Below, piece by piece: positions 1 through 61,617 of a DNA stretch of 61,617 bases (positions are counted from its first letter, which is position 1; each line of letters begins with the position of its first letter). Below the pieces are notes generated by a model. The model saw only the letters and a program-made list of their open reading frames with translations, was not told the DNA's origin and did no database searches. The translations under genes were made by a program, and so were the position numbers. Source of the DNA: Nitrospina sp. (lineage in GTDB: Bacteria > Nitrospinota > Nitrospinia > Nitrospinales > VA-1); NCBI GenBank assembly GCA_018702695.1, contig JABIYR010000072.1, forward strand, positions 1-61,617, read 5' to 3'.

Positions 1-113
1 AAAGGTGGCGAGTTCATTACAATACCAAGAGGCCACATACCAGCTTAGGCTATCGACCTCCAGCACCCGAGGTCATCATGTTGCCAAAGATGAATGTGAA
101 AAATGAACTCTAA
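1..113 (+). mobile_element. 3' end of an IS3/IS481-type transposase gene (cut by window edge)
   Basis: Reading from base 3 gives 36 residues ending in a stop at 111-113. They include the run YNTKRPHTSLGYRPPAPE. This is the characteristic C-terminal tail of rve-fold (DDE) transposases of the IS3/IS481 group, where RPHxSLGYRPPAPE follows the last catalytic glutamate helix. The rest of the gene, including the DDE residues, lies left of the window. I could not identify the right terminal inverted repeat of the element; it should lie in the next several tens of bases. The frame is intact to its stop, so the end is not visibly decayed. IS3 versus IS481 cannot be decided from the tail alone. Confidence 0.8.
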
Positions 114-163
114 AAATGGACTAACTAACGGGGTTTGGTCATGCCTACATAGTGCCTACACAA

Positions 164-198
164 AGAAAAAAGGGTTACGCCTTAAAGACATAACCCCA
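164..198 (-). terminator. Rho-independent terminator behind the tRNA-Lys 3' half
   Basis: On the minus strand a GGGTTA...TAACCC stem is followed directly by a T6 run (plus strand: A-rich 163-170, then gggtta 171-176 and taaccc 191-196). It lies about 10 bases past the CCA end of the tRNA remnant at 208-253. This is what a native tRNA transcription unit would carry. It therefore suggests that the sequence left of 208 is the original downstream flank of the tRNA gene. Confidence 0.6.
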
Positions 199-207
199 TG
201 ATATATA

Positions 208-253
208 TGGTGAGCCGTCTCGGGGTCGAACCTAGGACCTACTGATTAAGAGT
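208..253 (-). pseudogene. tRNA-Lys(CTT) 3' half, probable attachment site
   Basis: Read on the minus strand this is the 3' part of a tRNA. It has an anticodon loop CTCTTAA (246-252, anticodon CTT, lysine), the 3' anticodon strand TCAGT, the variable loop, a T arm with GGTTCGACC, an acceptor 3' strand, discriminator A and an encoded CCA (208-210). Complementarity stops one base 5' of the anticodon loop: bases beyond 253 do not give the expected anticodon 5' strand, D arm or acceptor strand. A tRNA cut exactly at the anticodon loop is the typical footprint of a tyrosine-recombinase crossover. One T-stem pair is mismatched (A51-G63), so this may be a decayed copy. It is not a functional tRNA. 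Confidence 0.7.
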
Positions 254-559
254 TAAATTTTGAAGGGGTCAAGTGCACTCTTGCCTACAAGTTACTTTCA
301 GAGGAATATATTTTTTTCTCAGTGCCTTATCCGATATTGACGTTGCTTTGTAATTCAAACAATCTGCACCCACTGTACGATAAGAGGTGCAACCGAAATG
401 ACGGCCTATCTTTGAATGTTTCAGACCCGACAATACCATCTGGCGCGCAATATTTGCAGTGCCAGGCTTCCCATTTAAATCGCCGACCCCATTTCTAGAA
501 GCGCAACGGGGCAGGGAAACACAAAAAGGCATCGACCTATTCCCCCTCACGGGAGTGAG
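254..559. other. No convincing gene between the att-like site and 560
   Basis: The only long frame (minus, 269-550, 93 residues) shows no family signature and no ribosome-binding site, and it runs into the TGCCTACA repeat. I regard it as non-coding. The stretch may be debris of the integrated element implied by the tRNA half. Confidence 0.4.
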
Positions 560-811
560 CTAGCGGTAGGGCATTTTGTTGCCTTGCAATTGTTTTTCTA
601 TATCAGCTTCGAACTGGTTTTCGACGCGGACGAATTCTTCGAATTCACGTGGGCTTTTGAATTCAAAGACTTTGGGTTCTTTTTGTCCGCAGATTTCTTC
701 GTCTTGTTCGACGGTGAGCATATTGTTTTCTACCGAACGGATCACGAATTTTTTCCGCGTTTTAAACTTTTCGAAAATTTCTTGATAGACGGGTTCTAGA
801 TTGAGGGCCAT
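560..811 (-). CDS. Small conserved-looking acidic protein, function unknown
   Basis: An 83-residue soluble protein, rich in Glu, Phe and Lys, with no signal peptide, membrane segment or cysteine pair. It starts MALNLEPVYQEIFEKF and ends NKMPYR. The start at 811 is supported by an AGGAG about eight bases upstream on the minus strand. Antisense frames on the plus strand (576-799) have no such site and are shadows. The charge pattern suggests a compact alpha/beta cytoplasmic protein. I do not recognise the family. It stands alone, divergent from the 481-residue gene to its right, and no function is proposed. Confidence 0.65.
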   Translation of the reverse strand: MALNLEPVYQEIFEKFKTRKKFVIRSVENNMLTVEQDEEICGQKEPKVFEFKSPREFEEFVRVENQFEADIEKQLQGNKMPYR

Positions 812-920
812 GCAAGGTCTCCTGCCATAAAATATGTGATTATTGATCTTAGAATACTAACTTCCCCGAATGGCGAAATCAAACAAATTGGATTTTTTTA
901 TTAGATTGCAAATCCACGAC

Positions 921-949
921 TTAACACAATAAAAAAAATATGCTAATCT
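921..949 (+). promoter_or_regulatory. Sigma-70-type promoter upstream of the 481-residue gene
   Basis: TTAACA at 921-926 and TAATCT at 944-949 are separated by exactly 17 bases, in an A-rich stretch. Transcription would start near 956, about 130 bases ahead of the gene at 1090, leaving a leader that contains the long inverted repeat at 985-1034. Confidence 0.45.
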
Positions 950-984
950 GTGCGCATTGAGGTTTGGAAAACCCCAATGACCTT

Positions 985-1034
985 CAGTGAGAGGATTCTA
1001 CCCTTATTCTTCTCCACCAGCGATCCTCTCCTGA
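985..1034 (+). other. Long inverted repeat in the leader of the 481-residue gene
   Basis: GAGAGGAT (989-996) is perfectly complementary to ATCCTCTC (1023-1030). The pairing continues through TCAG (984-987) with CTGA (1031-1034) if the T at 988 bulges out, giving 12 base pairs around a 26-base pyrimidine-rich loop. No T run follows, so it is not a simple terminator. It could be a leader RNA structure or an operator. Confidence 0.45.
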
Positions 1035-1089
1035 GTTTTATCTCTCTAATAAAATTCTTTATGGACCTCTTTCAACTCCACGACTGATT

Positions 1090-2535
1090 ATGGCAAATCG
1101 AATTTCTCTCAACCGACTGGCAGAAACTTTAATTTCAGAGTCGAAAACCCCTTTCAATTCCGAAGATTTTGCAAAAAATCTGGAGATAAAATGGGAGAAG
1201 GAAATTAAAGGTTCGACGATGAAGCGCCTGAATAAGGTTTTGCTCAACCATGCTTCGCTGATTGGAATTGAAGATCATAATTTTGTTCCTTTTCGGGCAG
1301 TGGTAGAAAAAATTCGTCATGTTGCGTTATCAGTTCAGTTAGGGGCTTGGGAGTTGAAACAAGGCATCTTGATTCCGGGGCATCGCTTGATTCCCTTTTT
1401 ACCTGTAGATATAGAAGAGAATGCCTTGACCTTTCTGGACCCAGATGGCAACGAGATCCCCAAACTAAAAAAATCTTATTATATTCAAGACATTGTCCCT
1501 TTTTATCAGTATTGCGCCCGCTTCCCAGAGGAAATCAAGATCAACGAATGGATTCCGGGGAAGAGTTGCATGACGGTTACGGCTTGGGACATGCAGTCGT
1601 TATATAAGAAGTTTTCGTCGCGAGCGGGCGATGCATTGTTGCTCGATCTGATCGATTATGAAAAAGGCATTTATCAGGTGCGCTCGTATTCTTCTAGACA
1701 ACATCGGTTGGACAAGTTGCGCATGCGCGCACTGTATATTGCTTTGGCCACGCAAATGGACCCGCTTTGTCAGGATGACAGTTTTTGTTCTATTGGTTTA
1801 GAAAAACAATTATTGCGCATTCTTTTCTCTGTTGATTCTAAGGTGTTTCGTGAGGTCGAAGTGTTTTCTATCACCGACTTTTTGGAATCGCTCAAAGAAT
1901 GGACGGTGGTCGGTTGTGAGGCCGGGGGCGTGCAAATGGTTCCGGTATGGCAGACAGACCCAGGGCCTTTTATTCGCGTTGATGCCAACCGGGCGGTGAA
2001 GGGGGAACTGAGTTCGCTGAACAAAATATTTCAGGACCTGCAATTGTCTTTTGATGCGTTGGAGTTTAAGTCCATACTTTATACGGTCATGGCTTCGGAC
2101 AAATATAAGCTGGAATCGGTATTTTTTCTGTTGTTCGGCGGGCAGGGAGATTTGTTCACCGATAAAAAACAGCATGAGGTATTTTACGGTTATCTGCGTG
2201 AGTTGTTGTTCAAAATCTGTGAAGATCTGAAAACGCGCGAATCTTATATGGTGGCGAATTTGCGCGAGCAATGTGTGGACATCAAATTGAGTCTGGTCGG
2301 AGTTTTGCGGTTTTTGGAGGATCAGGAAGTCGGTCTGGAAGATTTGCCCGCAGACTTATTGAACCAAATCATCGAACTGGATAATTTTTGCAACGATGTG
2401 CTACACCAGTTTGCCGCACGAGATCAGCCACTTGACCTGAAATTCATCCGTGACATTCGCATTGCCTTGAAAGTCGTGCTCCCCCAGCTCGCTATTGTTG
2501 AAGAGGAAGTGTATTCTCGCCTAGCTATTTATTAG
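1090..2535 (+). CDS. Unknown protein, 481 residues, with possible N-terminal winged-helix
   Basis: A cytoplasmic-looking protein without signal peptide or transmembrane helix. Residues 1-70 (RISLNRLAETLISESKTPF onward) have the helix spacing of a winged-helix or HARE-HTH-like domain, where a short C-terminal strand (IGIEDHNFVPF) follows two helices. The middle (90-220) is beta-rich with PGHRLIPFLPVD and an LDLIDYEKGIYQVRSYSSRQ segment. The C-terminal third is helical and acidic. No catalytic motif is recognisable. It has its own promoter and leader and no operon partner. The HTH suggestion is weak pattern reading and the overall function is unknown. Confidence 0.75.
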   Translation: MANRISLNRLAETLISESKTPFNSEDFAKNLEIKWEKEIKGSTMKRLNKVLLNHASLIGIEDHNFVPFRAVVEKIRHVALSVQLGAWELKQGILIPGHRLIPFLPVDIEENALTFLDPDGNEIPKLKKSYYIQDIVPFYQYCARFPEEIKINEWIPGKSCMTVTAWDMQSLYKKFSSRAGDALLLDLIDYEKGIYQVRSYSSRQHRLDKLRMRALYIALATQMDPLCQDDSFCSIGLEKQLLRILFSVDSKVFREVEVFSITDFLESLKEWTVVGCEAGGVQMVPVWQTDPGPFIRVDANRAVKGELSSLNKIFQDLQLSFDALEFKSILYTVMASDKYKLESVFFLLFGGQGDLFTDKKQHEVFYGYLRELLFKICEDLKTRESYMVANLREQCVDIKLSLVGVLRFLEDQEVGLEDLPADLLNQIIELDNFCNDVLHQFAARDQPLDLKFIRDIRIALKVVLPQLAIVEEEVYSRLAIY

Positions 2536-2699
2536 CCTGTCTTTTTTTCCACTAAATACCTTCTAAATAAATGCGCTATTTAATTGGCTCCTCCACGCTT
2601 TTTGCGTATATTTACACTTAATCTGGAAACTTGTGTCAGATTTTTCTGTAGGCAGGTTGCCGTCTTATAATATTGCTGGGTTAGCCGGAGTGTAATGCG

Positions 2700-4982
2700 T
2701 TGAGTTTGCGGCGATGGTTTGGGTTTTTCTGTCTACATGGTTTTTTGCTTGTATCCTCTTTGTGCTCAGCTCAAGGGGATGTTGTTACGGCACCTTCTGC
2801 ACTCACCGATGCTGAAAAGCATTGGCTTTCTACTCACCCGGATATTCGACTGGCTCCAGACCCCGATTTTCTCCCTATTGAATTCATCGATTCGGATGGG
2901 CAGTATATGGGAATCGCCGCCGACTTTGTTTCTCTAGTTGAAAAAAAACTGGGCCTTCAGTTTCAGATCACCCGTCTAAAAAATTGGGACAAAGTATTAG
3001 AAAAAACCAAATCTAGGGAAGTCGATATGTGGGGTGCGGCAACGCCCACCGATCAGCGTTTGGAATATATGCAGTTCACTCAACCCTTTATCGAACTTCC
3101 GGCTGTGCTCATTGCTCGCAACAGCATTGAGGGGAGGCTGACTCTTGAAGAATTAGTGGGGATGCGTGTCTCGGTTATTTCTGGTTATGGGGTTCATGAT
3201 TATCTAGTCAACAACCACCCGGAAATTAAATTGAATGTCGTCCCTGATATTTCTACGGGTTTGAAAAGAGTTTCCTTTGGATTGACAGATGTCATGATTG
3301 CGAACATCAGTCTCGCTACCTATTATTTAGAGAAGGAAGGAATCAGCAACCTCCATCTGGTGGGGGAATCTGGTTTTGTCTATCGCTGGGGGTTTGCGAG
3401 CCGTAAGGATTGGCCCGAGTTGAATCAGATTCTGGAAAAAGGGATCGGTTCTATCAGCGAGGAGGAGAAGCAGGGAATCTACAGGAAATGGGTTGGCCTT
3501 AAAATGGCGCCGGGTTTGAAATGGCAAGATATTCTGGTTCCCATTTTGGTGGGTTTCGCTATTTTGATTTTGGTGGCAGTGATTTTTTACAACCGCCTAC
3601 TTAAACAGCAGGTCAAAACAAAAACACAGGCATTGCAGGATGAGTTAGAAAAACATCGAAAAACAGAAGAAGCGTTGCAAGTATCACACAAACTTTTAGG
3701 TTCGATTCAACTGGCGCAGACCCGGTTCATCTTGGATGCGGATTACAGATTGCTATTCAGGGAGTTTTTGGATGAAATTCTGTCGTTGACACAAAGTCAG
3801 TTTGGTTTCATTGGAGAAGTTCTTTTAAATGAAGAAAACCAGCCTTATTTAAAAACTTTTGCTATCACCGATATTGCTTGGGACGAGTCATCACGCAGTC
3901 TTTACGATAATGTATATGATGTAGGGTTTGACTTTACAAACATGGATACACTATTTGGTGCCGCCATCACCAAGGGCGAAAATGTGATTGCAAACGACCC
4001 GGTCAATGATCCGCGTCGAGGCGGTCTTCCCGCAGGGCATCCTCCGCTTAATTCTTTTTTGGGTCTACCATTTACGCATCGAAATCAGGTGATTGGCATG
4101 GTGGGAATCGCAAACCGACCGAACGGATACGATGGTGAACTGGTTGACTTTTTAAGTCCATTCCTCAACACCTGCTCCAGCCTCCTGTACGCAAGATCGG
4201 TAGATGAAAGACGTAAAGAAGTGGAAGAAGCGTTGGTGAATGCAAAAGAAGATGCTGAAAATGCCAGCCAGGCCAAATCTGAATTTCTCGCGCGCATGAG
4301 CCATGAACTGCGAACCCCGATGAATTCCATTCTAGGATTCGGCCAACTTCTTGAAATGGAGCATAATGACCCGCTTAGTTCTGAGCAGAAATCTAATGTC
4401 CAAAATATTCTAAAATCTGGCCATCACCTGCTGGAATTGATCAATGAAGTTTTGGACTTATCGAGCATTGAGTCTGGGAATCTGAACCTAGCTATCAGCG
4501 ATGTAGAATTGCGTCCGCTGATTGCAGAGGTGACGGGCCTCGTTGCTCCGCTTGCCAACAATGCTGGGGTCACCCTTCACTGTAAGAATACGGAACAGGA
4601 GTTTTGGCTCAGTGCAGATCGAAAACGTCTCTTGCAGATATTGATCAACCTGCTATCCAACGCTATTAAATATAATCAGACTCATGGAAAAGTGGAAATT
4701 GAAGCTCGACGATTGCTGGCGGGGCGAATCGAGATCCGAGTCACCGATACTGGCATTGGCATTCCTCAGAAACAGTTGGATAATATCTTTGACCCTTTCA
4801 CTCGCGTGAATGAAGGTATGTCGAGTATCGAAGGGACGGGAATTGGTCTGGCTATTACCCGGCGATTGGTGGGCCTCATGGGTGGGGCCATTAATGTTAC
4901 CAGTCAGTTGGGTAAAGGAAGCTGTTTCATTTTGCAGATTCCAGAGGGCAAACAGTTATTTCCAGAGCAGAAGGTTCTATAA
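2700..4982 (+). CDS. Hybrid-type sensor histidine kinase: periplasmic SBP3 sensor, TM, GAF, HisKA, HATPase
   Basis: A 760-residue membrane kinase. The order is: signal peptide (1-25), a family-3 solute-binding domain (about 37-270, PDIRLAPDPDFLPIEF and the VDMWGAATPT block), one membrane helix (about 280-300), a short coiled coil, a GAF-type domain (about 340-500), a HisKA dimerisation domain with phospho-acceptor H535 in MSHELRTPMN, and a HATPase with NLLSNAIKYN, DTGIGI and GTGIGLAI. There is no receiver domain, so its response regulator is elsewhere. The TTG start at 2700 is supported by GGAG at 2687-2690. It probably binds a small periplasmic ligand such as an amino acid and signals inward; the ligand cannot be told. 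It is convergent with miaB. Confidence 0.9.
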   Translation: MSLRRWFGFFCLHGFLLVSSLCSAQGDVVTAPSALTDAEKHWLSTHPDIRLAPDPDFLPIEFIDSDGQYMGIAADFVSLVEKKLGLQFQITRLKNWDKVLEKTKSREVDMWGAATPTDQRLEYMQFTQPFIELPAVLIARNSIEGRLTLEELVGMRVSVISGYGVHDYLVNNHPEIKLNVVPDISTGLKRVSFGLTDVMIANISLATYYLEKEGISNLHLVGESGFVYRWGFASRKDWPELNQILEKGIGSISEEEKQGIYRKWVGLKMAPGLKWQDILVPILVGFAILILVAVIFYNRLLKQQVKTKTQALQDELEKHRKTEEALQVSHKLLGSIQLAQTRFILDADYRLLFREFLDEILSLTQSQFGFIGEVLLNEENQPYLKTFAITDIAWDESSRSLYDNVYDVGFDFTNMDTLFGAAITKGENVIANDPVNDPRRGGLPAGHPPLNSFLGLPFTHRNQVIGMVGIANRPNGYDGELVDFLSPFLNTCSSLLYARSVDERRKEVEEALVNAKEDAENASQAKSEFLARMSHELRTPMNSILGFGQLLEMEHNDPLSSEQKSNVQNILKSGHHLLELINEVLDLSSIESGNLNLAISDVELRPLIAEVTGLVAPLANNAGVTLHCKNTEQEFWLSADRKRLLQILINLLSNAIKYNQTHGKVEIEARRLLAGRIEIRVTDTGIGIPQKQLDNIFDPFTRVNEGMSSIEGTGIGLAITRRLVGLMGGAINVTSQLGKGSCFILQIPEGKQLFPEQKVL

Positions 4983-5051
4983 AAGGCCCCGCTCGAGGAG
5001 ATGAATATTTGAACGTCAAAAATAAATAACCGCGAGGCTGTTAAAAAGAAG

Positions 5052-6380
5052 TCAGAGCAGGGCTTTCCCATTGAGGGAATGTCCGGAGACCTGTTCGATT
5101 TCAACGGTCACCGTGTCGCCAGTTTTTAAGTCACTTCCCTGTATGTTTACGTTCCAATATTGTGGGTTCCTTCCTTTGAAGGCATAGCCGGGTTTGGATG
5201 ACCGGCCTTCTATCAGAACCGCAACCTTCTCACCGATATAAACTTGGCCTTGTTGTTGGCTTATTTGGCTTTGCATGGCAATGGTTTTCTGGAGTCTTTG
5301 TTTTTTGACTTCTTCTGGCACCGAATCGGGTAAGTCATTGGCCGGGGTTCCAGGTCTTGGGCTGTAGGCAAACATATAACTACTGCTGTAACCCACCTTC
5401 TCCATGATTGTCAAAGTGTCTTCAAACGCGGCATCGGTCTCACCGGGAAAACCGACTATGATGTCAGTGGAGAGAGCGATGTCGGGGACCTCTGACTTCA
5501 ACTCTGTCAGCAACTCCAGATATTCAGCAATGGTATGGTCTCGACGCATGGTATTGAGTACTGAGTCGTTCCCACTCTGGACAGGAAGGTGTAAATGGTT
5601 TTGCAGGACATCCAAGTCTCGATAGGCGCGAATGGTCTCGCGGGTGAAATCGTTCGGATGGCTGGTTGTAAAGCGCAATCTTTCTACGCCAGGAATTTCG
5701 GCAATGCAGTATAAAAGTTCATGAAACGGCATGGCTTTTTTCAGTCCACGTTTACCGTATGAGTTGACGTTTTGTCCCAGCAAAATAATTTCTTTCGCAC
5801 CGCGACTCACCAAATGGCTGATCTCCGCAATCAACTCCTCCGGCTCGCGCGACTTTTCTCTACCGCGTGTAAAAGGAACGATGCAAAAGGTGCAAAACTT
5901 ATCACAACCTTTAATGATATTTACAAAGGCGCTGGCCCCCGGTGTTTGCGGGAGGTCACCGGATATCTCGGGAATGGAATAGGCTTTTTCCTGATCAAAC
6001 CCGGTCCATACGAAAGATTTGCCAGTTGTACGCACTCGGTCTACAGCTTGCGCGATGCCTTCTACCTGATCTGGCCCCATCACAAAATCCAGATAGGGCA
6101 TGCGTTGCAGAAGCTTCTTCCCATCTTGTTGGCCCAGACACCCAGTCAGGCCCAATATAAGGTCTGGATTGGCCCGTTTTAAAGGCTTTAGACCCCCAAA
6201 CAAAGAGAAGGTCTTTTGCTCCGCTTTTTCACGAATTGAGCAGGTATTGACAAGTATCAGGTCGGCATCTTCTTTTTCCAAAGTGCGTTGATAGCCGGAA
6301 TGGAACAGTATTAGTTCCATTCTATCGGTATCGGCGACATTCATCTGACAGCCAAAAGTATCTAAATAGACTTGTTTCAT
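5052..6380 (-). CDS. miaB: tRNA-2-methylthio-N6-dimethylallyladenosine synthase MiaB
   Basis: A radical-SAM methylthiotransferase that adds a methylthio group to i6A37 in tRNAs reading UNN codons. About 442 residues from MKQVYLDTFGCQMN. The N-terminal UPF0004 domain has the conserved cysteines in FGCQMN, NTCSIRE and TGCLGQ that hold the auxiliary cluster. The radical-SAM cluster motif CDKFCTFC follows at about residue 155. A C-terminal TRAM domain (about 380-442) ends the protein. The open frame continues 25 codons upstream to 6455, but that extension is not homologous in character and the family starts at MKQVY, so I place the start at 6380. Confidence 0.95.
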   Translation of the reverse strand: MKQVYLDTFGCQMNVADTDRMELILFHSGYQRTLEKEDADLILVNTCSIREKAEQKTFSLFGGLKPLKRANPDLILGLTGCLGQQDGKKLLQRMPYLDFVMGPDQVEGIAQAVDRVRTTGKSFVWTGFDQEKAYSIPEISGDLPQTPGASAFVNIIKGCDKFCTFCIVPFTRGREKSREPEELIAEISHLVSRGAKEIILLGQNVNSYGKRGLKKAMPFHELLYCIAEIPGVERLRFTTSHPNDFTRETIRAYRDLDVLQNHLHLPVQSGNDSVLNTMRRDHTIAEYLELLTELKSEVPDIALSTDIIVGFPGETDAAFEDTLTIMEKVGYSSSYMFAYSPRPGTPANDLPDSVPEEVKKQRLQKTIAMQSQISQQQGQVYIGEKVAVLIEGRSSKPGYAFKGRNPQYWNVNIQGSDLKTGDTVTVEIEQVSGHSLNGKALL

Positions 6381-6529
6381 AAGGCAGAACTGTAAGGGAA
6401 TCCCTGGGTTTTTGCAACCGACATTTAACTTCAGCCAAAACACAACAATTGGCAAGGCTGCAAAATGTTAAAATTTAAACAAATTTATAGTAAATTATGT
6501 AAACTATGGTTGAGTTTCTAGGAGTTTTG

Positions 6530-6558
6530 TTGACAAAATCGTGTATTTAAATTATGCT
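6530..6558 (+). promoter_or_regulatory. Strong sigma-70 promoter for the XRE gene
   Basis: A consensus TTGACA (6530-6535) and TATGCT (6553-6558) are separated by 17 bases. Transcription would start near 6565, about 70 bases before the GTG start at 6636. Confidence 0.65.
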
Positions 6559-6635
6559 CCATAGTATTCCACAAAAAGTATACAATCAGCAGGCCCATTT
6601 TGTGCCAGAACCATTTTTTAAGGAGGGGAATTATC

Positions 6636-6878
6636 GTGGCCAAAACCAATTGCGTCCGGAAAATCCGTGAAGCAAAAATGATGAGCAAGGCTGAGCTGGC
6701 TCGGAAGGCAGAAGTGACCGTTCAAACGATTGATCGTATTGAAAAGGGAAACGATTGCCGACTCGATACCAAGCGAAAGATCATTTTAGCTCTTGGTTAT
6801 AAGCTGGTAGACCGGACTCGAATATTTGATTCTGAAAATGAGGACTCCGCTCCAACGAACGGAAAAGGAAAACTATAA
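6636..6878 (+). CDS. Small XRE-family helix-turn-helix regulator
   Basis: An 80-residue DNA-binding protein. The HTH_3 fold spans about residues 8-60 (SKAELARKAEVTVQTIDRIEKG is the helix 2-turn-helix 3 region), followed by a short charged tail. The GTG start at 6636 is chosen because AGGAGG at 6621-6626 sits nine bases ahead of it. The frame runs open to 6600, but that would place the ribosome site inside the gene. It is the gene immediately before the pilM operon, in the same orientation and separated by 355 bases, so it is a candidate regulator of pilus genes or of itself. That role is inference from position. Confidence 0.85.
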   Translation: MAKTNCVRKIREAKMMSKAELARKAEVTVQTIDRIEKGNDCRLDTKRKIILALGYKLVDRTRIFDSENEDSAPTNGKGKL

Positions 6879-7233
6879 GTAGGGCTGAGCTGTTACCGAG
6901 TGCCAGGTTGATCAAATTGAATGCGATCGCGTCTAGTTGAAAAAAATGGCATTTTATAATTATACCCAAAACGCTTATCGGGGAAAACCTGCAAGACTTG
7001 AGCTTGTTATTCTGATAACCAGAAACAGGCCGGGTTGCCTCCGCATGATTTTTTATGAAAAATGATAAAAAATCAGTCACTTGGGCATATGCTGTCATAT
7101 GACTGAGAGCTAATAAACCTTATTTATTTACTGGTTTAAGTGTTGTGGTTTGATTTGGTACAGAGCTTGCTTTATTTGGAAGGTTAATAAGTTCTTACTA
7201 ATTGTGATATCGCAGATACTTCCTTAACATTAT
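6879..7233 (+). other. 355-base regulatory intergenic region ahead of pilM
   Basis: No gene is visible. It holds a perfect 11-bp inverted repeat (TGATTTTTTAT 7046-7056 with ATAAAAAATCA 7065-7075), two CATATG words four bases apart inside a CAGTCA...TGACTG frame (7074-7106), and the sigma-54-type promoter at 7156-7170. The layout resembles enhancer sites for a sigma-54 activator. Confidence 0.5.
7156..7171 (+). promoter_or_regulatory. Sigma-54 (RpoN) -24/-12 promoter of the pilMNOPQ operon
   Basis: The sequence TGGTACAGAGCTTGCT matches the RpoN consensus TGGCAC-N5-TTGCW at all but one of the conserved positions. GG (7157-7158) and GC (7169-7170) have the obligatory 10-base spacing. Transcription would start near 7182, about 50 bases before pilM. 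A second site of the same type precedes pilA at 29366. Confidence 0.6.
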
Positions 7234-8379
7234 ATGTTTTTATCGAATAAAACCCAGTTAGTAGCCATCGATATAGGCTCCTCTTCCATCAAGTTGGTTC
7301 AGTTGTCTGAGCTTAAAGGGGGAAAAGGATTTGAGCTGACCCATTTTGGGGTGATGCCATTGGCTGAGGAGAGCATTGTTGAGGGAGTGATTAAAAAGCC
7401 GGAACTGGTGGCACAGGCTCTGCAAAGTTTGCTCAAAGCAGAAAAAATACAAAGCAATTATGCGGCGTCTGCGGTGGCCGGAGAAGCGGTTTTCATAAAG
7501 AAAATAAAAGTTCCGGTTATGCCCGAAGAGGAGTTATCTACAAAGATAACCGAGGAAGCAGGGCAGTACATTCCTTTTGATATTGATGATGTTGCGCTCG
7601 ATTTTCAGATTTTAGGCGTGGTCGAAGAAGAGCAATTGGAAGAGCCTGTGGGTTCAACTGAGAGCGCAGGCGATGCTGAGTCTCACGATGACGCAGAAAA
7701 AGAAAGCCCCGATAGCGTGGGGATGATGGAAGTTCTCCTCGTAGCGGTTCAAAGAGAAGTCATTGACGAAAGAAGCGATATCCTTGTGGATGCGGGCTTG
7801 AAACCTGTTGTCATTGACTTGAATGTGTTTGCGTTGATGAATGCGGCTCAACTTACCCATGACCTGTCAACCTTGGGCACGACGGCATTGGTAGACCTCG
7901 GCGACTCGTTCACCCATATCAATATTGTTCAAGATGGAGCGATGGGCTACACGCGGGATATTCCTGTCGGGGGGGCATATTGCAGTAAAATGCTCATGTC
8001 GAAATTTAAAGTTCCCTTCAACCAGACCCTTGATATTAAAAGAGGAAAATTTGACTCTGACTTAAAAGAAGAAGAAGTCATTGAAGTCATTGCCAAGGCT
8101 TATACAAAAGTTTTGGAAGAAATTCAAAAATCTTTCGAATACTTTGGCACGCTTTCCGGAAACCCGATAGAGAAGGTTTTGTTATGCGGCGGGGGAAGCA
8201 TGATTCAAGGGTTGGATGCATTTTTTGCCGATTATTTGAAGTTGCCCGTTGAGATTCTGAACCCGATGCAAGGGGTCAAAATCAACCCCAAAAACTTTGA
8301 TCAATTATTGATCGATGAGATGGGCAGTTTGTCTGCGGTGGCACTGGGTTTGGCAATCAGGAGGTTCGATCACTCATGA
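7234..8379 (+). CDS. pilM: Type IV pilus assembly ATPase-fold protein PilM
   Basis: A cytoplasmic actin/FtsA-like protein of 381 residues that binds the N-terminal tail of PilN and links the inner-membrane alignment complex to the pilus motor. The nucleotide-binding fold opens with LVAIDIGSSSIKLVQLS and continues through LVDLGDSFTHINIV and VLLCGGGSMIQGL (phosphate and adenosine loops). Residues about 132-165 form an acidic insertion (EEEQLEEPVGSTESAGDAE...) that most PilM proteins lack or have shorter. It is the first gene of the operon; its end overlaps the pilN start by four bases (ATGA), indicating translational coupling. Confidence 0.95.
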   Translation: MFLSNKTQLVAIDIGSSSIKLVQLSELKGGKGFELTHFGVMPLAEESIVEGVIKKPELVAQALQSLLKAEKIQSNYAASAVAGEAVFIKKIKVPVMPEEELSTKITEEAGQYIPFDIDDVALDFQILGVVEEEQLEEPVGSTESAGDAESHDDAEKESPDSVGMMEVLLVAVQREVIDERSDILVDAGLKPVVIDLNVFALMNAAQLTHDLSTLGTTALVDLGDSFTHINIVQDGAMGYTRDIPVGGAYCSKMLMSKFKVPFNQTLDIKRGKFDSDLKEEEVIEVIAKAYTKVLEEIQKSFEYFGTLSGNPIEKVLLCGGGSMIQGLDAFFADYLKLPVEILNPMQGVKINPKNFDQLLIDEMGSLSAVALGLAIRRFDHS

Positions 8380-9062
8380 TTCGCATTAACCTGCATGACT
8401 ACCGCTACGAGCTGAGAAAAATAGAGACCCAGAAGCGAGTGGTCAAATGTTCCGCTATTATTATCGCGGCGGTTTTTTTGATTCTTGTGAGCTGGTATTT
8501 AGAGCAGATTCGGTTGGATACGGTAAAAGCTGAGACGAAAAAACTACAGTCTCAAGTTGCGGCTTTAAAGAAACAGGTTGAAAAGGTCAAGGCGATGAAG
8601 GATCAAACAGGTCGCCTTGAGACCATCATTGCGGGAATAGAAAATCTTAGGACAACACAGGTGCCAGCCAGCACTCTTGTCGGTGATCTAAACATATTGA
8701 TTCCTGATGACCTTTGGTTGAGCGGTATTATACAAAGGAGCGAAAAGGCGCTGAAGCGAAAGAAAATTCCCAGTATTATGTTTGGCGACCCCAGCCAGAA
8801 GAAAAAGAAAAAAAGAAAGAAGAAGGGAAAAGAAAAACAAATCAACGAGTTTTTAGAGGTCACAGGTTTTTCTTTTAGCGAAAAAGCGGTTGTGGAGTAT
8901 GTGAAGAGACTGCAAGGGCTTCCTTATTTTGACACCGTGTTTCTATACCAGTCGTTACAAGTGACAGGTGAGGGTAAGGAAAAGATGAAAATCAAGAATG
9001 TGAGTTCTGTTTATAAATTTGTTCTGTATTGCTATATGCCGGGTAAGGAAAAAAAGGCCTGA
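8376..9062 (+). CDS. pilN: Type IV pilus inner-membrane protein PilN
   Basis: A 228-residue bitopic protein of the PilMNOP alignment complex. The N-terminal cytoplasmic motif MIRINLHDYR is the PilM-binding INLLP-type peptide. One membrane helix (about 25-43) and a coiled coil (45-90) follow, then a periplasmic ferredoxin-like domain. An unusual lysine-rich tract lies at residues 127-155 (QKKKKKRKKKGKEK), encoded by an A/G-only stretch near 8799-8837. It lies between secondary elements of the periplasmic domain and is not typical of the family. The gene is translationally coupled to pilM, and pilO follows 12 bases later. Confidence 0.92.
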   Translation: MIRINLHDYRYELRKIETQKRVVKCSAIIIAAVFLILVSWYLEQIRLDTVKAETKKLQSQVAALKKQVEKVKAMKDQTGRLETIIAGIENLRTTQVPASTLVGDLNILIPDDLWLSGIIQRSEKALKRKKIPSIMFGDPSQKKKKKRKKKGKEKQINEFLEVTGFSFSEKAVVEYVKRLQGLPYFDTVFLYQSLQVTGEGKEKMKIKNVSSVYKFVLYCYMPGKEKKA

Positions 9063-9074
9063 CCCATAACAATT

Positions 9075-9728
9075 ATGGAAAAACTGTTTGATAAATTACC
9101 CTACGATGATCTCGAAGGGGTCCAGTTTACGCATTTACTTGCAGGGGCAATAGGTGCTGGGCTGTTATTATTTGTGGTCTATTTTTTCACTTTGTACAGC
9201 GCGACTCATACCGAGTTTGAACTACTAGTCAAAGAGAAGGAGGTCGCCGAGAGAACGCTTAAACGCTACAAGGCGACTGTAGCTAAAAAAGAGTTGGTAG
9301 CAAAAAAACTGACTCGCATAAGAGGCCAGTTTGATGCGTATAAAAAACAAATGCCCGATCAGAATGAGATCCCCAATTTGGTACAAAAGATAGCCACTTT
9401 TGGCAAGTACCGGAAAATCAAAATGGTGGCTCTCACGCTGGGTGAAGGGGCTGTGGGCGGTTTTTATAAGGAAATTCCTCTGGAAGTTCATATTTTGGGG
9501 GATTTATGGGTCGTGTTGGATTTCATTGAGTATATGCAAAACCTATTGCGTCTTGTGAGTTTCGATAACATGGCATTGCAAGGCTTAAACCCTGAGAGAA
9601 AAAAAACGGGTGGTGCGAGACTCGTTATTCCGGGATCCGTGAATATGACTTTTACTGCAAAGACCTATTCTTATTTGGAAGGGGCTGAAAACAAGCTCGG
9701 AGAAAAAAAGAAGAAGGGTAAGAAGTAA
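9075..9728 (+). CDS. pilO: Type IV pilus inner-membrane protein PilO
   Basis: A 217-residue partner of PilN with the standard layout: a short cytoplasmic tail, one membrane helix (about 25-44, LLAGAIGAGLLLFVVYFFTL), a lysine/glutamate-rich coiled coil (50-95), and a periplasmic domain beginning at PDQNEIPNLVQKIATFGK. The C-terminus is a basic run (KKKKGKK). It heterodimerises with PilN and connects to PilP and the secretin. It sits between pilN and the fused pilP gene, with gaps of 12 and 4 bases, in one operon. Confidence 0.92.
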   Translation: MEKLFDKLPYDDLEGVQFTHLLAGAIGAGLLLFVVYFFTLYSATHTEFELLVKEKEVAERTLKRYKATVAKKELVAKKLTRIRGQFDAYKKQMPDQNEIPNLVQKIATFGKYRKIKMVALTLGEGAVGGFYKEIPLEVHILGDLWVVLDFIEYMQNLLRLVSFDNMALQGLNPERKKTGGARLVIPGSVNMTFTAKTYSYLEGAENKLGEKKKKGKK

Positions 9729-9732
9729 GGCT

Positions 9733-11289
9733 ATGAATCCCTTATTGCGAGTGATGATACGGAATATGAAGAGCTATTCTAAAATTTTATTTTTATTCTG
9801 GGTGGTCCTAATGGGAGGCCTGCCAGTTTCCGCAATGGCGATGACGCCTCCATTGCAAGACGGAGTGAACTCTCGCAACCAGAATCTCGGCGCATTATTT
9901 CAGCATAGTGGACTGAAAAATGATTTAGATAGTCTCGAATCGGTTTTAAAGGTTTCAGCCAATATCAATGCCAAGGTGCTGATGCCGGGTCAGGTTGAAT
10001 TTGCAAAAAGAATCATGCGCCAGACCTATTCCTCAGAAATATTTTACGAATTGCTGCGGAAGCCCTTTGTTGAAAATTACAAACCACAACACATTCAATC
10101 TGTGGTTGCATGGTATAGAAGTCCGTTGGGGAAAAAAATATTGAATTCTGAAAAAGAATCCAATAACTCTGAAGACCTGATGGAAGAGATGGTGTTGTTT
10201 GAGAAAAATTTATCGAGAGTCCCTCTGGGCAAGAAACGCTTATCCTCAATTAAAGCGATAGAGCGTTCGCTAAGAAGAACCGAAGCTGGAAAGTCGCTTT
10301 ATTTGGGGTATGTCAAATTGATGCATCCCTTCAATAAGAATATTAAAGGTGAAAGTCTGGCAAAACTCTTGCGAAAATTAGACAAAAGCATTACGAAACC
10401 GATGCGGAAAATTAATTTGCGAGTTTTATTCTATAGCTATAAAAAACTAAAAGATGAGGAGCTGGAACAATATGCGGGGTTTTTAAATTCTCCTGCCGGT
10501 CACTGGTACAACCAGTTGGCATTAAAGGGTTTTAAAGATGGGGTCAGGAGAATTTCGAATGATGCCGAAGTAACTCAGGGTGAGTTGATAAAAGAATTAG
10601 CTTCAGGGGGGCCACAGTTCCCTTTGACAAAGGCGATCGCTCCGCCGGGATACAGGTATTTGTTGATCAGCAAGCGTGACCCCTTTCGTCCTTTGATTAA
10701 AAAAGATCGGAAGCCAATATCTTTTGACGAAGCACAGGTGGTGGTTCGTAAGGTGCCGGGGGTTTCTAAAAAAGAAAAAGTGCTCCTTCGGGCAAAAAAG
10801 CGCAAGTCCAAGCCGCGATTTTTTGGGGGTGAACTGAGTAGTGTCGCACCCATGGCATTACTGGTATGGGAAAAAATTAAAGCGCAGCATCCGGAACTCT
10901 ATCGAAAGCTCCATGACTTTGAAAGTTTATTTAATGACCGGAAAAGAATGGAAGGTCTTGCAGATGATAAATATGCTGAAGCCTTAGAAGGGTATCGCGA
11001 TGCTCTGGAGCAGTCTTCGGGGATTGAAATGGAAGAGTCTCCCCTGCAGGTTGCATATAAATCCCTCAAGATGACAGGAATCATCCGAAAAAAAACGGAA
11101 TCGGTGGCAATGTTTGAAGTGGGCAGTACCGGATATGTAGTAAGAAAAGGGGATCTCGTTGGCCCTGCTTTTGGGTATGTGGGTGAAATACAAGACGAGA
11201 AAATAATTGTACTTGAAAAATTCCGTAATTATTACGGAAATATCTTAACCAAACGACAAATTATTGAATTCTTTCAGAGCCCATCTTAA
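9733..11289 (+). CDS. PilP-domain protein with a large DUF2059-like N-terminal region
   Basis: A 518-residue exported protein at the pilP position. The signal sequence is about 18-37 (ending VSAMA). Two regions, about 60-150 and 165-285, each contain the DUF2059-like helical signature (VVAWYRSPLGKKIL and YAGFLNSPAGHWYN). A basic linker follows, with a conserved RDPFRPL segment near 315. The last 80 residues (about 435-518) match the PilP/GspC-type beta domain (GYVVRKGDLVGPAFGYVGEI, then ILTKRQIIEF). Classical PilP is a lipoprotein of about 170-180 residues that docks PilNO to the secretin. Here there is no lipobox cysteine, and the protein is about three times longer. I infer a PilP with added periplasmic domains. 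Confidence 0.8.
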   Translation: MNPLLRVMIRNMKSYSKILFLFWVVLMGGLPVSAMAMTPPLQDGVNSRNQNLGALFQHSGLKNDLDSLESVLKVSANINAKVLMPGQVEFAKRIMRQTYSSEIFYELLRKPFVENYKPQHIQSVVAWYRSPLGKKILNSEKESNNSEDLMEEMVLFEKNLSRVPLGKKRLSSIKAIERSLRRTEAGKSLYLGYVKLMHPFNKNIKGESLAKLLRKLDKSITKPMRKINLRVLFYSYKKLKDEELEQYAGFLNSPAGHWYNQLALKGFKDGVRRISNDAEVTQGELIKELASGGPQFPLTKAIAPPGYRYLLISKRDPFRPLIKKDRKPISFDEAQVVVRKVPGVSKKEKVLLRAKKRKSKPRFFGGELSSVAPMALLVWEKIKAQHPELYRKLHDFESLFNDRKRMEGLADDKYAEALEGYRDALEQSSGIEMEESPLQVAYKSLKMTGIIRKKTESVAMFEVGSTGYVVRKGDLVGPAFGYVGEIQDEKIIVLEKFRNYYGNILTKRQIIEFFQSPS

Positions 11290-11307
11290 CGAGGGTAATA
11301 CGAACTC

Positions 11308-13245
11308 ATGAAAAAACAAATATTCATAAAATCCCGTTTAATCAAGATCGTTTCTTTGTTGATATTTTTAATGGGATGGCCAGGGGTTGTTGCACACTCT
11401 TCTGTGTTATTACCCGATCGCCAAATGAATGCGCCGTTAGTTAAGGGCTTGGCCAATTCCATTCATAATCACAAAAAACTTGGGTTGATATTGGCTCAAA
11501 ATAAATCTATGGACTCGCAGAAAGAGCCACTTGGCGAGGTTGTTTTTCTCAACACCCAAGAAGAGGGACAAAACTCGATCATCTCTCTTGAGTCGACGCA
11601 GTCGGTTCAGTATACGGCGTTTAAACTTCAGAACCCGCTTCGTCTGGTTTTAGATCTTCCCAAAATGAATCAAGGCAAGTTGACCAGCCGTGTTCAAGTT
11701 GGCAAGGGGATTGTGAGATCTATTTTACCCATCCATTTTAAAGAGGCGGGAGTGTTGCGTCTTGAGATCACTCTTAATCAGGCCGCAGACTATGAAATCA
11801 ATAAGCCTGAAAAAAACAAATTGGTCATTCGCTTGAATTCTTCTGGGCAAATACCTGAAGAGAAAACAGCCCAATTATCATCTGCGACTGAAAGTAGGGT
11901 TAAGAAGAATGTGGATACGGAAAGCTCTCAGAACGAATCCACCGTAGTTGAGGATTCAGCTAAAACTTCTAACGACTCTTGTTACCCCATGCTTTACGGC
12001 GAGAAGGAAACCATTTCTCTGGATTTTCAAAATGCCGATGTACGTAACCTGTTTAGAGTTTTTTCAGAGATCAGTGGCTTCAATGTCATCCTTTCTCCTG
12101 AAGTGGGCGGATCGGTGAATATTAGAATGCTAGATGTTCCCTGGAATGAGGCGATGGAGATTATTCTCACCAACAGTGCATTGGGACGGCAATGTTTCGG
12201 TAACAATATTGTGCGAATCGTTACCAAGGCGGCACTGGAGGCTGAAGAAAGAGCACTCATTGCAAAGAAATCTCGCATTGTGGCCGACAAGCTGGCGGAG
12301 CAGAATGCGCAAGACCTTGTGACCGAGGTCGTTCGTATTGACAATGCCGATATCGCCGCATTGGCAACGAACCTGACTGCCTTAAAAAGTCCCCGAGCAG
12401 ACAGCCAAATTACGGTGGATGTGCGTACGAATACCTTAATATTGAAAGACCTGCGAGTTCGCGTGGATGATATGTTAAAAACCATCGCAATTTTAGATGT
12501 CCCCACGCCACAAATTCTAATTGAAGCAAAGATTGTTGATATCAGTAAAAGCTTTACCCAAGAACTGGGTATTCAATGGGGCTTAACGGGTGAGTTGGCA
12601 GGAGGGGCAGTCGGTGGTTCAACGATTTCAGCAAGCCCTACTTCTACAGGTGGTTTTCTGGTTGATTTGGCTCAGACCTCAAATATTTCAAGTGGAAGCG
12701 TAGGAGGCTTTGGTCTTGCATTGGGGAACTTGATAAATGGATTGAATATCAACCTCCGGCTGGAAGCTTTGGAGACTCAGGGTAAAGGGCGCATTCTATC
12801 CAGCCCAAAAGTCACAACGGCTGATAACAAAGAAGCCCGGATAAGGAGTGGTAGGCAGATTCCTTATCAGGTGACATCAGCGGAAGGGAACTCAATTCAA
12901 TTTGTCGATGCCGAGTTGAGTTTAACTGTTACCCCGCATGCGACGTCAGACAATAAAATTTATTTGATCATTGATGCCACTAAAAATGCCGCCGATTTCA
13001 CCAATCAGGTGAATGGTGTGCCGACCATCACTACTAAAGAAACGCATACAGAAGTGTTAGTGGGCAATGGTGATACCACCGTTTTAGGCGGAATTTACGA
13101 AAGCGAATCAACCGAAAATAAAAAAGAAGTTCCGTTTTTATCCAAGGTCCCAGTTTTTGGTAATTTATTTAAAAGTTTTGCCGATGCCGACACCATCACG
13201 GAGCTTTTGGTTTTCATCACTCCCACCATCATCGAAACAAATTGA
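11308..13245 (+). CDS. pilQ: Type IV pilus secretin PilQ
   Basis: A 645-residue outer-membrane secretin that forms the pore through which the pilus exits. It has a signal peptide (about 1-30), one AMIN domain (about 90-190, peptidoglycan binding), an acidic/serine linker, a secretin/TonB short N-terminal domain (about 228-300, ISLDFQNADVRNLFRVFSEISG), an N1/KH-like domain (about 335-400), and the secretin beta-barrel domain to the end (PQILIEAKIVDIS, GRILSSPKVTTADN, VPFLSKVPVFGNLF). Only one AMIN domain is seen, whereas many PilQ proteins have two. It is the last pil gene of the operon and is followed 73 bases later by aroB. Confidence 0.95.
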   Translation: MKKQIFIKSRLIKIVSLLIFLMGWPGVVAHSSVLLPDRQMNAPLVKGLANSIHNHKKLGLILAQNKSMDSQKEPLGEVVFLNTQEEGQNSIISLESTQSVQYTAFKLQNPLRLVLDLPKMNQGKLTSRVQVGKGIVRSILPIHFKEAGVLRLEITLNQAADYEINKPEKNKLVIRLNSSGQIPEEKTAQLSSATESRVKKNVDTESSQNESTVVEDSAKTSNDSCYPMLYGEKETISLDFQNADVRNLFRVFSEISGFNVILSPEVGGSVNIRMLDVPWNEAMEIILTNSALGRQCFGNNIVRIVTKAALEAEERALIAKKSRIVADKLAEQNAQDLVTEVVRIDNADIAALATNLTALKSPRADSQITVDVRTNTLILKDLRVRVDDMLKTIAILDVPTPQILIEAKIVDISKSFTQELGIQWGLTGELAGGAVGGSTISASPTSTGGFLVDLAQTSNISSGSVGGFGLALGNLINGLNINLRLEALETQGKGRILSSPKVTTADNKEARIRSGRQIPYQVTSAEGNSIQFVDAELSLTVTPHATSDNKIYLIIDATKNAADFTNQVNGVPTITTKETHTEVLVGNGDTTVLGGIYESESTENKKEVPFLSKVPVFGNLFKSFADADTITELLVFITPTIIETN

Positions 13246-13318
13246 ATTCTGTGTTTGAAATGGTTTGAATTAAAAAATCCACTGTGCACAGAAAAAACTT
13301 CTTATAGAAGAAAAAGAC

Positions 13319-14389
13319 ATGCAACGCTTGAACATTGATCTGGGTGAAAGAAGTTACGAAATTTTAATTGGCCCGGGTATCAGAAGACGGGCGGGTGAAT
13401 TTCTCAAAGCGGTTTTTAAACCTAGCCGAATTGTCATCATCACACATCCCTCCATCAATGAACTCTATGGCGCAGAGGTGGCAGAGAATTTTGCGGCTCA
13501 GGGTTGGACGACTGATATCATTGAAATCCCTGAAGGCGAATCCTCGAAGAGCTTGACTCAGGCTGAAAAACTATACGATCACCTGTTAGAATTGAATTGC
13601 GACCGGAAATCTGTTTTAGTTGCTTTGGGAGGAGGCGTGATCGGAGATTTGGTCGGATTCATTGCGGCTACTTATCAAAGAGGTATTCCTTTCGTACAAA
13701 TGCCGACCACATTACTTTCTCAGGTTGATAGCAGTGTTGGGGGAAAAACAGCGGTCAATCATCCCAAGGGAAAAAATATGATCGGCGCTTTTTACCAGCC
13801 CCTTCTGGTCGTGGCAGACTTGGAAACCCTTGCGACACTTCCCGTTAGGGAGTATCGAGCCGGATTGGCAGAGATTGTCAAGTATGGAGTTATCTCCGAT
13901 GCCAAGTTTTTTGAATTTTTAGAAACACGCCACAAGGATATTCTCAACCTAGATCACGACTGCCTTTCTCATATTATCGAGACCTCATGTGCCATCAAGG
14001 CAGAAGTGGTGGAGAAGGATGAGCGAGAAAGTCATTACCGAATGATACTCAACTTCGGGCACACTCTGGGCCATGTTGTCGAGTCGTTGACAGGTTATAC
14101 CCGTTATATTCATGGTGAAGCAGTGGCGATAGGAATGGTGCGGGCGGCAGAGCTGTCGGTTACTATGAAGAGATGCTCAGCCGAGATACCCACACGTTTG
14201 AAAAATTTATTGCTTAAATTGGGATTGCCGGTGGAGATGCCTGACTTGGATACTTCAGCGGTGATTGAATCTTTGTATCATGATAAAAAAACCATGAATC
14301 ATAAAATAAAATTTATTCTGGTTAAAGAAATAGGCTCGATAGAAATTGTTGATCAGGTTTCAGAAGGTGAAATTTTAGCAATTCTTTGA
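13319..14389 (+). CDS. aroB: 3-dehydroquinate synthase
   Basis: Second enzyme of the shikimate pathway; it converts DAHP to 3-dehydroquinate using NAD and a divalent metal. 356 residues, the usual length. Visible motifs are the NAD-binding VALGGGVIGDLVGF, PTTLLSQVDSSVGGKTAVN, the metal-ligand helix EYRAGLAEIVKYGVI and the histidines in ILNFGHTLGHVVE and YIHGEAVAIGM. It lies directly downstream of pilQ, an adjacency also seen in gammaproteobacteria (pilQ-aroK-aroB), although aroK is not present here. Confidence 0.96.
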   Translation: MQRLNIDLGERSYEILIGPGIRRRAGEFLKAVFKPSRIVIITHPSINELYGAEVAENFAAQGWTTDIIEIPEGESSKSLTQAEKLYDHLLELNCDRKSVLVALGGGVIGDLVGFIAATYQRGIPFVQMPTTLLSQVDSSVGGKTAVNHPKGKNMIGAFYQPLLVVADLETLATLPVREYRAGLAEIVKYGVISDAKFFEFLETRHKDILNLDHDCLSHIIETSCAIKAEVVEKDERESHYRMILNFGHTLGHVVESLTGYTRYIHGEAVAIGMVRAAELSVTMKRCSAEIPTRLKNLLLKLGLPVEMPDLDTSAVIESLYHDKKTMNHKIKFILVKEIGSIEIVDQVSEGEILAIL

Positions 14390-14470
14390 GTCGGTTCCAT
14401 TAAAATACCCGCCCAATTAGAGTTGGGGAAATTAAAAATGCTTGCATCAGGCTATTGATAGGAATGACTT

Positions 14471-15136
14471 ATGTTAGCCAGACAAACAATTTTAAAACGA
14501 GTGATGATTGTGGTTACAGCTGTGCTGTCAATCGTTGCGCAAGCGGATGCCGCAGTTTATACATGGAAAGATAAAAACGGTACGACTCATTTTACCGATG
14601 ATCGCACAAAGGTTCCGCAAGCGTATCGTAATAAGCCACTCCTTAAAGATCGCATAACTCCTGCAGAATTACCGAGCCTCGAGAAAAAAGACGAGTCGAA
14701 GGCTGAGAGTAAAAGTCTCCCAAAAAAAAATAAAGCCAAAGAATCAGATGAAGAGAGTTTGACTGTGGCTCAACGCTCCGCGATTCAGGCCACCACAAAC
14801 TTTCTGAAAGAAGATATCCTGCGATACGAAAAATATTACGACTGGCCCCCCAGCCGCAGTAAATATCGTTTGCTCAAAGAAGCTGTGGCAAATGCTACGT
14901 CAGCCAAACAAGCCCTTTTGCAAACAATAAGTCTACACGATCTTCCCCTGTTTAAGGATGTCACTGAGTTTTTACAGGCGAGCATTGCCGAAGATGAAAA
15001 AGCCCAGAAAATTAGACCGACAACCATCACCTCAACCCGGCAAACTCAGGCTTTGATCAATCGATTAAAACGAGAAACCGGGCAGGAAAATCATTTTCTG
15101 AAAAAACTGACGGCTGTTCTCAACTCCCCCGAGTAA
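14471..15136 (+). CDS. Exported DUF4124-domain protein
   Basis: A 221-residue protein with a signal peptide (about 1-27, cut after ADA) followed at once by a DUF4124 motif, AVYTWKDKNGTTHFTDD, a short periplasmic beta-hairpin module. The remainder is helical and charged, with a lysine/serine-rich linker (70-100) and a C-terminal helical region. DUF4124 modules are common in periplasmic proteins of unclear function. A second one is fused to an aspartic protease at 37419 in this window. It is placed between aroB and the minor pilin operons, with its own gap of about 80 bases. Function unknown. Confidence 0.82.
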   Translation: MLARQTILKRVMIVVTAVLSIVAQADAAVYTWKDKNGTTHFTDDRTKVPQAYRNKPLLKDRITPAELPSLEKKDESKAESKSLPKKNKAKESDEESLTVAQRSAIQATTNFLKEDILRYEKYYDWPPSRSKYRLLKEAVANATSAKQALLQTISLHDLPLFKDVTEFLQASIAEDEKAQKIRPTTITSTRQTQALINRLKRETGQENHFLKKLTAVLNSPE

Positions 15137-15446
15137 CACCATTTGCACTTCAAACTCAATCAAACTGATAAATAAATATTTTTTTTGTGATGAGCCATCA
15201 AGGCGAGGACGGTTCATCGGCAATAGACTTCCTGTGAAAAATGTTGGATGCAACAGGGGATTTTCCAAAGGTTTTCAATATTAAAGCCTGCGGATTATTT
15301 ATAGCGTATTCCGAAAAAGTGAGTTGGATAGCGTGGTTTAACGTGCTTAAAACAGGCATGTAATAAATTTATATACCCCAAATGGGTTGCTAAAATATTG
15401 TGTTTGCCTTAAATTAAAGTGGACTGAAAAGTGAAAACACTTTCGC
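15137..15446 (+). other. 310-base intergenic region ahead of the first minor-pilin operon
   Basis: No gene is visible. A clear hairpin lies at about 15190-15219, with stem GATGAGCC / GGTTCATC (eight pairs, one G-U) and a purine-rich loop containing AGGCGAGGA. I see no convincing sigma-54 or sigma-70 promoter, so the start of the pilin transcript is not located. The loop GGA is compatible with a CsrA-type site, but that is speculation. Confidence 0.35.
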
Positions 15447-16124
15447 ATGGTTTGGCTGATGAAGACCTTTAATTTAAAAATTTATACAGATATGACTCTC
15501 AGGCCGCGTAAATATAACTCTGTCTTAAAAAATGAAAACGGGGTTTCTCTGGTTGAAGGACTTCTTGCGGCCGCCATTCTTGCATTGGGAGTGTTGGGCT
15601 ATGCTTCCTTGCAAGGGAATATTGTGAATTTGGGGCAAAAAAGTGCAAAAAAAAGTGTCTCCATTACTCTGGCTCAAGACAAACTGGAAGCCTTAAAAAA
15701 TTTGGCCTCCAAAATTGAGTTACCCGATACCGACTCTCTGACTTCCCCTATTTATTCTGATGGAACTTGGTCCAACTCGTTAGGGGAGACCATCGATTCA
15801 GAAGGTGATGTGGATGCAGATGGAGACTATGAGCGCACTTGGACCATTGCACCCGATGCTGATTTAGGACATTTTTATGACCTCAGCGTTTCGGTGGGCT
15901 GGCAAGACAGATCGTCAAACCCACTCCACACGGTCACATTATACACCCAGGTCAATCAAGACTTTCGGGTTGAAGCGGCAGATGTAGAAGTGTCGGAAAA
16001 TGCTGACGATTCCGACCCGAGTGATAAAGATAAGGACAAAGATAAGGACAAAGACAAAGATTCAGATTCCGGTGACAAAGACAAAGATAAGGACAAAGAT
16101 AAAGATTCAGATTCCGGCGAATAG
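15447..16124 (+). CDS. PilV-like minor pilin with C-terminal Asp/Lys repeat
   Basis: A 225-residue class III prepilin. The processing site is KNENG^VSLVEGLLAAAILALG: glycine at -1, glutamate at +5 and a hydrophobic helix, although +1 is valine rather than the usual phenylalanine. The globular part (about 60-185) has the PilV layout (TLAQDKLEALKNLA). The last 35 residues are the low-complexity run DKDKDKDKDKDS-DSGDK. Start choice is uncertain: 15447 gives a very long leader and ATG at 15492 gives a 17-residue leader more typical of minor pilins; neither has a clear ribosome site. First gene of a pilV-pilW-pilX-like operon. The repeat reappears inside the third gene. Confidence 0.82.
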   Translation: MVWLMKTFNLKIYTDMTLRPRKYNSVLKNENGVSLVEGLLAAAILALGVLGYASLQGNIVNLGQKSAKKSVSITLAQDKLEALKNLASKIELPDTDSLTSPIYSDGTWSNSLGETIDSEGDVDADGDYERTWTIAPDADLGHFYDLSVSVGWQDRSSNPLHTVTLYTQVNQDFRVEAADVEVSENADDSDPSDKDKDKDKDKDKDSDSGDKDKDKDKDKDSDSGE

Positions 16125-16185
16125 GACTGTGGCTTTATCGAGCTGAAACTTAACTAAACTCAAAACAAGAGATAAACAGCCAAAT

Positions 16186-16989
16186 ATGAACACTGATATT
16201 AAAACATTAAGAAATTCGCAAGGCATGACTTTGGCGGAGGTCTTGGTAGGTATTATTATCGGAACCATTTTGTTAGCGGCTGGCTATAAATCATTTATCG
16301 CGCAACAGGAAGCACTAGAGGGTGCAGGGGATGAGGCTTTAATTCGCTCTAAAGGACGTTTGGCCGCTAAGCTTTTGGCTAAAGAACTCCGGCTAATTGG
16401 TTTTGGAGTGCCACCCAACGCGCAAATAATTTCCATTAATAGTAGTTCCATTACTTATCGGGCCGCTCTCACTGACTTGCAAACTTCCATTCCTCCCGGA
16501 GAACCTGGGGACAACGGGGCCAGTGCCGGAGACACCAGTTTAAATGTGGTGAGTGCAGATGGTTTTGCTGACCTGAACAACATAGTTATCTACGATCCAT
16601 CTACCGGTGAATATGAGTTTGACTATATCGATGGCGATCCGGTGGAAGGAGACCCGGATACCCTTCCTCTTGGCGACGCTCTGACGAAAGATTTTACATT
16701 TGGAGTAAATTCTAAATTCTTCAGAATCAACCAATACAACCAAATCACTGTAGCTTTATCTGGAACAAGTATTGAAAAAACTGTAGACGGAAGCACACAA
16801 GTTTTTGTGGATGATGTGGATGCATCCACCGGTTTGGTATTGGAATATTTTGATGCAGATGGAAACACCACCGACACCCTTTCTAATATACAAAAAATTT
16901 CTGTAACGATAAACCTGATTGATCCAGATAATGACCGTGCATCAATTCAGTTTAAAACAGATGTGACCCTCAGGAATATTTCGACATGA
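16186..16989 (+). CDS. PilW-like minor pilin
   Basis: A 267-residue prepilin with a short leader and the processing site NSQG^MTLAEVLVGIIIGTILLAAGYKSF (methionine at +1, glutamate at +5). The PilW-type segment RSKGRLAAKLLAKELRLIGFGVPPN follows the helix. The globular part is rich in acidic residues and glycine. Minor pilins of this class prime pilus assembly and carry adhesins to the tip. Its stop overlaps the next gene by four bases (ATGA at 16986). It is clearly paralogous to the gene at 19440, which shares KELxxxGFGxPP and the same domain order. Confidence 0.86.
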   Translation: MNTDIKTLRNSQGMTLAEVLVGIIIGTILLAAGYKSFIAQQEALEGAGDEALIRSKGRLAAKLLAKELRLIGFGVPPNAQIISINSSSITYRAALTDLQTSIPPGEPGDNGASAGDTSLNVVSADGFADLNNIVIYDPSTGEYEFDYIDGDPVEGDPDTLPLGDALTKDFTFGVNSKFFRINQYNQITVALSGTSIEKTVDGSTQVFVDDVDASTGLVLEYFDADGNTTDTLSNIQKISVTINLIDPDNDRASIQFKTDVTLRNIST

Positions 16990-18584
16990 AAAAATACCTC
17001 GGTCAGAGAGTGGTAGCGCTAAGACAAAAGATTTATGATCGGTTGCTTAGGAGCAATGAATCGGGTGCGGCTCTCGTAGCCTCCATCCTATTTGCGGCAA
17101 CGGTCTCTGTTCTTGCTGTTGTCGCCTTTCAATGGGCATCAGGAGATATTAAGCGGACCGGAAGATATGTCCTGACGCGGGAAGCTTTTTATATTGCCGA
17201 AGCCGGTCTGCAAAAATCTTTAAATTTTCTGAATTATAACTCCGATGGAGAATACCCCGGAGATGCGGGGCAGGGGTTCACAGAGGTTCTTGGTACATTT
17301 GTATCGGATCATTCCTCAGAATTAGAGAGCTTTAGTTTTGGCGGAGGAACCTATACGGTTTCGGTAGCGGATAACGATGACAACGATGGTGATTTAACGG
17401 TTGACGTCGATAATACTATTTTACTCAATGCAACTGGCACAAAAGATTCTTCCAGTGTTACGATTCAGGCGATATTATTACATGGTATTTTTGGTGCCAA
17501 GCATGCGATCACGACAGAGGATGATTTACAGATAAATGGCAATCCCAACGTTCAAGGAACTTCAGGAAGTATTCACTCAAATTCTGATATTACAGGGAAC
17601 TCTAATGACGTAGAGCAGGGGACCACTGCCGCAGGTGTTTGTGACAGCCCTTGCGTAGAAGGTGCGGCAAAAGAAGTTCTTCCTGTTGCGGAGCCCGCTG
17701 ATTTTAAAACGTATGCTAATTTTGTTCTAACCAGTGAAGGCACTATTACCGATGCGGATGACTCTGCTGTCGATATTTCTGAAAACAAACTCGATAATTG
17801 GAGCTACACGGATACAGGTTCGTTTACAGGGTGGGTTCTGAATGGTTGCAGTGCAGATGGAATGTTCTTTGCAGAAACAAGTATCAAACTGACGGGCAAT
17901 GTTGATAAATGTTCTGAAGATAGTGCTGATAGTAGCGACAAAGATAAAGATAAGGATTCCGATTCGAGCGACAAGGACAAAGATAAAGACGCGGACTCTG
18001 GAGACAAAGATAAGGATTCCGATTCCAGCGATAAGGACAAAGATAAAGATGCGGACTCTGGAGACAAAGACAAGGATTCCGATTCCAGCGATAAGGACAA
18101 AGATAAAGATGCGGACTCTGGAGACAAAGACAAGGATTCTGATTCCAGCGATAAGGACAAAGATAAGGACGCAGACTCTGGAGATAAAGACAAGGATTCT
18201 GATTCTGCGTCATCTGGCGATGCATTAAAACTGACTTTGATTGCAGAGGAAGACATAATCATTTCTGGAAATCCAAATATTGAGAATTATAAAAATGATT
18301 CTCATCCCGAAGAGATTCAGAATCTCTTGTTTGTGTCGGGTTTAGATCTCGATTTTGGAGGAAATCTGACCCAGTCTGTGCAAGGGGTCGTTATTGCCAA
18401 AGAGCAGATATCCTTAACGGGTAGTGTGAGTCTCAGTGGTTATATCATTGCCTCCGACGTGACTTCTTCCGGGGATACGGTAGGTAGTAATAGTGTGTCG
18501 GGTAACTTTGAAGTTACCTACAATGGTTTAAAAAATCCTTTTTTGAATGATCAGGTGACCCTTCTTTCCTGGAAAGAGAAATAA
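16986..18584 (+). CDS. PilX-like minor pilin with internal Asp/Lys/Ser tandem repeats
   Basis: A 532-residue PilX-type protein. The N-terminal membrane helix is preceded by SNESGAALVASILFAAT, with no glutamate at +5, as in PilX/GspK-like proteins. It continues with YIAEAGLQKSLNFLNYNSDGEYPGDAGQGF. Residues about 315-410 are a low-complexity array with a 20-residue period (SSDKDKDKDADSGDKDKDSD) in about four copies. A C-terminal beta-helix-like region follows (GVVIAKEQISLTGSVSLSGYIIAS). The paralogue at 20218 has the same ends but no array, so the array is an insertion. The beta-helix end may be the surface-exposed adhesive part; this is inferred. Confidence 0.83.
   Translation: MKKYLGQRVVALRQKIYDRLLRSNESGAALVASILFAATVSVLAVVAFQWASGDIKRTGRYVLTREAFYIAEAGLQKSLNFLNYNSDGEYPGDAGQGFTEVLGTFVSDHSSELESFSFGGGTYTVSVADNDDNDGDLTVDVDNTILLNATGTKDSSSVTIQAILLHGIFGAKHAITTEDDLQINGNPNVQGTSGSIHSNSDITGNSNDVEQGTTAAGVCDSPCVEGAAKEVLPVAEPADFKTYANFVLTSEGTITDADDSAVDISENKLDNWSYTDTGSFTGWVLNGCSADGMFFAETSIKLTGNVDKCSEDSADSSDKDKDKDSDSSDKDKDKDADSGDKDKDSDSSDKDKDKDADSGDKDKDSDSSDKDKDKDADSGDKDKDSDSSDKDKDKDADSGDKDKDSDSASSGDALKLTLIAEEDIIISGNPNIENYKNDSHPEEIQNLLFVSGLDLDFGGNLTQSVQGVVIAKEQISLTGSVSLSGYIIASDVTSSGDTVGSNSVSGNFEVTYNGLKNPFLNDQVTLLSWKEK
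17941..18207 (+). repeat. 60-bp coding tandem repeat (about 4.4 copies)
   Basis: Units begin at about 17941, 18001, 18061, 18121 and 18181 (partial), and stay in exact 60-base register. Each has the form GATAAGGAC-rich then GACTCTGGAGA. The central three copies differ at only a few positions, mostly synonymous, so recent expansion by slippage or unequal recombination is likely. The array is entirely within the frame of the PilX-like gene. Confidence 0.9.
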
Positions 18585-18994
18585 TAAATACAAAATAAAG
18601 ATACCCACCTCAGCAGTTTTCTTTTCTTCCATATCCATTGTCATTAAGGGTAGTAAAAATCCGATGGATTGGCCTATTCTGTACCCGCCCCACAAAAATT
18701 TATTCAACAGGTAGTAAGAATTGTCACAGTACCTTCAATTTTGTACTTTTCAATTTCTGGTTAAATAATTTTTTAGCACTATAAACCTTTGAAAATTGAA
18801 TATTAATTAAATAGGTTGTGATTAGTTTTAATATTTTGGTCTTTATCTTGCTATAAAAAGATTAAGGTGAAAAGATTCGTAGATCTTTTTTGAGGGTACC
18901 CCCTTATTTGTGGGGGTTGCGTGACGAGTTTTAACCCGCATAATCAAAGAAATAGATCGGAAACGCAATATTGATTAGAAATACTACTCAAGCT
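18585..18994 (+). other. About 400-base regulatory gap between the two minor-pilin operons
   Basis: No gene is visible. It contains the sigma-54-like site at 18837-18852, a small hairpin (AAAAGAT / ATCTTTT, about 18870-18889, followed by Ts) and a G/C hairpin (CCCCC...GGGGG, about 18899-18919) that would lie in the leader of the second operon. Neither hairpin is a textbook terminator. Confidence 0.4.
18837..18852 (+). promoter_or_regulatory. Possible sigma-54 promoter of the second minor-pilin operon
   Basis: TGGTCTTTATCTTGCT keeps GG (18838-18839) and GC (18850-18851) at 10-base spacing and a full TTGCT at -12, but the CAC after GG is replaced by TCT. It is weaker than the pilM and pilA sites. 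Transcription would start near 18863, about 130 bases before the coding start. Confidence 0.35.
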
Positions 18995-19429
18995 ATGAAC
19001 CCTTTTAAAAATAATTCCGGTTTTACTATCATTGAAGTTCTCGTTGCTGCCTTGATTGTTACCGCTGGGTTGCTGGCTTATCTTTTGGCTTCGGGAAATG
19101 TGGTAGGCCAAAATGCGCAAAGTAAAAAGAAGACCTTGGCCGTCACCCTAGCTCAGGACCAAATAGAGTCGATTAAAAATTCTGCCTTGACGGTTTCATT
19201 GGCGGGTGCTAATGGGCTGGATTCCCCGACTGAAAGCGCCGGGGTTTGGACGGAGAATGTCGGAGGGGAAGTGGTGGATGCAACCGGAACTACGGGAACC
19301 GCAAATGCCATCTATACCCGTACTTGGTCCATCACAACGGATGCTCTAGAGGTGTTCTATACAGTGTCTGCAACCGTTGTATGGGATGGGAGTAAATCGA
19401 TCACCCTTGATACTCTGATTTCTGAATAA
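18995..19429 (+). CDS. PilV-like minor pilin (second operon)
   Basis: A 144-residue prepilin with a nine-residue leader MNPFKNNSG and a canonical processing site followed by FTIIEVLVAALIVTAGLLAYLLA (phenylalanine +1, glutamate +5). The post-helix segment KKTLAVTLAQDQIESIKN matches the PilV-like gene at 15447. It lacks the Asp/Lys tail of that paralogue. A TTG at 18971 would add eight residues; I prefer ATG at 18995 because it gives a normal leader length. First gene of the second pilV-pilW-pilX set, 10 bases before the next gene. Confidence 0.86.
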   Translation: MNPFKNNSGFTIIEVLVAALIVTAGLLAYLLASGNVVGQNAQSKKKTLAVTLAQDQIESIKNSALTVSLAGANGLDSPTESAGVWTENVGGEVVDATGTTGTANAIYTRTWSITTDALEVFYTVSATVVWDGSKSITLDTLISE

Positions 19430-19439
19430 GGCTCAAATT

Positions 19440-20213
19440 ATGAAAAATAATAGCACCATTATGCAGAGCCAACGCGGTTTCACTGTGATTGAATTGATGA
19501 TTTCATCGCTTCTTGGGGTCATTGTTTTGGGCGTAGCGATTTATGTATTCACCAAACAGGAGGATGCCTTAAAAACGGAGAATGCGTCCACAAATATACG
19601 GGCCAAAGGTCGTCATGCGATTAAGGTTCTCACTCAAGAGTTGAAGGAGGTAGGGTTTGGTTTGCCACCCAGTCAAGGGTTCGTGGCTCCAGACCCCGTT
19701 GCAAATTCGTCAACCCTCACTTACCGTGCTAATTTGAGTGCTGTGCGTGCTACCACCCCCCCGAGTGCGGCGAATGGAGGAAGTGCGGGTGCGACTGCAA
19801 TCACCGTTGTGGATAGCGGAACGACATTCAGTGATGGCGATAAAATTGTTATCTATCATCCCAGTTTTGAAGATTCAGAACTGAATACGGTGGATGGAAC
19901 GCCGTCTTCCACCAGCATTCCTTTGGGCAGTGCCTTGGCAAACACCTATTCATACGGGACGAACTCAAATTTTGTTACCATCAATAAATATAATGAAATT
20001 GTGATCGATTTAAGTGGAGGTAATATCAGAAAAACCGTTGATGGCGGAACCTCCACGCCTCTTATCAGTGACGTGTCAAGCTTAGCCTTTGATTTTTTTG
20101 GGGAGACAGAAACCTCTCAAGTCAAAGCAATAGGAATTGAAATCACTCTACAAGACTCGACTGATACCAGTATCACGGAGAGTTTCAGCACCGGAGTTAC
20201 TTTAAGGAATTAA
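19440..20213 (+). CDS. PilW-like minor pilin (second operon)
   Basis: A 257-residue prepilin with leader and cut site SQRG^FTVIELMISSLLGVIVLGVAIYVF, then the segment IRAKGRHAIKVLTQELKEVGFGLPPSQ. It aligns by eye with the protein at 16186 over its whole length, including KIVIYHPSFED versus NIVIYDPSTGE and NKYNEIVIDLSGGNIRKTVDGG versus NQYNQITVALSGTSIEKTVDGS. The two are clear paralogues from a duplication of the operon. Predicted to be part of the pilus tip or initiation complex. Confidence 0.87.
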   Translation: MKNNSTIMQSQRGFTVIELMISSLLGVIVLGVAIYVFTKQEDALKTENASTNIRAKGRHAIKVLTQELKEVGFGLPPSQGFVAPDPVANSSTLTYRANLSAVRATTPPSAANGGSAGATAITVVDSGTTFSDGDKIVIYHPSFEDSELNTVDGTPSSTSIPLGSALANTYSYGTNSNFVTINKYNEIVIDLSGGNIRKTVDGGTSTPLISDVSSLAFDFFGETETSQVKAIGIEITLQDSTDTSITESFSTGVTLRN

Positions 20214-20217
20214 GAAT

Positions 20218-21540
20218 ATGCCAAGAGACTATGGTTGTCAAAATAGGGATGACCGACAAACCGGTCATCTTTCCAATCAAAATGGCATCGCCTTAGTTAC
20301 CGGTTTGGTGCTCATGCTCATTCTAACTCTATTGAGTTATACCGCTATCAAATGGGCCGCATCAGATATTGCCCGCAGTGCTAATTACGCTGAAACCTTA
20401 CAGGCAACCTATATTGCTGAAGCGGGAATTCATAAGGCCATCGATTATTTAAATTATGATGCCAGTGGTGATAGCCCCGGCGAAGTGAGCAATGGTTTTG
20501 ATGACGAACTAGATGGAACTAATTGGCCTGCTGGAACATTCACAAGTATCGGAATTGGCAGTGACGGAGGAACCTATTCGATTGTCATTGAAGATAACAC
20601 CGATGGCGATGGATCGACCGTTTTAGATGTCGATAATAGCGTTGTCCTCAAATCCACCGGGACGATAGCCGGTCTTTCAGTCATCATCGAAACAGTGATT
20701 TATCGGCCTTTATTTAAATCTCAGTATGCCATTCTGTCTGAAGGTGATGTGGGTGTGAACGGCAATTCCACCTCGATCACCGGCACGAATGGAGCGGTGC
20801 ACACGAACAGCGATTTTACTCAAGCAGGAACACCGACAATTAATGGAGGCGCGAATGCCTCGGGAACCTGTACCGGCGCTGAATGTAATTCTGCCGGGGG
20901 AGTTTCGGAAGAATTTGTTCCGGTGCTGGAGCCGTCAGACTATGAGCAGAATGCAGACTATATTTTTAATGACGATGGAACCATTGACCAAAAAAATGCG
21001 GACGGAACGACTACGACGGGTGTAGAAGGCAACGCGCTCTTTTCTGGGTTTTCCCATAACAATCAGGGCTGGAGGGTGTCAAATAGCGCGGTGGCCGGTA
21101 CAGACATTCCCAATCAGGCGTTTCTTTATTTTAAAGATGACCTAACGGCAACGTCTATTGGCAGTGCGGCGACTCCGTGGGAAATTACGTTGGTTGTTGA
21201 GAAAACAATTTCTTTTGGTAATGCAGACGTTATCAACTGGAAGGACCCGGACATCTCTCCCGATTTGCAAAATCTGTTTTTAGTCGCAGAAAATGACATT
21301 AAGATCACTGGCATGAATCAAAACACTCAGGGTCTGATCGCGGCCAAGGATCAGATAAGCCTCAGCGGAGGGGCCAGTATAGAAGGGTATCTTATTTCCA
21401 ATAACTTGACCACTTCAGATAATACCGTCAATGGAACCGATACCATTGTTGGTGGTGGTATAACGCTTACCTATAATGGGGATCTGGTCGCTCCCGTTTT
21501 GAGCGACAAGGTATCCATCCTTACCTGGCAGAAAACCTGA
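20218..21540 (+). CDS. PilX-like minor pilin (second operon)
   Basis: A 440-residue PilX-type protein. A polar N-terminus of about 20 residues precedes a membrane helix (IALVTGLVLMLILTLLSYTAIKWA) without the +5 glutamate, followed by YIAEAGIHKAIDYLNYDASGDSPGEVSNGF. The C-terminal region (GLIAAKDQISLSGGASIEGYLISNN) repeats the beta-helix-like end of the 16986 paralogue. It lacks the DKD array, so the array is specific to the other copy. A pair of cysteines (GTCTGAEC) may form a disulfide and is matched by GVCDSPC in the paralogue. Confidence 0.86.
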   Translation: MPRDYGCQNRDDRQTGHLSNQNGIALVTGLVLMLILTLLSYTAIKWAASDIARSANYAETLQATYIAEAGIHKAIDYLNYDASGDSPGEVSNGFDDELDGTNWPAGTFTSIGIGSDGGTYSIVIEDNTDGDGSTVLDVDNSVVLKSTGTIAGLSVIIETVIYRPLFKSQYAILSEGDVGVNGNSTSITGTNGAVHTNSDFTQAGTPTINGGANASGTCTGAECNSAGGVSEEFVPVLEPSDYEQNADYIFNDDGTIDQKNADGTTTTGVEGNALFSGFSHNNQGWRVSNSAVAGTDIPNQAFLYFKDDLTATSIGSAATPWEITLVVEKTISFGNADVINWKDPDISPDLQNLFLVAENDIKITGMNQNTQGLIAAKDQISLSGGASIEGYLISNNLTTSDNTVNGTDTIVGGGITLTYNGDLVAPVLSDKVSILTWQKT

Positions 21541-21659
21541 AAAACTATAAACCCTGTTTCCTTGCCTTGCAATCCCAATAGATAGGACTAGATTGATAGA
21601 TGCGGGAGATGGAACCTCTTTGCGTGTGCCAGTTTCTATAACCTCTATAGGATACAGTC

Positions 21660-23147
21660 ATGGCCATCAAGACCTATAAAAACTATATAGACGGAAAATG
21701 GGTGGTTTCATCTAGCGGTGAGACCTTCGATAATATCAACCCCGCCAACAAAAAAGAAATTCTCGGACGTTTCCAAAAATCAAACGCTCAAGACCTGAAT
21801 AAGGCGGTGAAGTCAGCGGTCAAGGCTCAGGAGGCGTGGCGAAATATGCCCGCACCCAAACGGGGCGAAATTCTTTTTCGCGTCGGTGAGTTGCTGACCA
21901 AACATAAAGAGTCTTTGGCGCAAGACATGACCCGCGAAATGGGAAAGATTCTCAACGAAACGCGCGGCGATGTGCAAGAGGCGATTGACCTAACCTACTA
22001 TACAGCGGGAGAAGGTCGGCGACTGTTGGGTGAGACGATGCCTTCTGAGTTGAATGATAAATTTTGCATGACCGTGCGCATGCCAGTAGGGGTTGTGGCG
22101 GCAATCACACCTTGGAATTTCCCAATTGCCATCCCGTCTTGGAAGTTGGTTCCGGCTCTCGTCTGTGGAAATACAGTGGTGTTCAAGCCGGCCAGCGACA
22201 CCCCTCTTTCAGCCTATCGGTTTGTAAAGCTCTTTGAAGAAGCCGGTCTGCCACCGGGAGTGCTGAACTTTGTCACAGGGTTGGGGGCGGAGGTTGGCGA
22301 ACCCTTGACGGAACATCATAATGTCAACTTGGTCTCGTTTACCGGATCGACCGATACAGGGGCGCGGGTGGCGCAAAAATGCGCTTGGAACATGAAGCAA
22401 TATTCCCTCGAAATGGGTGGCAAAAATGCCATCATTGTGATGGAGGATGCCGATCTTGACCTAGCTGTCGAGGGCGTGATATGGGGAGCCTTCGGAACTA
22501 CAGGGCAAAGGTGTACGGCTTGCAGTCGTGTCATTGTGCATAAAAAAGTTATTAAAAAATTTACCAGTATGTTGTTAAAACGCACAAAAACCCTGCGACT
22601 GGGTGATGGGTTGAAGAAAAATACCGATGTCGGGCCATTGATCAACGAAACTCAACGACAGAAAGTGCTCAATTACTGCAAGATCGGCATCGAGGAAGGG
22701 GCCAAAATTCTCATCGGTGGCAATGCCTATAAAAAGGGAAAATGCCGAGATGGATTTTTCTTCGAGCCAACATTATTTGCCGAGGTGTCTCCAAAAATGC
22801 GAATCGCGCAGGAAGAAATATTCGGCCCCGTGTTGAGCATTTTGGAATGTAAAAGTCTGGATAATGCAGTGGCGATTGTTAACGATTCGAGATTTGGTCT
22901 GTCTTCAGCTATTTATACCCGAGATGTGAACCGGGCTTTCAAGGCGATTGAAAAACTGGATACCGGGATCACTTATATCAATGCCTCAACCATTGGAGCC
23001 GAAGTGCAAATGCCTTTTGGTGGCACTAAAGGGACGGGCAATGGTCATCGAGAAGCGGGGACCACGGCGCTGGAAATTTTTACCGAATGGAAATCGGTAT
23101 TCGTCGATTACAGCGGGGCTTTGCAAAAAGCTCAAATTGAAGATTAG
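21660..23147 (+). CDS. NAD(P)-dependent aldehyde dehydrogenase
   Basis: A 495-residue ALDH-superfamily enzyme, full length. Visible are the cofactor-binding [42 protein letters not shown], the catalytic glutamate in [16 protein letters not shown], the catalytic cysteine in [16 protein letters not shown], and the [10 protein letters not shown] and [17 protein letters not shown] blocks. It oxidises an aldehyde to the acid. The [13 protein letters not shown] variant resembles semialdehyde-type ALDHs, but substrate cannot be assigned from sequence. It stands alone, with gaps of more than 100 bases on each side. Confidence 0.93.
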
Positions 23148-23292
23148 AGAATCGAGAGAAAAAGAATCTAAATTTTTTTAACGGGTTCGGCTATGGCCTG
23201 TTTCTATGCTAGAATTCCCTTCACCCGCCGCACCCTATTTGGGTCGCAACGGCATACAGCTTTCTTTTTAATCCTTTAGACATAAATATTCT

Positions 23293-24204
23293 TTGTCACC
23301 GATAGATGTTATCAATCCCGACCTGAAAAATGCAGACTCATTGTCTGTGGATTCCTCTATCGACTCTGTGGGTGAAAAGACTCTTCAGTCTTTAGGGTCG
23401 ATATCCGGAGGGTTAAAATTTTCTATATTGTCGAGTGGCAGTGCTGGCAACTCGGTTTATATCGAAGCAGGTGGAAAACGCATATTAATAGATGCCGGGT
23501 TGAGTGAAAAAAAACTCGCTCAGCGTATGTCGTTAATAGGTCGATCTTTGAATGGGTTGGATGCGGTGTTTGCCACGCATGAGCATTCGGATCATATTCG
23601 CGGTATGGGGCCATTAATAAGAAAACACGGGGCACAGCTTTATACGACAGAAGGAACTTATAAGCAGGCGTGCCCTACCTTGGGGAAGCTCCCGGGCTTT
23701 AACCCGATTCGCGCAGGACAGCCGGTTGAATTTGGTGAGTTGATTGTAGAACCTTATACCACCCCTCATGATGCGGAAGAGTCGGTGGCTTTTGTCATTC
23801 ACTATCAAGGGTTGCGTTTGGGCATTGCAACCGATCTCGGAATCGTCACACCAGAAGTCATTCATAAACTGCAAAAGATGGATGCCCTGCTTGTCGAGTC
23901 GAATCATGATGTGGAAATGCTGGATGCAGGTCCCTACCCCTGGGTTACAAAAAGAAGAATTAAAAGTGATGTCGGGCATCTTTCGAACGAAGCCTGCGGA
24001 GAAATATTGGCATCGGTCAAACATTCTGGGTTGCGTCTCGTTGTTTTGATGCATATGAGCGAAACTAACAATCACCCCGACTTGGCGCGGTTGGTGGCGC
24101 AACAGGCACTTGGGCAAGACGCGCCTAATATGATCATTGCTGAACAGCACCACCCGACTCGATTGATGACCTTGAGTCACGAAGGGGTTTCTGCAAGGGC
24201 ATGA
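23293..24204 (+). CDS. Metallo-beta-lactamase-fold hydrolase, YycJ/WalJ-like
   Basis: A 303-residue protein whose core starts near residue 42 (LKFSILSSGSAGNSVYIEAGGKRILIDAGLS) and contains the metal-binding THEHSDHIRGM, YTTPHDAEE, GIATDLG and DVGHLSNE motifs. This arrangement matches the YycJ (VicX/WalJ) group, proposed to be DNA exonucleases or phosphodiesterases. It starts at TTG 23293 with no clear ribosome site and has about 40 serine/aspartate-rich residues before the core, so the start may be further downstream at another non-ATG codon. It is followed by the pseudo-ADP-ribosylglycohydrolase gene after 48 bases. Confidence 0.85.
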   Translation: MSPIDVINPDLKNADSLSVDSSIDSVGEKTLQSLGSISGGLKFSILSSGSAGNSVYIEAGGKRILIDAGLSEKKLAQRMSLIGRSLNGLDAVFATHEHSDHIRGMGPLIRKHGAQLYTTEGTYKQACPTLGKLPGFNPIRAGQPVEFGELIVEPYTTPHDAEESVAFVIHYQGLRLGIATDLGIVTPEVIHKLQKMDALLVESNHDVEMLDAGPYPWVTKRRIKSDVGHLSNEACGEILASVKHSGLRLVVLMHMSETNNHPDLARLVAQQALGQDAPNMIIAEQHHPTRLMTLSHEGVSARA

Positions 24205-24252
24205 AGACAAATATAAAATGGCCTCAGTGGTGTGCATCGGGCAGAGAAATTT

Positions 24253-25578
24253 ATGAATGATATCAGTCGAGACAAAATAATTGGTAGTGGTTTTGGTATG
24301 GCGGTGGGTGATGCCATGGGCCGTTCTGCAAAAGGGTTAAAGCCTGCCGCCATTGGTCAGATTTTTGGAGTCATGGATGGCTACAAGGATGTGCGTGCGA
24401 TTTTAGGAAAAGGAATCAAAAATTATCGCATGCAAGGTTTATATGGAGCGCCGACGCAATGTGCTCTGTCGGTCGCAGATGCATTGCTCCACAACAAAAA
24501 ACAATTTTTGCATGAGTCGGAAAAAAACTTTAAGGCGTTGGCGAAGGCAGGGCCTGAAGGTTATTTTGGGGCTTACCGCAACCATTCATCTTGTTTGTGG
24601 CGAGCGGTTGATTTGCTCGATCACTTAGATGAAGAGCGGGTCTCGGAGCAAAACTCTTGCAACGCTTTATTTACTCTCTTGGCAGTGCCGCTGGCTTTGT
24701 TCCAAGGTCGATGGTCAAAAACTCTGGCCCGGCAATGTTTTGAAGCCTGTTTGCAAATGAGCCAAAATCGGTTCGAAGTGGTGGGGACAGTTTTGACCGG
24801 GTTTTTAGTGACCCGGTTTCTGACTTTACAGCCTGAAGACATTGCCTCGACTTCTGGCGAAATTTTGCGGGAAGCAGAAGAAATATGTCGATTGGCTGAG
24901 GAGGAATATTTTCAAAGATTCCCCGACTCAACCGATGGCGGAACAGAGAGTGTTCATGCTTTGAGTGGAGCGATTAAAGGTTCGGCAGATAAGTCCTCTG
25001 ATGCCGAATTTTCAGAATGGCTGTGTGCCCATGCCAGTCGCTTTAGCCAAATGGAAATTCGTCACCCTTCGCAAGGTTTTGTCATGACTTTATTACCGCT
25101 GGCTTTACGTTGTGTGCTCATGCCTCCTGAACCCGGTTTTGCCTCCACTCTCAGTCACTCCTTAAGTCATGGCAGAGAAACAGAAATATTAGGGGCTTTG
25201 GTTGGGGCTTGGGCTGGGGCGTTGTATGGTTTCGAATCCATTCCCAGTGCATGGAAAAGTGGGTTGGTCAATGCTAAGGAGATTCGCTTGCGGGCTGAGG
25301 CTTTATCGGCTCGGCGTTCGAAAAAAGAGCTCAAAAACTTGTTCGATATGGAAGCGGCAATGACTGCCAAGGAGTTTGAGGAAGGCAAGCGTTGTATTAC
25401 CAAGGAAATGAAAAAGTCTTCCGCTCGGGTTCAAATGCAGTCTGCGGATCTTTGGGACGAAGAAGAGTCTTACGCTCCATCGAAAGAAGACCGAGCAGAA
25501 TGGAGAAAATTTCATAAAGAGAAAACAAAATTGAAACGAGATCGTCGAAAAAACATTCCTGTTATTGAAGGTATTTAA
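24253..25578 (+). CDS. ADP-ribosylglycohydrolase-like protein lacking metal ligands
   Basis: A 441-residue protein with the fold signature of the DraG/ARH family: IIGSGFGMAVGDAMGRSAKG at about 6-25 (family GxxxGxAxGDAxG) and ALVGAWAGALYGFESIPSAW near 314-333 (family GAxAGAxYGxxxIPxxW). However, the first metal-binding block, normally YTDDTQ, reads YGAPTQ (64-69). The second acidic block before the C-terminal signature reads GRETE instead of DxDT. Both di-magnesium Asp clusters are therefore missing, and hydrolase activity is unlikely. The C-terminal 90 residues are charged and helical. ATG 24253 is preferred over GTG 24232. Confidence 0.7.
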   Translation: MNDISRDKIIGSGFGMAVGDAMGRSAKGLKPAAIGQIFGVMDGYKDVRAILGKGIKNYRMQGLYGAPTQCALSVADALLHNKKQFLHESEKNFKALAKAGPEGYFGAYRNHSSCLWRAVDLLDHLDEERVSEQNSCNALFTLLAVPLALFQGRWSKTLARQCFEACLQMSQNRFEVVGTVLTGFLVTRFLTLQPEDIASTSGEILREAEEICRLAEEEYFQRFPDSTDGGTESVHALSGAIKGSADKSSDAEFSEWLCAHASRFSQMEIRHPSQGFVMTLLPLALRCVLMPPEPGFASTLSHSLSHGRETEILGALVGAWAGALYGFESIPSAWKSGLVNAKEIRLRAEALSARRSKKELKNLFDMEAAMTAKEFEEGKRCITKEMKKSSARVQMQSADLWDEEESYAPSKEDRAEWRKFHKEKTKLKRDRRKNIPVIEGI

Positions 25579-25685
25579 AAAATATTATCGCACAACCCCC
25601 GATAAAACAAACCGACAGCTCACCTGAACGCATCAATGGTTTCTAACTTGTTGAAAATAATAGTTTAACTTTTAGTGTTAGAGGT

Positions 25686-25691
25686 TATAAT
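25686..25691 (+). promoter_or_regulatory. Consensus -10 box ahead of the secreted repeat protein
   Basis: A perfect TATAAT (25686-25691) lies about 60 bases before the GTG start at 25750, in AT-rich DNA. The matching -35 (TTTAAC, 16 bases upstream) is weak. Confidence 0.35.
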
Positions 25692-25749
25692 GTCAGCATT
25701 CAATGGTAAAATGATGAAAGAAATCGTTTTGTTTTGAAAGGAAATTGGG

Positions 25750-26364
25750 GTGAATACTATGAAGCATGCACTTTTATTTATTTTTTGTCTGATGCAACCT
25801 ATCGGGGCATGGGCTGACGCGCCGGAAGAAAAGCAAGTCGCCGAACCTGAGATGGGGATGCCAGCGGAGATAATTAAAAAGGAAGTAACCAAAATTTCTG
25901 GTTCAAAAGATACGGTGGAAATTCCTGCCGAAGATGAAGCGCCCGAGGGCTTGGTCATAGGAAAAAACCTCAAAGTAGGAATGCTTCTGAGTGAGGCTAT
26001 TAAATTGCTCGGCATCCCCGCAAGCTTCGACGTCAAACGTGGAAAAGAATCGCAACTTGATAGCATTTCTATCGATTACCCAAGTCAGGGAATCGTTCTG
26101 CATTCTCTGAATGGCAAAAAGAAAGTGGAAGCTTTGGAAGTTTTGTCGGAGTTCAAGGGGAGATTTGCCGAAGGGATTAAAATGGGAGAAAATTTCTCTG
26201 TGCTCATTGATAGATACGGTATGCCCCAATCGATGAACGCCAGTCTGGCGAAATACCCTGAAAAAGGGATGTATTTTTCACTCAAAGATAATATGCTGGT
26301 CGGGGTACATATTTTTGCCAAGAACAGCAAGATCCTCAGCCATCAACTCTACAAAAGTCACTAG
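25750..26364 (+). CDS. Secreted protein with two BamE/SmpA-like repeats, function unknown
   Basis: A 204-residue exported protein with a signal peptide (about 1-24, ending WADA), a short acidic linker, then two related units. Unit 1 is near 77-140 (LKVGMLLSEAIKLLGIPASF). Unit 2 is near 140-204 (IKMGENFSVLIDRYGMPQSM). Each has the K-x-G-M/E...G-x-P-x-S pattern followed by strands (YPSQGIVLHSL / YPEKGMYFSL), reminiscent of BamE/SmpA or copper-amine-oxidase-N-like folds. The GTG start at 25750 is favoured because AAAGGA lies eight bases ahead; ATG at 25759 is the alternative. No cysteine, so not a lipoprotein. Function unknown. Confidence 0.72.
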   Translation: MNTMKHALLFIFCLMQPIGAWADAPEEKQVAEPEMGMPAEIIKKEVTKISGSKDTVEIPAEDEAPEGLVIGKNLKVGMLLSEAIKLLGIPASFDVKRGKESQLDSISIDYPSQGIVLHSLNGKKKVEALEVLSEFKGRFAEGIKMGENFSVLIDRYGMPQSMNASLAKYPEKGMYFSLKDNMLVGVHIFAKNSKILSHQLYKSH

Positions 26365-26463
26365 CTGACTTACCACCCTCTTTTTAATTGCGGCGACCGC
26401 CGAAAATAAAACCCTGAATCAATAACGTTATCCGTGAGCCTTTGGTGGGAGAGATCTACCTTG

Positions 26464-27669
26464 TTAGAGCGCGAGGGCAAAAATCGCCGCACGCGCCAAT
26501 TCAAATTGAGAAGTATCGGAGCTGTCTTTTGGGTGACTGGCTTTTTCCAACAAGAGAGCGTGAAGCAGAGGTTGTTCCGGTGGTGTGTTTTCTAGAAGTT
26601 GTCGGGCTTTGTCTGCCAGTCCATGTTCGAGGTAGAGCGTGGAGAGCAATAGCGCGAGCAGGGGCCGCTGTTCTGTTTTTTCTAAAGACTGTTCATAGGT
26701 GAGCAATAGCTCTTGATAGTTTTCAGATTCCCTGAGAGCTACTTGTGACCGAACTAGGCAAGACAGATGGCTTGTTTTTTGAAACCCGGTTTGCCAAGTT
26801 TTCAAAGCCCGTTTTTGTTTTCCAGATTCCTGATAGGCATCGCCCAGTGCTAAGTAGGCAGGCAGACATGTTTCGCTGGTGCGTAGTGCTTGTTTGAATT
26901 CGGAAATGGCAGAATCCTGACTTTTTTCTGTTAAATATTTTTTGCCGAGTTCGAAAAGAAATTGTCCTAGGTTACTCTGTTCTTTTTTCCACTGTGCGTG
27001 GTTATCACGCAAAAGAGGCAAAACTCGCTTCTGCAAGGTGCAAACTTTTTTCCAGTCGTTTTGTTCTGCATAAATATTTCGCAGTCGCAATAAAAGGCCA
27101 GCGGTCTCAGGGTTCATGCGTTGTGCTTGTTGAAGAAGATTGATTTCTTCATCGTGGCGGTTGGTTCTGGCATAAGAGTCTGCCAAGTTATAAAGCACAT
27201 GCATGTTTTGTGGCTCCAGTGCGAGAGCTTGCTTATGATAAACTTCAGCCTGTTCGGGTTTATCGGTGGCATCCAGAATTTTGCCTGACAGAGAGAGTGC
27301 GCCAACATGTTCTGGGTTTGTCTCGAGAATCTTTTCGATAATGCTTTGAGCTTTATGAGTCGCTCCGCAAATAAAAAGATTCTCTGCCTTTTTAAAAACA
27401 GCTTCTACCCGGTGATTCTTCTTCAGGATGCGCTTATTTTTAAAACCAGTTTTCCAACGGCCCCAAGCATTTTTAAAATTAAAAGTCCAAAAAAGAAAAA
27501 CGGTGAGAACAACGCCCAAAAGGATCGACCCCAGCAAAAAAATTACGGTGGGTAATTTCAGCGTATGCTGCTGTGTGATATGAATGACAGAGTCGTGTGG
27601 GTTTAAAAACGCCGTGTAAATGGAGAGCAGTGCAAAAATCAGAAAGACAATGATTTGCTTCAGGGACAC
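26464..27669 (-). CDS. LapA-like membrane domain fused to LapB-like TPR protein
   Basis: A 401-residue inner-membrane protein. Residues 1-70 contain two membrane helices (about 5-22 and 42-65) in the arrangement of LapA (DUF1049), including the FLNPHDSVIHIT segment between them. The rest consists of tetratricopeptide repeats (about 88-390; for example NPEHVGALSLSGKILDATDKPEQAEVYHKQAL). In Escherichia coli lapA and lapB are separate neighbouring genes whose products control LpxC turnover and LPS level. LapB ends in a rubredoxin-like Cys4 domain, and no cysteine pairs are present at the end of this protein. A fusion of the two is my reading; a generic TPR membrane protein is the alternative. 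Confidence 0.7.
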   Translation of the reverse strand: MSLKQIIVFLIFALLSIYTAFLNPHDSVIHITQQHTLKLPTVIFLLGSILLGVVLTVFLFWTFNFKNAWGRWKTGFKNKRILKKNHRVEAVFKKAENLFICGATHKAQSIIEKILETNPEHVGALSLSGKILDATDKPEQAEVYHKQALALEPQNMHVLYNLADSYARTNRHDEEINLLQQAQRMNPETAGLLLRLRNIYAEQNDWKKVCTLQKRVLPLLRDNHAQWKKEQSNLGQFLFELGKKYLTEKSQDSAISEFKQALRTSETCLPAYLALGDAYQESGKQKRALKTWQTGFQKTSHLSCLVRSQVALRESENYQELLLTYEQSLEKTEQRPLLALLLSTLYLEHGLADKARQLLENTPPEQPLLHALLLEKASHPKDSSDTSQFELARAAIFALAL

Positions 27670-27671
27670 GA

Positions 27672-28064
27672 CTAGTTCTCCTCGAAAGAATCTGGCTCGG
27701 TGACGCTGGTGGCTTTAGGGTTCTTTTCCATTTCTTCCAGGCATTGGGTACAGAATTCTGTGTAGGGAACTATTTTGAGACGGGCCTCGGGAATAGTCTC
27801 TTCACATTGTGCGCAAACACCATATTCTCCGTCGTCCATTTTTTTTATTGCCAGTTCAACCTGCTTCAACTTTTTCCACTCTTGTTCGCCAAGTTCTCCT
27901 TCTAGTTGGCGATTATAGGTGCGTGCGGCATCATCGCTGATATCGGCGATTTGTCCGGTTTCACTTTCTTTCATAAACTGGTTTGATTTTTCTACCTCTC
28001 CCAGCAATTCGGATCGCACCGATTCTAGCTGAGTACGAAATTGAGCTATTTTGTTTTTGTTCAT
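27672..28064 (-). CDS. DksA/TraR-type zinc-finger protein
   Basis: A 130-residue protein with an N-terminal coiled coil (KIAQFRTQLESVRSELLGEVEK...) and a C-terminal Cys4 zinc finger, CAQCEETIPEARLKIVPYTEFCTQC (cysteines of CxxC...CxxC). DksA proteins enter the RNA polymerase secondary channel and modulate rRNA and stringent-response promoters. The coiled-coil tip here has SDDAARTYNR rather than the classical DxxDxA of E. coli DksA, and the length is shorter than the 151-residue E. coli protein, so I do not assign dksA itself. Its stop lies two bases from the start of the LapAB-like gene. Confidence 0.85.
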   Translation of the reverse strand: MNKNKIAQFRTQLESVRSELLGEVEKSNQFMKESETGQIADISDDAARTYNRQLEGELGEQEWKKLKQVELAIKKMDDGEYGVCAQCEETIPEARLKIVPYTEFCTQCLEEMEKNPKATSVTEPDSFEEN

Positions 28065-28093
28065 TTAATTTTGTTTAAGGTAATAGGGTTTTT

Positions 28094-28447
28094 TTATTGG
28101 CCGACTGCCTTGATAACAGGAACATCACCCCATAGACGTTCAAGGTCGTAGTGAAGGCGGGCGTCTTTATGGAACACGTGCACGATTAAATCTCCGAGAT
28201 CTATCACCACCCAGACACCGCCTGAGTAACCCTCGATATCAAAAGCTTTGTTACGGGTTTTATGACATTTGTCCAAAATGGCATCGGTAATAGATTGAAC
28301 ATGAACCTTGGAGTTGCCGCTACAAATCATAAAATAATCGGTGAGGTCTGAGCGATTGCGAAGGTCCAAAATTAAAATATCAAAAGCCTTTTTTTCTGTA
28401 GCGGCATCAACAGCTAACTGTTGAAGATCGCTTAATTGATCATTCAT
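28094..28447 (-). CDS. rsfS: Ribosome silencing factor RsfS
   Basis: A 117-residue protein of the Iojap/RsfS family. It binds ribosomal protein L14 and blocks 30S-50S joining under starvation. Family motifs are DILILDLRNRSDLTDYFMICSGNSKVHVQSI and GYSGGVWVVIDLGDLIVHVFHKDARLHYDLERLWGD. It follows nadD without a gap (nadD stop at 28448, rsfS start at 28447), the very common nadD-rsfS pairing. Confidence 0.96.
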   Translation of the reverse strand: MNDQLSDLQQLAVDAATEKKAFDILILDLRNRSDLTDYFMICSGNSKVHVQSITDAILDKCHKTRNKAFDIEGYSGGVWVVIDLGDLIVHVFHKDARLHYDLERLWGDVPVIKAVGQ

Positions 28448-29140
28448 TTAAATCTCTATTGGAGGGGACTCAGTCCGGTATAATCGATTTTTCATAATAT
28501 AATGATCAACCGCAGGGGGCAACAAATTTTTAATTTCTTTTCCGGTTTGCACTTTGCCGCGGATTATTTTCGAAGAAATATCCTGAGGTGGAATTTGAAA
28601 TAAGCGGATGCTTTTACCGATTGCCGGGTTCAAAGTGATCCACTGCGAGGGGCTATTTATTTCGCGTTGATCTTTGTTTAGTGCAAGTGTCTGGCAAAGT
28701 TTATCGGGAACTTCTAAGTTTATACCCGGTCTTGTGCTAACCAGTAGATGGCAACATTTGAATATTTCTGCATAATTTTTCCAAGTATCTATCATTAAGA
28801 AGGCATCCGCACCCAAGATCAGATAAAGCTCCCAATCAGGGTGTTGGATTTTTAATTGGGATATCGTGTCGATGGTATAAGAAATGCCACTTCTATTAAT
28901 TTCTAGCAATTCAAGAGGGAAATTAGATTTGTCTTTCAAAGCGAGTCGAAGCATGGCTATTCGATGCATTGAAGCCGTGGGTGGGGATTGAATTTTGTGC
29001 GGGGATTGATTGGCAGGAATGAATAACACCTTGTCTAAGTCAAAGGCTTGAATTGCTTTTTCTGCAAGACCCAGATGTCCGTTATGAACGGGGTCAAAGG
29101 TTCCTCCCAGCAAGCCTATCTGTTTGGGTCGATTGTTCAT
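28448..29140 (-). CDS. nadD: Nicotinate-nucleotide adenylyltransferase
   Basis: A 230-residue enzyme that converts nicotinate mononucleotide plus ATP to deamido-NAD. It has the nucleotidyltransferase motif IGLLGGTFDPVHNGHLGLAEKA near the N-terminus, FIPANQSPHK, the LILGADAFLMIDTWKNY block and the C-terminal ISSKIIRGKV (ISSTxIR). It works with NadB, which is also encoded in this window at 33442. First gene of a minus-strand operon nadD-rsfS-dksA-like-lapAB-like, divergent from pilA. Confidence 0.95.
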   Translation of the reverse strand: MNNRPKQIGLLGGTFDPVHNGHLGLAEKAIQAFDLDKVLFIPANQSPHKIQSPPTASMHRIAMLRLALKDKSNFPLELLEINRSGISYTIDTISQLKIQHPDWELYLILGADAFLMIDTWKNYAEIFKCCHLLVSTRPGINLEVPDKLCQTLALNKDQREINSPSQWITLNPAIGKSIRLFQIPPQDISSKIIRGKVQTGKEIKNLLPPAVDHYIMKNRLYRTESPPIEI

Positions 29141-29449
29141 GTAACAAATCGTTCCACAAACCCCTACTTATCGCAAGAAAAATTAGATTATAAAAACAGC
29201 ATTGCCATTGAATGCAAGGGAGTGACAATTTTTGCGAACTAAACTGACGAAAATTGTCAGTTTAGTGGTGGATATCCGTATTTAAATATCTTCCTGAGAA
29301 AGAAAATTCTATAACACATTATAAAAAAAGGGTTTATAGTAAATAATGCGAAAATCTATTAAGAAGGCATAAGTTTTGCATTTTAATCGACAAGTCAAAA
29401 TAGTAAATCCCAAGTTCATTTTTGTTAACTATAATTATAGGAGTGAGTA
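29141..29449 (+). other. 309-base regulatory region between nadD and pilA
   Basis: No gene is visible. It holds a perfect 11-bp hairpin, ACTAAACTGAC (29238-29248) with GTCAGTTTAGT (29256-29266). A competing 9-bp pairing joins GACAATTTT (29224-29232) to AAAATTGTC (29250-29258), so the two structures are mutually exclusive. The sigma-54 site at 29365 lies about 100 bases downstream, which is the usual distance for an activator-binding site. Confidence 0.55.
29365..29380 (+). promoter_or_regulatory. Sigma-54 (RpoN) promoter of pilA
   Basis: AGGCATAAGTTTTGCA has GG (29366-29367) and GC (29378-29379) at the required 10-base spacing and GGCA...TTGCA matching the consensus. Transcription would start near 29391 and give a leader of about 60 bases with ATAGGAGTGAGTA ahead of the start codon. 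pilA genes of many bacteria are RpoN and PilR dependent. No pilS or pilR is in the window. Confidence 0.62.
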
Positions 29450-29830
29450 ATGTTATCTAAGTTCAAGATGGCTAGAGGAGAAAAGGGTTTTACCCTTATT
29501 GAGTTACTGATCGTTATTGCAATCATCGGTATTTTGGCGGCTATCGCGATTCCTCAGTTCAGTGCTTACAAGAACCGAGCTTACCAGTCGGATTCTAAAG
29601 CCAACCTGCATAACTTGTTCTTGGCTTGTAAAGCCTATTGGGCAGATGAAGGTGGCACGTCCGATTGCGCTGTTGCAGCTGTTACTGGTGGTACTTATGG
29701 TTATGCTCAGTCAACAGATGTCACGGTTGCTATCACCACGGCTCCTGAGACTACTTTTGTGGCGACAGCAATAAACACCAAAGAAAACACAACCTTTTCG
29801 ATCTCTTCAGACGGCGCGATTACACCGTAG
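29450..29830 (+). CDS. pilA: Type IV major pilin PilA
   Basis: A 126-residue type IVa prepilin. The leader is MLSKFKMARGEKG, and the mature part starts FTLIELLIVIAIIGILAAIAIPQFSAYKNRAY, an almost canonical N-methylated helix with glutamate at +5. The C-terminal globular part is small, with two cysteines (LACKAY and TSDCAV) that are close together in sequence and may pair, and many threonines and serines (about 70-126) that could be O-glycosylated. It has a strong ribosome site (AGGAG, about seven bases before ATG), its own sigma-54 promoter and a terminator, so it is probably a monocistronic high-level gene. Confidence 0.95.
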   Translation: MLSKFKMARGEKGFTLIELLIVIAIIGILAAIAIPQFSAYKNRAYQSDSKANLHNLFLACKAYWADEGGTSDCAVAAVTGGTYGYAQSTDVTVAITTAPETTFVATAINTKENTTFSISSDGAITP

Positions 29831-29851
29831 TTGAGCTTTTTGTTGATGCAG

Positions 29852-29898
29852 TTTCCCCATTCCTCGTCTGTTAGGCGGGGCGTGGGGAGTTTTCTTTT
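29852..29898 (+). terminator. Rho-independent terminator of pilA
   Basis: TTCCCCA (from 29853) pairs with TGGGGAG (ending 29889), with further internal G/C pairing in the loop, followed by TTTTCTTTT at 29890-29898. It separates pilA from the mannosyltransferase-like gene, although partial read-through would connect them. Confidence 0.7.
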
Positions 29899-29916
29899 AA
29901 CGGTCCAATCCGCTTT

Positions 29917-32156
29917 ATGACAGCCCTTCCTTTAAAGACTCGAATCTTTTTTTTTTAATTCTGCTCCCTGCTGTTGTTTATCTTGGCACGCTTGCACCGA
30001 CCCTTGATTATCGAGATTCACCGGAATTCATCGACACGGCTTTTTCTTTAGGAATCAGTCACCCTGCGGGTTTCCCCACCTATAACTTATTGGCCAAGAC
30101 CATTACTTTTCTTCCCTTGGGTTCGATGGCTTTCAAGGTCAACCTATTTTCGATGGTTTTTGCTTGCCTGACTCTGATTTTTCTGTACCTCACGACTCAG
30201 CTGTTTCTTGAAATAGTGTTTGGGCCGGGGCAAGATCGAATCATTGTGGGGGTTTTTCCTGTTTTATTTTTGGCATTCAGCGAACCATTTTGGTATCACG
30301 CGTTGATTGCGGAAGTTTATAGCCTGCATTCATTTTTTACCTGTCTGATTATTTATCACCTCTTGCAATGGAGAGTGAAAGCGGATATTCGTTATCTATT
30401 TTCAGCCGCTTTTTTTTATGGCTTGAGCGCGGGAAACCATGCAACCGTTGTTTTCTATCTGCCAGCGATATTATTATTATTTTTGGCATGGCAGAAAAAA
30501 GCACGTTTTAAAAATATTGTCATTTCCAGCTTAATTTTTATTATCGGTTTTTCGGTCTATTTGTATTTACCCGTTCGCTCTTTAGCAGAACCGACGATTG
30601 ATTGGGGAAACCCGGAAACGGTGCAGGGTTTTTTATACCATGTCACCGACCGACAACATGCAAACACCCATTTTGATCAATTATCGGGGGCACCACCCGG
30701 CACACTTGATGAAGTCGCTATAGGTTTGAGTGGGTTGGGAGGCAAAGCCCTGCATGTTCTAAATATGTTGGTGCAGGATCTGAATCAGCAACTCACAGCG
30801 ATCATTGTTGTGGGTTTTCTTTTCGGGGGAATATTGTGTTTTAAGGCAAATCGCCCGTTATATTTCTTCTTTTTCTTGATTGTCGCGATGAACGCCGCAT
30901 TTTTTGTGGGGTGGAGAAAAGAAAGTTATTTTCCTTCCCATATTGTAGCTTGTATGTGGACTTCCGCTTTTTTAGCTTGGCTTTTCCAGCAAAAAGGGTT
31001 GAGGCCGTCAACGGCTTTAAAACAGGGGCCGCTGGTAAAAGGCAAACTTTCAGTTCAGCCCAACGGGCAGACCTTGGTTATTTTGGTTCTGGTGGGGTGC
31101 GTACTGTGGCAGATCTCTTCGAACTATAACAAGGTGGATCGTTCGGGCAACTATTTTGCCGAGTCTTTATTAAAGCGAATGGTGCTCTCTCTGGATAATG
31201 ACAGTATTTTTGTTGCGGGGATTTCGTGGTTCAATGTCGCCTACCATCAGGATGTAATGCGGTTGAGAGATGATGTCACGTTTGTGAAAGCTTGGGATTT
31301 TTTGGATGTCTACCCTCCTTCCGTTTTGACTTCGAGAAAATATCCAGACCTGAAACTGCCGACGCCAGAGAAATTTCGCTTTGGATCCAGAGAAGAGTCT
31401 TATATGTATCTGCTAGATTTTTTTAATAAAAATGCAGCGCAACACCCGGTCTTAATCGAACAAAATATTTCACTGTTGCAGGAATTTCCTTTAGCAGAAA
31501 AACTGGCTCCGCACAATAATCTGTTATTGCGCTATTTGCCCCAGCCAGACCTCACTGCCAGCGATATTTCGCAAGGGTTTGCTGAATTCAAGCAGTGGAT
31601 GGAAGAAGAATTGAGTCTACCGGGAATTCAACATGACCCAACATGGATCCGAAAGATAACCTTTTATATTCCTTCTTTTGCCGCATATTTCCATTCTGCA
31701 GGTTATTATAAAGAGGAAAGAGATGCTCTGCGATTAATGAAAGAATTTCTCGGGCAGGGCGGGGTCGCTTGGGATTTTAAGATGGTGGACAACTATATTC
31801 TTAGTAATGAGTTGGATAGGGCGCGTCAGCAATGGAAAGGCATGAAGCAAAAATTTCCCAATCATTATGAGACCCATTTGGCGGCAGGGATTTTATTGAG
31901 TCAGGAAGGAAAAGAGAAGGAAGGCCTGAATGCATTGAACAGAGCTTCTGATAAAAAACAGAAAGCATTTCGTCCTTATTTTGAATCTGCGAAAACCAGA
32001 ATAGTGTTGAAAGACTTTGAAAATGCTAAAAGAGACTTGGGGCAGGCCCGAGCCCGAATCACCTCACTCGAAGAACTCAAGCAAGTACAATATATTTGTA
32101 GTATTGAGCGTTTTATAAGTGGCTCTGAAATATGCAAAACAGATGGAACTCTTTAA
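29917..32156 (+). CDS. TMEM260/DUF2723-type membrane mannosyltransferase, frame broken at a T10 tract
   Basis: A polytopic membrane protein of about 745 residues if read from ATG 29917. The N-terminal signature for DUF2723 (DSPEFIDTAF, then HPAGFPTYNLLAK) is encoded at about 30010-30104. The family includes human TMEM260, a protein O-mannosyltransferase. From ATG 29917 the frame reads MTALPLKTRIFFF and stops at TAA 29956-29958, because the run at 29947-29956 has ten Ts. Eleven would continue into the conserved sequence. The frame that encodes the body has no ATG, GTG or TTG before TTG 30090, which is inside the conserved region. About 11 membrane helices follow (to about residue 330), then a soluble TPR-like tail. 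Either a frameshift error, phase variation or slippage expression. Confidence 0.72.
29947..29956 (+). repeat. T10 homopolymer inside the mannosyltransferase gene
   Basis: Ten consecutive Ts lie within codons 11-14 counted from ATG 29917. A change of plus one or minus two bases opens the full frame. Homopolymers of this length are classic slipped-strand mispairing sites, and also classic sites of sequencing and transcriptional slippage. Confidence 0.85.
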
Positions 32157-32167
32157 GGTGTCCTTAA

Positions 32168-33118
32168 ATGTATAAAGAAAAAACTATATCTGTGGTGGTT
32201 CCTGCTCACAATGAGCAAAAATTGATTCAAAAGATGTTGCAGGATTTGCCACATTGGATCGACCATATTTATGTCATCGACGATTACAGTGAAGACGCTA
32301 CCGCCACGAAGGTAGAAGAACGAATGGCAACCGACTCGCGCATTAGTTTGATTCGCCATGAAAAAAATCAGGGCGTTGGGGCGGCCATTTGTACAGGTTA
32401 TAAAGCAAGCTTGGAAAATGAGGTTGACATCGCGGTGGTCATGGCAGGGGATGCTCAGATGGACCCCGCCGATTTAGAAAACCTGATACGACCGGTGGCG
32501 TTAGAAGGGGTGGACTACGCGAAAGGCAATCGTTTGTTTCAAGGCAAAGCTTGGGAGATCATTCCCCGGCACCGTTATATTGGCAATAGTGTTTTATCGT
32601 TATTGACCAAGATCGCCAGTGGCTATTGGCATGTTGCCGACACGCAGTGTGGATACACGGCGATATCAAAAAGAGCATTGGCATTGATAGAGCTGGATAA
32701 GGTCTACCCCCGGTATGGTATGCCCAATGACCTGTTGGTCAAGCTTAATATCGCTGATTGTTCGGTGCGTGATGTTCCCGTTCGTCCCGTTTACGATATT
32801 GGCGAGGTTTCCGAAATACGTATTTCACGGGTGGTCATGACCATATCGAGATTGCTGGTGCAATGTTTTTTTAGACGGTTGCTGGAAAAATATGTAATCC
32901 GAGATTTTCATCCACTGGTCTTTTTTTATACCCTCGGGCTGATCGCGTTTCCCACGGGGACTCTCACTGGCGGGTATTTTTTCTTGTATCGCATATTTTT
33001 TGGGCCGGTCTCCCCCACCACGGCTTTGTTCGCCGTCTTCATGGTGATGTCGGGTTTGCAGTTTCTATTGTTTGCCATGTGGTTTGATATGGAAAACAAT
33101 AAACATCTGAAAGGCTGA
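32168..33118 (+). CDS. Family 2 glycosyltransferase, polyprenol-phosphate sugar synthase type
   Basis: A 316-residue inner-membrane GT2 enzyme. The catalytic GT-A domain has VVVPAHNEQKLIQ (nucleotide binding), IYVIDDYSEDAT (first acidic motif), the VMAGDAQMDPADLENL DxD-type motif and DTQCGYTAISKRAL. Two C-terminal membrane helices (about 250-300) follow, as in GtrB and Dpm1-like synthases that load a sugar on undecaprenyl or dolichyl phosphate. It follows the TMEM260-like gene by 11 bases with AAGGTG just ahead of the ATG, so it is co-translated or at least co-transcribed. Such a lipid-linked sugar would be the donor for the upstream membrane mannosyltransferase. The sugar identity is not determinable here. 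Confidence 0.88.
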   Translation: MYKEKTISVVVPAHNEQKLIQKMLQDLPHWIDHIYVIDDYSEDATATKVEERMATDSRISLIRHEKNQGVGAAICTGYKASLENEVDIAVVMAGDAQMDPADLENLIRPVALEGVDYAKGNRLFQGKAWEIIPRHRYIGNSVLSLLTKIASGYWHVADTQCGYTAISKRALALIELDKVYPRYGMPNDLLVKLNIADCSVRDVPVRPVYDIGEVSEIRISRVVMTISRLLVQCFFRRLLEKYVIRDFHPLVFFYTLGLIAFPTGTLTGGYFFLYRIFFGPVSPTTALFAVFMVMSGLQFLLFAMWFDMENNKHLKG

Positions 33119-33153
33119 GTCTAAATGAAGGCTCGCGATACGAATGAATAAAG

Positions 33154-33321
33154 ATGTCATTGCCGTTCTATTTTTATCGCGGTGTGAAGCTCAAAGCGGG
33201 CCAACATGTCGTGGAGTTTTCGTACATTCCCGAAGAATTCCCAGTCGGATTAAGAATCAGTTTTCTTGCCTTGATATTTTGTGTCTTCGGACCCTTATTT
33301 TATCGGTTTATAAATCATTGA
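33154..33321 (+). pseudogene. Stranded C-terminus of a YfhO-family membrane protein
   Basis: This 55-residue reading frame reads MSLPFYFYRGVKLKAGQHVVEF and continues with YIPEEFPVGLRIS before a final hydrophobic helix and RFINH. The pattern AGxHxVxFxYxPxxFxxGLxIS plus one helix is the C-terminal end of YfhO-type glycosyltransferase-like membrane proteins of 700-900 residues. The frame is closed by TGA at 33145-33147, just upstream of the ATG, and no other piece of the protein is present. It is therefore a remnant left by a deletion downstream of the GT2 gene. A coincidental short gene is the alternative. Confidence 0.6.
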
Positions 33322-33441
33322 GTCGTAGATTGCAGGCGAGATTCGTTTTATTTCTCTGCGATAACGATTGTTATGATATGGCGGTATCATAGAATATCTA
33401 ATGTCCCTAGTATGTTGATTTTAAAGGGGTAATTTGATAGG

Positions 33442-35112
33442 ATGTGGGGCATGACTATCGCAAAGGATTTCATTGTAATCGGTTCGGGGGTGGCAGGGCT
33501 GACGTTTGCGTTGAAGGTTTGCAAATTCGGCTCTGTAGGCATCATCACCAAAGATGCGTTGGAAGAGTCGGCAACCAAATATGCTCAAGGCGGCATCGCC
33601 TCGGTGATGGCAGAAGACGACTCGTTTGATCTGCATGTCAAAGACACGATGGAAACCGGGCGTGGGCTTTGCCATGAAGATTTTGTACGCATTGCTTGTG
33701 GAGAAGGCCCGGCACGCATTCGTGAATTGATCGAATTGGGAGCCAAATTTGATCGCGTCCGTGGAGCTGGGTTTGATCTGGGCAAAGAGGGCGGTCATTC
33801 TAAACGCAGAATTTTACATGCCAATGATCTCACAGGTTGGGAGATTGAACGTACTCTCATTGAGGCGGTGCAGGCGCAAGAAAATATAGAAATATTTGAG
33901 CATCATATGGCCATCGACCTCATCACCCGGGCAAGGCTTGAGGAGGATGTGCAACCGGGAAGTCCGCAAGATGAAGCATTAGGCCTGTATGTTCTGGATC
34001 ATAAGACTCAAAAAGTAGAGACCATGGTCGGCGGAATCATTCTTCTGGCTACGGGTGGCGCGGGCAAAGTTTATGTTTATACCTCGAACCCGGATACGGC
34101 GACAGGCGATGGCGTGGCGGTGGCTTACCGTGCCGGAGCGCAGATTGCAAATATGGAATTTTTTCAGTTCCACCCGACCTGTCTGTTTCACCCTAAAGCA
34201 AAATCATTCCTCATTTCGGAGACGGTGCGAGGCGAAGGCGGAGTTTTGCGTTTGCAAAATGGCAACACCTTCATGGAGAGCTACCATCCTTTAGGGTGTC
34301 TGGCTCCGCGTGATGTGGTGGCACGTGCCATTGACTATGAGATGAAAAAGAGTGGCGATGATTATGTTTTGCTGGATGTCACGCATCTTGAGGGTTATAG
34401 AATTCGCGAACGTTTCCCCAATATTTATAAAACCTGTTTGGATTTTGGTTTCGATATGTCCCGCGAGCCATTGCCAGTTGTGCCGGCGGCACATTATATG
34501 TGCGGTGGGCTGGTGGTCGATGTCAGCGGTCAAACAAATATAAAACGACTTTTTGCCAGTGGAGAGGTGTGCTTTTCTGGTCTGCACGGAGCCAATAGAC
34601 TGGCCTCCAACTCTTTGTTAGAAGGGTTGGTGCTTTCTCACCGTGCGGTGGAAAAAGCGGTGGGCATATTTAAAGAATCAAAACTATCTAAAACTTTGTT
34701 GGAACAGATTCCTGAATGGGATCCGGGAAGCGCGGTAGATAGTGATGAGTCGGTGGTGGTTTCGCATAACTGGGACGAAATTCGCCGGTTGATGTGGAAT
34801 TATGTTGGCATTGTTCGTTCCACAAAGCGCCTCAAACGGGCGGAACGTCGCATCCAACTTTTGCTGGAAGAAATCCAAGAATATTATTGGAATTTTAAAA
34901 TTACCAAAGACACCCTGGAGTTGAGGAATCTCACCATCACAGCGCAGTTGATCATTCAGGGTGCGTTGACTCGAAAAGAAAGTCGAGGTTTGCATTATAA
35001 CCTCGATTATCCAGAAACCGATGACAAACACTGGAAACAAGATACGGTTTTTCAGAATCGCGTGCATCGATTGATAACTCAAACCAACCCGAGAATTGTG
35101 ACTCATGAGTGA
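33442..35112 (+). CDS. nadB: L-aspartate oxidase
   Basis: The FAD enzyme that oxidises aspartate to iminoaspartate, the first step of de novo NAD synthesis. 556 residues. Motifs include the FAD-binding DFIVIGSGVAGLTFALK, SATKYAQGGIASVM, the ILLATGGAGKVYVYTSNP block, EFFQFHPTCLF, the capping-domain segment HYMCGGLVVDVSGQTNIKRLFASGEV and GLHGANRLASNSLLEGLV. The start could also be ATG 33451, which has AGGA about eight bases ahead, removing three residues. It overlaps ftsK by eight bases. nadD is in the same window; nadA is not. Confidence 0.96.
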   Translation: MWGMTIAKDFIVIGSGVAGLTFALKVCKFGSVGIITKDALEESATKYAQGGIASVMAEDDSFDLHVKDTMETGRGLCHEDFVRIACGEGPARIRELIELGAKFDRVRGAGFDLGKEGGHSKRRILHANDLTGWEIERTLIEAVQAQENIEIFEHHMAIDLITRARLEEDVQPGSPQDEALGLYVLDHKTQKVETMVGGIILLATGGAGKVYVYTSNPDTATGDGVAVAYRAGAQIANMEFFQFHPTCLFHPKAKSFLISETVRGEGGVLRLQNGNTFMESYHPLGCLAPRDVVARAIDYEMKKSGDDYVLLDVTHLEGYRIRERFPNIYKTCLDFGFDMSREPLPVVPAAHYMCGGLVVDVSGQTNIKRLFASGEVCFSGLHGANRLASNSLLEGLVLSHRAVEKAVGIFKESKLSKTLLEQIPEWDPGSAVDSDESVVVSHNWDEIRRLMWNYVGIVRSTKRLKRAERRIQLLLEEIQEYYWNFKITKDTLELRNLTITAQLIIQGALTRKESRGLHYNLDYPETDDKHWKQDTVFQNRVHRLITQTNPRIVTHE

Positions 35113-37444
35113 AGAAAAAACAGTACCTATACTAATTCGAGATTTTTTTGGTGTGGTGGCGCTGGCCTTTACGGTATTTGGTTTTATGGCGTTGATGACT
35201 TTTTCGCCAGACGACCCCTCCTTCAATAAAAGTGTGACGGGAACGAATGTGGCAAACTCTGTTGGCATGGTCGGAGCCTATTTTTCTGATGGTCTGGCCA
35301 CCGCTTTTGGCAGTGGCTCGTTTTTCTTTCCGGTGATCACTGCATTTTTAGGCTGGGCTTTGATTCGAGGAAAAGATTTTCATAACTGGCCGCTGGTCTT
35401 GGGTTCGGGCGTATTATTTTTGATTGGCCTGTGTTCCTTATTAGCGATCCAGTTCAAGGTCGACCCGTATTTTGAGGGAGCGGTTCCGGTTGGCGGGGTG
35501 ATTGGCAGTGGTCTAGGTGGATTTCTGGTGGCATGGTTGAATGCTTCAGGTGCGGTGTTGAGTCTTATTACTTTATTATTTGTCGCCTTCTTGGTGATGA
35601 CTCGTATTCCCGTTAATGTTCTGGTTGAGGGCATCGCAAAAATGTTCAAGGCGTTAGCCACAGGATTGATAAGGAGTGGAGTTGAAATAAAAAAAGGAGC
35701 TTTGAAAAGTTTCACTGCTCTTTTGCATTTGATTGCAAAAATGCGAACGGTGAAAGAGGCGACGCAAAGAGCCCGAAAAGATGCGGTTGAACCGGTGATT
35801 GTGACTCGAAGCCGACCCGAGCCAGTGGTGGTTGAAAGGCCGATGAAAAAGAAAAAGGACGAGAAGGTGGAGTTTGTGGTGCAAGATCATTTTGCTTTCA
35901 TGAGTTCATCTGGAAAATATCAGGTTCCTCCTCTATCGCTATTAGAAGACCCGCCTCCTCATGAAGGCATACAGAGTGATAAGGCACGTAGCGAAATTCT
36001 TGCCAGCAGTGCAATTTTGGAAAAGAAATTATTAGATTTTGGCATCCAAGGGCGTGTGGTTCAAGTGCTTCCCGGTCCTGTTATTACCACATTTGAATAT
36101 GAGCCGGCACCGGGGGTCAAGGTCAGTCGAATCGTATCTTTAGCGGACGATTTATCTTTGGCCATGCGTTGCGTGAGCTTGCGTATCTTAGCTCCTGTGC
36201 CAGGTAAGCCAGTTGTGGGTATCGAGATTCCCAATACTCGCCGCGAGACCGTTTATTTTAAGGATGTCATGACCTCGGAAGTCTTTCAGGAGTCGACCTC
36301 TAATCTCACTCTGGTCATTGGAAAAGATATTACGGGTGAACCGGCGGTACAAGACCTAGCGACCACGCCGCATTTACTCATGGCCGGTTCAACGGGATCG
36401 GGCAAGAGTGTGGGTCTCAATGCGATGATTTGCAGTATTCTTTTGAATGCGACTCCCGATGAAGTCAAGATGATCATGATAGACCCAAAAATGCTCGAGT
36501 TATCCATTTATGATGGTATTCCACATTTGATTTCCCCGGTGGTGACCAACCCTAAGAAGGCCGCCGCGGCGTTACAATGGGCGGTCAACGAAATGGAGTC
36601 ACGCTATAAAATGATGGCCGAGCGTGGGGTACGAAATATTAACGGTTTTAATGAGTTGGCTGAGAAGCTTCAGAGAGAATATGAGCTCGAGCTGAAAAAA
36701 CGACAAAAGGCAGAAAAAGAAGCTCCGCCAGTAAAAGCGGAAGATGAAGAAGATGAGGAACCAGAAGTCTTATTGCCAGAGCCACCAGCTAAACTTCCTT
36801 ATGTCGTTATTCTGATTGATGAGCTGGCCGATCTCATGATGGTGGCTTCCAAAGGGGTGGAAGATTCATTGACCCGGCTGGCGCAGATGGCGCGAGCCGC
36901 TGGCATTCACTTGATCGTTGCCACGCAACGCCCTTCGGTCGATGTTTTAACGGGAATCATTAAAGCAAATTTTCCCACCCGCATGTCTTATAAGGTGACT
37001 TCGCGCGTGGATTCACGAACCATTCTGGATACCATGGGTGCTGATAAACTGCTGGGTAAGGGCGACATGCTCTTTCTACCACCGGGAACTTCTAAACTTC
37101 TGCGGTTGCATGGTGTTATGGTCAGTGATGAGGAAATTCAGCGTATTGTAGATTTCATCAAAAAGCAGGCCAAGCCACATTATCAAGAAGATATTTTTGA
37201 CTCGGTTGTTGAGGAGCAGGAAAAAGGGGAAGAGCAGGAAGAGTATGATGAGAAGTATGATGAAGCGCTTGCTATTGTTGCTAAAGACCGACAGGCCTCC
37301 ATATCCTATATACAACGGCGTTTGCGAATCGGTTATAACCGAGCCGCTCGCATCATCGAAACTATGGAGCGCGAAGGAGTGGTGGGCCCTTCTGATGGAG
37401 TCCGGCCTCGTGAAGTTTATGTCAGCCCAATTGAAATTGAATAA
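35105..37444 (+). CDS. ftsK: DNA translocase FtsK/SpoIIIE
   Basis: A 779-residue hexameric dsDNA pump that clears chromosome termini at the septum. Four or five membrane helices occupy about 15-180. A short basic linker (about 200-270) follows, then the FtsK alpha/beta motor with Walker A GSTGSGKSVGLNAM (about 425-438) and Walker B YVVILIDELADLMM. The C-terminal gamma winged-helix is about 715-779 (ISYIQRRLRIGYNRAARIIETMEREGVVGPSDG), which recognises KOPS-like sequences. A lysine/glutamate-rich insert (about 525-560) precedes Walker B. The linker is far shorter than in E. coli FtsK, as in SpoIIIE and many non-enteric homologues. The gene overlaps its neighbours on both sides. Confidence 0.96.
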   Translation: MSEEKTVPILIRDFFGVVALAFTVFGFMALMTFSPDDPSFNKSVTGTNVANSVGMVGAYFSDGLATAFGSGSFFFPVITAFLGWALIRGKDFHNWPLVLGSGVLFLIGLCSLLAIQFKVDPYFEGAVPVGGVIGSGLGGFLVAWLNASGAVLSLITLLFVAFLVMTRIPVNVLVEGIAKMFKALATGLIRSGVEIKKGALKSFTALLHLIAKMRTVKEATQRARKDAVEPVIVTRSRPEPVVVERPMKKKKDEKVEFVVQDHFAFMSSSGKYQVPPLSLLEDPPPHEGIQSDKARSEILASSAILEKKLLDFGIQGRVVQVLPGPVITTFEYEPAPGVKVSRIVSLADDLSLAMRCVSLRILAPVPGKPVVGIEIPNTRRETVYFKDVMTSEVFQESTSNLTLVIGKDITGEPAVQDLATTPHLLMAGSTGSGKSVGLNAMICSILLNATPDEVKMIMIDPKMLELSIYDGIPHLISPVVTNPKKAAAALQWAVNEMESRYKMMAERGVRNINGFNELAEKLQREYELELKKRQKAEKEAPPVKAEDEEDEEPEVLLPEPPAKLPYVVILIDELADLMMVASKGVEDSLTRLAQMARAAGIHLIVATQRPSVDVLTGIIKANFPTRMSYKVTSRVDSRTILDTMGADKLLGKGDMLFLPPGTSKLLRLHGVMVSDEEIQRIVDFIKKQAKPHYQEDIFDSVVEEQEKGEEQEEYDEKYDEALAIVAKDRQASISYIQRRLRIGYNRAARIIETMEREGVVGPSDGVRPREVYVSPIEIE

Positions 37445-38324
37445 AAGGAGCGGAAAATCTATTTTCCAGTTTGTACTGGTTCTGTTTATTCTTTTGTATG
37501 CGGTGCAAGTCAGCCTCGCTGGTATTTTTTCATACCGGGATGAAAAAGGGGTGGTCCACTTCACGGATGATATTTCTAACATCCCTAAACAATACCGTGA
37601 GAGCAAAGAAGGGGTTCGCAAACACCGTGAAGGTCGCGGTGCACATCGCGCTGACCCCGCCCCGCCAAAACCTATCGAACTTCCCGGTTCATTCGCTTCG
37701 CATCAAGAAATTCAAATTCCTCTCATTCCTGTAAGCGGTGGAAATTTTTTAGTCGATACCGTTCTCGATGGTCGAGTCAAAGCTAGGCTAATGCTCGATA
37801 CCGGTGCTTCTTTCATCACTCTCACTGAAGAAATCGGACGCAAACTGGGCGTTGCCACCTACTCTGATTCGGCTGAACTGCCTTTCAACACGGCTGGCGG
37901 TGAAGAGTGGATGCCCGTCATAGCGTTGAGCAAAGTCAGCATTGGTACAGCCACTACCCAATTAGTGGAAGCGTCTATCAATAGCCATATTAAGGGCATT
38001 GATGGATTGCTAGGAATGAGCTTTCTTGGCGATTTTCGTTTTGAAATTGATCGCACCAACAAACTCCTCACATTAAAGCCGTCACAGAAACCGGCTGAAC
38101 TTGCATGGGAGGGCAAGTCGGGAAACTGGTGGAAAAGTCGCTTTGAACATTATGATGCGACCATCAGCAGTTATTCGGCTCGGGCGGCCTTTCTGCAACG
38201 CCGTGGCCACGAAAAAGCGTTGAATATGCAGAAGACGGTGGATTTTTATAAAACATTACGCCAGAAATTAACCACCCGGGCTTCTATTTCTGGCCTGCCG
38301 GTGAATTTCCGGTCGTCTCAATAA
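37419..38324 (+). CDS. Exported DUF4124-retropepsin-like aspartic protease
   Basis: About 301 residues from ATG 37419. It has a signal anchor or signal peptide (about 15-35), a DUF4124 motif GIFSYRDEKGVVHFTDD, a proline-rich linker, then a single-lobed aspartic protease domain of the clan AA/retropepsin type: ARLMLDTGASFITLTEEIGRKLGV contains the catalytic DTGA, and GIDGLLGMSFLGDFRFEID the second conserved block. It probably acts as a dimer in the periplasm. The frame extends upstream inside ftsK; I chose the first ATG that gives a signal peptide, which overlaps the ftsK end by 26 bases. TTG 37431 or 37437 is also possible. Confidence 0.8.
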   Translation: MSAQLKLNKRSGKSIFQFVLVLFILLYAVQVSLAGIFSYRDEKGVVHFTDDISNIPKQYRESKEGVRKHREGRGAHRADPAPPKPIELPGSFASHQEIQIPLIPVSGGNFLVDTVLDGRVKARLMLDTGASFITLTEEIGRKLGVATYSDSAELPFNTAGGEEWMPVIALSKVSIGTATTQLVEASINSHIKGIDGLLGMSFLGDFRFEIDRTNKLLTLKPSQKPAELAWEGKSGNWWKSRFEHYDATISSYSARAAFLQRRGHEKALNMQKTVDFYKTLRQKLTTRASISGLPVNFRSSQ

Positions 38325-38334
38325 GTACTGATCG

Positions 38335-39120
38335 GTGCCAAGTGATGTCTTTTCCTCTCTCAAAAAAATGGACCCCGCCTATGTTTTTGTTCTATTAGGG
38401 GCGAGCAATCTAGCGAGAGGTTATTCGGCTTTGACGAGGCATCTTTCAGAAAGTATTGCGCCTGACGCGGTACAATTTTTAACAGCGTTGGGGCCGGGTC
38501 GAGGTTATTGCGCCAGAGGGGGGTTGTTAAATTTTTCCTACTCTCCTATTGGCGAATGCAAAATGATGCAGTCGGAGTCTTTAAAATCAAGTGGAAGGGT
38601 TGTGGTGCTCATTACAGATATTGGCAATGATATTATGTATGGAGTTTCCGATGCTTCTCTAATTGGTTGTTTGGATGCTCTCATCGAAAACTCTTTGCGG
38701 TGGAATGCTGAAATATTTGTAACTTCCATTCATGTCGATGCCTCCAAAGATTTAGGGAAAATTTCTTTCAAACTATTGAAGGCAATTTTTTACCCTAAAA
38801 GTTCGGTAACATTTGAGCAGGTTGACGTGACCATAAAAAAAGTGAATCAATACCTTCAGAATAAAACAGCCCAGAACAAAAGCCTCCACTTGTTAGAGGG
38901 GCTGGGGGTTTATTCAGGGTTCGATAAAATTCATTATGGTTTGTTCAAAAGTCATCTTGCTTGGTCGTGCATCGCCAATGATATGCTGGTCGCTTTAAAT
39001 AAGAAGCCTGTTGGGAAAATAGGGTTCGGCTCTATAGTGATTTCATTATGTGAAAATCTCAGCCGTCTGTTTACCGTGGATATGTTGAGGATAAAAAAAA
39101 GGCAAAAGGGGTTTTTCTAG
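38335..39120 (+). CDS. SGNH-hydrolase-like protein
   Basis: A 261-residue protein with recognisable SGNH blocks: VFVLLGASNLARGYSAL (block I, serine near 24), LITDIGNDIMYG (block III, GND) and FDKIHYGLFKSH (block V, Asp and His of the triad, D-x-x-H). No signal peptide; the C-terminal 30 residues are basic and hydrophobic. SGNH hydrolases cut ester bonds in lipids or polysaccharides. It precedes a PlsC-type acyltransferase by nine bases, so a lipid role is plausible but inferred. The GTG start at 38335 has no ribosome site; ATG 38368 is equally possible. Confidence 0.65.
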   Translation: MPSDVFSSLKKMDPAYVFVLLGASNLARGYSALTRHLSESIAPDAVQFLTALGPGRGYCARGGLLNFSYSPIGECKMMQSESLKSSGRVVVLITDIGNDIMYGVSDASLIGCLDALIENSLRWNAEIFVTSIHVDASKDLGKISFKLLKAIFYPKSSVTFEQVDVTIKKVNQYLQNKTAQNKSLHLLEGLGVYSGFDKIHYGLFKSHLAWSCIANDMLVALNKKPVGKIGFGSIVISLCENLSRLFTVDMLRIKKRQKGFF

Positions 39121-39129
39121 GATTCATCG

Positions 39130-39885
39130 ATGAACACTTGTCTGGCGATAATTCGGATCGCAATATACGTTGGGATATTTGGGCTATTTATAGCCATCGG
39201 TGCCTGCGGTCATATTTTGTTTTTTCTGTCTCCATCACGATTATTGCAATGGATCGCATATTTTTCGCAGTGGTGGGCTCGAATAACTTGTTGGGTTTTC
39301 AATATCCATATTCAGGTTGAAGGGGATAGACCTCCCCTGACTGGGGCTATGGTTGTTGCCAACCATGTAGGCTCGCCAGATATTTTTATTTTGGGTGCGT
39401 GTTTTAAAGGTTTTTTTGTCTCGAAGGTTGAAATAGCCGATTGGCCTCTGTTCAATTGGTTGGTGCGATTAGGGAAAACTATTTTCGCAGATAGAAATAA
39501 ACGTCACCAAGTGAAGTCTCTGATCCATGCAATTGCCAAGCGATTGCATGGAGGGCATAACGTGATACTTTTCCCTGAAGCTCAGGCGACGGATGGGTCG
39601 GATGTGGTGCCCTTCAAATCTGCGATATTTGAGGCAGCGGTTCTTGCAAATAGACCGGTGGTACCGGTATCGATTCATTATCATGATGGAAACCAGCCGA
39701 CACTTGCGTTTTATGGCGACAGTTTTTTAAGCCATATCATGACGTTGCTGAAAACCCCTCGATTGCAAGCAACGGTGACGATTTTTCCAGAAATTCCAGC
39801 CAGTCTGGGGCGACAAGCTTTGGCAGATAAAAGTTGTCGGGTGGTTCGGGACGCAGTGAAGGCACAAAATTCTCAACTTGCATGA
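39130..39885 (+). CDS. 1-acyl-sn-glycerol-3-phosphate acyltransferase (PlsC family)
   Basis: A 251-residue membrane acyltransferase with an N-terminal membrane segment (about 5-35) and the catalytic NHVGSPDIFIL (H-x4-D), followed by FADRNKR and VILFPEAQATDGSDVVPFKSAIFEAA (the usual EGT is EAQATDG here) and RPVVPVSIHY. It transfers an acyl group to lysophosphatidate or a related acceptor. The altered third motif makes a specialised lysolipid or ornithine-lipid acceptor possible. It probably forms an operon with the preceding SGNH gene. Confidence 0.88.
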   Translation: MNTCLAIIRIAIYVGIFGLFIAIGACGHILFFLSPSRLLQWIAYFSQWWARITCWVFNIHIQVEGDRPPLTGAMVVANHVGSPDIFILGACFKGFFVSKVEIADWPLFNWLVRLGKTIFADRNKRHQVKSLIHAIAKRLHGGHNVILFPEAQATDGSDVVPFKSAIFEAAVLANRPVVPVSIHYHDGNQPTLAFYGDSFLSHIMTLLKTPRLQATVTIFPEIPASLGRQALADKSCRVVRDAVKAQNSQLA

Positions 39886-39946
39886 TTCGATGCTATTTAT
39901 AATGGACATTAAAATCAAAAAGACGGTACATTAAGCGGGGTGGCAA

Positions 39947-39967
39947 CACACTCATAGAGTGTTTGTC
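39947..39967 (+). terminator. Possible terminator after plsC
   Basis: ACACTC (39948-39953) pairs perfectly with GAGTGT (39957-39962) around a three-base loop, followed by TTGTCTGTT. The T content behind it is modest, so this is a weak call. A second tight hairpin, AGCGGAG/CTCCGCT with a three-base loop (40041-40057), lies just ahead of the next start. Confidence 0.35.
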
Positions 39968-40075
39968 TGTTAACGATGAAGCGAGTGTTCCTCAAGTCAG
40001 TGAATGTCGTCCTTGTTAGGAGACATGAAAAATAAACGTCAGCGGAGGTTCTCCGCTCTTAATAAAGGGTTCTAC

Positions 40076-40582
40076 ATGATTCATTCTTTTAAAGGTGAAA
40101 AGCCAAAAATTGACGACTCAGCTTTGGTAGTAGAGAGTGCGCAGGTCGTGGGTGATGTGCAGATTGGTGAAGAAAGTAGTGTTTGGTTCAATGCGGTGAT
40201 TCGTGGTGACGTGAATTATATTCGCATTGGCAAACGTTCCAATATTCAGGATGGCTGTGTGTTGCATGTGGCGCGTAAAACTTTGCCTTTGATTGTCGGT
40301 GATGAGGTGACAGTGGGACATAATGTCACCTTGCACGCTTGCACCATTGGGTCGCAATGTCTCATTGGTATGGGCGCGATTGTAATGGATGGCTCGGAAG
40401 TGGGCGAACAATCGATTGTGGGGGCGGGTTCTCTTGTGACTCCAAATACTAAGATTCCACCCAAAAGTCTGGTCTTAGGTTCGCCAGCAAAGGTGAAGCG
40501 AGAGCTGACGGATGAAGAAATCCGTGGCATCCGTGAATCGGCTGCCAATTATGTCGGTGATATTGAAACCTATCTCGATTGA
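40076..40582 (+). CDS. Gamma-class carbonic anhydrase family protein
   Basis: A 168-residue left-handed beta-helix (hexapeptide-repeat) protein of the YrdA/CaiE/gamma-CA group, starting MIHSFKGEKPKIDDSALV. The repeats are VVGDVQIGEESSVWFNAVIRGDVNYIRIGKRSNIQDGCVLHV and onward. The zinc-binding histidines are in CVLHVARK and GHNVTLHACTIG. It may hydrate carbon dioxide or act as a related acyltransferase-fold protein. The frame extends to 40004, but ATG 40076 matches the family start and has AAAGGG seven bases upstream. It is followed after seven bases by the phosphorylase gene. Confidence 0.9.
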   Translation: MIHSFKGEKPKIDDSALVVESAQVVGDVQIGEESSVWFNAVIRGDVNYIRIGKRSNIQDGCVLHVARKTLPLIVGDEVTVGHNVTLHACTIGSQCLIGMGAIVMDGSEVGEQSIVGAGSLVTPNTKIPPKSLVLGSPAKVKRELTDEEIRGIRESAANYVGDIETYLD

Positions 40583-40589
40583 TTGAAAA

Positions 40590-41474
40590 ATGACTGCATC
40601 GAACACGGTTCCGTTTAAGGTTCCTCTGGCGGTAATGGGTGGCAGTGGTGCCTATCACCTACTCACCGGGCAGGCTCTGGGTCGAGAAGAAGCCTGTGAA
40701 GTGCTCGATACTCCGTATGGACAAAGCGCCCCGATTCATCTTTTTAATTTTGCGAATCGCGAGTTTTTATTTTTATCCCGCCATGGAGAAACCGATTATT
40801 CCCTGACCGCCCCTTTTGTAAATTACCGTGCAAATATTCACGCTCTCAAACAATGTGGCGTTGAGCGAGTCATAGCTTGGTCGGGTCCGGGTATTATCAA
40901 CCCGAATTTTAAACCGGGAGATTTTGTGGTGCCACACGATATCATCGATGAAACCCGGAATCGAGAAACGACTTTTTTTAAAGATACCGGTGTCGGCTTT
41001 ATTCGCCAAAACCAACCTTTTTGTCCTCAAATAGCCGAAGCCTTGCAGGGTGTCTTGCGCGAAAATGCTTTGCCTTACCATGATCAGGCGGTGTATGCCT
41101 GCACCGAAGGGCCTCGCTTGGAAACCCCCGCAGAAATCAGGAAGTTGGGCATCCTCGGAGCCGACCTAGTCGGCATGACTCTTGCGCCGGAAGCTTTTTT
41201 GGCCCGAGAAATGGAATTATGCTACACCCCATTTTGTTATCTGACCAATTATGCTGAAGGGATTAAGCCGAGGGAGTTTAAAAAAGGTGAATTATTTGAA
41301 GGCATGCAAACCGATGCGGAAAAAAAACAGGTCGATGCGGCAATAAAAAAATTTCCTGCGTTGATCAATGCCGTGTTTGAAAATTTGCAAGGGGTTGAGC
41401 GGGCCTGTGATTGCTCCGAGGCCTTACGTCGCTATAAAAATAAGGGTATGTTGGGAGAGAACCCGTTACCCTGA
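40590..41474 (+). CDS. 5'-methylthioadenosine/methylthioinosine phosphorylase family
   Basis: A 294-residue PNP/MTAP-family enzyme. MGGSGAYHLL is the phosphate-binding glycine loop, and SRHGETDYSLTAPFVNYRANIHALKQCGVERVIAW the second phosphate/ribose region. YACTEGPRLETPAEIRKLGILGADLVGMTLAPEAFLAREMELCYTPFCYLTNYAEG contains the purine-binding segment. The usual MTAP aspartate pair near NYAEG is not seen, which in 6-oxopurine-preferring relatives is replaced by Asn, so a methylthioinosine (MTI) or guanosine substrate is possible. An MTA/SAH deaminase-like amidohydrolase is encoded at 58423. Confidence 0.88.
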   Translation: MTASNTVPFKVPLAVMGGSGAYHLLTGQALGREEACEVLDTPYGQSAPIHLFNFANREFLFLSRHGETDYSLTAPFVNYRANIHALKQCGVERVIAWSGPGIINPNFKPGDFVVPHDIIDETRNRETTFFKDTGVGFIRQNQPFCPQIAEALQGVLRENALPYHDQAVYACTEGPRLETPAEIRKLGILGADLVGMTLAPEAFLAREMELCYTPFCYLTNYAEGIKPREFKKGELFEGMQTDAEKKQVDAAIKKFPALINAVFENLQGVERACDCSEALRRYKNKGMLGENPLP

Positions 41475-41539
41475 AAAAAATCCTGTGACGATGAAATCAG
41501 CGAGGCTGGAATTCTCATAGCCTGTATGCAATCGATGAA

Positions 41540-41833
41540 TTAGCGGTCGGGCCAAGCATCGTAACCACCGGTCATGCTATAGACTTCTTTGAATCCATTT
41601 TGTGAGAGATATTCGGCGGCCCCCTGGCTGGAAATGCCGTGATAGCAACAGACAATCAGCGGCTTCTCTTTATCTGCCGATTCGATATACTCTTTGATGT
41701 TGCTGTCGTTAAGGGAAACGGCGTTGGGGATATGACCTGCGGAATAGGAACCTGAATCACGAATGTCGACCACATTGGCCGAACCTTCTGCAACCATTTC
41801 CTGTGTTTTTTGAGAGTCTAGTTCTTTAAACAT
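41540..41833 (-). CDS. Single-domain rhodanese, GlpE-like
   Basis: A 97-residue sulfurtransferase domain with the active-site loop VCCYHGISSQGAAEYL. The second cysteine of the CC pair, followed by YHGIS, is the catalytic residue and matches the CYHGNSS loop of GlpE. The family motifs VDIRDSGSYSAGHIPNAVSL and GGYDAW are also present. It transfers a sulfane sulfur from thiosulfate or a carrier to thiol acceptors. Isolated on the minus strand between a convergent and a divergent gene. Confidence 0.92.
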   Translation of the reverse strand: MFKELDSQKTQEMVAEGSANVVDIRDSGSYSAGHIPNAVSLNDSNIKEYIESADKEKPLIVCCYHGISSQGAAEYLSQNGFKEVYSMTGGYDAWPDR

Positions 41834-41909
41834 TCAGGCATCCTTTGTTTTGTTAGAAAATCAGTTGCCGTTTTTTTATCGATGTCATGAAGGCATCATG
41901 AGTTGTTAG

Positions 41910-42611
41910 ATGAAAGAAAAGTCGAAAAGTTCCCAACAAATGAAAAATAATGCTGACATGGATTTATCACAACGGTTAGAAGCGTTTGAAACCCTCCAAT
42001 TAAAAGACGATGCGGCTGAAGTTTTGAAACAAGCCTTGCAGTTGGCCAATGACTGCCAGCAGGTGAGAAAATACGACACCGCCATCGCAGTCCTGAACAA
42101 AATATTGCTTTCGCAAGATGCGAGTCAAAACGCGGTAGTGCAAATGGCTCTGGGGGTGGCCTACTGGGAAAAAGCCCAACTGCAAAAGGCTCTCAATTAT
42201 TTTGAAGAGGCGCTGACATTGTTTAAAGAGACCCATGATGAAGTGGGCGAAGCCGCCATTCTCTCTATCGTAGGTGTTACTTTTTGGAGAAAATGTGATT
42301 GGAATAAAGCTCTGGATATTTTGAGGAGCACATCAAGGAAAAACTACAATGCAGATCATCGCTTTATTTCATTGTACGGAGCGTTTGACCGTGGTATTGC
42401 GGCTTTACAGAATCGAGTGCGAATGGGGCGAGAGTTACAAAAACCTCTTAAAATTTTGCAGCCTTTGTTTGCCCTATGCGCTCTTTATTGGGTGATGCAG
42501 AATGAGGATCAGTTCAGAGCTTGTCTGGATGAGTCAACTCGACTGGCCGAACAGTTGGGTGAGGCAGATATTCTTAGAGTCGTTAAAGATTTGCAGATCA
42601 TGGCGAACTGA
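41910..42611 (+). CDS. TPR-repeat protein, function unknown
   Basis: A 233-residue soluble helical protein with several TPR-like units, most clearly YDTAIAVLNKIL, ALGVAYWEKAQLQKALNYFEEALTLF and SIVGVTFWRKCDWNKALDIL. There is no signal peptide. It resembles the helical scaffolds used in protein complexes, but no partner can be inferred. Its end overlaps the convergent rlmM-like gene by 14 bases. ATG 41940 is an alternative start. Confidence 0.75.
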   Translation: MKEKSKSSQQMKNNADMDLSQRLEAFETLQLKDDAAEVLKQALQLANDCQQVRKYDTAIAVLNKILLSQDASQNAVVQMALGVAYWEKAQLQKALNYFEEALTLFKETHDEVGEAAILSIVGVTFWRKCDWNKALDILRSTSRKNYNADHRFISLYGAFDRGIAALQNRVRMGRELQKPLKILQPLFALCALYWVMQNEDQFRACLDESTRLAEQLGEADILRVVKDLQIMAN

Positions 42612-43521
42612 TTTTGAACCAAGTCAATTCGTTTTTGTTGTTGAACAGATGCCGGACTTGGCTGTTGGGGACGGCGGCAAATTTTTCAATGGTGGATTGA
42701 TCGGGTTCTCCTTTGAACTTTAAGGTGCAGATGAAATTTTTGCACACTCCTGATTCCACCCATGGCAGGATCCATTCATAAAGTTTTTCCGGGTAACAGA
42801 TTAAATCTGAAAATAGCCAATCGACCGATTGTTGCTTCAATTCAAATTCTTGCGGGTGCAGGGAGAAGGCATCGCGTTTTTGAAACGAAACACCCTTTAA
42901 ACTAGCAACTGAGGGCGAAAGCGGGGCGCGATCAATGCTTAAAACCTCGGCACCACATTGGTGAATCACCCAAGCCCACCCACCCGGACTTCCTCCAACA
43001 TCAATGCAAAATTCTCCCGGCTGGGGTTTCAGGTTCGCCAGAGTCAAAGCTTCATAAAGCTTGAGATAGGCTCGGTTTGGCGGGCCATTTCTGTCTTCGA
43101 CAAAGTTCACTTCCCCATTTGGAAAAGCGCTTGAACAGTCAGATGAGGCAAGTAGCGTATTTTTATCCAGAAGCGTGAAACTACCCAGTGGAGAGGTTGG
43201 GAGTGCTGAGGGAAAAACTAAAGGGCGCGATTTTCGAGGCGATAGTTTTTCAAGAATTAATTTGGCTCGCCGGTGTAAATGATAAGAGTGCAAACACCAG
43301 TTACGTTGAATGGCTTGCAATTTTTTGGCGGCATCATTGATAGAGTCGATAGAAAGTGTTTCTGGGTTGCGCCAAATATTCTGCGCCCAGAAAACTTCTT
43401 GGGCAGGCTGGCTAGACAGGACCAGCCGATCATGAATCGCGATCACACCATCAAGTTCCTTCAATAGCGGTTGAGTCAGGCCCTCTGCGGCCAAATAAGC
43501 GGATTTTATTTTTTCAGTCAT
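42598..43521 (-). CDS. RlmM-like ribosomal RNA ribose methyltransferase (FtsJ domain)
   Basis: A 307-residue SAM-dependent methyltransferase with a non-catalytic N-terminal part (about 1-165) and a C-terminal RrmJ/FtsJ fold. The SAM loop is FCIDVGGSPGGWAWVIHQ, followed by VLSIDRAPL and the catalytic-site blocks WLFSDLICYPEKLYEWILPW and FICTLKFKG (the K-D-K-E tetrad order of 2'-O-methyltransferases). This layout fits RlmM, which methylates C2498 of 23S rRNA. The protein is shorter than E. coli RlmM (366 residues) and the N-terminal THUMP region is only weakly recognisable, so I keep the name as like. Confidence 0.85.
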   Translation of the reverse strand: MTEKIKSAYLAAEGLTQPLLKELDGVIAIHDRLVLSSQPAQEVFWAQNIWRNPETLSIDSINDAAKKLQAIQRNWCLHSYHLHRRAKLILEKLSPRKSRPLVFPSALPTSPLGSFTLLDKNTLLASSDCSSAFPNGEVNFVEDRNGPPNRAYLKLYEALTLANLKPQPGEFCIDVGGSPGGWAWVIHQCGAEVLSIDRAPLSPSVASLKGVSFQKRDAFSLHPQEFELKQQSVDWLFSDLICYPEKLYEWILPWVESGVCKNFICTLKFKGEPDQSTIEKFAAVPNSQVRHLFNNKNELTWFKISSP

Positions 43522-43758
43522 AATTTATGATCATACCATGCAGGCTGTTGAGACCCGTAAAAGGTTATTGCTATTTCAGGGGGACTTTAAGGTTTTCACC
43601 ACAGATTGCTTGCTAATGAGGAAAAATGCGAGTCAGTATCTAATTTTCAATTTAATGCGAGTAGCCTAAGATATTGAAATATTGTTAATCATGGTTAACT
43701 ATAAAATTTTTTACATTAAGCCGCATAGCTGGGTTAAAGTGTTGTTTATATTAGGAGA

Positions 43759-43811
43759 AGCGAAGGCGTGCGGCAAAAGATACAACCTGAGTATGGGAGT
43801 ATGAAAACTTG
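43759..43811 (+). other. Possible 13-codon leader frame ahead of the PAS kinase
   Basis: AGGAG (from about 43755) precedes GTG at about 43769, which opens a 13-codon frame ending at the TGA that overlaps the kinase TTG start (TTGA). The peptide would start MRQKIQPEYG. Such an overlap can couple translation of a weak TTG start to an upstream ribosome. It may also simply be chance. Confidence 0.2.
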
Positions 43812-45029
43812 ATTGAAAACCATGTTGATCTTAATTCATTTGTCAAAAGTATACAGGTCAATGTCTTTGTAGCGGATAAGGAACTTAATCTGGTCTATAT
43901 GAATGATTATGCCAGAAAAACCCTGAAATCCATTGAACCCGCCATTAAGGCCGTGTTTCAGGTCAGCGTGGCAGACATGGAAGGGGCATCGATTCATCGG
44001 TTTCATCGAGATCCGAAAAGGGTCGAAGCCATTTTAAAAACTCCTTTAGCCCTTCCTCATAAAGCAGATTTTGAGTTTGGAGGCATAACCTTAAGAACGA
44101 ATATCAACGCTGTTTGGGATGATTCCGGCCAATTAGAAGCTTATGTGGTGAACTGGGAGGATGTCACCAGTAGGGACCAGTTGGAGGGGTCTTTAAACCT
44201 TAAGTTACTGGAGTTAGGTAGCGCGAATCAGGAACTGCAAAAGCGTAACCGGCAGATTGAGCAGGATGAGGCTGAGCTAAAGGTGGCTCATGAGGAACTC
44301 AATAAAACACATGCATATTTAAATATCAAGATGGCGCAATTGAAACAAAGCAATCAGGATCTAGAAAGCTTCGCCACCATTGCCTCGCATGATCTGATGG
44401 CCCCGGTTAGAAAAATCATAAACTTTGCTGAGTCCTTACATGAAAATGGTTCTCATTGTTCGGGAGATGATAAGTTATTGCTGGAAAAAATACTTCTTTC
44501 CGGAGAGAGAATGCGACTGCTGATTACAGATATTCTGGACTATTCACGATTGGCGGGTCATTCTTTTGTTTTCGAACGCATCAACCTAAATGATGTGTTA
44601 TCTGAGGTTCTTGCTATTTTAGCAGATCAGATTCTGTATACAGGAGCTAAGGTTATTATTGCAGGTGAACTTCCTGTTATTGATGCCAATAAAACTCAAA
44701 TGATACAATTATTACAAAACCTTATTTCTAATGCCCTTAAATATAGAAAAGAAGATACGGCTCCAGTTCTGAAAATTTCTGCCACTCAAACAAAAGAGTT
44801 TGCTCTGGTCGCGCTGGAAGACAATGGTATTGGAATCAAGGATGAACATAAAGATCTTGTTTTTCAACCCTTTGAGCGACTCAACCCGGCAGTAGAAGGA
44901 ACTGGCATGGGGCTCGCCATTTGCAAAAAAGTGGTGGTCAGCCACGGAGGCGAGATATCGGTGCAAAACTTGCCTGAGGGGATAGGGTCTGTGTTTAATA
45001 TTAAACTTCCAGTGAGGCATAACCAGTGA
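43809..45029 (+). CDS. PAS sensor histidine kinase (cytoplasmic)
   Basis: A 406-residue soluble kinase. The N-terminal PAS domain is about 10-122 (VFVADKELNLVYMNDYARKTLKS). A coiled coil covers about 125-188 (KLLELGSANQELQKRNRQIEQ). The HisKA domain has H194 in FATIASHDLMAPVRK, the variant found in phytochrome-type and Rcp1-linked kinases, and the HATPase has NLISNALKYRK, DNGIGI and GTGMGLAICKK. The start is TTG at 43809. The stop overlaps the next gene (GTGA), so the Rcp1-like regulator at 45026 is its likely partner. No membrane segments, so the signal is cytoplasmic. Confidence 0.9.
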   Translation: MIENHVDLNSFVKSIQVNVFVADKELNLVYMNDYARKTLKSIEPAIKAVFQVSVADMEGASIHRFHRDPKRVEAILKTPLALPHKADFEFGGITLRTNINAVWDDSGQLEAYVVNWEDVTSRDQLEGSLNLKLLELGSANQELQKRNRQIEQDEAELKVAHEELNKTHAYLNIKMAQLKQSNQDLESFATIASHDLMAPVRKIINFAESLHENGSHCSGDDKLLLEKILLSGERMRLLITDILDYSRLAGHSFVFERINLNDVLSEVLAILADQILYTGAKVIIAGELPVIDANKTQMIQLLQNLISNALKYRKEDTAPVLKISATQTKEFALVALEDNGIGIKDEHKDLVFQPFERLNPAVEGTGMGLAICKKVVVSHGGEISVQNLPEGIGSVFNIKLPVRHNQ

Positions 45030-45481
45030 TCAAAGCAGTTTCAGATTTTAAAGGCGTGGTGTCCGTGTTAGTGGTGGAAGATGATGACGATGATTACGAA
45101 TTTTTAGAAAGTGCATTGCAGGAATGCTGTGGCGACCCCAATGTAAACTGGGTGAAGGATGGCGATCAGGCGGTGGACTATTTGTTTAGGCGTGGGGAAT
45201 ATAAGGATGAAACCCAATACCCTACGCCAGATTTGATTTTTCTTGATATCAGAATCCCTAAGAAAAACGGCTTGGAAGTCGCTAAAATAATCAAAGACGA
45301 TCCGGTCTTAAAAAAACTTCCTACCATTATGTTAACCACCTCCTCTGCTTATGCGGATGTAGTTCATGCTTATGAAATTGGAGCCAACAACTATTTAAAA
45401 AAACCGGGTGGTTCTAAAGAAATAGAACAGTTCAAAAAAGCCATTTGCCTTTTCTGGTCTCCAGTCGTTCTGTATCCCTGA
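45026..45481 (+). CDS. Rcp1-like single-domain response regulator
   Basis: A 151-residue CheY-fold receiver of the Rcp1 type, with acidic pocket VEDDDDDYE, phospho-acceptor D75 in DLIFLDIRIPKKNG, threonine in IMLTTSS and lysine in NNYLKKPGG. No output domain. Translationally coupled to the kinase at 43809. It probably passes the phosphate on or acts by protein interaction. The HPt and a second receiver downstream suggest a relay. Confidence 0.92.
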   Translation: MIKAVSDFKGVVSVLVVEDDDDDYEFLESALQECCGDPNVNWVKDGDQAVDYLFRRGEYKDETQYPTPDLIFLDIRIPKKNGLEVAKIIKDDPVLKKLPTIMLTTSSAYADVVHAYEIGANNYLKKPGGSKEIEQFKKAICLFWSPVVLYP

Positions 45482-45792
45482 CGAGGGGTAGAAAAACTAA
45501 TGTTATTTTTACCTAACATTCTCTCAGGGCTATGAGAGAAGAACCTCTATTTAGGGTTATGCTTGGATATTTTTCGAGATGATCAATAGAAGTGTTTCGA
45601 CGCAACCTTCCAAATAATATTCAAGTTCGCGCAGTTTTCCTATGGAAAGCCACTAAACTAGAACCCATTTGAGCGGGGCTATATATTCTTACATGACAAA
45701 GACGTGCAAATTTTCTATAATAAGGCTTAAAAAAATAGGGCTCTGATTTCAGGGTGTCATGAATCTAATAGGCGAAATATCAAAGTATTTAA
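45482..45792 (+). other. 311-base gap in the signalling cluster with two hairpins and a promoter
   Basis: No gene is visible. Near its start are two adjacent hairpins: AATGTTA/TAACATT (about 45498-45520) and CTCTCA/TGAGAG (45522-45539). They may end the kinase transcript although no T run follows. The promoter at 45693-45721 precedes the receiver at 45793. Confidence 0.4.
45693..45721 (+). promoter_or_regulatory. Sigma-70 promoter for the receiver-HPt pair
   Basis: ATGACA (45693-45698) and a perfect TATAAT (45716-45721) are separated by 17 bases. Transcription would start near 45728, about 65 bases before the coding start. Confidence 0.6.
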
Positions 45793-46173
45793 ATGAGCAA
45801 TAAAATCCTTCTCGTAGAAGATAATGAAATGAACCGAGACATGCTCTCAAGGCGTTTGGAGCGTAAAGGTTTTGAAGTGGTTATCGCCGTTGATGGGCAA
45901 GAGGGTGTGAATATGGCTCGTACGGAATCACCTTGTCTTATTCTTATGGATATGAGTCTTCCTGTGATGGACGGCTGGGAAGCCGTTCGCACGTTGAAGG
46001 GTGATTCTGCAACACAATCCATTCCGGTTTTAGGCCTGTCGGCGCATGCGATGACGCCGGATAGAGATAAGGCCATTAATGCGGGTTGCGATGACTATGA
46101 TACCAAGCCAGTTGATATAAAACGTCTATTGGGAAAAATTCAGATTTTGCTGGACCAGAACAATGCCGGATGA
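45793..46173 (+). CDS. CheY-like response regulator
   Basis: A 126-residue receiver domain with acidic pair VEDNEMN, phospho-acceptor D53 in LILMDMSLPVMDGWEAV, VLGLSAHAM, and lysine in DDYDTKPVDIKRLL. It belongs to the type attached to hybrid kinases (MDxxMPxxDG). No output domain. It overlaps the HPt gene by 11 bases. Together with the HPt it could relay to one of the histidine kinases in this window, none of which carries its own receiver. Confidence 0.92.
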   Translation: MSNKILLVEDNEMNRDMLSRRLERKGFEVVIAVDGQEGVNMARTESPCLILMDMSLPVMDGWEAVRTLKGDSATQSIPVLGLSAHAMTPDRDKAINAGCDDYDTKPVDIKRLLGKIQILLDQNNAG

Positions 46174-46528
46174 GCAGGAACCTGTCCTAAACAAACAGGC
46201 CGCGTTGGAACTGTGTGATGAGGATGAAGAACTTTTCCTCGAAATTGTACAGGCTTATCTTGAAGATTCGATAGAGCATGCGCGACAACTTCTTTACGCT
46301 CTGGAGGCTGGAGACGCTCACGAGGTTGAAGAGAGGGCGCATGCATTAAAAGGCGCTTCTGCTAATATTTGTGCAGGGCCAGTTTGTGGAGCGGCACAAT
46401 TGCTAGAACGCGCGGGTCGGGACAAAGACCTGAGCGAAGCACCGCAACTCTACCGGGTTTTTAAAAAGGAGTTTCAGCGTCTGCTGGAATATCTTGAGTC
46501 CTTGCCCCTTCCCCCAGAAGATGGATAG
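46163..46528 (+). CDS. Histidine phosphotransfer (HPt) protein
   Basis: A 121-residue four-helix HPt domain with the phospho-histidine H60 in EERAHALKGASANICA (consensus AHxLKGxSxNxGA). It shuttles phosphoryl groups between receivers. The start at 46163 overlaps the preceding receiver gene. Standalone HPt proteins next to a free receiver usually form part of a multi-step relay. Confidence 0.9.
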   Translation: MPDEQEPVLNKQAALELCDEDEELFLEIVQAYLEDSIEHARQLLYALEAGDAHEVEERAHALKGASANICAGPVCGAAQLLERAGRDKDLSEAPQLYRVFKKEFQRLLEYLESLPLPPEDG

Positions 46529-46666
46529 TCTTACTTGTTGAAAATACGAAGATTGTGGGCAGGAACTTGACAAGTATGAGGGAATAACGTATAAGAATTA
46601 ATTCGCTATCATCATGTCCCCGAACTGGGAAGACATTTATTTAACGCCTAAATAGAGGATCAGTTT

Positions 46667-46930
46667 TTGGCTAATCACAAATCGGCATTGAAACGTAATC
46701 GGCAAAACATTAAGAAATGTGAAAGAAATAAAGGCTACCGCACCTTGGTCAAGACCGTATCTAAGAAAGTGCGGACAGAAGCTGAAGCTGGTAATAAAGA
46801 TCAGGCGCTGAAAGAATTAAAGCTTGCCGAAAAAGTTATCGCCAAAGTTGGGGGTAAGGGTATTCTTCATGCTCGAGCCGCATCCCGAAAGATTTCAAGT
46901 CTCACCCGGTTGGTCAACCGGACTGCTTAA
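46667..46930 (+). CDS. rpsT: 30S ribosomal protein S20
   Basis: An 87-residue basic protein beginning MANHKSALKRNRQNIKKCERN, a standard S20. It binds 16S rRNA early in 30S assembly. The start is TTG at 46667 with AGAGGAT about six bases upstream; no in-frame ATG gives the conserved N-terminus. E. coli rpsT also uses a UUG start, which is part of its autoregulation, so the same control may operate here. It is divergent from nothing and lies alone between the relay genes and the minus-strand holA. Confidence 0.96.
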   Translation: MANHKSALKRNRQNIKKCERNKGYRTLVKTVSKKVRTEAEAGNKDQALKELKLAEKVIAKVGGKGILHARAASRKISSLTRLVNRTA

Positions 46931-46936
46931 GTGATC

Positions 46937-46995
46937 GGGGGGCGATGGCCCCTCATACGGCTGTTTTTCCTGCGAGGGGAATCGACAAATTCCCC
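46937..46995 (+). terminator. Hairpins after rpsT
   Basis: Two G/C-rich hairpins follow the stop: GGGGC/GCCCC (about 46939-46952) with a TTTTT run 11 bases further on, and a stronger GGGGAAT/ATTCCCC (46976-46982 with 46989-46995). One or both probably end the rpsT message, and the second could also serve the convergent holA operon. Confidence 0.5.
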
Positions 46996-47084
46996 GCTAT
47001 TTCTGGGTGTGGAGCAACGCTCACGCCACTTCCTTCCTCAATTGTCTGGTAAGGCTTTTATGTCAGGTCTTGCCCCGAATTTCA

Positions 47085-48080
47085 TTAATAGCACAGGTTG
47101 AGAACCAAGGTTTGCATCACCGCAACAGGGTCCTTGGAAGTGGATTTTAGGCTCCTATCTGCTTTAACCAATTCCAAATAGCCTTTGCGAAGTTGTTGCA
47201 CGCTGAACCGGTGGGTGTGTTGCAAGGCCTTGTCGACCACAAAAGGGTTGGCTCCCATTATTTTAGCAATTTGTCCGGATGGTATTTTTTTACCTTGATA
47301 ATGTTTGACTTCCCAGATCATTCGCAGTTGCCAGGCGATGGTACCTAAAATTTTTATAGGTTCTTCTCCATGATCAATTTGATTGTTGAGAAGGTTCAGA
47401 GCTTTTTCCGGATTTTTTGTTTTCAATGCATCGGTGAGCGCAAATGCATTTTCCAATTTACTTTCCCCCACCACCTCAGAAACATCTCTTTCTGAAACAG
47501 ATTTATTCTTTCCTGCATAGAGAAGCGTTTTTTCCAATTCCGTTGCCAAGATCCCCGGTCTCGCTCCAACCCGATTTACCAGAAATCGTGCCGCATCGGC
47601 GGAGAGGGAATAACCTTGCGTCTCAGCCCGTTTTCGTACCCAGCCTACCAACTCATTTTCTTTCGGAGGCTCACAGACAACAGCATCTTTCAGACCCGTC
47701 AGAGCCTTGAATAATTTGCGTTTGCGGTCTACTTTGTGGGCAGAAATGACCAGACATGCGTCAGCGATGGGGGACGATGCATAGTCCATGAGATCTTGAG
47801 CTTCTTGGTCTTTAGGGATGCCATCGTGCAGATTGCGTACTATCACCAGTTTGGTTCCACCGAGAAAAGAAAGTGTTTTCACCGACCCCAGCCAGTGGTT
47901 TACCGTGCTTTCTCGAGCATCAAATATCTCTAGATTGAAATCTCGATTTTCGTCGGTGATCCATTTTTGCGTGAGAGCGTGGATGACTTCTGTGTGGTAG
48001 AAAGTTTCCGAGCCATAGAGAAAATAGAAAGGTGCTGTTTCCCCTTTAGAAATTTTTGAGAAAAAATTTTCAGGAGTCAC
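47085..48080 (-). CDS. holA: DNA polymerase III delta subunit
   Basis: A 331-residue clamp-loader subunit that opens the beta sliding clamp. Domain I starts near FYFLYGSETFYHTEVIHAL and contains FDARESTVNHWLGSVKTLSFLGGTKLVIVRNL. The beta-binding and lid domains and the C-terminal collar (FALTDALKTKNPEKALNLLNNQIDHGEEPIKILGTIAWQLRMIWEVKHYQG) are present. It belongs to the leuS-lptE-holA operon, the same order as in many proteobacteria. Confidence 0.94.
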   Translation of the reverse strand: MTPENFFSKISKGETAPFYFLYGSETFYHTEVIHALTQKWITDENRDFNLEIFDARESTVNHWLGSVKTLSFLGGTKLVIVRNLHDGIPKDQEAQDLMDYASSPIADACLVISAHKVDRKRKLFKALTGLKDAVVCEPPKENELVGWVRKRAETQGYSLSADAARFLVNRVGARPGILATELEKTLLYAGKNKSVSERDVSEVVGESKLENAFALTDALKTKNPEKALNLLNNQIDHGEEPIKILGTIAWQLRMIWEVKHYQGKKIPSGQIAKIMGANPFVVDKALQHTHRFSVQQLRKGYLELVKADRSLKSTSKDPVAVMQTLVLNLCY

Positions 48081-48095
48081 GATGTGATAATGGGT

Positions 48096-48614
48096 TTAAA
48101 ACTGGTCAATGAGCAAGCTCACTAAACGATTGCCCAGTTCTTTATAGGCCTCTTCCAGTGCGGCAATTCTTGCGGATTCGGTGTCGACAATGTCAGACGA
48201 GGCATTATAGTTCCATGTGGTTGTGAACTTGTCTTTCATATAAAGTTTGTCATTTATCTTATCGAATACTTCAATTTCTACACCCAGCTCAACAATATAA
48301 TCGGAAGCAAAATCGCTGGAGTTAAAGGAGACCGCCCGTAAATTGTAATAATGAAGTTTACCCATCATCACCATGTCGGAACTGGTTTTCCGGGAAACTT
48401 TAATTCTCCCATCAGTGATGAAGGAGTCGATAACGGCACTGGTCAGTTCCCGATGAATTTCTGGCTGGGAGGACGTATTGAGAAATACAGGTATGGAGAG
48501 CGTTTTTAAATGTGGAGGCAGGGATGAACCCGTTCCCACCAAATGATATCCACATCCATTTAGAATCAGGGTGAACACCCATAGTATGTAAATTTTAAAT
48601 CGGATTTGTTTCAT
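48096..48614 (-). CDS. lptE: LptE-like LPS-assembly lipoprotein
   Basis: About 172 residues from MKQIRFKIY. The signal peptide ends in the lipobox LNGC, then GYHLVGTGSSLPPHLKTLSIPVFLN, which is the LptE/RlpB N-terminal signature. LptE plugs the LptD barrel and helps place LPS in the outer membrane. The start at 48614 (ATGA overlapping the leuS stop at 48611) is preferred to the longer frame from 48683, which would bury the signal peptide. holA follows after 15 bases. Confidence 0.88.
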   Translation of the reverse strand: MKQIRFKIYILWVFTLILNGCGYHLVGTGSSLPPHLKTLSIPVFLNTSSQPEIHRELTSAVIDSFITDGRIKVSRKTSSDMVMMGKLHYYNLRAVSFNSSDFASDYIVELGVEIEVFDKINDKLYMKDKFTTTWNYNASSDIVDTESARIAALEEAYKELGNRLVSLLIDQF

Positions 48615-51130
48615 TGGACAACAATATTTACAAGCTTTTTGGGAATGACGATGACCTTTTTGACTTCTTTGCCCTCGGTCCATTCTTTAATTTTTGAATC
48701 TTCAAGGCATTGGGCTTTCAAGTCGTCATTACTTATGCCAGATGCAACTGAAATTTTCTGCCTCACCTTACCATTGACCTGAAGGACGATCAACATTTCA
48801 TCCGTTTGAGTCAAGGCTTCGATGTATTGGGGCCAAGTCATTTTATCTAGGGTTTCAGAAAATCCAATCTGAGACCCCAATTCCTCAGCCAAATGGGGAG
48901 CGAAGGGCGATAGGGTTAGGATTAAAGTTTCGAGGGTTTCTCGAACGGCCCTTTGCGCGGGTTCACTCTGGTTGTTTTCATCACTCCACCATTCCTTGAA
49001 GTTGAAGAGATGATTGACGAGTTCCATAATTGCCGCAATGGCGGTATTGAACTGCAACCTTTTTTCGATGTCATCGGTCACTCGCCTTATGGTGATATGG
49101 GTCATTCTGCGCAAGGCTTTAATTTCTGGCGTGGAGGTGGTGAAAGATTCCCCAGGCAATGGCACTGCTTGGATGTTCGCGCCGAGTTCGCCAAAAATAC
49201 GCCAGACGCGACCTAAAAATCGAGAGGCTCCTTCAACACCTTGGTCACTCCACTCCAAGTCTTTCACGGGTGGGGCCGCAAATAAGATGAATACTCTTGC
49301 TGTGTCCGCTCCATAAGCACGGATGATTTCATCCGGGTCCACAACATTGCCTTTAGATTTGGACATTTTAGTCCCATCTTTAATGACCATGCCTTGTGTC
49401 AGCAAATGCGCAAAAGGCTCTGGAATCGTGGTCAAATCGAGATCGTTCATGACCAGATTGAAAAATCGAGAATAAAGAAGGTGCAAAATAGCATGCTCGA
49501 TACCGCCAACATACTGATCGACGGGCATCCAGTAATCATTGTCTTCTTTGCTGAAAGGGGCTTGCTCTGACCGGGGTGAGGTGTAGCGGTCAAAATACCA
49601 TGAAGAGCAAACAAATGTATCCAGCGTGTCGGTATCGCGACGGGCATTGCCACCACATTTTGGACAGGTGGTTTTATAAAAAGACTCCAGACTATGCAGA
49701 GGAGATTGGCCTTGCGCACCCAATTGTGCATCAAGCGGCAACTCGATGGGCAGTTGGTCTTCAGGCACGGGCACGATCCCACAATCAGAACAATGAATGA
49801 CCGGAATCGGTGTGCCCCAATAGCGTTGCCGAGAAACCCCCCAGTCGCGGAGCCGATAGTTGATGGTGGCTTTTCCTATGCCTTCTTTATCCAAAAATTC
49901 GCAAACCGCCTTACGGGCTTTCTGACCGATCAAGCCATCGAATGCACCGGAATGAACCATAGCACCTTCTGCGGTGAAGGCTTCTGTCAAAGTCTCAGCA
50001 TCGAGTGCAGGGGCTTCAGGCTGAATGACGACTCGGACGGGTAAATTATATTTTCGGGCAAAATCCAAGTCGCGCTGATCATGAGCCGGAACCGACATGA
50101 TTGCGCCTGTGCCATAATCCATGAGGACAAAATTTGCCGTCCATACAGGGATTGACTCTCCCGTCAAAGGGTTCCTCGCATACGCACCGGTGAACACGCC
50201 TTGTTTTTCTCCGCCTTCACTGGTTCGCGCGATGGTGTCTTGATCCTTTACATTGCTTACAAAATCTCCAATGGCTTTTTCTTGTTCGGTTCCGCGCGCC
50301 AGTTTTGCGGTGAGCGGATGTTCGGGAGCCAACACCATGAACATGGCTCCATATAAAGTGTCGGGGCGGGTGGTGAATACTTTAACCACTTCATCGCTGT
50401 CTTGGATTTTAAAGTCAACCTCAGCGCCGAAACTTTTCCCGATCCAGTTTGTTTGCATGGTCAATACCTGTTCCGGCCATTTCCCAGACAGGGTTTTGCA
50501 ACCGTCTAAAAGACGGTCAGCATAATCGGTGATTTTGAAAAACCAGCCCTCTTGTTGTTTTTGTAAGACTTCGTTATCACATCGCCAACAACAACCATCG
50601 ACCACTTGTTCGTTGGCGAGCACGGTATGGCAATCTTCGCACCAGTTGATGGTGGAGTTTTTACGATATGCGAGCCCTTTTTCCAATAATTTCAGAAAAA
50701 GCCATTGGTTCCACTTATAATAACCGGGGTGGCAGGTGGCGATCTCACGATCCCAATCGTAGCTGAACCCCAATGCCTGAATCTGTTTTCGCATGGTGCG
50801 GATGTTTTCAAATGTCCATTGGGCAGGGTGGCTTTTGTTTTTGATGGCGGCGTTTTCTGCGGGCATCCCGAATGCATCCCAGCCTAAGGGGTGCATGACG
50901 TTATAGCCTTGCATGCGTTTGAATCGGGCCAATGCATCGCCGATGGAATAGTTGCGGACATGTCCCATATGGATTCTTCCGGAAGGGTAGGGGAACATTT
51001 CTAACAAATAGTATTTTTTTTTGGAAGAATCGGCTTCAACTTTAAATGTTTTATGTTCTTCCCAATGAGCCTGCCATTTGGCTTCGATGGAATTGGGGTC
51101 GTAGGGGGTCATAGAATGGGCGCTATCCAT
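48611..51130 (-). CDS. leuS: Leucyl-tRNA synthetase
   Basis: An 839-residue class I synthetase charging tRNA-Leu. It has the HIGH-type motif PYPSGRIHMGHVRNYSIGDA, the zinc-like CEDCHTVLANEQVVDGCCWRC segment, an editing CP1 domain with TRPDTLYGAMFMVLAPEHPL and DYGTGAIMSVPAHDQRDLDFA, KMSKSKGNVV and a C-terminal tRNA-binding domain ending VNIVVQ. Full length. A second possible start is M7. First gene of the leuS-lptE-holA operon, divergent from the symporter. Confidence 0.97.
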   Translation of the reverse strand: MDSAHSMTPYDPNSIEAKWQAHWEEHKTFKVEADSSKKKYYLLEMFPYPSGRIHMGHVRNYSIGDALARFKRMQGYNVMHPLGWDAFGMPAENAAIKNKSHPAQWTFENIRTMRKQIQALGFSYDWDREIATCHPGYYKWNQWLFLKLLEKGLAYRKNSTINWCEDCHTVLANEQVVDGCCWRCDNEVLQKQQEGWFFKITDYADRLLDGCKTLSGKWPEQVLTMQTNWIGKSFGAEVDFKIQDSDEVVKVFTTRPDTLYGAMFMVLAPEHPLTAKLARGTEQEKAIGDFVSNVKDQDTIARTSEGGEKQGVFTGAYARNPLTGESIPVWTANFVLMDYGTGAIMSVPAHDQRDLDFARKYNLPVRVVIQPEAPALDAETLTEAFTAEGAMVHSGAFDGLIGQKARKAVCEFLDKEGIGKATINYRLRDWGVSRQRYWGTPIPVIHCSDCGIVPVPEDQLPIELPLDAQLGAQGQSPLHSLESFYKTTCPKCGGNARRDTDTLDTFVCSSWYFDRYTSPRSEQAPFSKEDNDYWMPVDQYVGGIEHAILHLLYSRFFNLVMNDLDLTTIPEPFAHLLTQGMVIKDGTKMSKSKGNVVDPDEIIRAYGADTARVFILFAAPPVKDLEWSDQGVEGASRFLGRVWRIFGELGANIQAVPLPGESFTTSTPEIKALRRMTHITIRRVTDDIEKRLQFNTAIAAIMELVNHLFNFKEWWSDENNQSEPAQRAVRETLETLILTLSPFAPHLAEELGSQIGFSETLDKMTWPQYIEALTQTDEMLIVLQVNGKVRQKISVASGISNDDLKAQCLEDSKIKEWTEGKEVKKVIVIPKKLVNIVVQ

Positions 51131-51257
51131 AAAAAGAGTGAATTAATTTTAAGAGTATGAATTTTAACACAAAGCCGGTGGCAAAACATTTTCTAGCCAG
51201 AAAAAGCAAATCTCCTCTGCGTAATTCAATATTAACCTTGTCACCCCTACTCCTAGC

Positions 51258-52679
51258 ATGACCGAGATGTCGGGAACCATTGCAATCATTTTTGTTCTGT
51301 ATGTGCTGGCCATGCTTGCCATTGGCGTGTGGACTTCTCGCAAGACGCACTCAGCGCTTGATTTTTTTCTCGCAGACCGATCTTTGAAAGCCTGGGTGAC
51401 GGCAATTTCATCCACCGCCAGTTCAGAAAGTGCTTGGGCGGTGCTGGGAACGGTGGGTTTGGCCTATAAGGAGGGTTTGTCGGCAATATGGTTCATGCCC
51501 GGTTGCCTGCTGGGCTATCTCATTAACTGGCTGTTCTTGGCCGAGAAATTGCGTAAACATTCCGTAGAGAACCACTCCATCACCTTGCCTGATTATTTTG
51601 AAAATTATTTTAAAGACAAGACATCTATTTTACGCGTGATATCGGTGGTGATCATATTTTCCTGCATGATGGCCTATGTGGCGGCGCAATTCACCGCTAT
51701 AGGAAAAACCTTCGATGCTGTTTTTGGTATTCCTCACATTCTCAGTATCTCGATAGGCGGGGCGATTGTGCTGGTTTATACCATGATGGGTGGAGTACGA
51801 GCCGTGGCTTGGACAGATTTTGCGCAAGGAATCATTATGGTGGCGGGTTTGGTCATCCTTTCATTGACGGCATTTTTTCATTTGGGAGGTTTCTCTGGCA
51901 TGTGGTCGCAGGTGGGGAGTGTATCGCCTGAAACCCTGACATGGATGGGTGGAAAGCCCACTTCCGTATTTTTAGGTTCGATAGTGGGTCTATTAGGGAT
52001 TGGGCTTGGCTACCCGGGTCAACCGCATGTTCTCACCCGATACATGGCGGCGAAAGATACCCAAACCATTGAACGAGGTACTTGGATTGCCTTGGCTTGG
52101 GGACTGTTGGTTTATTCATCGTCTATTCTATTGGGAATTTGCGGACAGGCTTTGTTCCCAGGGTTGGAGGACCCCGAGTATCTATTTCCCAAGGCGGCTG
52201 AACAATTACTGCCAACTTTGCTGACGGCAATTGTCTTGACGGGGGTTTTGGCGGCTATCATGTCGACCGTGTCGGCGCAGTTATTGGTGGCGGCCTCGGC
52301 GGTGGCGCATGATGTCTACTCCAAAATGCTCAAGAAGACTCTCTCGCATGCAAGAATTCTTTGGGTCAGCCGGGCTACGGTTTTAGTGCTGGGGCTGGGG
52401 GCGATGTTCATTGCGTTGGGGGAAACGCGAGTCATATTTTGGTTTGTATTGTTTGCTTGGTCGGGGTTGGGTGCAAGTTTTGGCCCGTTGATTTTATTTA
52501 CTCTGTACTCGAAAAATATAACCCGACAAGGGGCCATCGCAGGAATGTTGACCGGGTTTTTAACCACCCTCATTTGGAAAGTCACCGGCCTGTCAGAGTC
52601 TTTAATTTACGAGCTGGTTCCGGCCTTCATTTTTGCCAGCTTGAGTATCTATGTCGTCAGCAAAATAACAGCGAAATGA
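51258..52679 (+). CDS. Sodium:solute symporter (SSSF/PutP-like)
   Basis: A 473-residue membrane transporter with about 12-13 helices and the SSS-family features: ASSESAWAVLGTVGLAYKEGLSAIWF in helix 2, DYFENYFKDKTSILR, GGVRAVAWTDFAQGIIMV and GYPGQPHVLTRYMAAKD (the SSF signature region), then ILTGVLAAIMSTVSAQLLVAASAVAHD. It couples solute uptake, for example proline or another amino acid, to sodium entry; the substrate is not determinable. It stands alone with no clear ribosome site before ATG 51258. Confidence 0.93.
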   Translation: MTEMSGTIAIIFVLYVLAMLAIGVWTSRKTHSALDFFLADRSLKAWVTAISSTASSESAWAVLGTVGLAYKEGLSAIWFMPGCLLGYLINWLFLAEKLRKHSVENHSITLPDYFENYFKDKTSILRVISVVIIFSCMMAYVAAQFTAIGKTFDAVFGIPHILSISIGGAIVLVYTMMGGVRAVAWTDFAQGIIMVAGLVILSLTAFFHLGGFSGMWSQVGSVSPETLTWMGGKPTSVFLGSIVGLLGIGLGYPGQPHVLTRYMAAKDTQTIERGTWIALAWGLLVYSSSILLGICGQALFPGLEDPEYLFPKAAEQLLPTLLTAIVLTGVLAAIMSTVSAQLLVAASAVAHDVYSKMLKKTLSHARILWVSRATVLVLGLGAMFIALGETRVIFWFVLFAWSGLGASFGPLILFTLYSKNITRQGAIAGMLTGFLTTLIWKVTGLSESLIYELVPAFIFASLSIYVVSKITAK

Positions 52680-52745
52680 TTGAAATTTTTTGGAAAGAAT
52701 GGAGGTTGGAAAGAGCGGAGTGATCATAGAACTCGAACTCTTGGT

Positions 52746-53963
52746 TTACGACATGTCTGTATTCTCTGCAATAGGAAGTTGGACATAGAAATGGCTTCCT
52801 TCCCCCACCTGACTTCTCAGACCTATGGAGCCACCCATTAGCTCAACCAACTCTTTGGTTACTGTGAGGCCAATGCCTGTACCTTCGACCTCTGAATTTT
52901 CTTGCCCCAAGCGGCAAAAAGGCTCGAATAGCTTGCTCTGATCTTCAGGGGATATGCCGGGGCCGGTATCGATGCAATCAAGCTGAAGGAATTTGGAATT
53001 TATAGCTTTGCAAGCCACGGTGACAGAACCGCTTTTGCGATTATATTTAATGGCGTTGGAGACCAGATTCAAAAGAATTTGTTTTAAGCGGAGCTTGTCA
53101 GTATAGGCGAAGAGGTTCAGGGAAGGATCAAGAATCATGGATAAACGAATGTCATATTCTTGGGCAATGGATTGGAAGATGCCTCCCATTTCTTCTATCA
53201 AGCTGACAACGTTTACCGGCTGAAGGTTTAAGGCGGCATTTCCTGACTCTACTTTGGCGAGGTCAAGAACTTCATTGATGAGATCAAGAAGGTGATTTCC
53301 TGCTTTGAGAATATGGTTTATATTTTCCTGCTGAAGCGGAGTTAAGTTTTTTTCGAAATTCATTCCTAAAATCTGTGAAAAACCTAGAACCGCGTTCATC
53401 GGAGTTCTCAATTCGTGGCTCATTTTGGAAAGAAATTCAGACTTAGCTCGGTTCGCTTTTTCAGCTTCGGCTTTAGAATATAACAATGCTTCCTCAGCCT
53501 TATGTCTTTGGGTTACCTCTCGCGCATAGATGTTGGCGTAGTCTTTACCTTGAACCTTGCAGACCATGAAGGAATAATATTGGCCTGAAACCGGGCACTC
53601 CACTTCCAGAGGTTTTTGCTGACCGAATGCCTGTGAAATTTTTTTGAAAAAAAATTCTGGGAGAACTTTCCCTACTCCTGTTTCCCATGTATCGAGTGCA
53701 AATTGGCTGGCAGAATTGGCATAAAGAATTTCCCCTTCACTCGAGACTCTGAAAACTGGGTTGGGGTTCTCTTGAGGAAAGAGGGCCATATGTGAGGCCT
53801 GAGCTTCTTTAATTTTCAGTTCAGCAATTTCTTTTAGCAGTTCACAATTGTATTCTCGCAATTCGTGTGTTCGAGTTTGGACCTCTTCATCTAATATTTC
53901 TTCGATATTATGAGTGTCCCCCAATACGTTTTTTAATTGTTCGAGGTTTTGAGGAGAACTCAT
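52746..53963 (-). CDS. PAS histidine kinase (cytoplasmic)
   Basis: A 405-residue kinase with an N-terminal coiled coil (about 20-60), a PAS domain (about 62-155, NPVFRVSSEGEILYANSAS), HisKA with H183 in AKSEFLSKMSHELRTPMNAVLGF, and a HATPase with NLVSNAIKYNRKSG, DTGPGISPE and GTGIGLTVTKELVELMGG. It has no membrane segments and no receiver. Its catalytic half is closely similar to that of the 2700-4982 kinase (same HisKA and HATPase wording), suggesting shared ancestry. Its partner may be one of the standalone receivers in the window. Confidence 0.9.
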   Translation of the reverse strand: MSSPQNLEQLKNVLGDTHNIEEILDEEVQTRTHELREYNCELLKEIAELKIKEAQASHMALFPQENPNPVFRVSSEGEILYANSASQFALDTWETGVGKVLPEFFFKKISQAFGQQKPLEVECPVSGQYYSFMVCKVQGKDYANIYAREVTQRHKAEEALLYSKAEAEKANRAKSEFLSKMSHELRTPMNAVLGFSQILGMNFEKNLTPLQQENINHILKAGNHLLDLINEVLDLAKVESGNAALNLQPVNVVSLIEEMGGIFQSIAQEYDIRLSMILDPSLNLFAYTDKLRLKQILLNLVSNAIKYNRKSGSVTVACKAINSKFLQLDCIDTGPGISPEDQSKLFEPFCRLGQENSEVEGTGIGLTVTKELVELMGGSIGLRSQVGEGSHFYVQLPIAENTDMS

Positions 53964-54167
53964 AAAATTATAAGAGGGTGTGTTTCGCCCACGCTAAAAA
54001 AATAATTTTCGAAAAATCTGCTCTCAGTAGAGAGAAAACAGTGTAATGATTTGTTCTATATAATCGCAGGAAAAGACAAGATTTGTAAAGTATTAATATG
54101 ACGCAGATGAGTTGTCAAAAATGATAGGTAGAAACTGGTTGTATATAATTTTTGATGTTGGGGTGGT

Positions 54168-55436
54168 CTACAGGTATTTGGTGATGGTCGCGGTCATGAT
54201 AGCCGAAGCACCTTGTTGTTGGGTTATGAAGGTGCGGGATTTTTGGGCGATTTCTTCAAGGTGACTTTTATTTGCGAGCAGAGTTTGCAATTGCTCACTG
54301 AGGTCTTGTGCATTTTGCACTAGAAAAGCCAGCCCTTGATGGTGAGCCAATTCTGCAACATGACCGATGTTTTCTATGTGAGGGCCATGCAGTACAGGAA
54401 GGCCATGCGATAAGGGTTCGATGAGGCTATGGCCTCCTCCCGGTTTTATCAGGCTGTTGCCGACAAATGCTATCTGCCCAAGAGCGTACACCTGAGCCAA
54501 CTCTCCAATGGAGTCGAGTAAGATTATTGACTGCGGTGCTTCATCACCCTGCGAGGATCGATAGGAAAAAGTAAATGAGTTCATTTTGATTAACGTGGCG
54601 ACCTCTTGTGTCCGCTCTATTCTACGCGGCGCGAGAATGAGAACGAGATCGGGGAGCGGTTTCAACAATTGTCGGTATGCGTTCAATATGACTTCTTCTT
54701 CGCCAGCATGAGTGCTTCCGGCGACCCATACCTGAGTATGTGTGTCCAATTTAAAAGTCTGTCTTAACCGACCTTCTTCTTCTTGCGTCATTATTGGGAG
54801 GGCATCGTATTTTGGGTCGCCAATTACGGTTATTTTCATAGGGTTCGCGCCTAAAGCTAGAGCGGCTTGCTCAGCCTGAATATTTTGCATGCAAAGCTGG
54901 CGGAATTTTTGAAAGGTTTCTTTGAAAAGAGACCCTATTCGCAGGTAGCGTTGGAGAGACCGTTGTGAGATGCGGCCATTGAATAAAAGTGCTGGGCATT
55001 TCTTTCTATGCAGTAAGTCGATCAAGCCGGGCCAGAACCCGGTATCGGTCACGACATAAAGATCGGGGTTAATGCGATGCAAAGCCATCTGCGTGAAAGG
55101 CAGGCAGTCTAGGGGGTGGAAAAACAGACTGTCCACAAAGTCCAGATTGAGGGCGGTGGAATAACCGGAGTCTGTGGTGACAGAGAGCGCGATATACAGG
55201 TCGGGGTTTTGTTCTCGAACCTGTTTGAGAACAGGGGTGGCGGCAATGACCTCACCCATTGACAGTGCTTGCAGCCACAAGGTTTTTTCACTGGCCCTGT
55301 TTTTAGCAGGCACCCATCCAAAATGATGCGCCAGCCCTTTCCATTTATGTTGGGAGAACAAAGAAACCAGGGTGAACAGAGGAACTAGAAGGATGACTGC
55401 GAAAATAGAAAGAAGGTGATAGAAAAATATCATCAA
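54168..55436 (-). CDS. Divergent KdtA/WaaA-like glycosyltransferase (3-deoxy-manno-octulosonate transferase family)
   Basis: A 422-residue GT30-type protein: an N-terminal membrane anchor (about 5-26), glycosyltransferase-B fold, WLQALSMGEVIAATPVLKQV, VAGSTHAGEEEVILNAYRQLL and GGGHSLIEPLSHGLPVLHGP. Compared with WaaA the position of the catalytic glutamate (E in GERYG of E. coli) reads HHFG (37-40), and the usual ETELWP reads DTGFWP (131-136). This copy may therefore be inactive or use a different donor. It follows the canonical paralogue after four bases. Confidence 0.78.
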   Translation of the reverse strand: MMIFFYHLLSIFAVILLVPLFTLVSLFSQHKWKGLAHHFGWVPAKNRASEKTLWLQALSMGEVIAATPVLKQVREQNPDLYIALSVTTDSGYSTALNLDFVDSLFFHPLDCLPFTQMALHRINPDLYVVTDTGFWPGLIDLLHRKKCPALLFNGRISQRSLQRYLRIGSLFKETFQKFRQLCMQNIQAEQAALALGANPMKITVIGDPKYDALPIMTQEEEGRLRQTFKLDTHTQVWVAGSTHAGEEEVILNAYRQLLKPLPDLVLILAPRRIERTQEVATLIKMNSFTFSYRSSQGDEAPQSIILLDSIGELAQVYALGQIAFVGNSLIKPGGGHSLIEPLSHGLPVLHGPHIENIGHVAELAHHQGLAFLVQNAQDLSEQLQTLLANKSHLEEIAQKSRTFITQQQGASAIMTATITKYL

Positions 55437-55440
55437 ATAT

Positions 55441-56682
55441 TTAGCGGACGAGTTCTAGGTTTTTGCGTAAGGCCCCGCCATTCGTTTTCACCGTTGTTGC
55501 GGCTAGCTCGCCGAGTTTTTGGCATTCGGCGGGGTTTTTAAGGAGACGGGCCAAATTAGGGGCAAGCTCTTCTATGTTTTGCATTTGAATGCCGCCACCG
55601 GATTGCGTGAGAAGTTTTGCTTCTTCCTCAAAATTACTCATGAATTTACCGAACAAGACGGGTGTTCCAAACCCTGCTGGTTCGAGAATGTTATGTCCGC
55701 CAAAACGAGGATTGAACCCGCCGCCGACATAGGCCACCGTTGCATTTTTGTAAAAAGAATTGAGCTTGCCAAGGCTGTCCACCAGCAATACCGTTCCTGC
55801 CCAGTTTGAGAGGTCGTCTTGTTGTGAGAGCAAGGTGTAATCTGTTTTAAACTCTCGGATCAGGTCTTCGACTTCTCGACACCTTCGCATATGCCTGGGG
55901 GCGATCACCCCGACTGAGTTCGGGAACTCTTTTCGCAGTTCAACGAGTGCTTCCATTATGGGCCCCTCTTCCCCCGGTCGAGTGGACCCAAAAACCAGAA
56001 TGGTTTTATCCGTTTTCCACTCTTGCTGAAGGTCATTTTCTGTTTGCACTGTCGTTAAATCAAATTTTATATTGCCAGTGACAAGAATTTTTTCTTTCGC
56101 GATGCCCAATTGTTGCAACCGATCTGCATCCGTTGCTGACCGCATTGAAAATTTTTGGATGGCTTGTGTCATCCATAAAAAGAAAGCTTTGAAGAGGCCA
56201 TATCGCTGGACAGATTTTTCAGAAACCCTTCCATTCATCTGCACCACAGGAATAGATCGAGACTGGCATTGCCGTAGTAGTACAGGCCATAGCTCCGCTT
56301 CAATCAGAATCAACTGGGAGGGCTGGATGTGCTCAAAGACCGGGTTCAGCCATATTGGGAAATCCAGAGGCAGACGGAAAACATTGGGAAGGTTTTCCTC
56401 TTTAGCCAATGCGTAACCGGTCGGGCTAAAAGTAGACAATGCGATGGGGCGGGTTTCCCCCTCTTGTATGAGACCCGCAATGATAGTTTTAGCCAGACGG
56501 ACTTCGCCAACCGACGAAGCGTGAAGCCAAAGCGTGTTTTGTAATTTTGGCAACAAGCTGGCTCCCGTCATTCTTTCCTTGAGTTGATTGCGGAAAGATG
56601 AAGAGATCAGTGCTCTCAGAAGAATAAAAGGAGAGGCTAAAAGTAGTAGCCCTCCGGTCAGAATATAATATAGAAAATCCAT
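55441..56682 (-). CDS. kdtA: 3-deoxy-D-manno-octulosonic acid (KDO) transferase
   Basis: A 413-residue membrane-anchored transferase that adds KDO to lipid IVA. It has the N-terminal anchor, the catalytic-glutamate region LKERMTG (34-40), WLHASSVGEVRLAKTII, IEAELWPVLL (127-136), GSTRPGEEGPIMEAL and GGGFNPRFGGHNILEPAGFGTPVLFG, all standard for WaaA/KdtA. It is divergent from lpxK with 47 bases between, and the palindrome GGAGTATACTCC lies just upstream. The following kdtA-like gene is a paralogue without the catalytic glutamate. Confidence 0.92.
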   Translation of the reverse strand: MDFLYYILTGGLLLLASPFILLRALISSSFRNQLKERMTGASLLPKLQNTLWLHASSVGEVRLAKTIIAGLIQEGETRPIALSTFSPTGYALAKEENLPNVFRLPLDFPIWLNPVFEHIQPSQLILIEAELWPVLLRQCQSRSIPVVQMNGRVSEKSVQRYGLFKAFFLWMTQAIQKFSMRSATDADRLQQLGIAKEKILVTGNIKFDLTTVQTENDLQQEWKTDKTILVFGSTRPGEEGPIMEALVELRKEFPNSVGVIAPRHMRRCREVEDLIREFKTDYTLLSQQDDLSNWAGTVLLVDSLGKLNSFYKNATVAYVGGGFNPRFGGHNILEPAGFGTPVLFGKFMSNFEEEAKLLTQSGGGIQMQNIEELAPNLARLLKNPAECQKLGELAATTVKTNGGALRKNLELVR

Positions 56683-56688
56683 AACGTG

Positions 56689-56700
56689 GGAGTATACTCC
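56689..56700. promoter_or_regulatory. Perfect 12-bp palindrome between kdtA and lpxK
   Basis: GGAGTATACTCC is fully self-complementary and lies in the 47-base gap between the divergent starts, seven bases from the kdtA ATG. It could be an operator controlling both lipid A genes. Read on the minus strand its GGAG is also the only purine-rich site near kdtA, so hairpin formation could hide a ribosome site. Confidence 0.4.
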
Positions 56701-56729
56701 TAAAACACTTTAAATTTGGCTGAAAATTA

Positions 56730-57812
56730 ATGTCAGAAATTTTTTATAAAGTCATAGCACCTGATAGAAAATGGTATTTGCTTCCTGTTTTTGGAGTTTT
56801 GAAGCTCTTTTCCTTTTTTTATTCATGCGCACATCAGTTTCGTCTTTGGGCCTATCGATGGGGCGGGCTTCCCCGTCGCAAATTAGATTGCCGGGTGATC
56901 AGCGTTGGCAATTTAACATTAGGGGGAACAGGAAAAACCCCCTTTGTCATGATGATTGCCGAAACACTCAGGGGTAATGGGATGAAGCCGGCTATTCTCA
57001 GCCGAGGTTATGGTGGCGAATCACGTGAGCCAGTTAATGTGGTGTGCGATGGCAAGAAAACTCTTCTTTCTCCTGAATGGGCGGGTGATGAAGCGGTCAT
57101 GATGGCAGATAAACTCAAAAACGTGCCGGTTTTAACCGGGCCAGACCGTTATCAAACGGGGCAGTATGCGTTGCAACATTTTGATGTGGATACTTTGATT
57201 CTGGATGATGGATTTCAACATCTGGCCTTGAAACGAGATCTGGATATCCTGCTTTTTGACCATGCCAGACCGTTAGGCAATGGTCATCTTTTTCCCGCTG
57301 GGGAGTTGCGTGAACCGGCGAAAGAAACAAAAAGAGCTGATATGGTTTGCTTCACGCGTTATTCAGGCGGCCCGGTTGATTTTGACCCTCAGCTATTAGA
57401 GTCTGTGCCGCAGGTCAAAACGCATCTGCGTCTCGATTCGATCATTCGCATGAGTGATGAGGAGGTGTTGGACGCTGAGATATTAAAGGGCGAGCCCGTT
57501 GCGGCGTTCTGTGGCATTGCCAAGCCGGAGGGGTTTCGACAGATTTTATTAGATACACAGATTCAATTAAAATTATTCAGAGCCTTCCCCGATCATCATG
57601 CCTACACCTTAAAGGATATTAAGGATCTGGAGGCGAGTGCTGAAAAAGAAGGCGTTCGCTTCATTTTAATTTCAGAAAAAGATGCGGTGAAGCTGAAAAA
57701 TATGAAACTCACCGGGCCATTTTTTAAAGTTGTGATTGAACTCGAAATTCTCGAAGGGCGGGAAACCTTCAATAAACAAATCACCGCTCGGCGCGGGGTC
57801 AACGATGTTTGA
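56730..57812 (+). CDS. lpxK: Tetraacyldisaccharide 4'-kinase
   Basis: A 360-residue membrane-associated kinase that phosphorylates lipid A disaccharide at the 4' position, giving lipid IVA, the KdtA acceptor. It has an N-terminal amphipathic helix, RVISVGNLTLGGTGKTPFVMMIAETL (Walker A), SRGYGGE, DEAVMMA, DTLILDDGFQHLALKRDLDILLFD (Walker B with the catalytic Asp) and PLGNGHLFPAGELREP. The downstream neighbours follow closely, so this is an operon start. Confidence 0.95.
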   Translation: MSEIFYKVIAPDRKWYLLPVFGVLKLFSFFYSCAHQFRLWAYRWGGLPRRKLDCRVISVGNLTLGGTGKTPFVMMIAETLRGNGMKPAILSRGYGGESREPVNVVCDGKKTLLSPEWAGDEAVMMADKLKNVPVLTGPDRYQTGQYALQHFDVDTLILDDGFQHLALKRDLDILLFDHARPLGNGHLFPAGELREPAKETKRADMVCFTRYSGGPVDFDPQLLESVPQVKTHLRLDSIIRMSDEEVLDAEILKGEPVAAFCGIAKPEGFRQILLDTQIQLKLFRAFPDHHAYTLKDIKDLEASAEKEGVRFILISEKDAVKLKNMKLTGPFFKVVIELEILEGRETFNKQITARRGVNDV

Positions 57813-57951
57813 TCGAGCGCATCTTCTCAGTATTGAAAGCGATTCTCCGTTTCTTAAAAGGACAAGCGGCTGTGTAAATATTAAGTTTTTTTCTTGCTCA
57901 TTTGCTCAGGCAATGTTCGGGTTTAAGAATGGGTTGAATGATTTTCAATGA
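57805..57951 (+). CDS. Possible 48-residue coupled frame between lpxK and the methyltransferase gene
   Basis: A frame from ATG 57805 (MFDRAHLLSIESDSPFLKR...) to TGA 57949-57951. It overlaps the lpxK end by eight bases and shares ATGA with the next gene. The composition is ordinary and no family is recognised. The double overlap is typical of translational coupling, but may only bridge the 135-base gap by chance. Confidence 0.25.
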   Translation: MFDRAHLLSIESDSPFLKRTSGCVNIKFFSCSFAQAMFGFKNGLNDFQ

Positions 57952-58406
57952 TAGATTTTAAATCCCTCAGTTCAAATCAGCGGTTTGTGTTGAATATTTT
58001 GGTGCCGCTGTCTTATCTGTTTCCTTTAGTGTTGGCATACTTAGGGCCGAAGAATTTTGGCTTCGGGTTTCCGGGCCTTGTCTACGCGGGTTTATCTGTG
58101 GGGGCGGTGGGAGTTTTATTGTGGATCGCCGCAACATGGACTTTAGGATCTTCGCTTGCGGTGCTACCGGGAACCGATCAATTGGTCACGAAAGGGGTCT
58201 ACCGCGTTTTTCGTCACCCGATTTATGTGGGCATTGTTCTGACTTTGACCGGGTTGTTCATTGCTTGTGGGTCTGCCTTGTGTTTGGTTTATGTTTTAGT
58301 GGTGGTGATTCCCTTGAATATCTTCAGGGCCAGAGCAGAAGAGCAAGTGTTGTTACAACAATTAGGCCCGCCTTATCAACGTTACCGTGACTCGACCATT
58401 CTATGA
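57948..58406 (+). CDS. Isoprenylcysteine carboxyl methyltransferase (ICMT)-family protein
   Basis: A 152-residue polytopic protein with four membrane helices and the family block GVYRVFRHPIYVGIVLTLTG followed by RARAEEQVLLQQLGPPYQRYRD. In this superfamily (ICMT, PEMT, NnrU-like) the RHPxYxG and E-E motifs bind S-adenosylmethionine. In bacteria members often methylate phospholipids or membrane-bound substrates; the acceptor here is unknown. It lies between lpxK and the amidohydrolase. Confidence 0.85.
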   Translation: MIDFKSLSSNQRFVLNILVPLSYLFPLVLAYLGPKNFGFGFPGLVYAGLSVGAVGVLLWIAATWTLGSSLAVLPGTDQLVTKGVYRVFRHPIYVGIVLTLTGLFIACGSALCLVYVLVVVIPLNIFRARAEEQVLLQQLGPPYQRYRDSTIL

Positions 58407-58422
58407 AAACAGGTGTTGTGTC

Positions 58423-59643
58423 ATGGTTTTAAAAATAAAGTTCCGGGCTTTGCTGACTCTGGCGGGAGACTCGATAGAGAATGGCGAGTTGACCATCGAT
58501 GATGGCAGGGTTGTTGCTATCTCAACGTCCTCGACAGGCGGGGTCGATGTTTTAGATTTATCCGATTGTCTGCTCATGCCGGGGTTTGTCAATGCGCATT
58601 GTCATCTCAGCTTGACGGCGCTGAAAAAAAAACTCACTCCTGCTGTTCCATTTATAGATTGGTTGCAAACATTGATTCCGTTGAACGCCAACCTCGATGA
58701 TTCGAGGCGGCTTGAGGGAATTCATGCCGGAGCGGATCAGATGAAACGCTCTGGGGTGACGGCATTGGGAGATTATATTGCGGACCCGGAGCTTCTGGGA
58801 GTGATTGGTGGCTTGGGTTTTCGGTCGGTGCTGTTTCTAGAGACTCTGGGGTTCAATTCTGCCGGAGCGCAATCTCTTTGTAATAAAGTGGAGGCGGTTT
58901 TGCAAGAGACGCCTCCTTCTTCCCTCAGCCGTTGGGGTTTGGCCCCACATGCCCCCTATTCTGTTTCACCAGATTTGTTTCGATGCCTGAGGCAACTGGC
59001 GCAAAAATACCAGTGCCCGCTTTCTTGTCATGTGGCAGAAATTCAAGAAGAGGTGGCATTTCTGAATGAAGGCAATCATGAATTACAAGAACTGCTCAAA
59101 GAAAGGTCTGTCTGGGATGCTCAATGGCAGACACCGAGGAAAACACCCGTTCAGTATTTGAACTCATTGGATGCGCTGAATTCGCTCATTGCCATTCATT
59201 GCAATTTTGTGTCTGCGGATCTTGGATTGATGGCAGAGAAAAAAGTGAGTGCGGTGTTTTGTCCCCAGAGTACATCATGGTTTGGTCGCAATGAATTTAT
59301 GCCGGTTCGTGAGATGCTTGATTTGGGGATAACGGTGGCTTTGGGAACCGATTCGCTGGCGAGCAATGATTCTCTAAATTTTCTGGAAGAATTGCGGGCC
59401 GCAGATAAACTTTTACCAGATGTCAGCCGATCAGAAATACTGAACATGGCAACTCGTTTGGGTGGAGAAGCTCTGGGCTTGCAAAGTGGACACCTCGCTT
59501 GCGGACAAAATGCGGATCTGATTGGGTTTCGTGTTTCCCCTTCTTATTCAGGTTCGTGGTGGGATGTGCCTTTCGAGCCAGACCGTCGGGAAGTGGATTT
59601 TTATATGGTGGATGGCAAACCCGATGCCCTTTCTTCCTGCTAA
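58423..59643 (+). CDS. Amidohydrolase of the SAH/MTA deaminase (TrzN/SSN) group
   Basis: A TIM-barrel amidohydrolase of about 406 residues with the metal ligands: VNAHCHLSLTAL (HxH), HAPYSVSP, LSCHVAEIQEEVAFL and GTDSLASNDSLNFLEELR (catalytic Asp). The group includes 5-methylthioadenosine/S-adenosylhomocysteine deaminases, guanine deaminases and atrazine chlorohydrolases. MTA deaminase is the attractive choice because an MTI-type phosphorylase is encoded at 40590. The frame extends to 58387, but ATG 58423 with AGGTG seven bases upstream avoids overlap with the preceding gene. Confidence 0.85.
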   Translation: MVLKIKFRALLTLAGDSIENGELTIDDGRVVAISTSSTGGVDVLDLSDCLLMPGFVNAHCHLSLTALKKKLTPAVPFIDWLQTLIPLNANLDDSRRLEGIHAGADQMKRSGVTALGDYIADPELLGVIGGLGFRSVLFLETLGFNSAGAQSLCNKVEAVLQETPPSSLSRWGLAPHAPYSVSPDLFRCLRQLAQKYQCPLSCHVAEIQEEVAFLNEGNHELQELLKERSVWDAQWQTPRKTPVQYLNSLDALNSLIAIHCNFVSADLGLMAEKKVSAVFCPQSTSWFGRNEFMPVREMLDLGITVALGTDSLASNDSLNFLEELRAADKLLPDVSRSEILNMATRLGGEALGLQSGHLACGQNADLIGFRVSPSYSGSWWDVPFEPDRREVDFYMVDGKPDALSSC

Positions 59644-59743
59644 CTCATTGAATGTGGTTCTTTGCCAGCGTCAATGGTTGACGGCGAACCGTGTTTTTCG
59701 TATAATCTATTGAAATACAAAGAATTATTGGATTTGAGGTCGC

Positions 59744-60220
59744 ATGCCGAGATGGATCAAAATCGCTGGGATCGCGGGAATGGTGTTTTTTCTTTCCGCT
59801 TGCGGGATCAAGGGGGGTGGAAAATCGCCTCTGGTCTTTAAGCGCATTACTCCTGCGATGGAGATGGAGATGGAAGGTCTCATCCAAGCAGGGTGTGATC
59901 AGGAGTACGAGTATTTTGATCGGGATGTTGCTCTGCTGTACTCATTGTTGCCGGGAGGTGGGCAATGGTATACGGGTGAGACTCGTAAGGCTTGGATTTA
60001 TCTGATGTCCTTTCCCTTGGTGATTCCCTATATTGTTTCTTTTCAAGATGCGCAGAATTCGGTGGATTATTATAATTTTCGCTACACGGCGCATTTTTGC
60101 AAAAATAAACTCAAAGTGACTGATGCAATGCCTCTTTCAGAGAAAGGTTTGCATAAAAAAGCGTCGAAAGAAAATAAGAAGAAAAGAACGCGAAACACAA
60201 CGGGTAGAAACAAATTTTGA
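59744..60220 (+). CDS. Small lipoprotein with a TM2-like segment
   Basis: A 158-residue lipoprotein: the signal peptide ends LSAC (cysteine 20). A later hydrophobic hairpin, LYSLLPGGGQWYTGETRKAWIYLMSFPLVIPYIVSF, resembles TM2 or PGGGQ-type modules found in many secreted proteins. The C-terminal 40 residues are lysine-rich. The GxGQWYxG pattern suggests insertion in the inner or outer membrane. Its stop overlaps the TTG start of the epimerase. Function unknown. Confidence 0.72.
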   Translation: MPRWIKIAGIAGMVFFLSACGIKGGGKSPLVFKRITPAMEMEMEGLIQAGCDQEYEYFDRDVALLYSLLPGGGQWYTGETRKAWIYLMSFPLVIPYIVSFQDAQNSVDYYNFRYTAHFCKNKLKVTDAMPLSEKGLHKKASKENKKKRTRNTTGRNKF

Positions 60221-61161
60221 TCCATCTTATTACTGGGATTCATGGTTTTGCAGGTTCCCACCTTGCTGATTTGCTGGTCAAAAAGGGAGAGCAAGTATGT
60301 GGTTTAGCCCACTCTCTGGATAATGACCAAAACATAGCCCACCTCGGAAATAAAATTAAGGTTTATCAGGCGGATATCTGCGACCGACTTCAGGTTGAAC
60401 AAGTTCTCGACTCGGTTCGACCCACAGCAATTTATCACTTGGCAGGCATGAGCTATGTTCCGGCAACGGTGGATAGTGCCATGTTTGATTCTCATTTTCG
60501 GGGCACGCTGAACCTGCTGGAATCGGCTAAAGAATTAAAATTAAAGGCAAAAACACTTTGGGTTGGGTCTTCGGAGGAGTATGGGCTGATAAAGCAAGGG
60601 AATGGGTTGGTCGATGAATGTCATCCTCTGAGTCCCTTATCCCTTTATGGGGTGAGCAAGTCTTCAGCAGAAATGCTCGCTAATTCTTATCACGAACGGG
60701 GTGATTTGGAGGTTATCAGAGTGCGCCCGTTCAACCACATTGGACCCCGCCAGAAGAGCCGATTTGTTGTTTCTTCCTTTGCTCGGCAGATTGTAGAAAT
60801 TGAAGCGGGCAAAGAACCAATTTTAAAAGTAGGGAACCTGAATTCTGAACGCGATTTTACGGATGTGCGAGATACTGTTCGGGCTTATTTATCGGTGATG
60901 AATGTAGGGCAGTCGGGAGATGTGTTTAATGTTTGCTCGGGCAAAACAAAAAAAATCAGTAGTTTACTGGGAAATTTGATTGAGCAGGCCCAAGTGGAGA
61001 TTAAAGTTGAAAGTGAGGAGGAGCATTTTCGGCCCAACATTCCAGTCAGTCTAGCGGGAGATTTTACCAAATTGCAAGCCGCCACAGGATGGCGGCCAGA
61101 AATCTCATTAGAGGCAAGTTTGGGTGATACGCTGACTTATTGGCGTGAGAAACTGAGTTGA
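60217..61161 (+). CDS. NAD-dependent epimerase/dehydratase, GDP-sugar reductase (RMD)-like
   Basis: A 314-residue short-chain dehydrogenase-type sugar enzyme. It has LITGIHGFAGSHLADLL (nucleotide loop), IYHLAGMSYVPATV, SSEEYG and the catalytic YGVSKSSAEMLA (Y-x3-K), and RPFNHIGPRQKSRFVVSSFA. These resemble GDP-6-deoxy-D-lyxo-4-hexulose reductase (Rmd) and GDP-mannose 4,6-dehydratase, so a GDP-linked sugar is likely. The start is TTG at 60217, overlapping the previous stop by four bases. It may supply a deoxysugar for LPS or pilin glycans; the link is inferred. Confidence 0.88.
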   Translation: MIHLITGIHGFAGSHLADLLVKKGEQVCGLAHSLDNDQNIAHLGNKIKVYQADICDRLQVEQVLDSVRPTAIYHLAGMSYVPATVDSAMFDSHFRGTLNLLESAKELKLKAKTLWVGSSEEYGLIKQGNGLVDECHPLSPLSLYGVSKSSAEMLANSYHERGDLEVIRVRPFNHIGPRQKSRFVVSSFARQIVEIEAGKEPILKVGNLNSERDFTDVRDTVRAYLSVMNVGQSGDVFNVCSGKTKKISSLLGNLIEQAQVEIKVESEEEHFRPNIPVSLAGDFTKLQAATGWRPEISLEASLGDTLTYWREKLS

Positions 61162-61400
61162 AAAAGAAATTAGCTCAGTTTAAGGCTGTCATATTCCCTT
61201 TTAATTGAATAATATAGTAAAAAAATATAGCATTTATAGATTTTCGGTGCTAAACTTCACGGCTTAAATTAATGCAGGAATAATTTTTTTTTTTCTATCA
61301 GAAGACAGCTGTCCATGCTATAGTGTGTTATCGTAATCACCCTTTCGTGGTATGAAATCCTGTTAGTCTGAGCGAAATAGCTGAAAACCTCCAATTTATA

Positions 61401-61429
61401 TTGAAACTTTGGAAATCAAGGTGTAATAT
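61401..61429 (+). promoter_or_regulatory. Sigma-70 promoter for the tRNA-Thr/tRNA-Tyr operon
   Basis: TTGAAA (61401-61406) and TAATAT (61424-61429) with exactly 17 bases between, about 19 bases before the first tRNA. A G-rich discriminator (GGGGG) follows the -10 box, compatible with stringent control of stable RNA. Confidence 0.7.
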
Positions 61430-61447
61430 GGGGGTTTTTTTTACTGA

Positions 61448-61520
61448 GCTGGCGTAGCTCAGCTGGTAGAGCAGCTGATTTGTAATCAGCAGGTCGGGGG
61501 TTCGAGTCCCTCCATCGGCT
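61448..61520 (+). tRNA. tRNA-Thr (anticodon TGT)
   Basis: A complete cloverleaf of 73 bases: acceptor GCTGGCG pairing with the CATCGGC end (one mismatch, two G-U), D arm TAGCTCAGCTGGTAGAGC, anticodon stem GCTGA/TCAGC with loop TTTGTAA (TGT), T arm GGGGGTTCGAGTCCCTC. CCA is not encoded. It is followed 22 bases later by tRNA-Tyr. Confidence 0.93.
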
Positions 61521-61542
61521 CAAGAAACTTAAATGTTTTACC

Positions 61543-61617
61543 GGGCGGGTTCCAGAGTGGCCAAATGGGGCAGACTGTAACTCTGTTGTTTCGACTTCGA
61601 AGGTTCGAATCCTTCTC
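61543..61617 (+). tRNA. tRNA-Tyr (anticodon GTA), cut by window edge
   Basis: GGGCGGG acceptor, TTCCAGAGTGGCC D-arm start, anticodon loop with ACTGTAACT (GTA), long variable arm and the T arm GGTTCGAATCC up to the last base. The 3' acceptor strand lies outside the window. The Thr(TGT)-Tyr(GTA) order is that of the tRNA cluster before tuf and secE-nusG in many bacteria. Confidence 0.92.

Follow-up and report, generated by a model that had tools for sequence, protein, structure and literature searches.

A run of ten T near the start of a TMEM260-like glycosyltransferase gene of Nitrospina sp. is probably a conserved recoding site that operates mainly by programmed transcriptional slippage, and production of the full protein apparently depends on a slip at this run, as judged from comparison of orthologous sequences. 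We think it very likely that genuine, functional recoding takes place here. Slippage with the addition of one extra U fits the observations better than ribosomal frameshifting, and we infer that it is RNA polymerase, not the ribosome, that slips.

The stretch that we analysed, here called the window, comprises 61,617 nucleotides from a draft genome of 2.49 Mb (Table 1). Reading of the sequence showed that a short frame, ORFa, encodes MTALPLKTRIFFF from the ATG at 29917 and then meets TAA at 29956-29958, which confirms the claim of an earlier, sequence-only reading of this DNA that the T10 run breaks the frame. The long frame further downstream contains no stop from 29901 until the one at 32154-32156, and its first ATG, GTG or TTG codon is the TTG at 30090, located 3' of the motifs DSPEFIDTAF and HPAGFPTYNLL; the family signature thus precedes every usable in-frame start, as had also been claimed. 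The homopolymer by itself is at chance level (3 matches to T10 in the window versus 2.95 expected); it is the conservation of the run, together with an identical frame break in 18 genomes, that is far beyond chance in the comparison of sequences. Among the 90 runs of at least nine T that were read in the window's genome, only the ORFa run has an ATG frame leading into it and a long frame devoid of a start behind it. In the codon-position test, the tail of the ATG frame gave differences of 13/17/16. No Rfam match was found within 29000-33500. We also considered that the T run might be a terminator tail of its own, and this was rejected because no hairpin lies directly 5' of it (mean folding z 0.19). 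For a separate T11 run at 61284-61294, shortly before tRNA-Thr (61448-61521), neither strand offers a long open frame.

Table 1. Coordinates of the features of the pilA-TMEM260-GT2 locus in the window.
Feature	Position	Strand	Basis
pilA-type pilin gene	29450..29830	+	N_methyl domain PF07963, E 1e-9; orthologue just 5' of the TMEM260 gene in 27 loci, including the G011 remnant
Hairpin with T-rich tail (29890-29898), probable pilA terminator	29853..29889	+	folding z -2.8
ORFa	29917..29958	+	ATG, 13 codons, TAA directly 3' of the run
T10 recoding (slippage) site, candidate	29947..29956	+	T9/T10 followed by A in 18 genomes; codon identity; codon-usage probability
ORFb, TMEM260-like glycosyltransferase	29955..32156	+	starts at TTA 29955 after the shift; PF11028; human homologue; purifying selection
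Codons of D20 and E23 (first loop)	30015..30026	+	invariant in 26/26 orthologues; lost with a start at TTG 30090
GT2 glycosyltransferase, possible polyprenyl-phosphate-sugar synthase	32168..33118	+	PF00535, E 2.7e-21

The break is shared far beyond this genome. Our survey covered 64 genomes of the order Nitrospinales-like group, in which the N-terminal regions of the orthologues were read; we call the group Nitrospina-like because the three nearest holders of the TMEM260 gene are MAGs deposited as Nitrospina sp. The genes are regarded as orthologues because they share synteny, namely NadD, RsfS, DksA and TPR genes in divergent orientation, then pilA, TMEM260 and GT2, followed by nadB and ftsK where the contig reaches that far. 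A common layout was found in 18 genomes from nine genera and two families, ranging from 39 to 60% GC: an ATG, 7-12 codons, a run of T9 (14/18) or T10 (4/18), and an A. In every one of these genomes the long frame is displaced in the same direction, and the base 3' of the run is A, though TTG outnumbers TTA in 17 of the 18 genes. The sequence-only reading had proposed a comparison of start-codon positions with homologous genes; this comparison placed the ATG in the same displaced frame, 71-86 nt before the P-T/S-x..RDSPEF motif, in all 18. The ATG frame ends with TAA or TAG straight after the run in 14/18 and slightly later in the other four (G019, G036, G039 and G052). The distance from ATG to motif is unchanged between the T10 run of the window's genome (G000) and the T9 runs of its genus relatives (80 bases), and also between T10 in G029 and T9 in G025 (83 bases), and therefore the length change within a genus represents a substitution at the 5' edge of the run, not an insertion or deletion. 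An ATG, GTG or TTG upstream in the long frame occurs in five of the 18 (G018, G025, G028, G036 and G039), always at non-conserved places; in G025 it sits inside the pilA hairpin. No clear Shine-Dalgarno sequence was seen before the ATG, and the same is true of the relatives with a continuous gene.

Continuous genes devoid of the run were found in G017 and in the eight f2 orthologues that are readable, i.e. whose N-terminus lies on the contig, and the predicted fused product is homologous to these single-frame proteins. The expected joined N-terminus may be compared directly: it is MTQTTQLRPIFFLILF in the continuous gene of G049 and MNVFNIRPVFF+LIFI in G030. On the tree, run presence requires only two changes of state, with deep branches poorly supported, so that the run may have had either one origin with later losses or two origins. 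Decayed copies were also met. In G022 (L050) only eight T are present; the TMEM260 gene appears to be broken elsewhere than at the run, and GT2 looks broken as well. This decaying gene has not retained nine T. In G011 (L065, about 2583-2919) the TMEM260 gene is a decayed remnant between intact pilA and GT2.

In spite of synonymous divergence that approaches saturation, a single codon was used in 18/18 genes, among 95 invariant degenerate amino-acid columns, only for the two Phe residues of the run, both TTT. Calculated from each locus's own codon usage, the probability of the run was between 0.08 and 0.0015 per genome, and the product of the largest per-genus probabilities over nine genera is about 1e-16, a value which assumes independence between genera and is only approximate. 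Run avoidance served Baranov and colleagues as a means to identify slippage-prone genomes; where homologues retain a run of nine A or T, they see purposeful slippage as very likely (PMC1088944). Both features are present here: a run of conserved length lies at the frame junction of the homologues, and the genomic background avoids such runs in coding sequence. In about 286 kb of coding sequence (window ORFs and L036-L065, a set which includes related genes), we counted 2 other T runs of at least nine against 19.9 expected, and none of 500 shuffles gave a number as low. Shorter runs were not avoided (T8, 45 versus 44 expected; T7, 164 versus 120), nor were in-register T7 heptamers (73 versus 60.1), and runs of exactly eight were, if anything, enriched (43 versus 23.5). 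The sharp drop at nine and above thus forms a clean length threshold. The avoidance of T9 could also reflect replication slippage that makes such runs costly.

As to the protein itself, ORFb matched the Pfam family PF11028 (TMEM260-like) with E 4.2e-33 and 115.1 bits (gathering cut-off 24.2), bearing out the family assignment of the sequence-only reading, and across residues 5-443 it shares homology with human TMEM260, whose structure has been solved (9rql; E 6.5e-25). The frame is intact over about 730 codons and is under purifying selection, with pN/pS of about 0.3 at saturated dS and dN/dS of about 0.16 for the G007/G008 pair. A start at TTG 30090 would drop the first membrane segment and the invariant residues D20, E23, H35, P36, G38, P40 and Y42. 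Because such a start removes conserved N-terminal residues, the intact enzyme seems to need the shifted product, as family conservation suggests. A search of plasmids returned only distant DUF2723 relatives, all of them Bacteroidota by genus name.

In the proposed mechanism, RNA polymerase would add one extra U on T9 or T10 in a fraction of transcripts, fusing the short N-terminus encoded from the ATG with the TMEM260-like frame, so that the first membrane helix would be part of the product, as would the conserved Asp/Glu loop, while unslipped transcripts would give a peptide of about 13 residues. The side remark of the sequence-only reading that slippage could yield full-length product was right. 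The same joined product would arise by programmed -1 ribosomal frameshifting on U_UUU_UUU inside the run, which we consider unlikely. This heptamer is in register in 18/18 genes, a stop codon mostly stands next to the run, and U-rich heptamers shift E. coli ribosomes at some level (PMC4066793). On the other hand, no stimulatory RNA structure was found downstream of the run (mean z -0.26 versus -0.35 in controls), inspection of the 18 sites revealed no conserved Shine-Dalgarno-like element upstream (usual for such sites, but not obligatory), and the adjacent stop is missing in four genomes. Moreover, other genes avoid nine T but not seven T in register, and every intact gene with the run has at least nine T in it. 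It is because T9 rather than T7 or T8 is avoided, T9 is conserved and downstream RNA structure is lacking that transcriptional slippage is favoured over ribosomal frameshifting, unproven as this preference is.

Phase variation, in which DNA insertions and deletions in the run would toggle the gene among cells, was the reading proposed from the sequence alone, and homopolymers beside surface-glycosylation genes indeed behave in this way in pathogens, as known from the Neisseria literature. However, in this between-species comparison all 18 orthologues are in one and the same "off" phase, where run length differs within a genus, substitution at constant spacing accounts for it, and the run keeps its codons throughout an order; the on/off switch is thus unsupported and, in our view, very improbable. 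Alternatively, translation might begin in the long frame at a non-AUG or leaky start right behind the run, leaving the ATG as a decoy; ATT 29958 and CTG 29961, which come after the run here, might suggest this. The post-run codons vary between relatives, however (ATT, ATC, TTT, TTC, ACT, GTC, ACG), with no shared start among them, and such initiation would remove part of the first membrane helix and leave the conserved T9 unexplained, which makes it extremely improbable. Finally, there is next to no chance that we are dealing with an assembly or read error or with a pseudogene. An error is conceivable only when the window genome is viewed alone, and this competing explanation is excluded in practice by the identical break in 18 separately assembled genomes. 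Decay of the gene does occur in relatives (G011 and G022), but the intact frame and the purifying selection acting on it contradict the pseudogene alternative.

As the sequence-only reading had stated, the gene adjoins pilA, which lies directly upstream wherever the contig covers that side. Upstream of the TMEM260 gene, most loci of f2 and some of f4 have two or three copies of pilA (L052, L053, L057-L064), as against usually one in f1. A hairpin with a T-rich tail stands between pilA and the ATG in nearly all loci, with z in relatives mostly from -3 to -5.8, though the pilA hairpin was not called in a strict terminator scan; given this position, transcripts that read through from pilA may supply the TMEM260 gene. 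Downstream, what had been read as a polyprenol-sugar synthase does belong to the GT2 family of glycosyltransferases, while its identity as a synthase is only plausible; the GT2 gene reached no NCBIfam equivalog cut-off. Within the genus, every GT2 gene accompanies either the TMEM260 gene or its in-place remnant, the latter in G011. In G002, G003 and G013 (L168, L171 and L172), one or two YfhO-family (PF09586) membrane proteins replace TMEM260 and GT2 between pilA and nadB, and probably also in G004 (L169); this is what one would expect if pilin-modifying enzymes can be exchanged for one another, and it suggests that such exchange has taken place. The conserved order of pilA, hairpin, TMEM260 and GT2 hints at a pilin O-glycosyltransferase whose output is held low. 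The enzyme would O-glycosylate the neighbouring pilin with a sugar lipid supplied by GT2; that the pilin is its target we hold to be slightly favoured by gene position. Output of the enzyme would stay well below that of pilin through slippage, to which read-through of the pilA hairpin may contribute. One may tentatively picture near-obligate slippage at the gene start as a throttle on the pilin to enzyme ratio, preserved across the order, stacked on pilA terminator read-through and either fixed or adjusted to nucleotide pools or transcription speed; we offer this as a possibility rather than as the expected outcome. We found nothing relevant in the literature on pilin glycosylation or slippage in Nitrospina.

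Well-supported slippage in cellular, non-mobile bacterial genes is confined to few cases, namely Thermus dnaX, Shigella type III secretion and a Staphylococcus candidate (PMC1088944). In mxiE and spa13 of Shigella flexneri, overlapping frames are likewise joined by slippage (with an extra U in mxiE), which the longer product requires (PMC1088944, PMC5009743), but these genes belong to one plasmid lineage, whereas the Nitrospina-group gene is an order-wide chromosomal glycosyltransferase gene, whose run lies so near the start that the unslipped product has only about 10-22 residues. In Thermus thermophilus dnaX, slippage also takes place on a nine-base homopolymer (A) in a cellular gene (PMC1088944); there the slip gives a shorter second product, while here it would be needed for the main product to be made at all. 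Pseudo-pseudogenes and slippage-rescued endosymbiont genes resemble our case in the restoration of a disrupted frame and in having single-frame relatives, but are mostly isolated or recent (PMC1088944, PMC5009743), in contrast to a break selected over nine genera. The human O-mannosyltransferase TMEM260 (9rql) shares the first-loop D..E with our protein, which in turn is bacterial and encoded next to pilin and GT2 genes. As for the pilin O-glycosyltransferases TfpO/PilO, TfpM and PglS, they too are membrane enzymes encoded near their own pilin gene (PMC12645811), but the Nitrospina-group enzyme is TMEM260-like, not O-antigen-ligase-like, and is a candidate by gene position.

For annotation, the consequence is that gene callers will either pick the internal TTG, with loss of the Asp/Glu loop, or flag this gene as frameshifted, and a homopolymer break beside a surface gene is not by itself a sign of phase variation. 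For the biology of these ecologically important marine nitrite oxidisers, the recoding would be a deeply conserved cellular case, kept across their order, in which the intact protein seems to be obtained mainly or solely through slippage.
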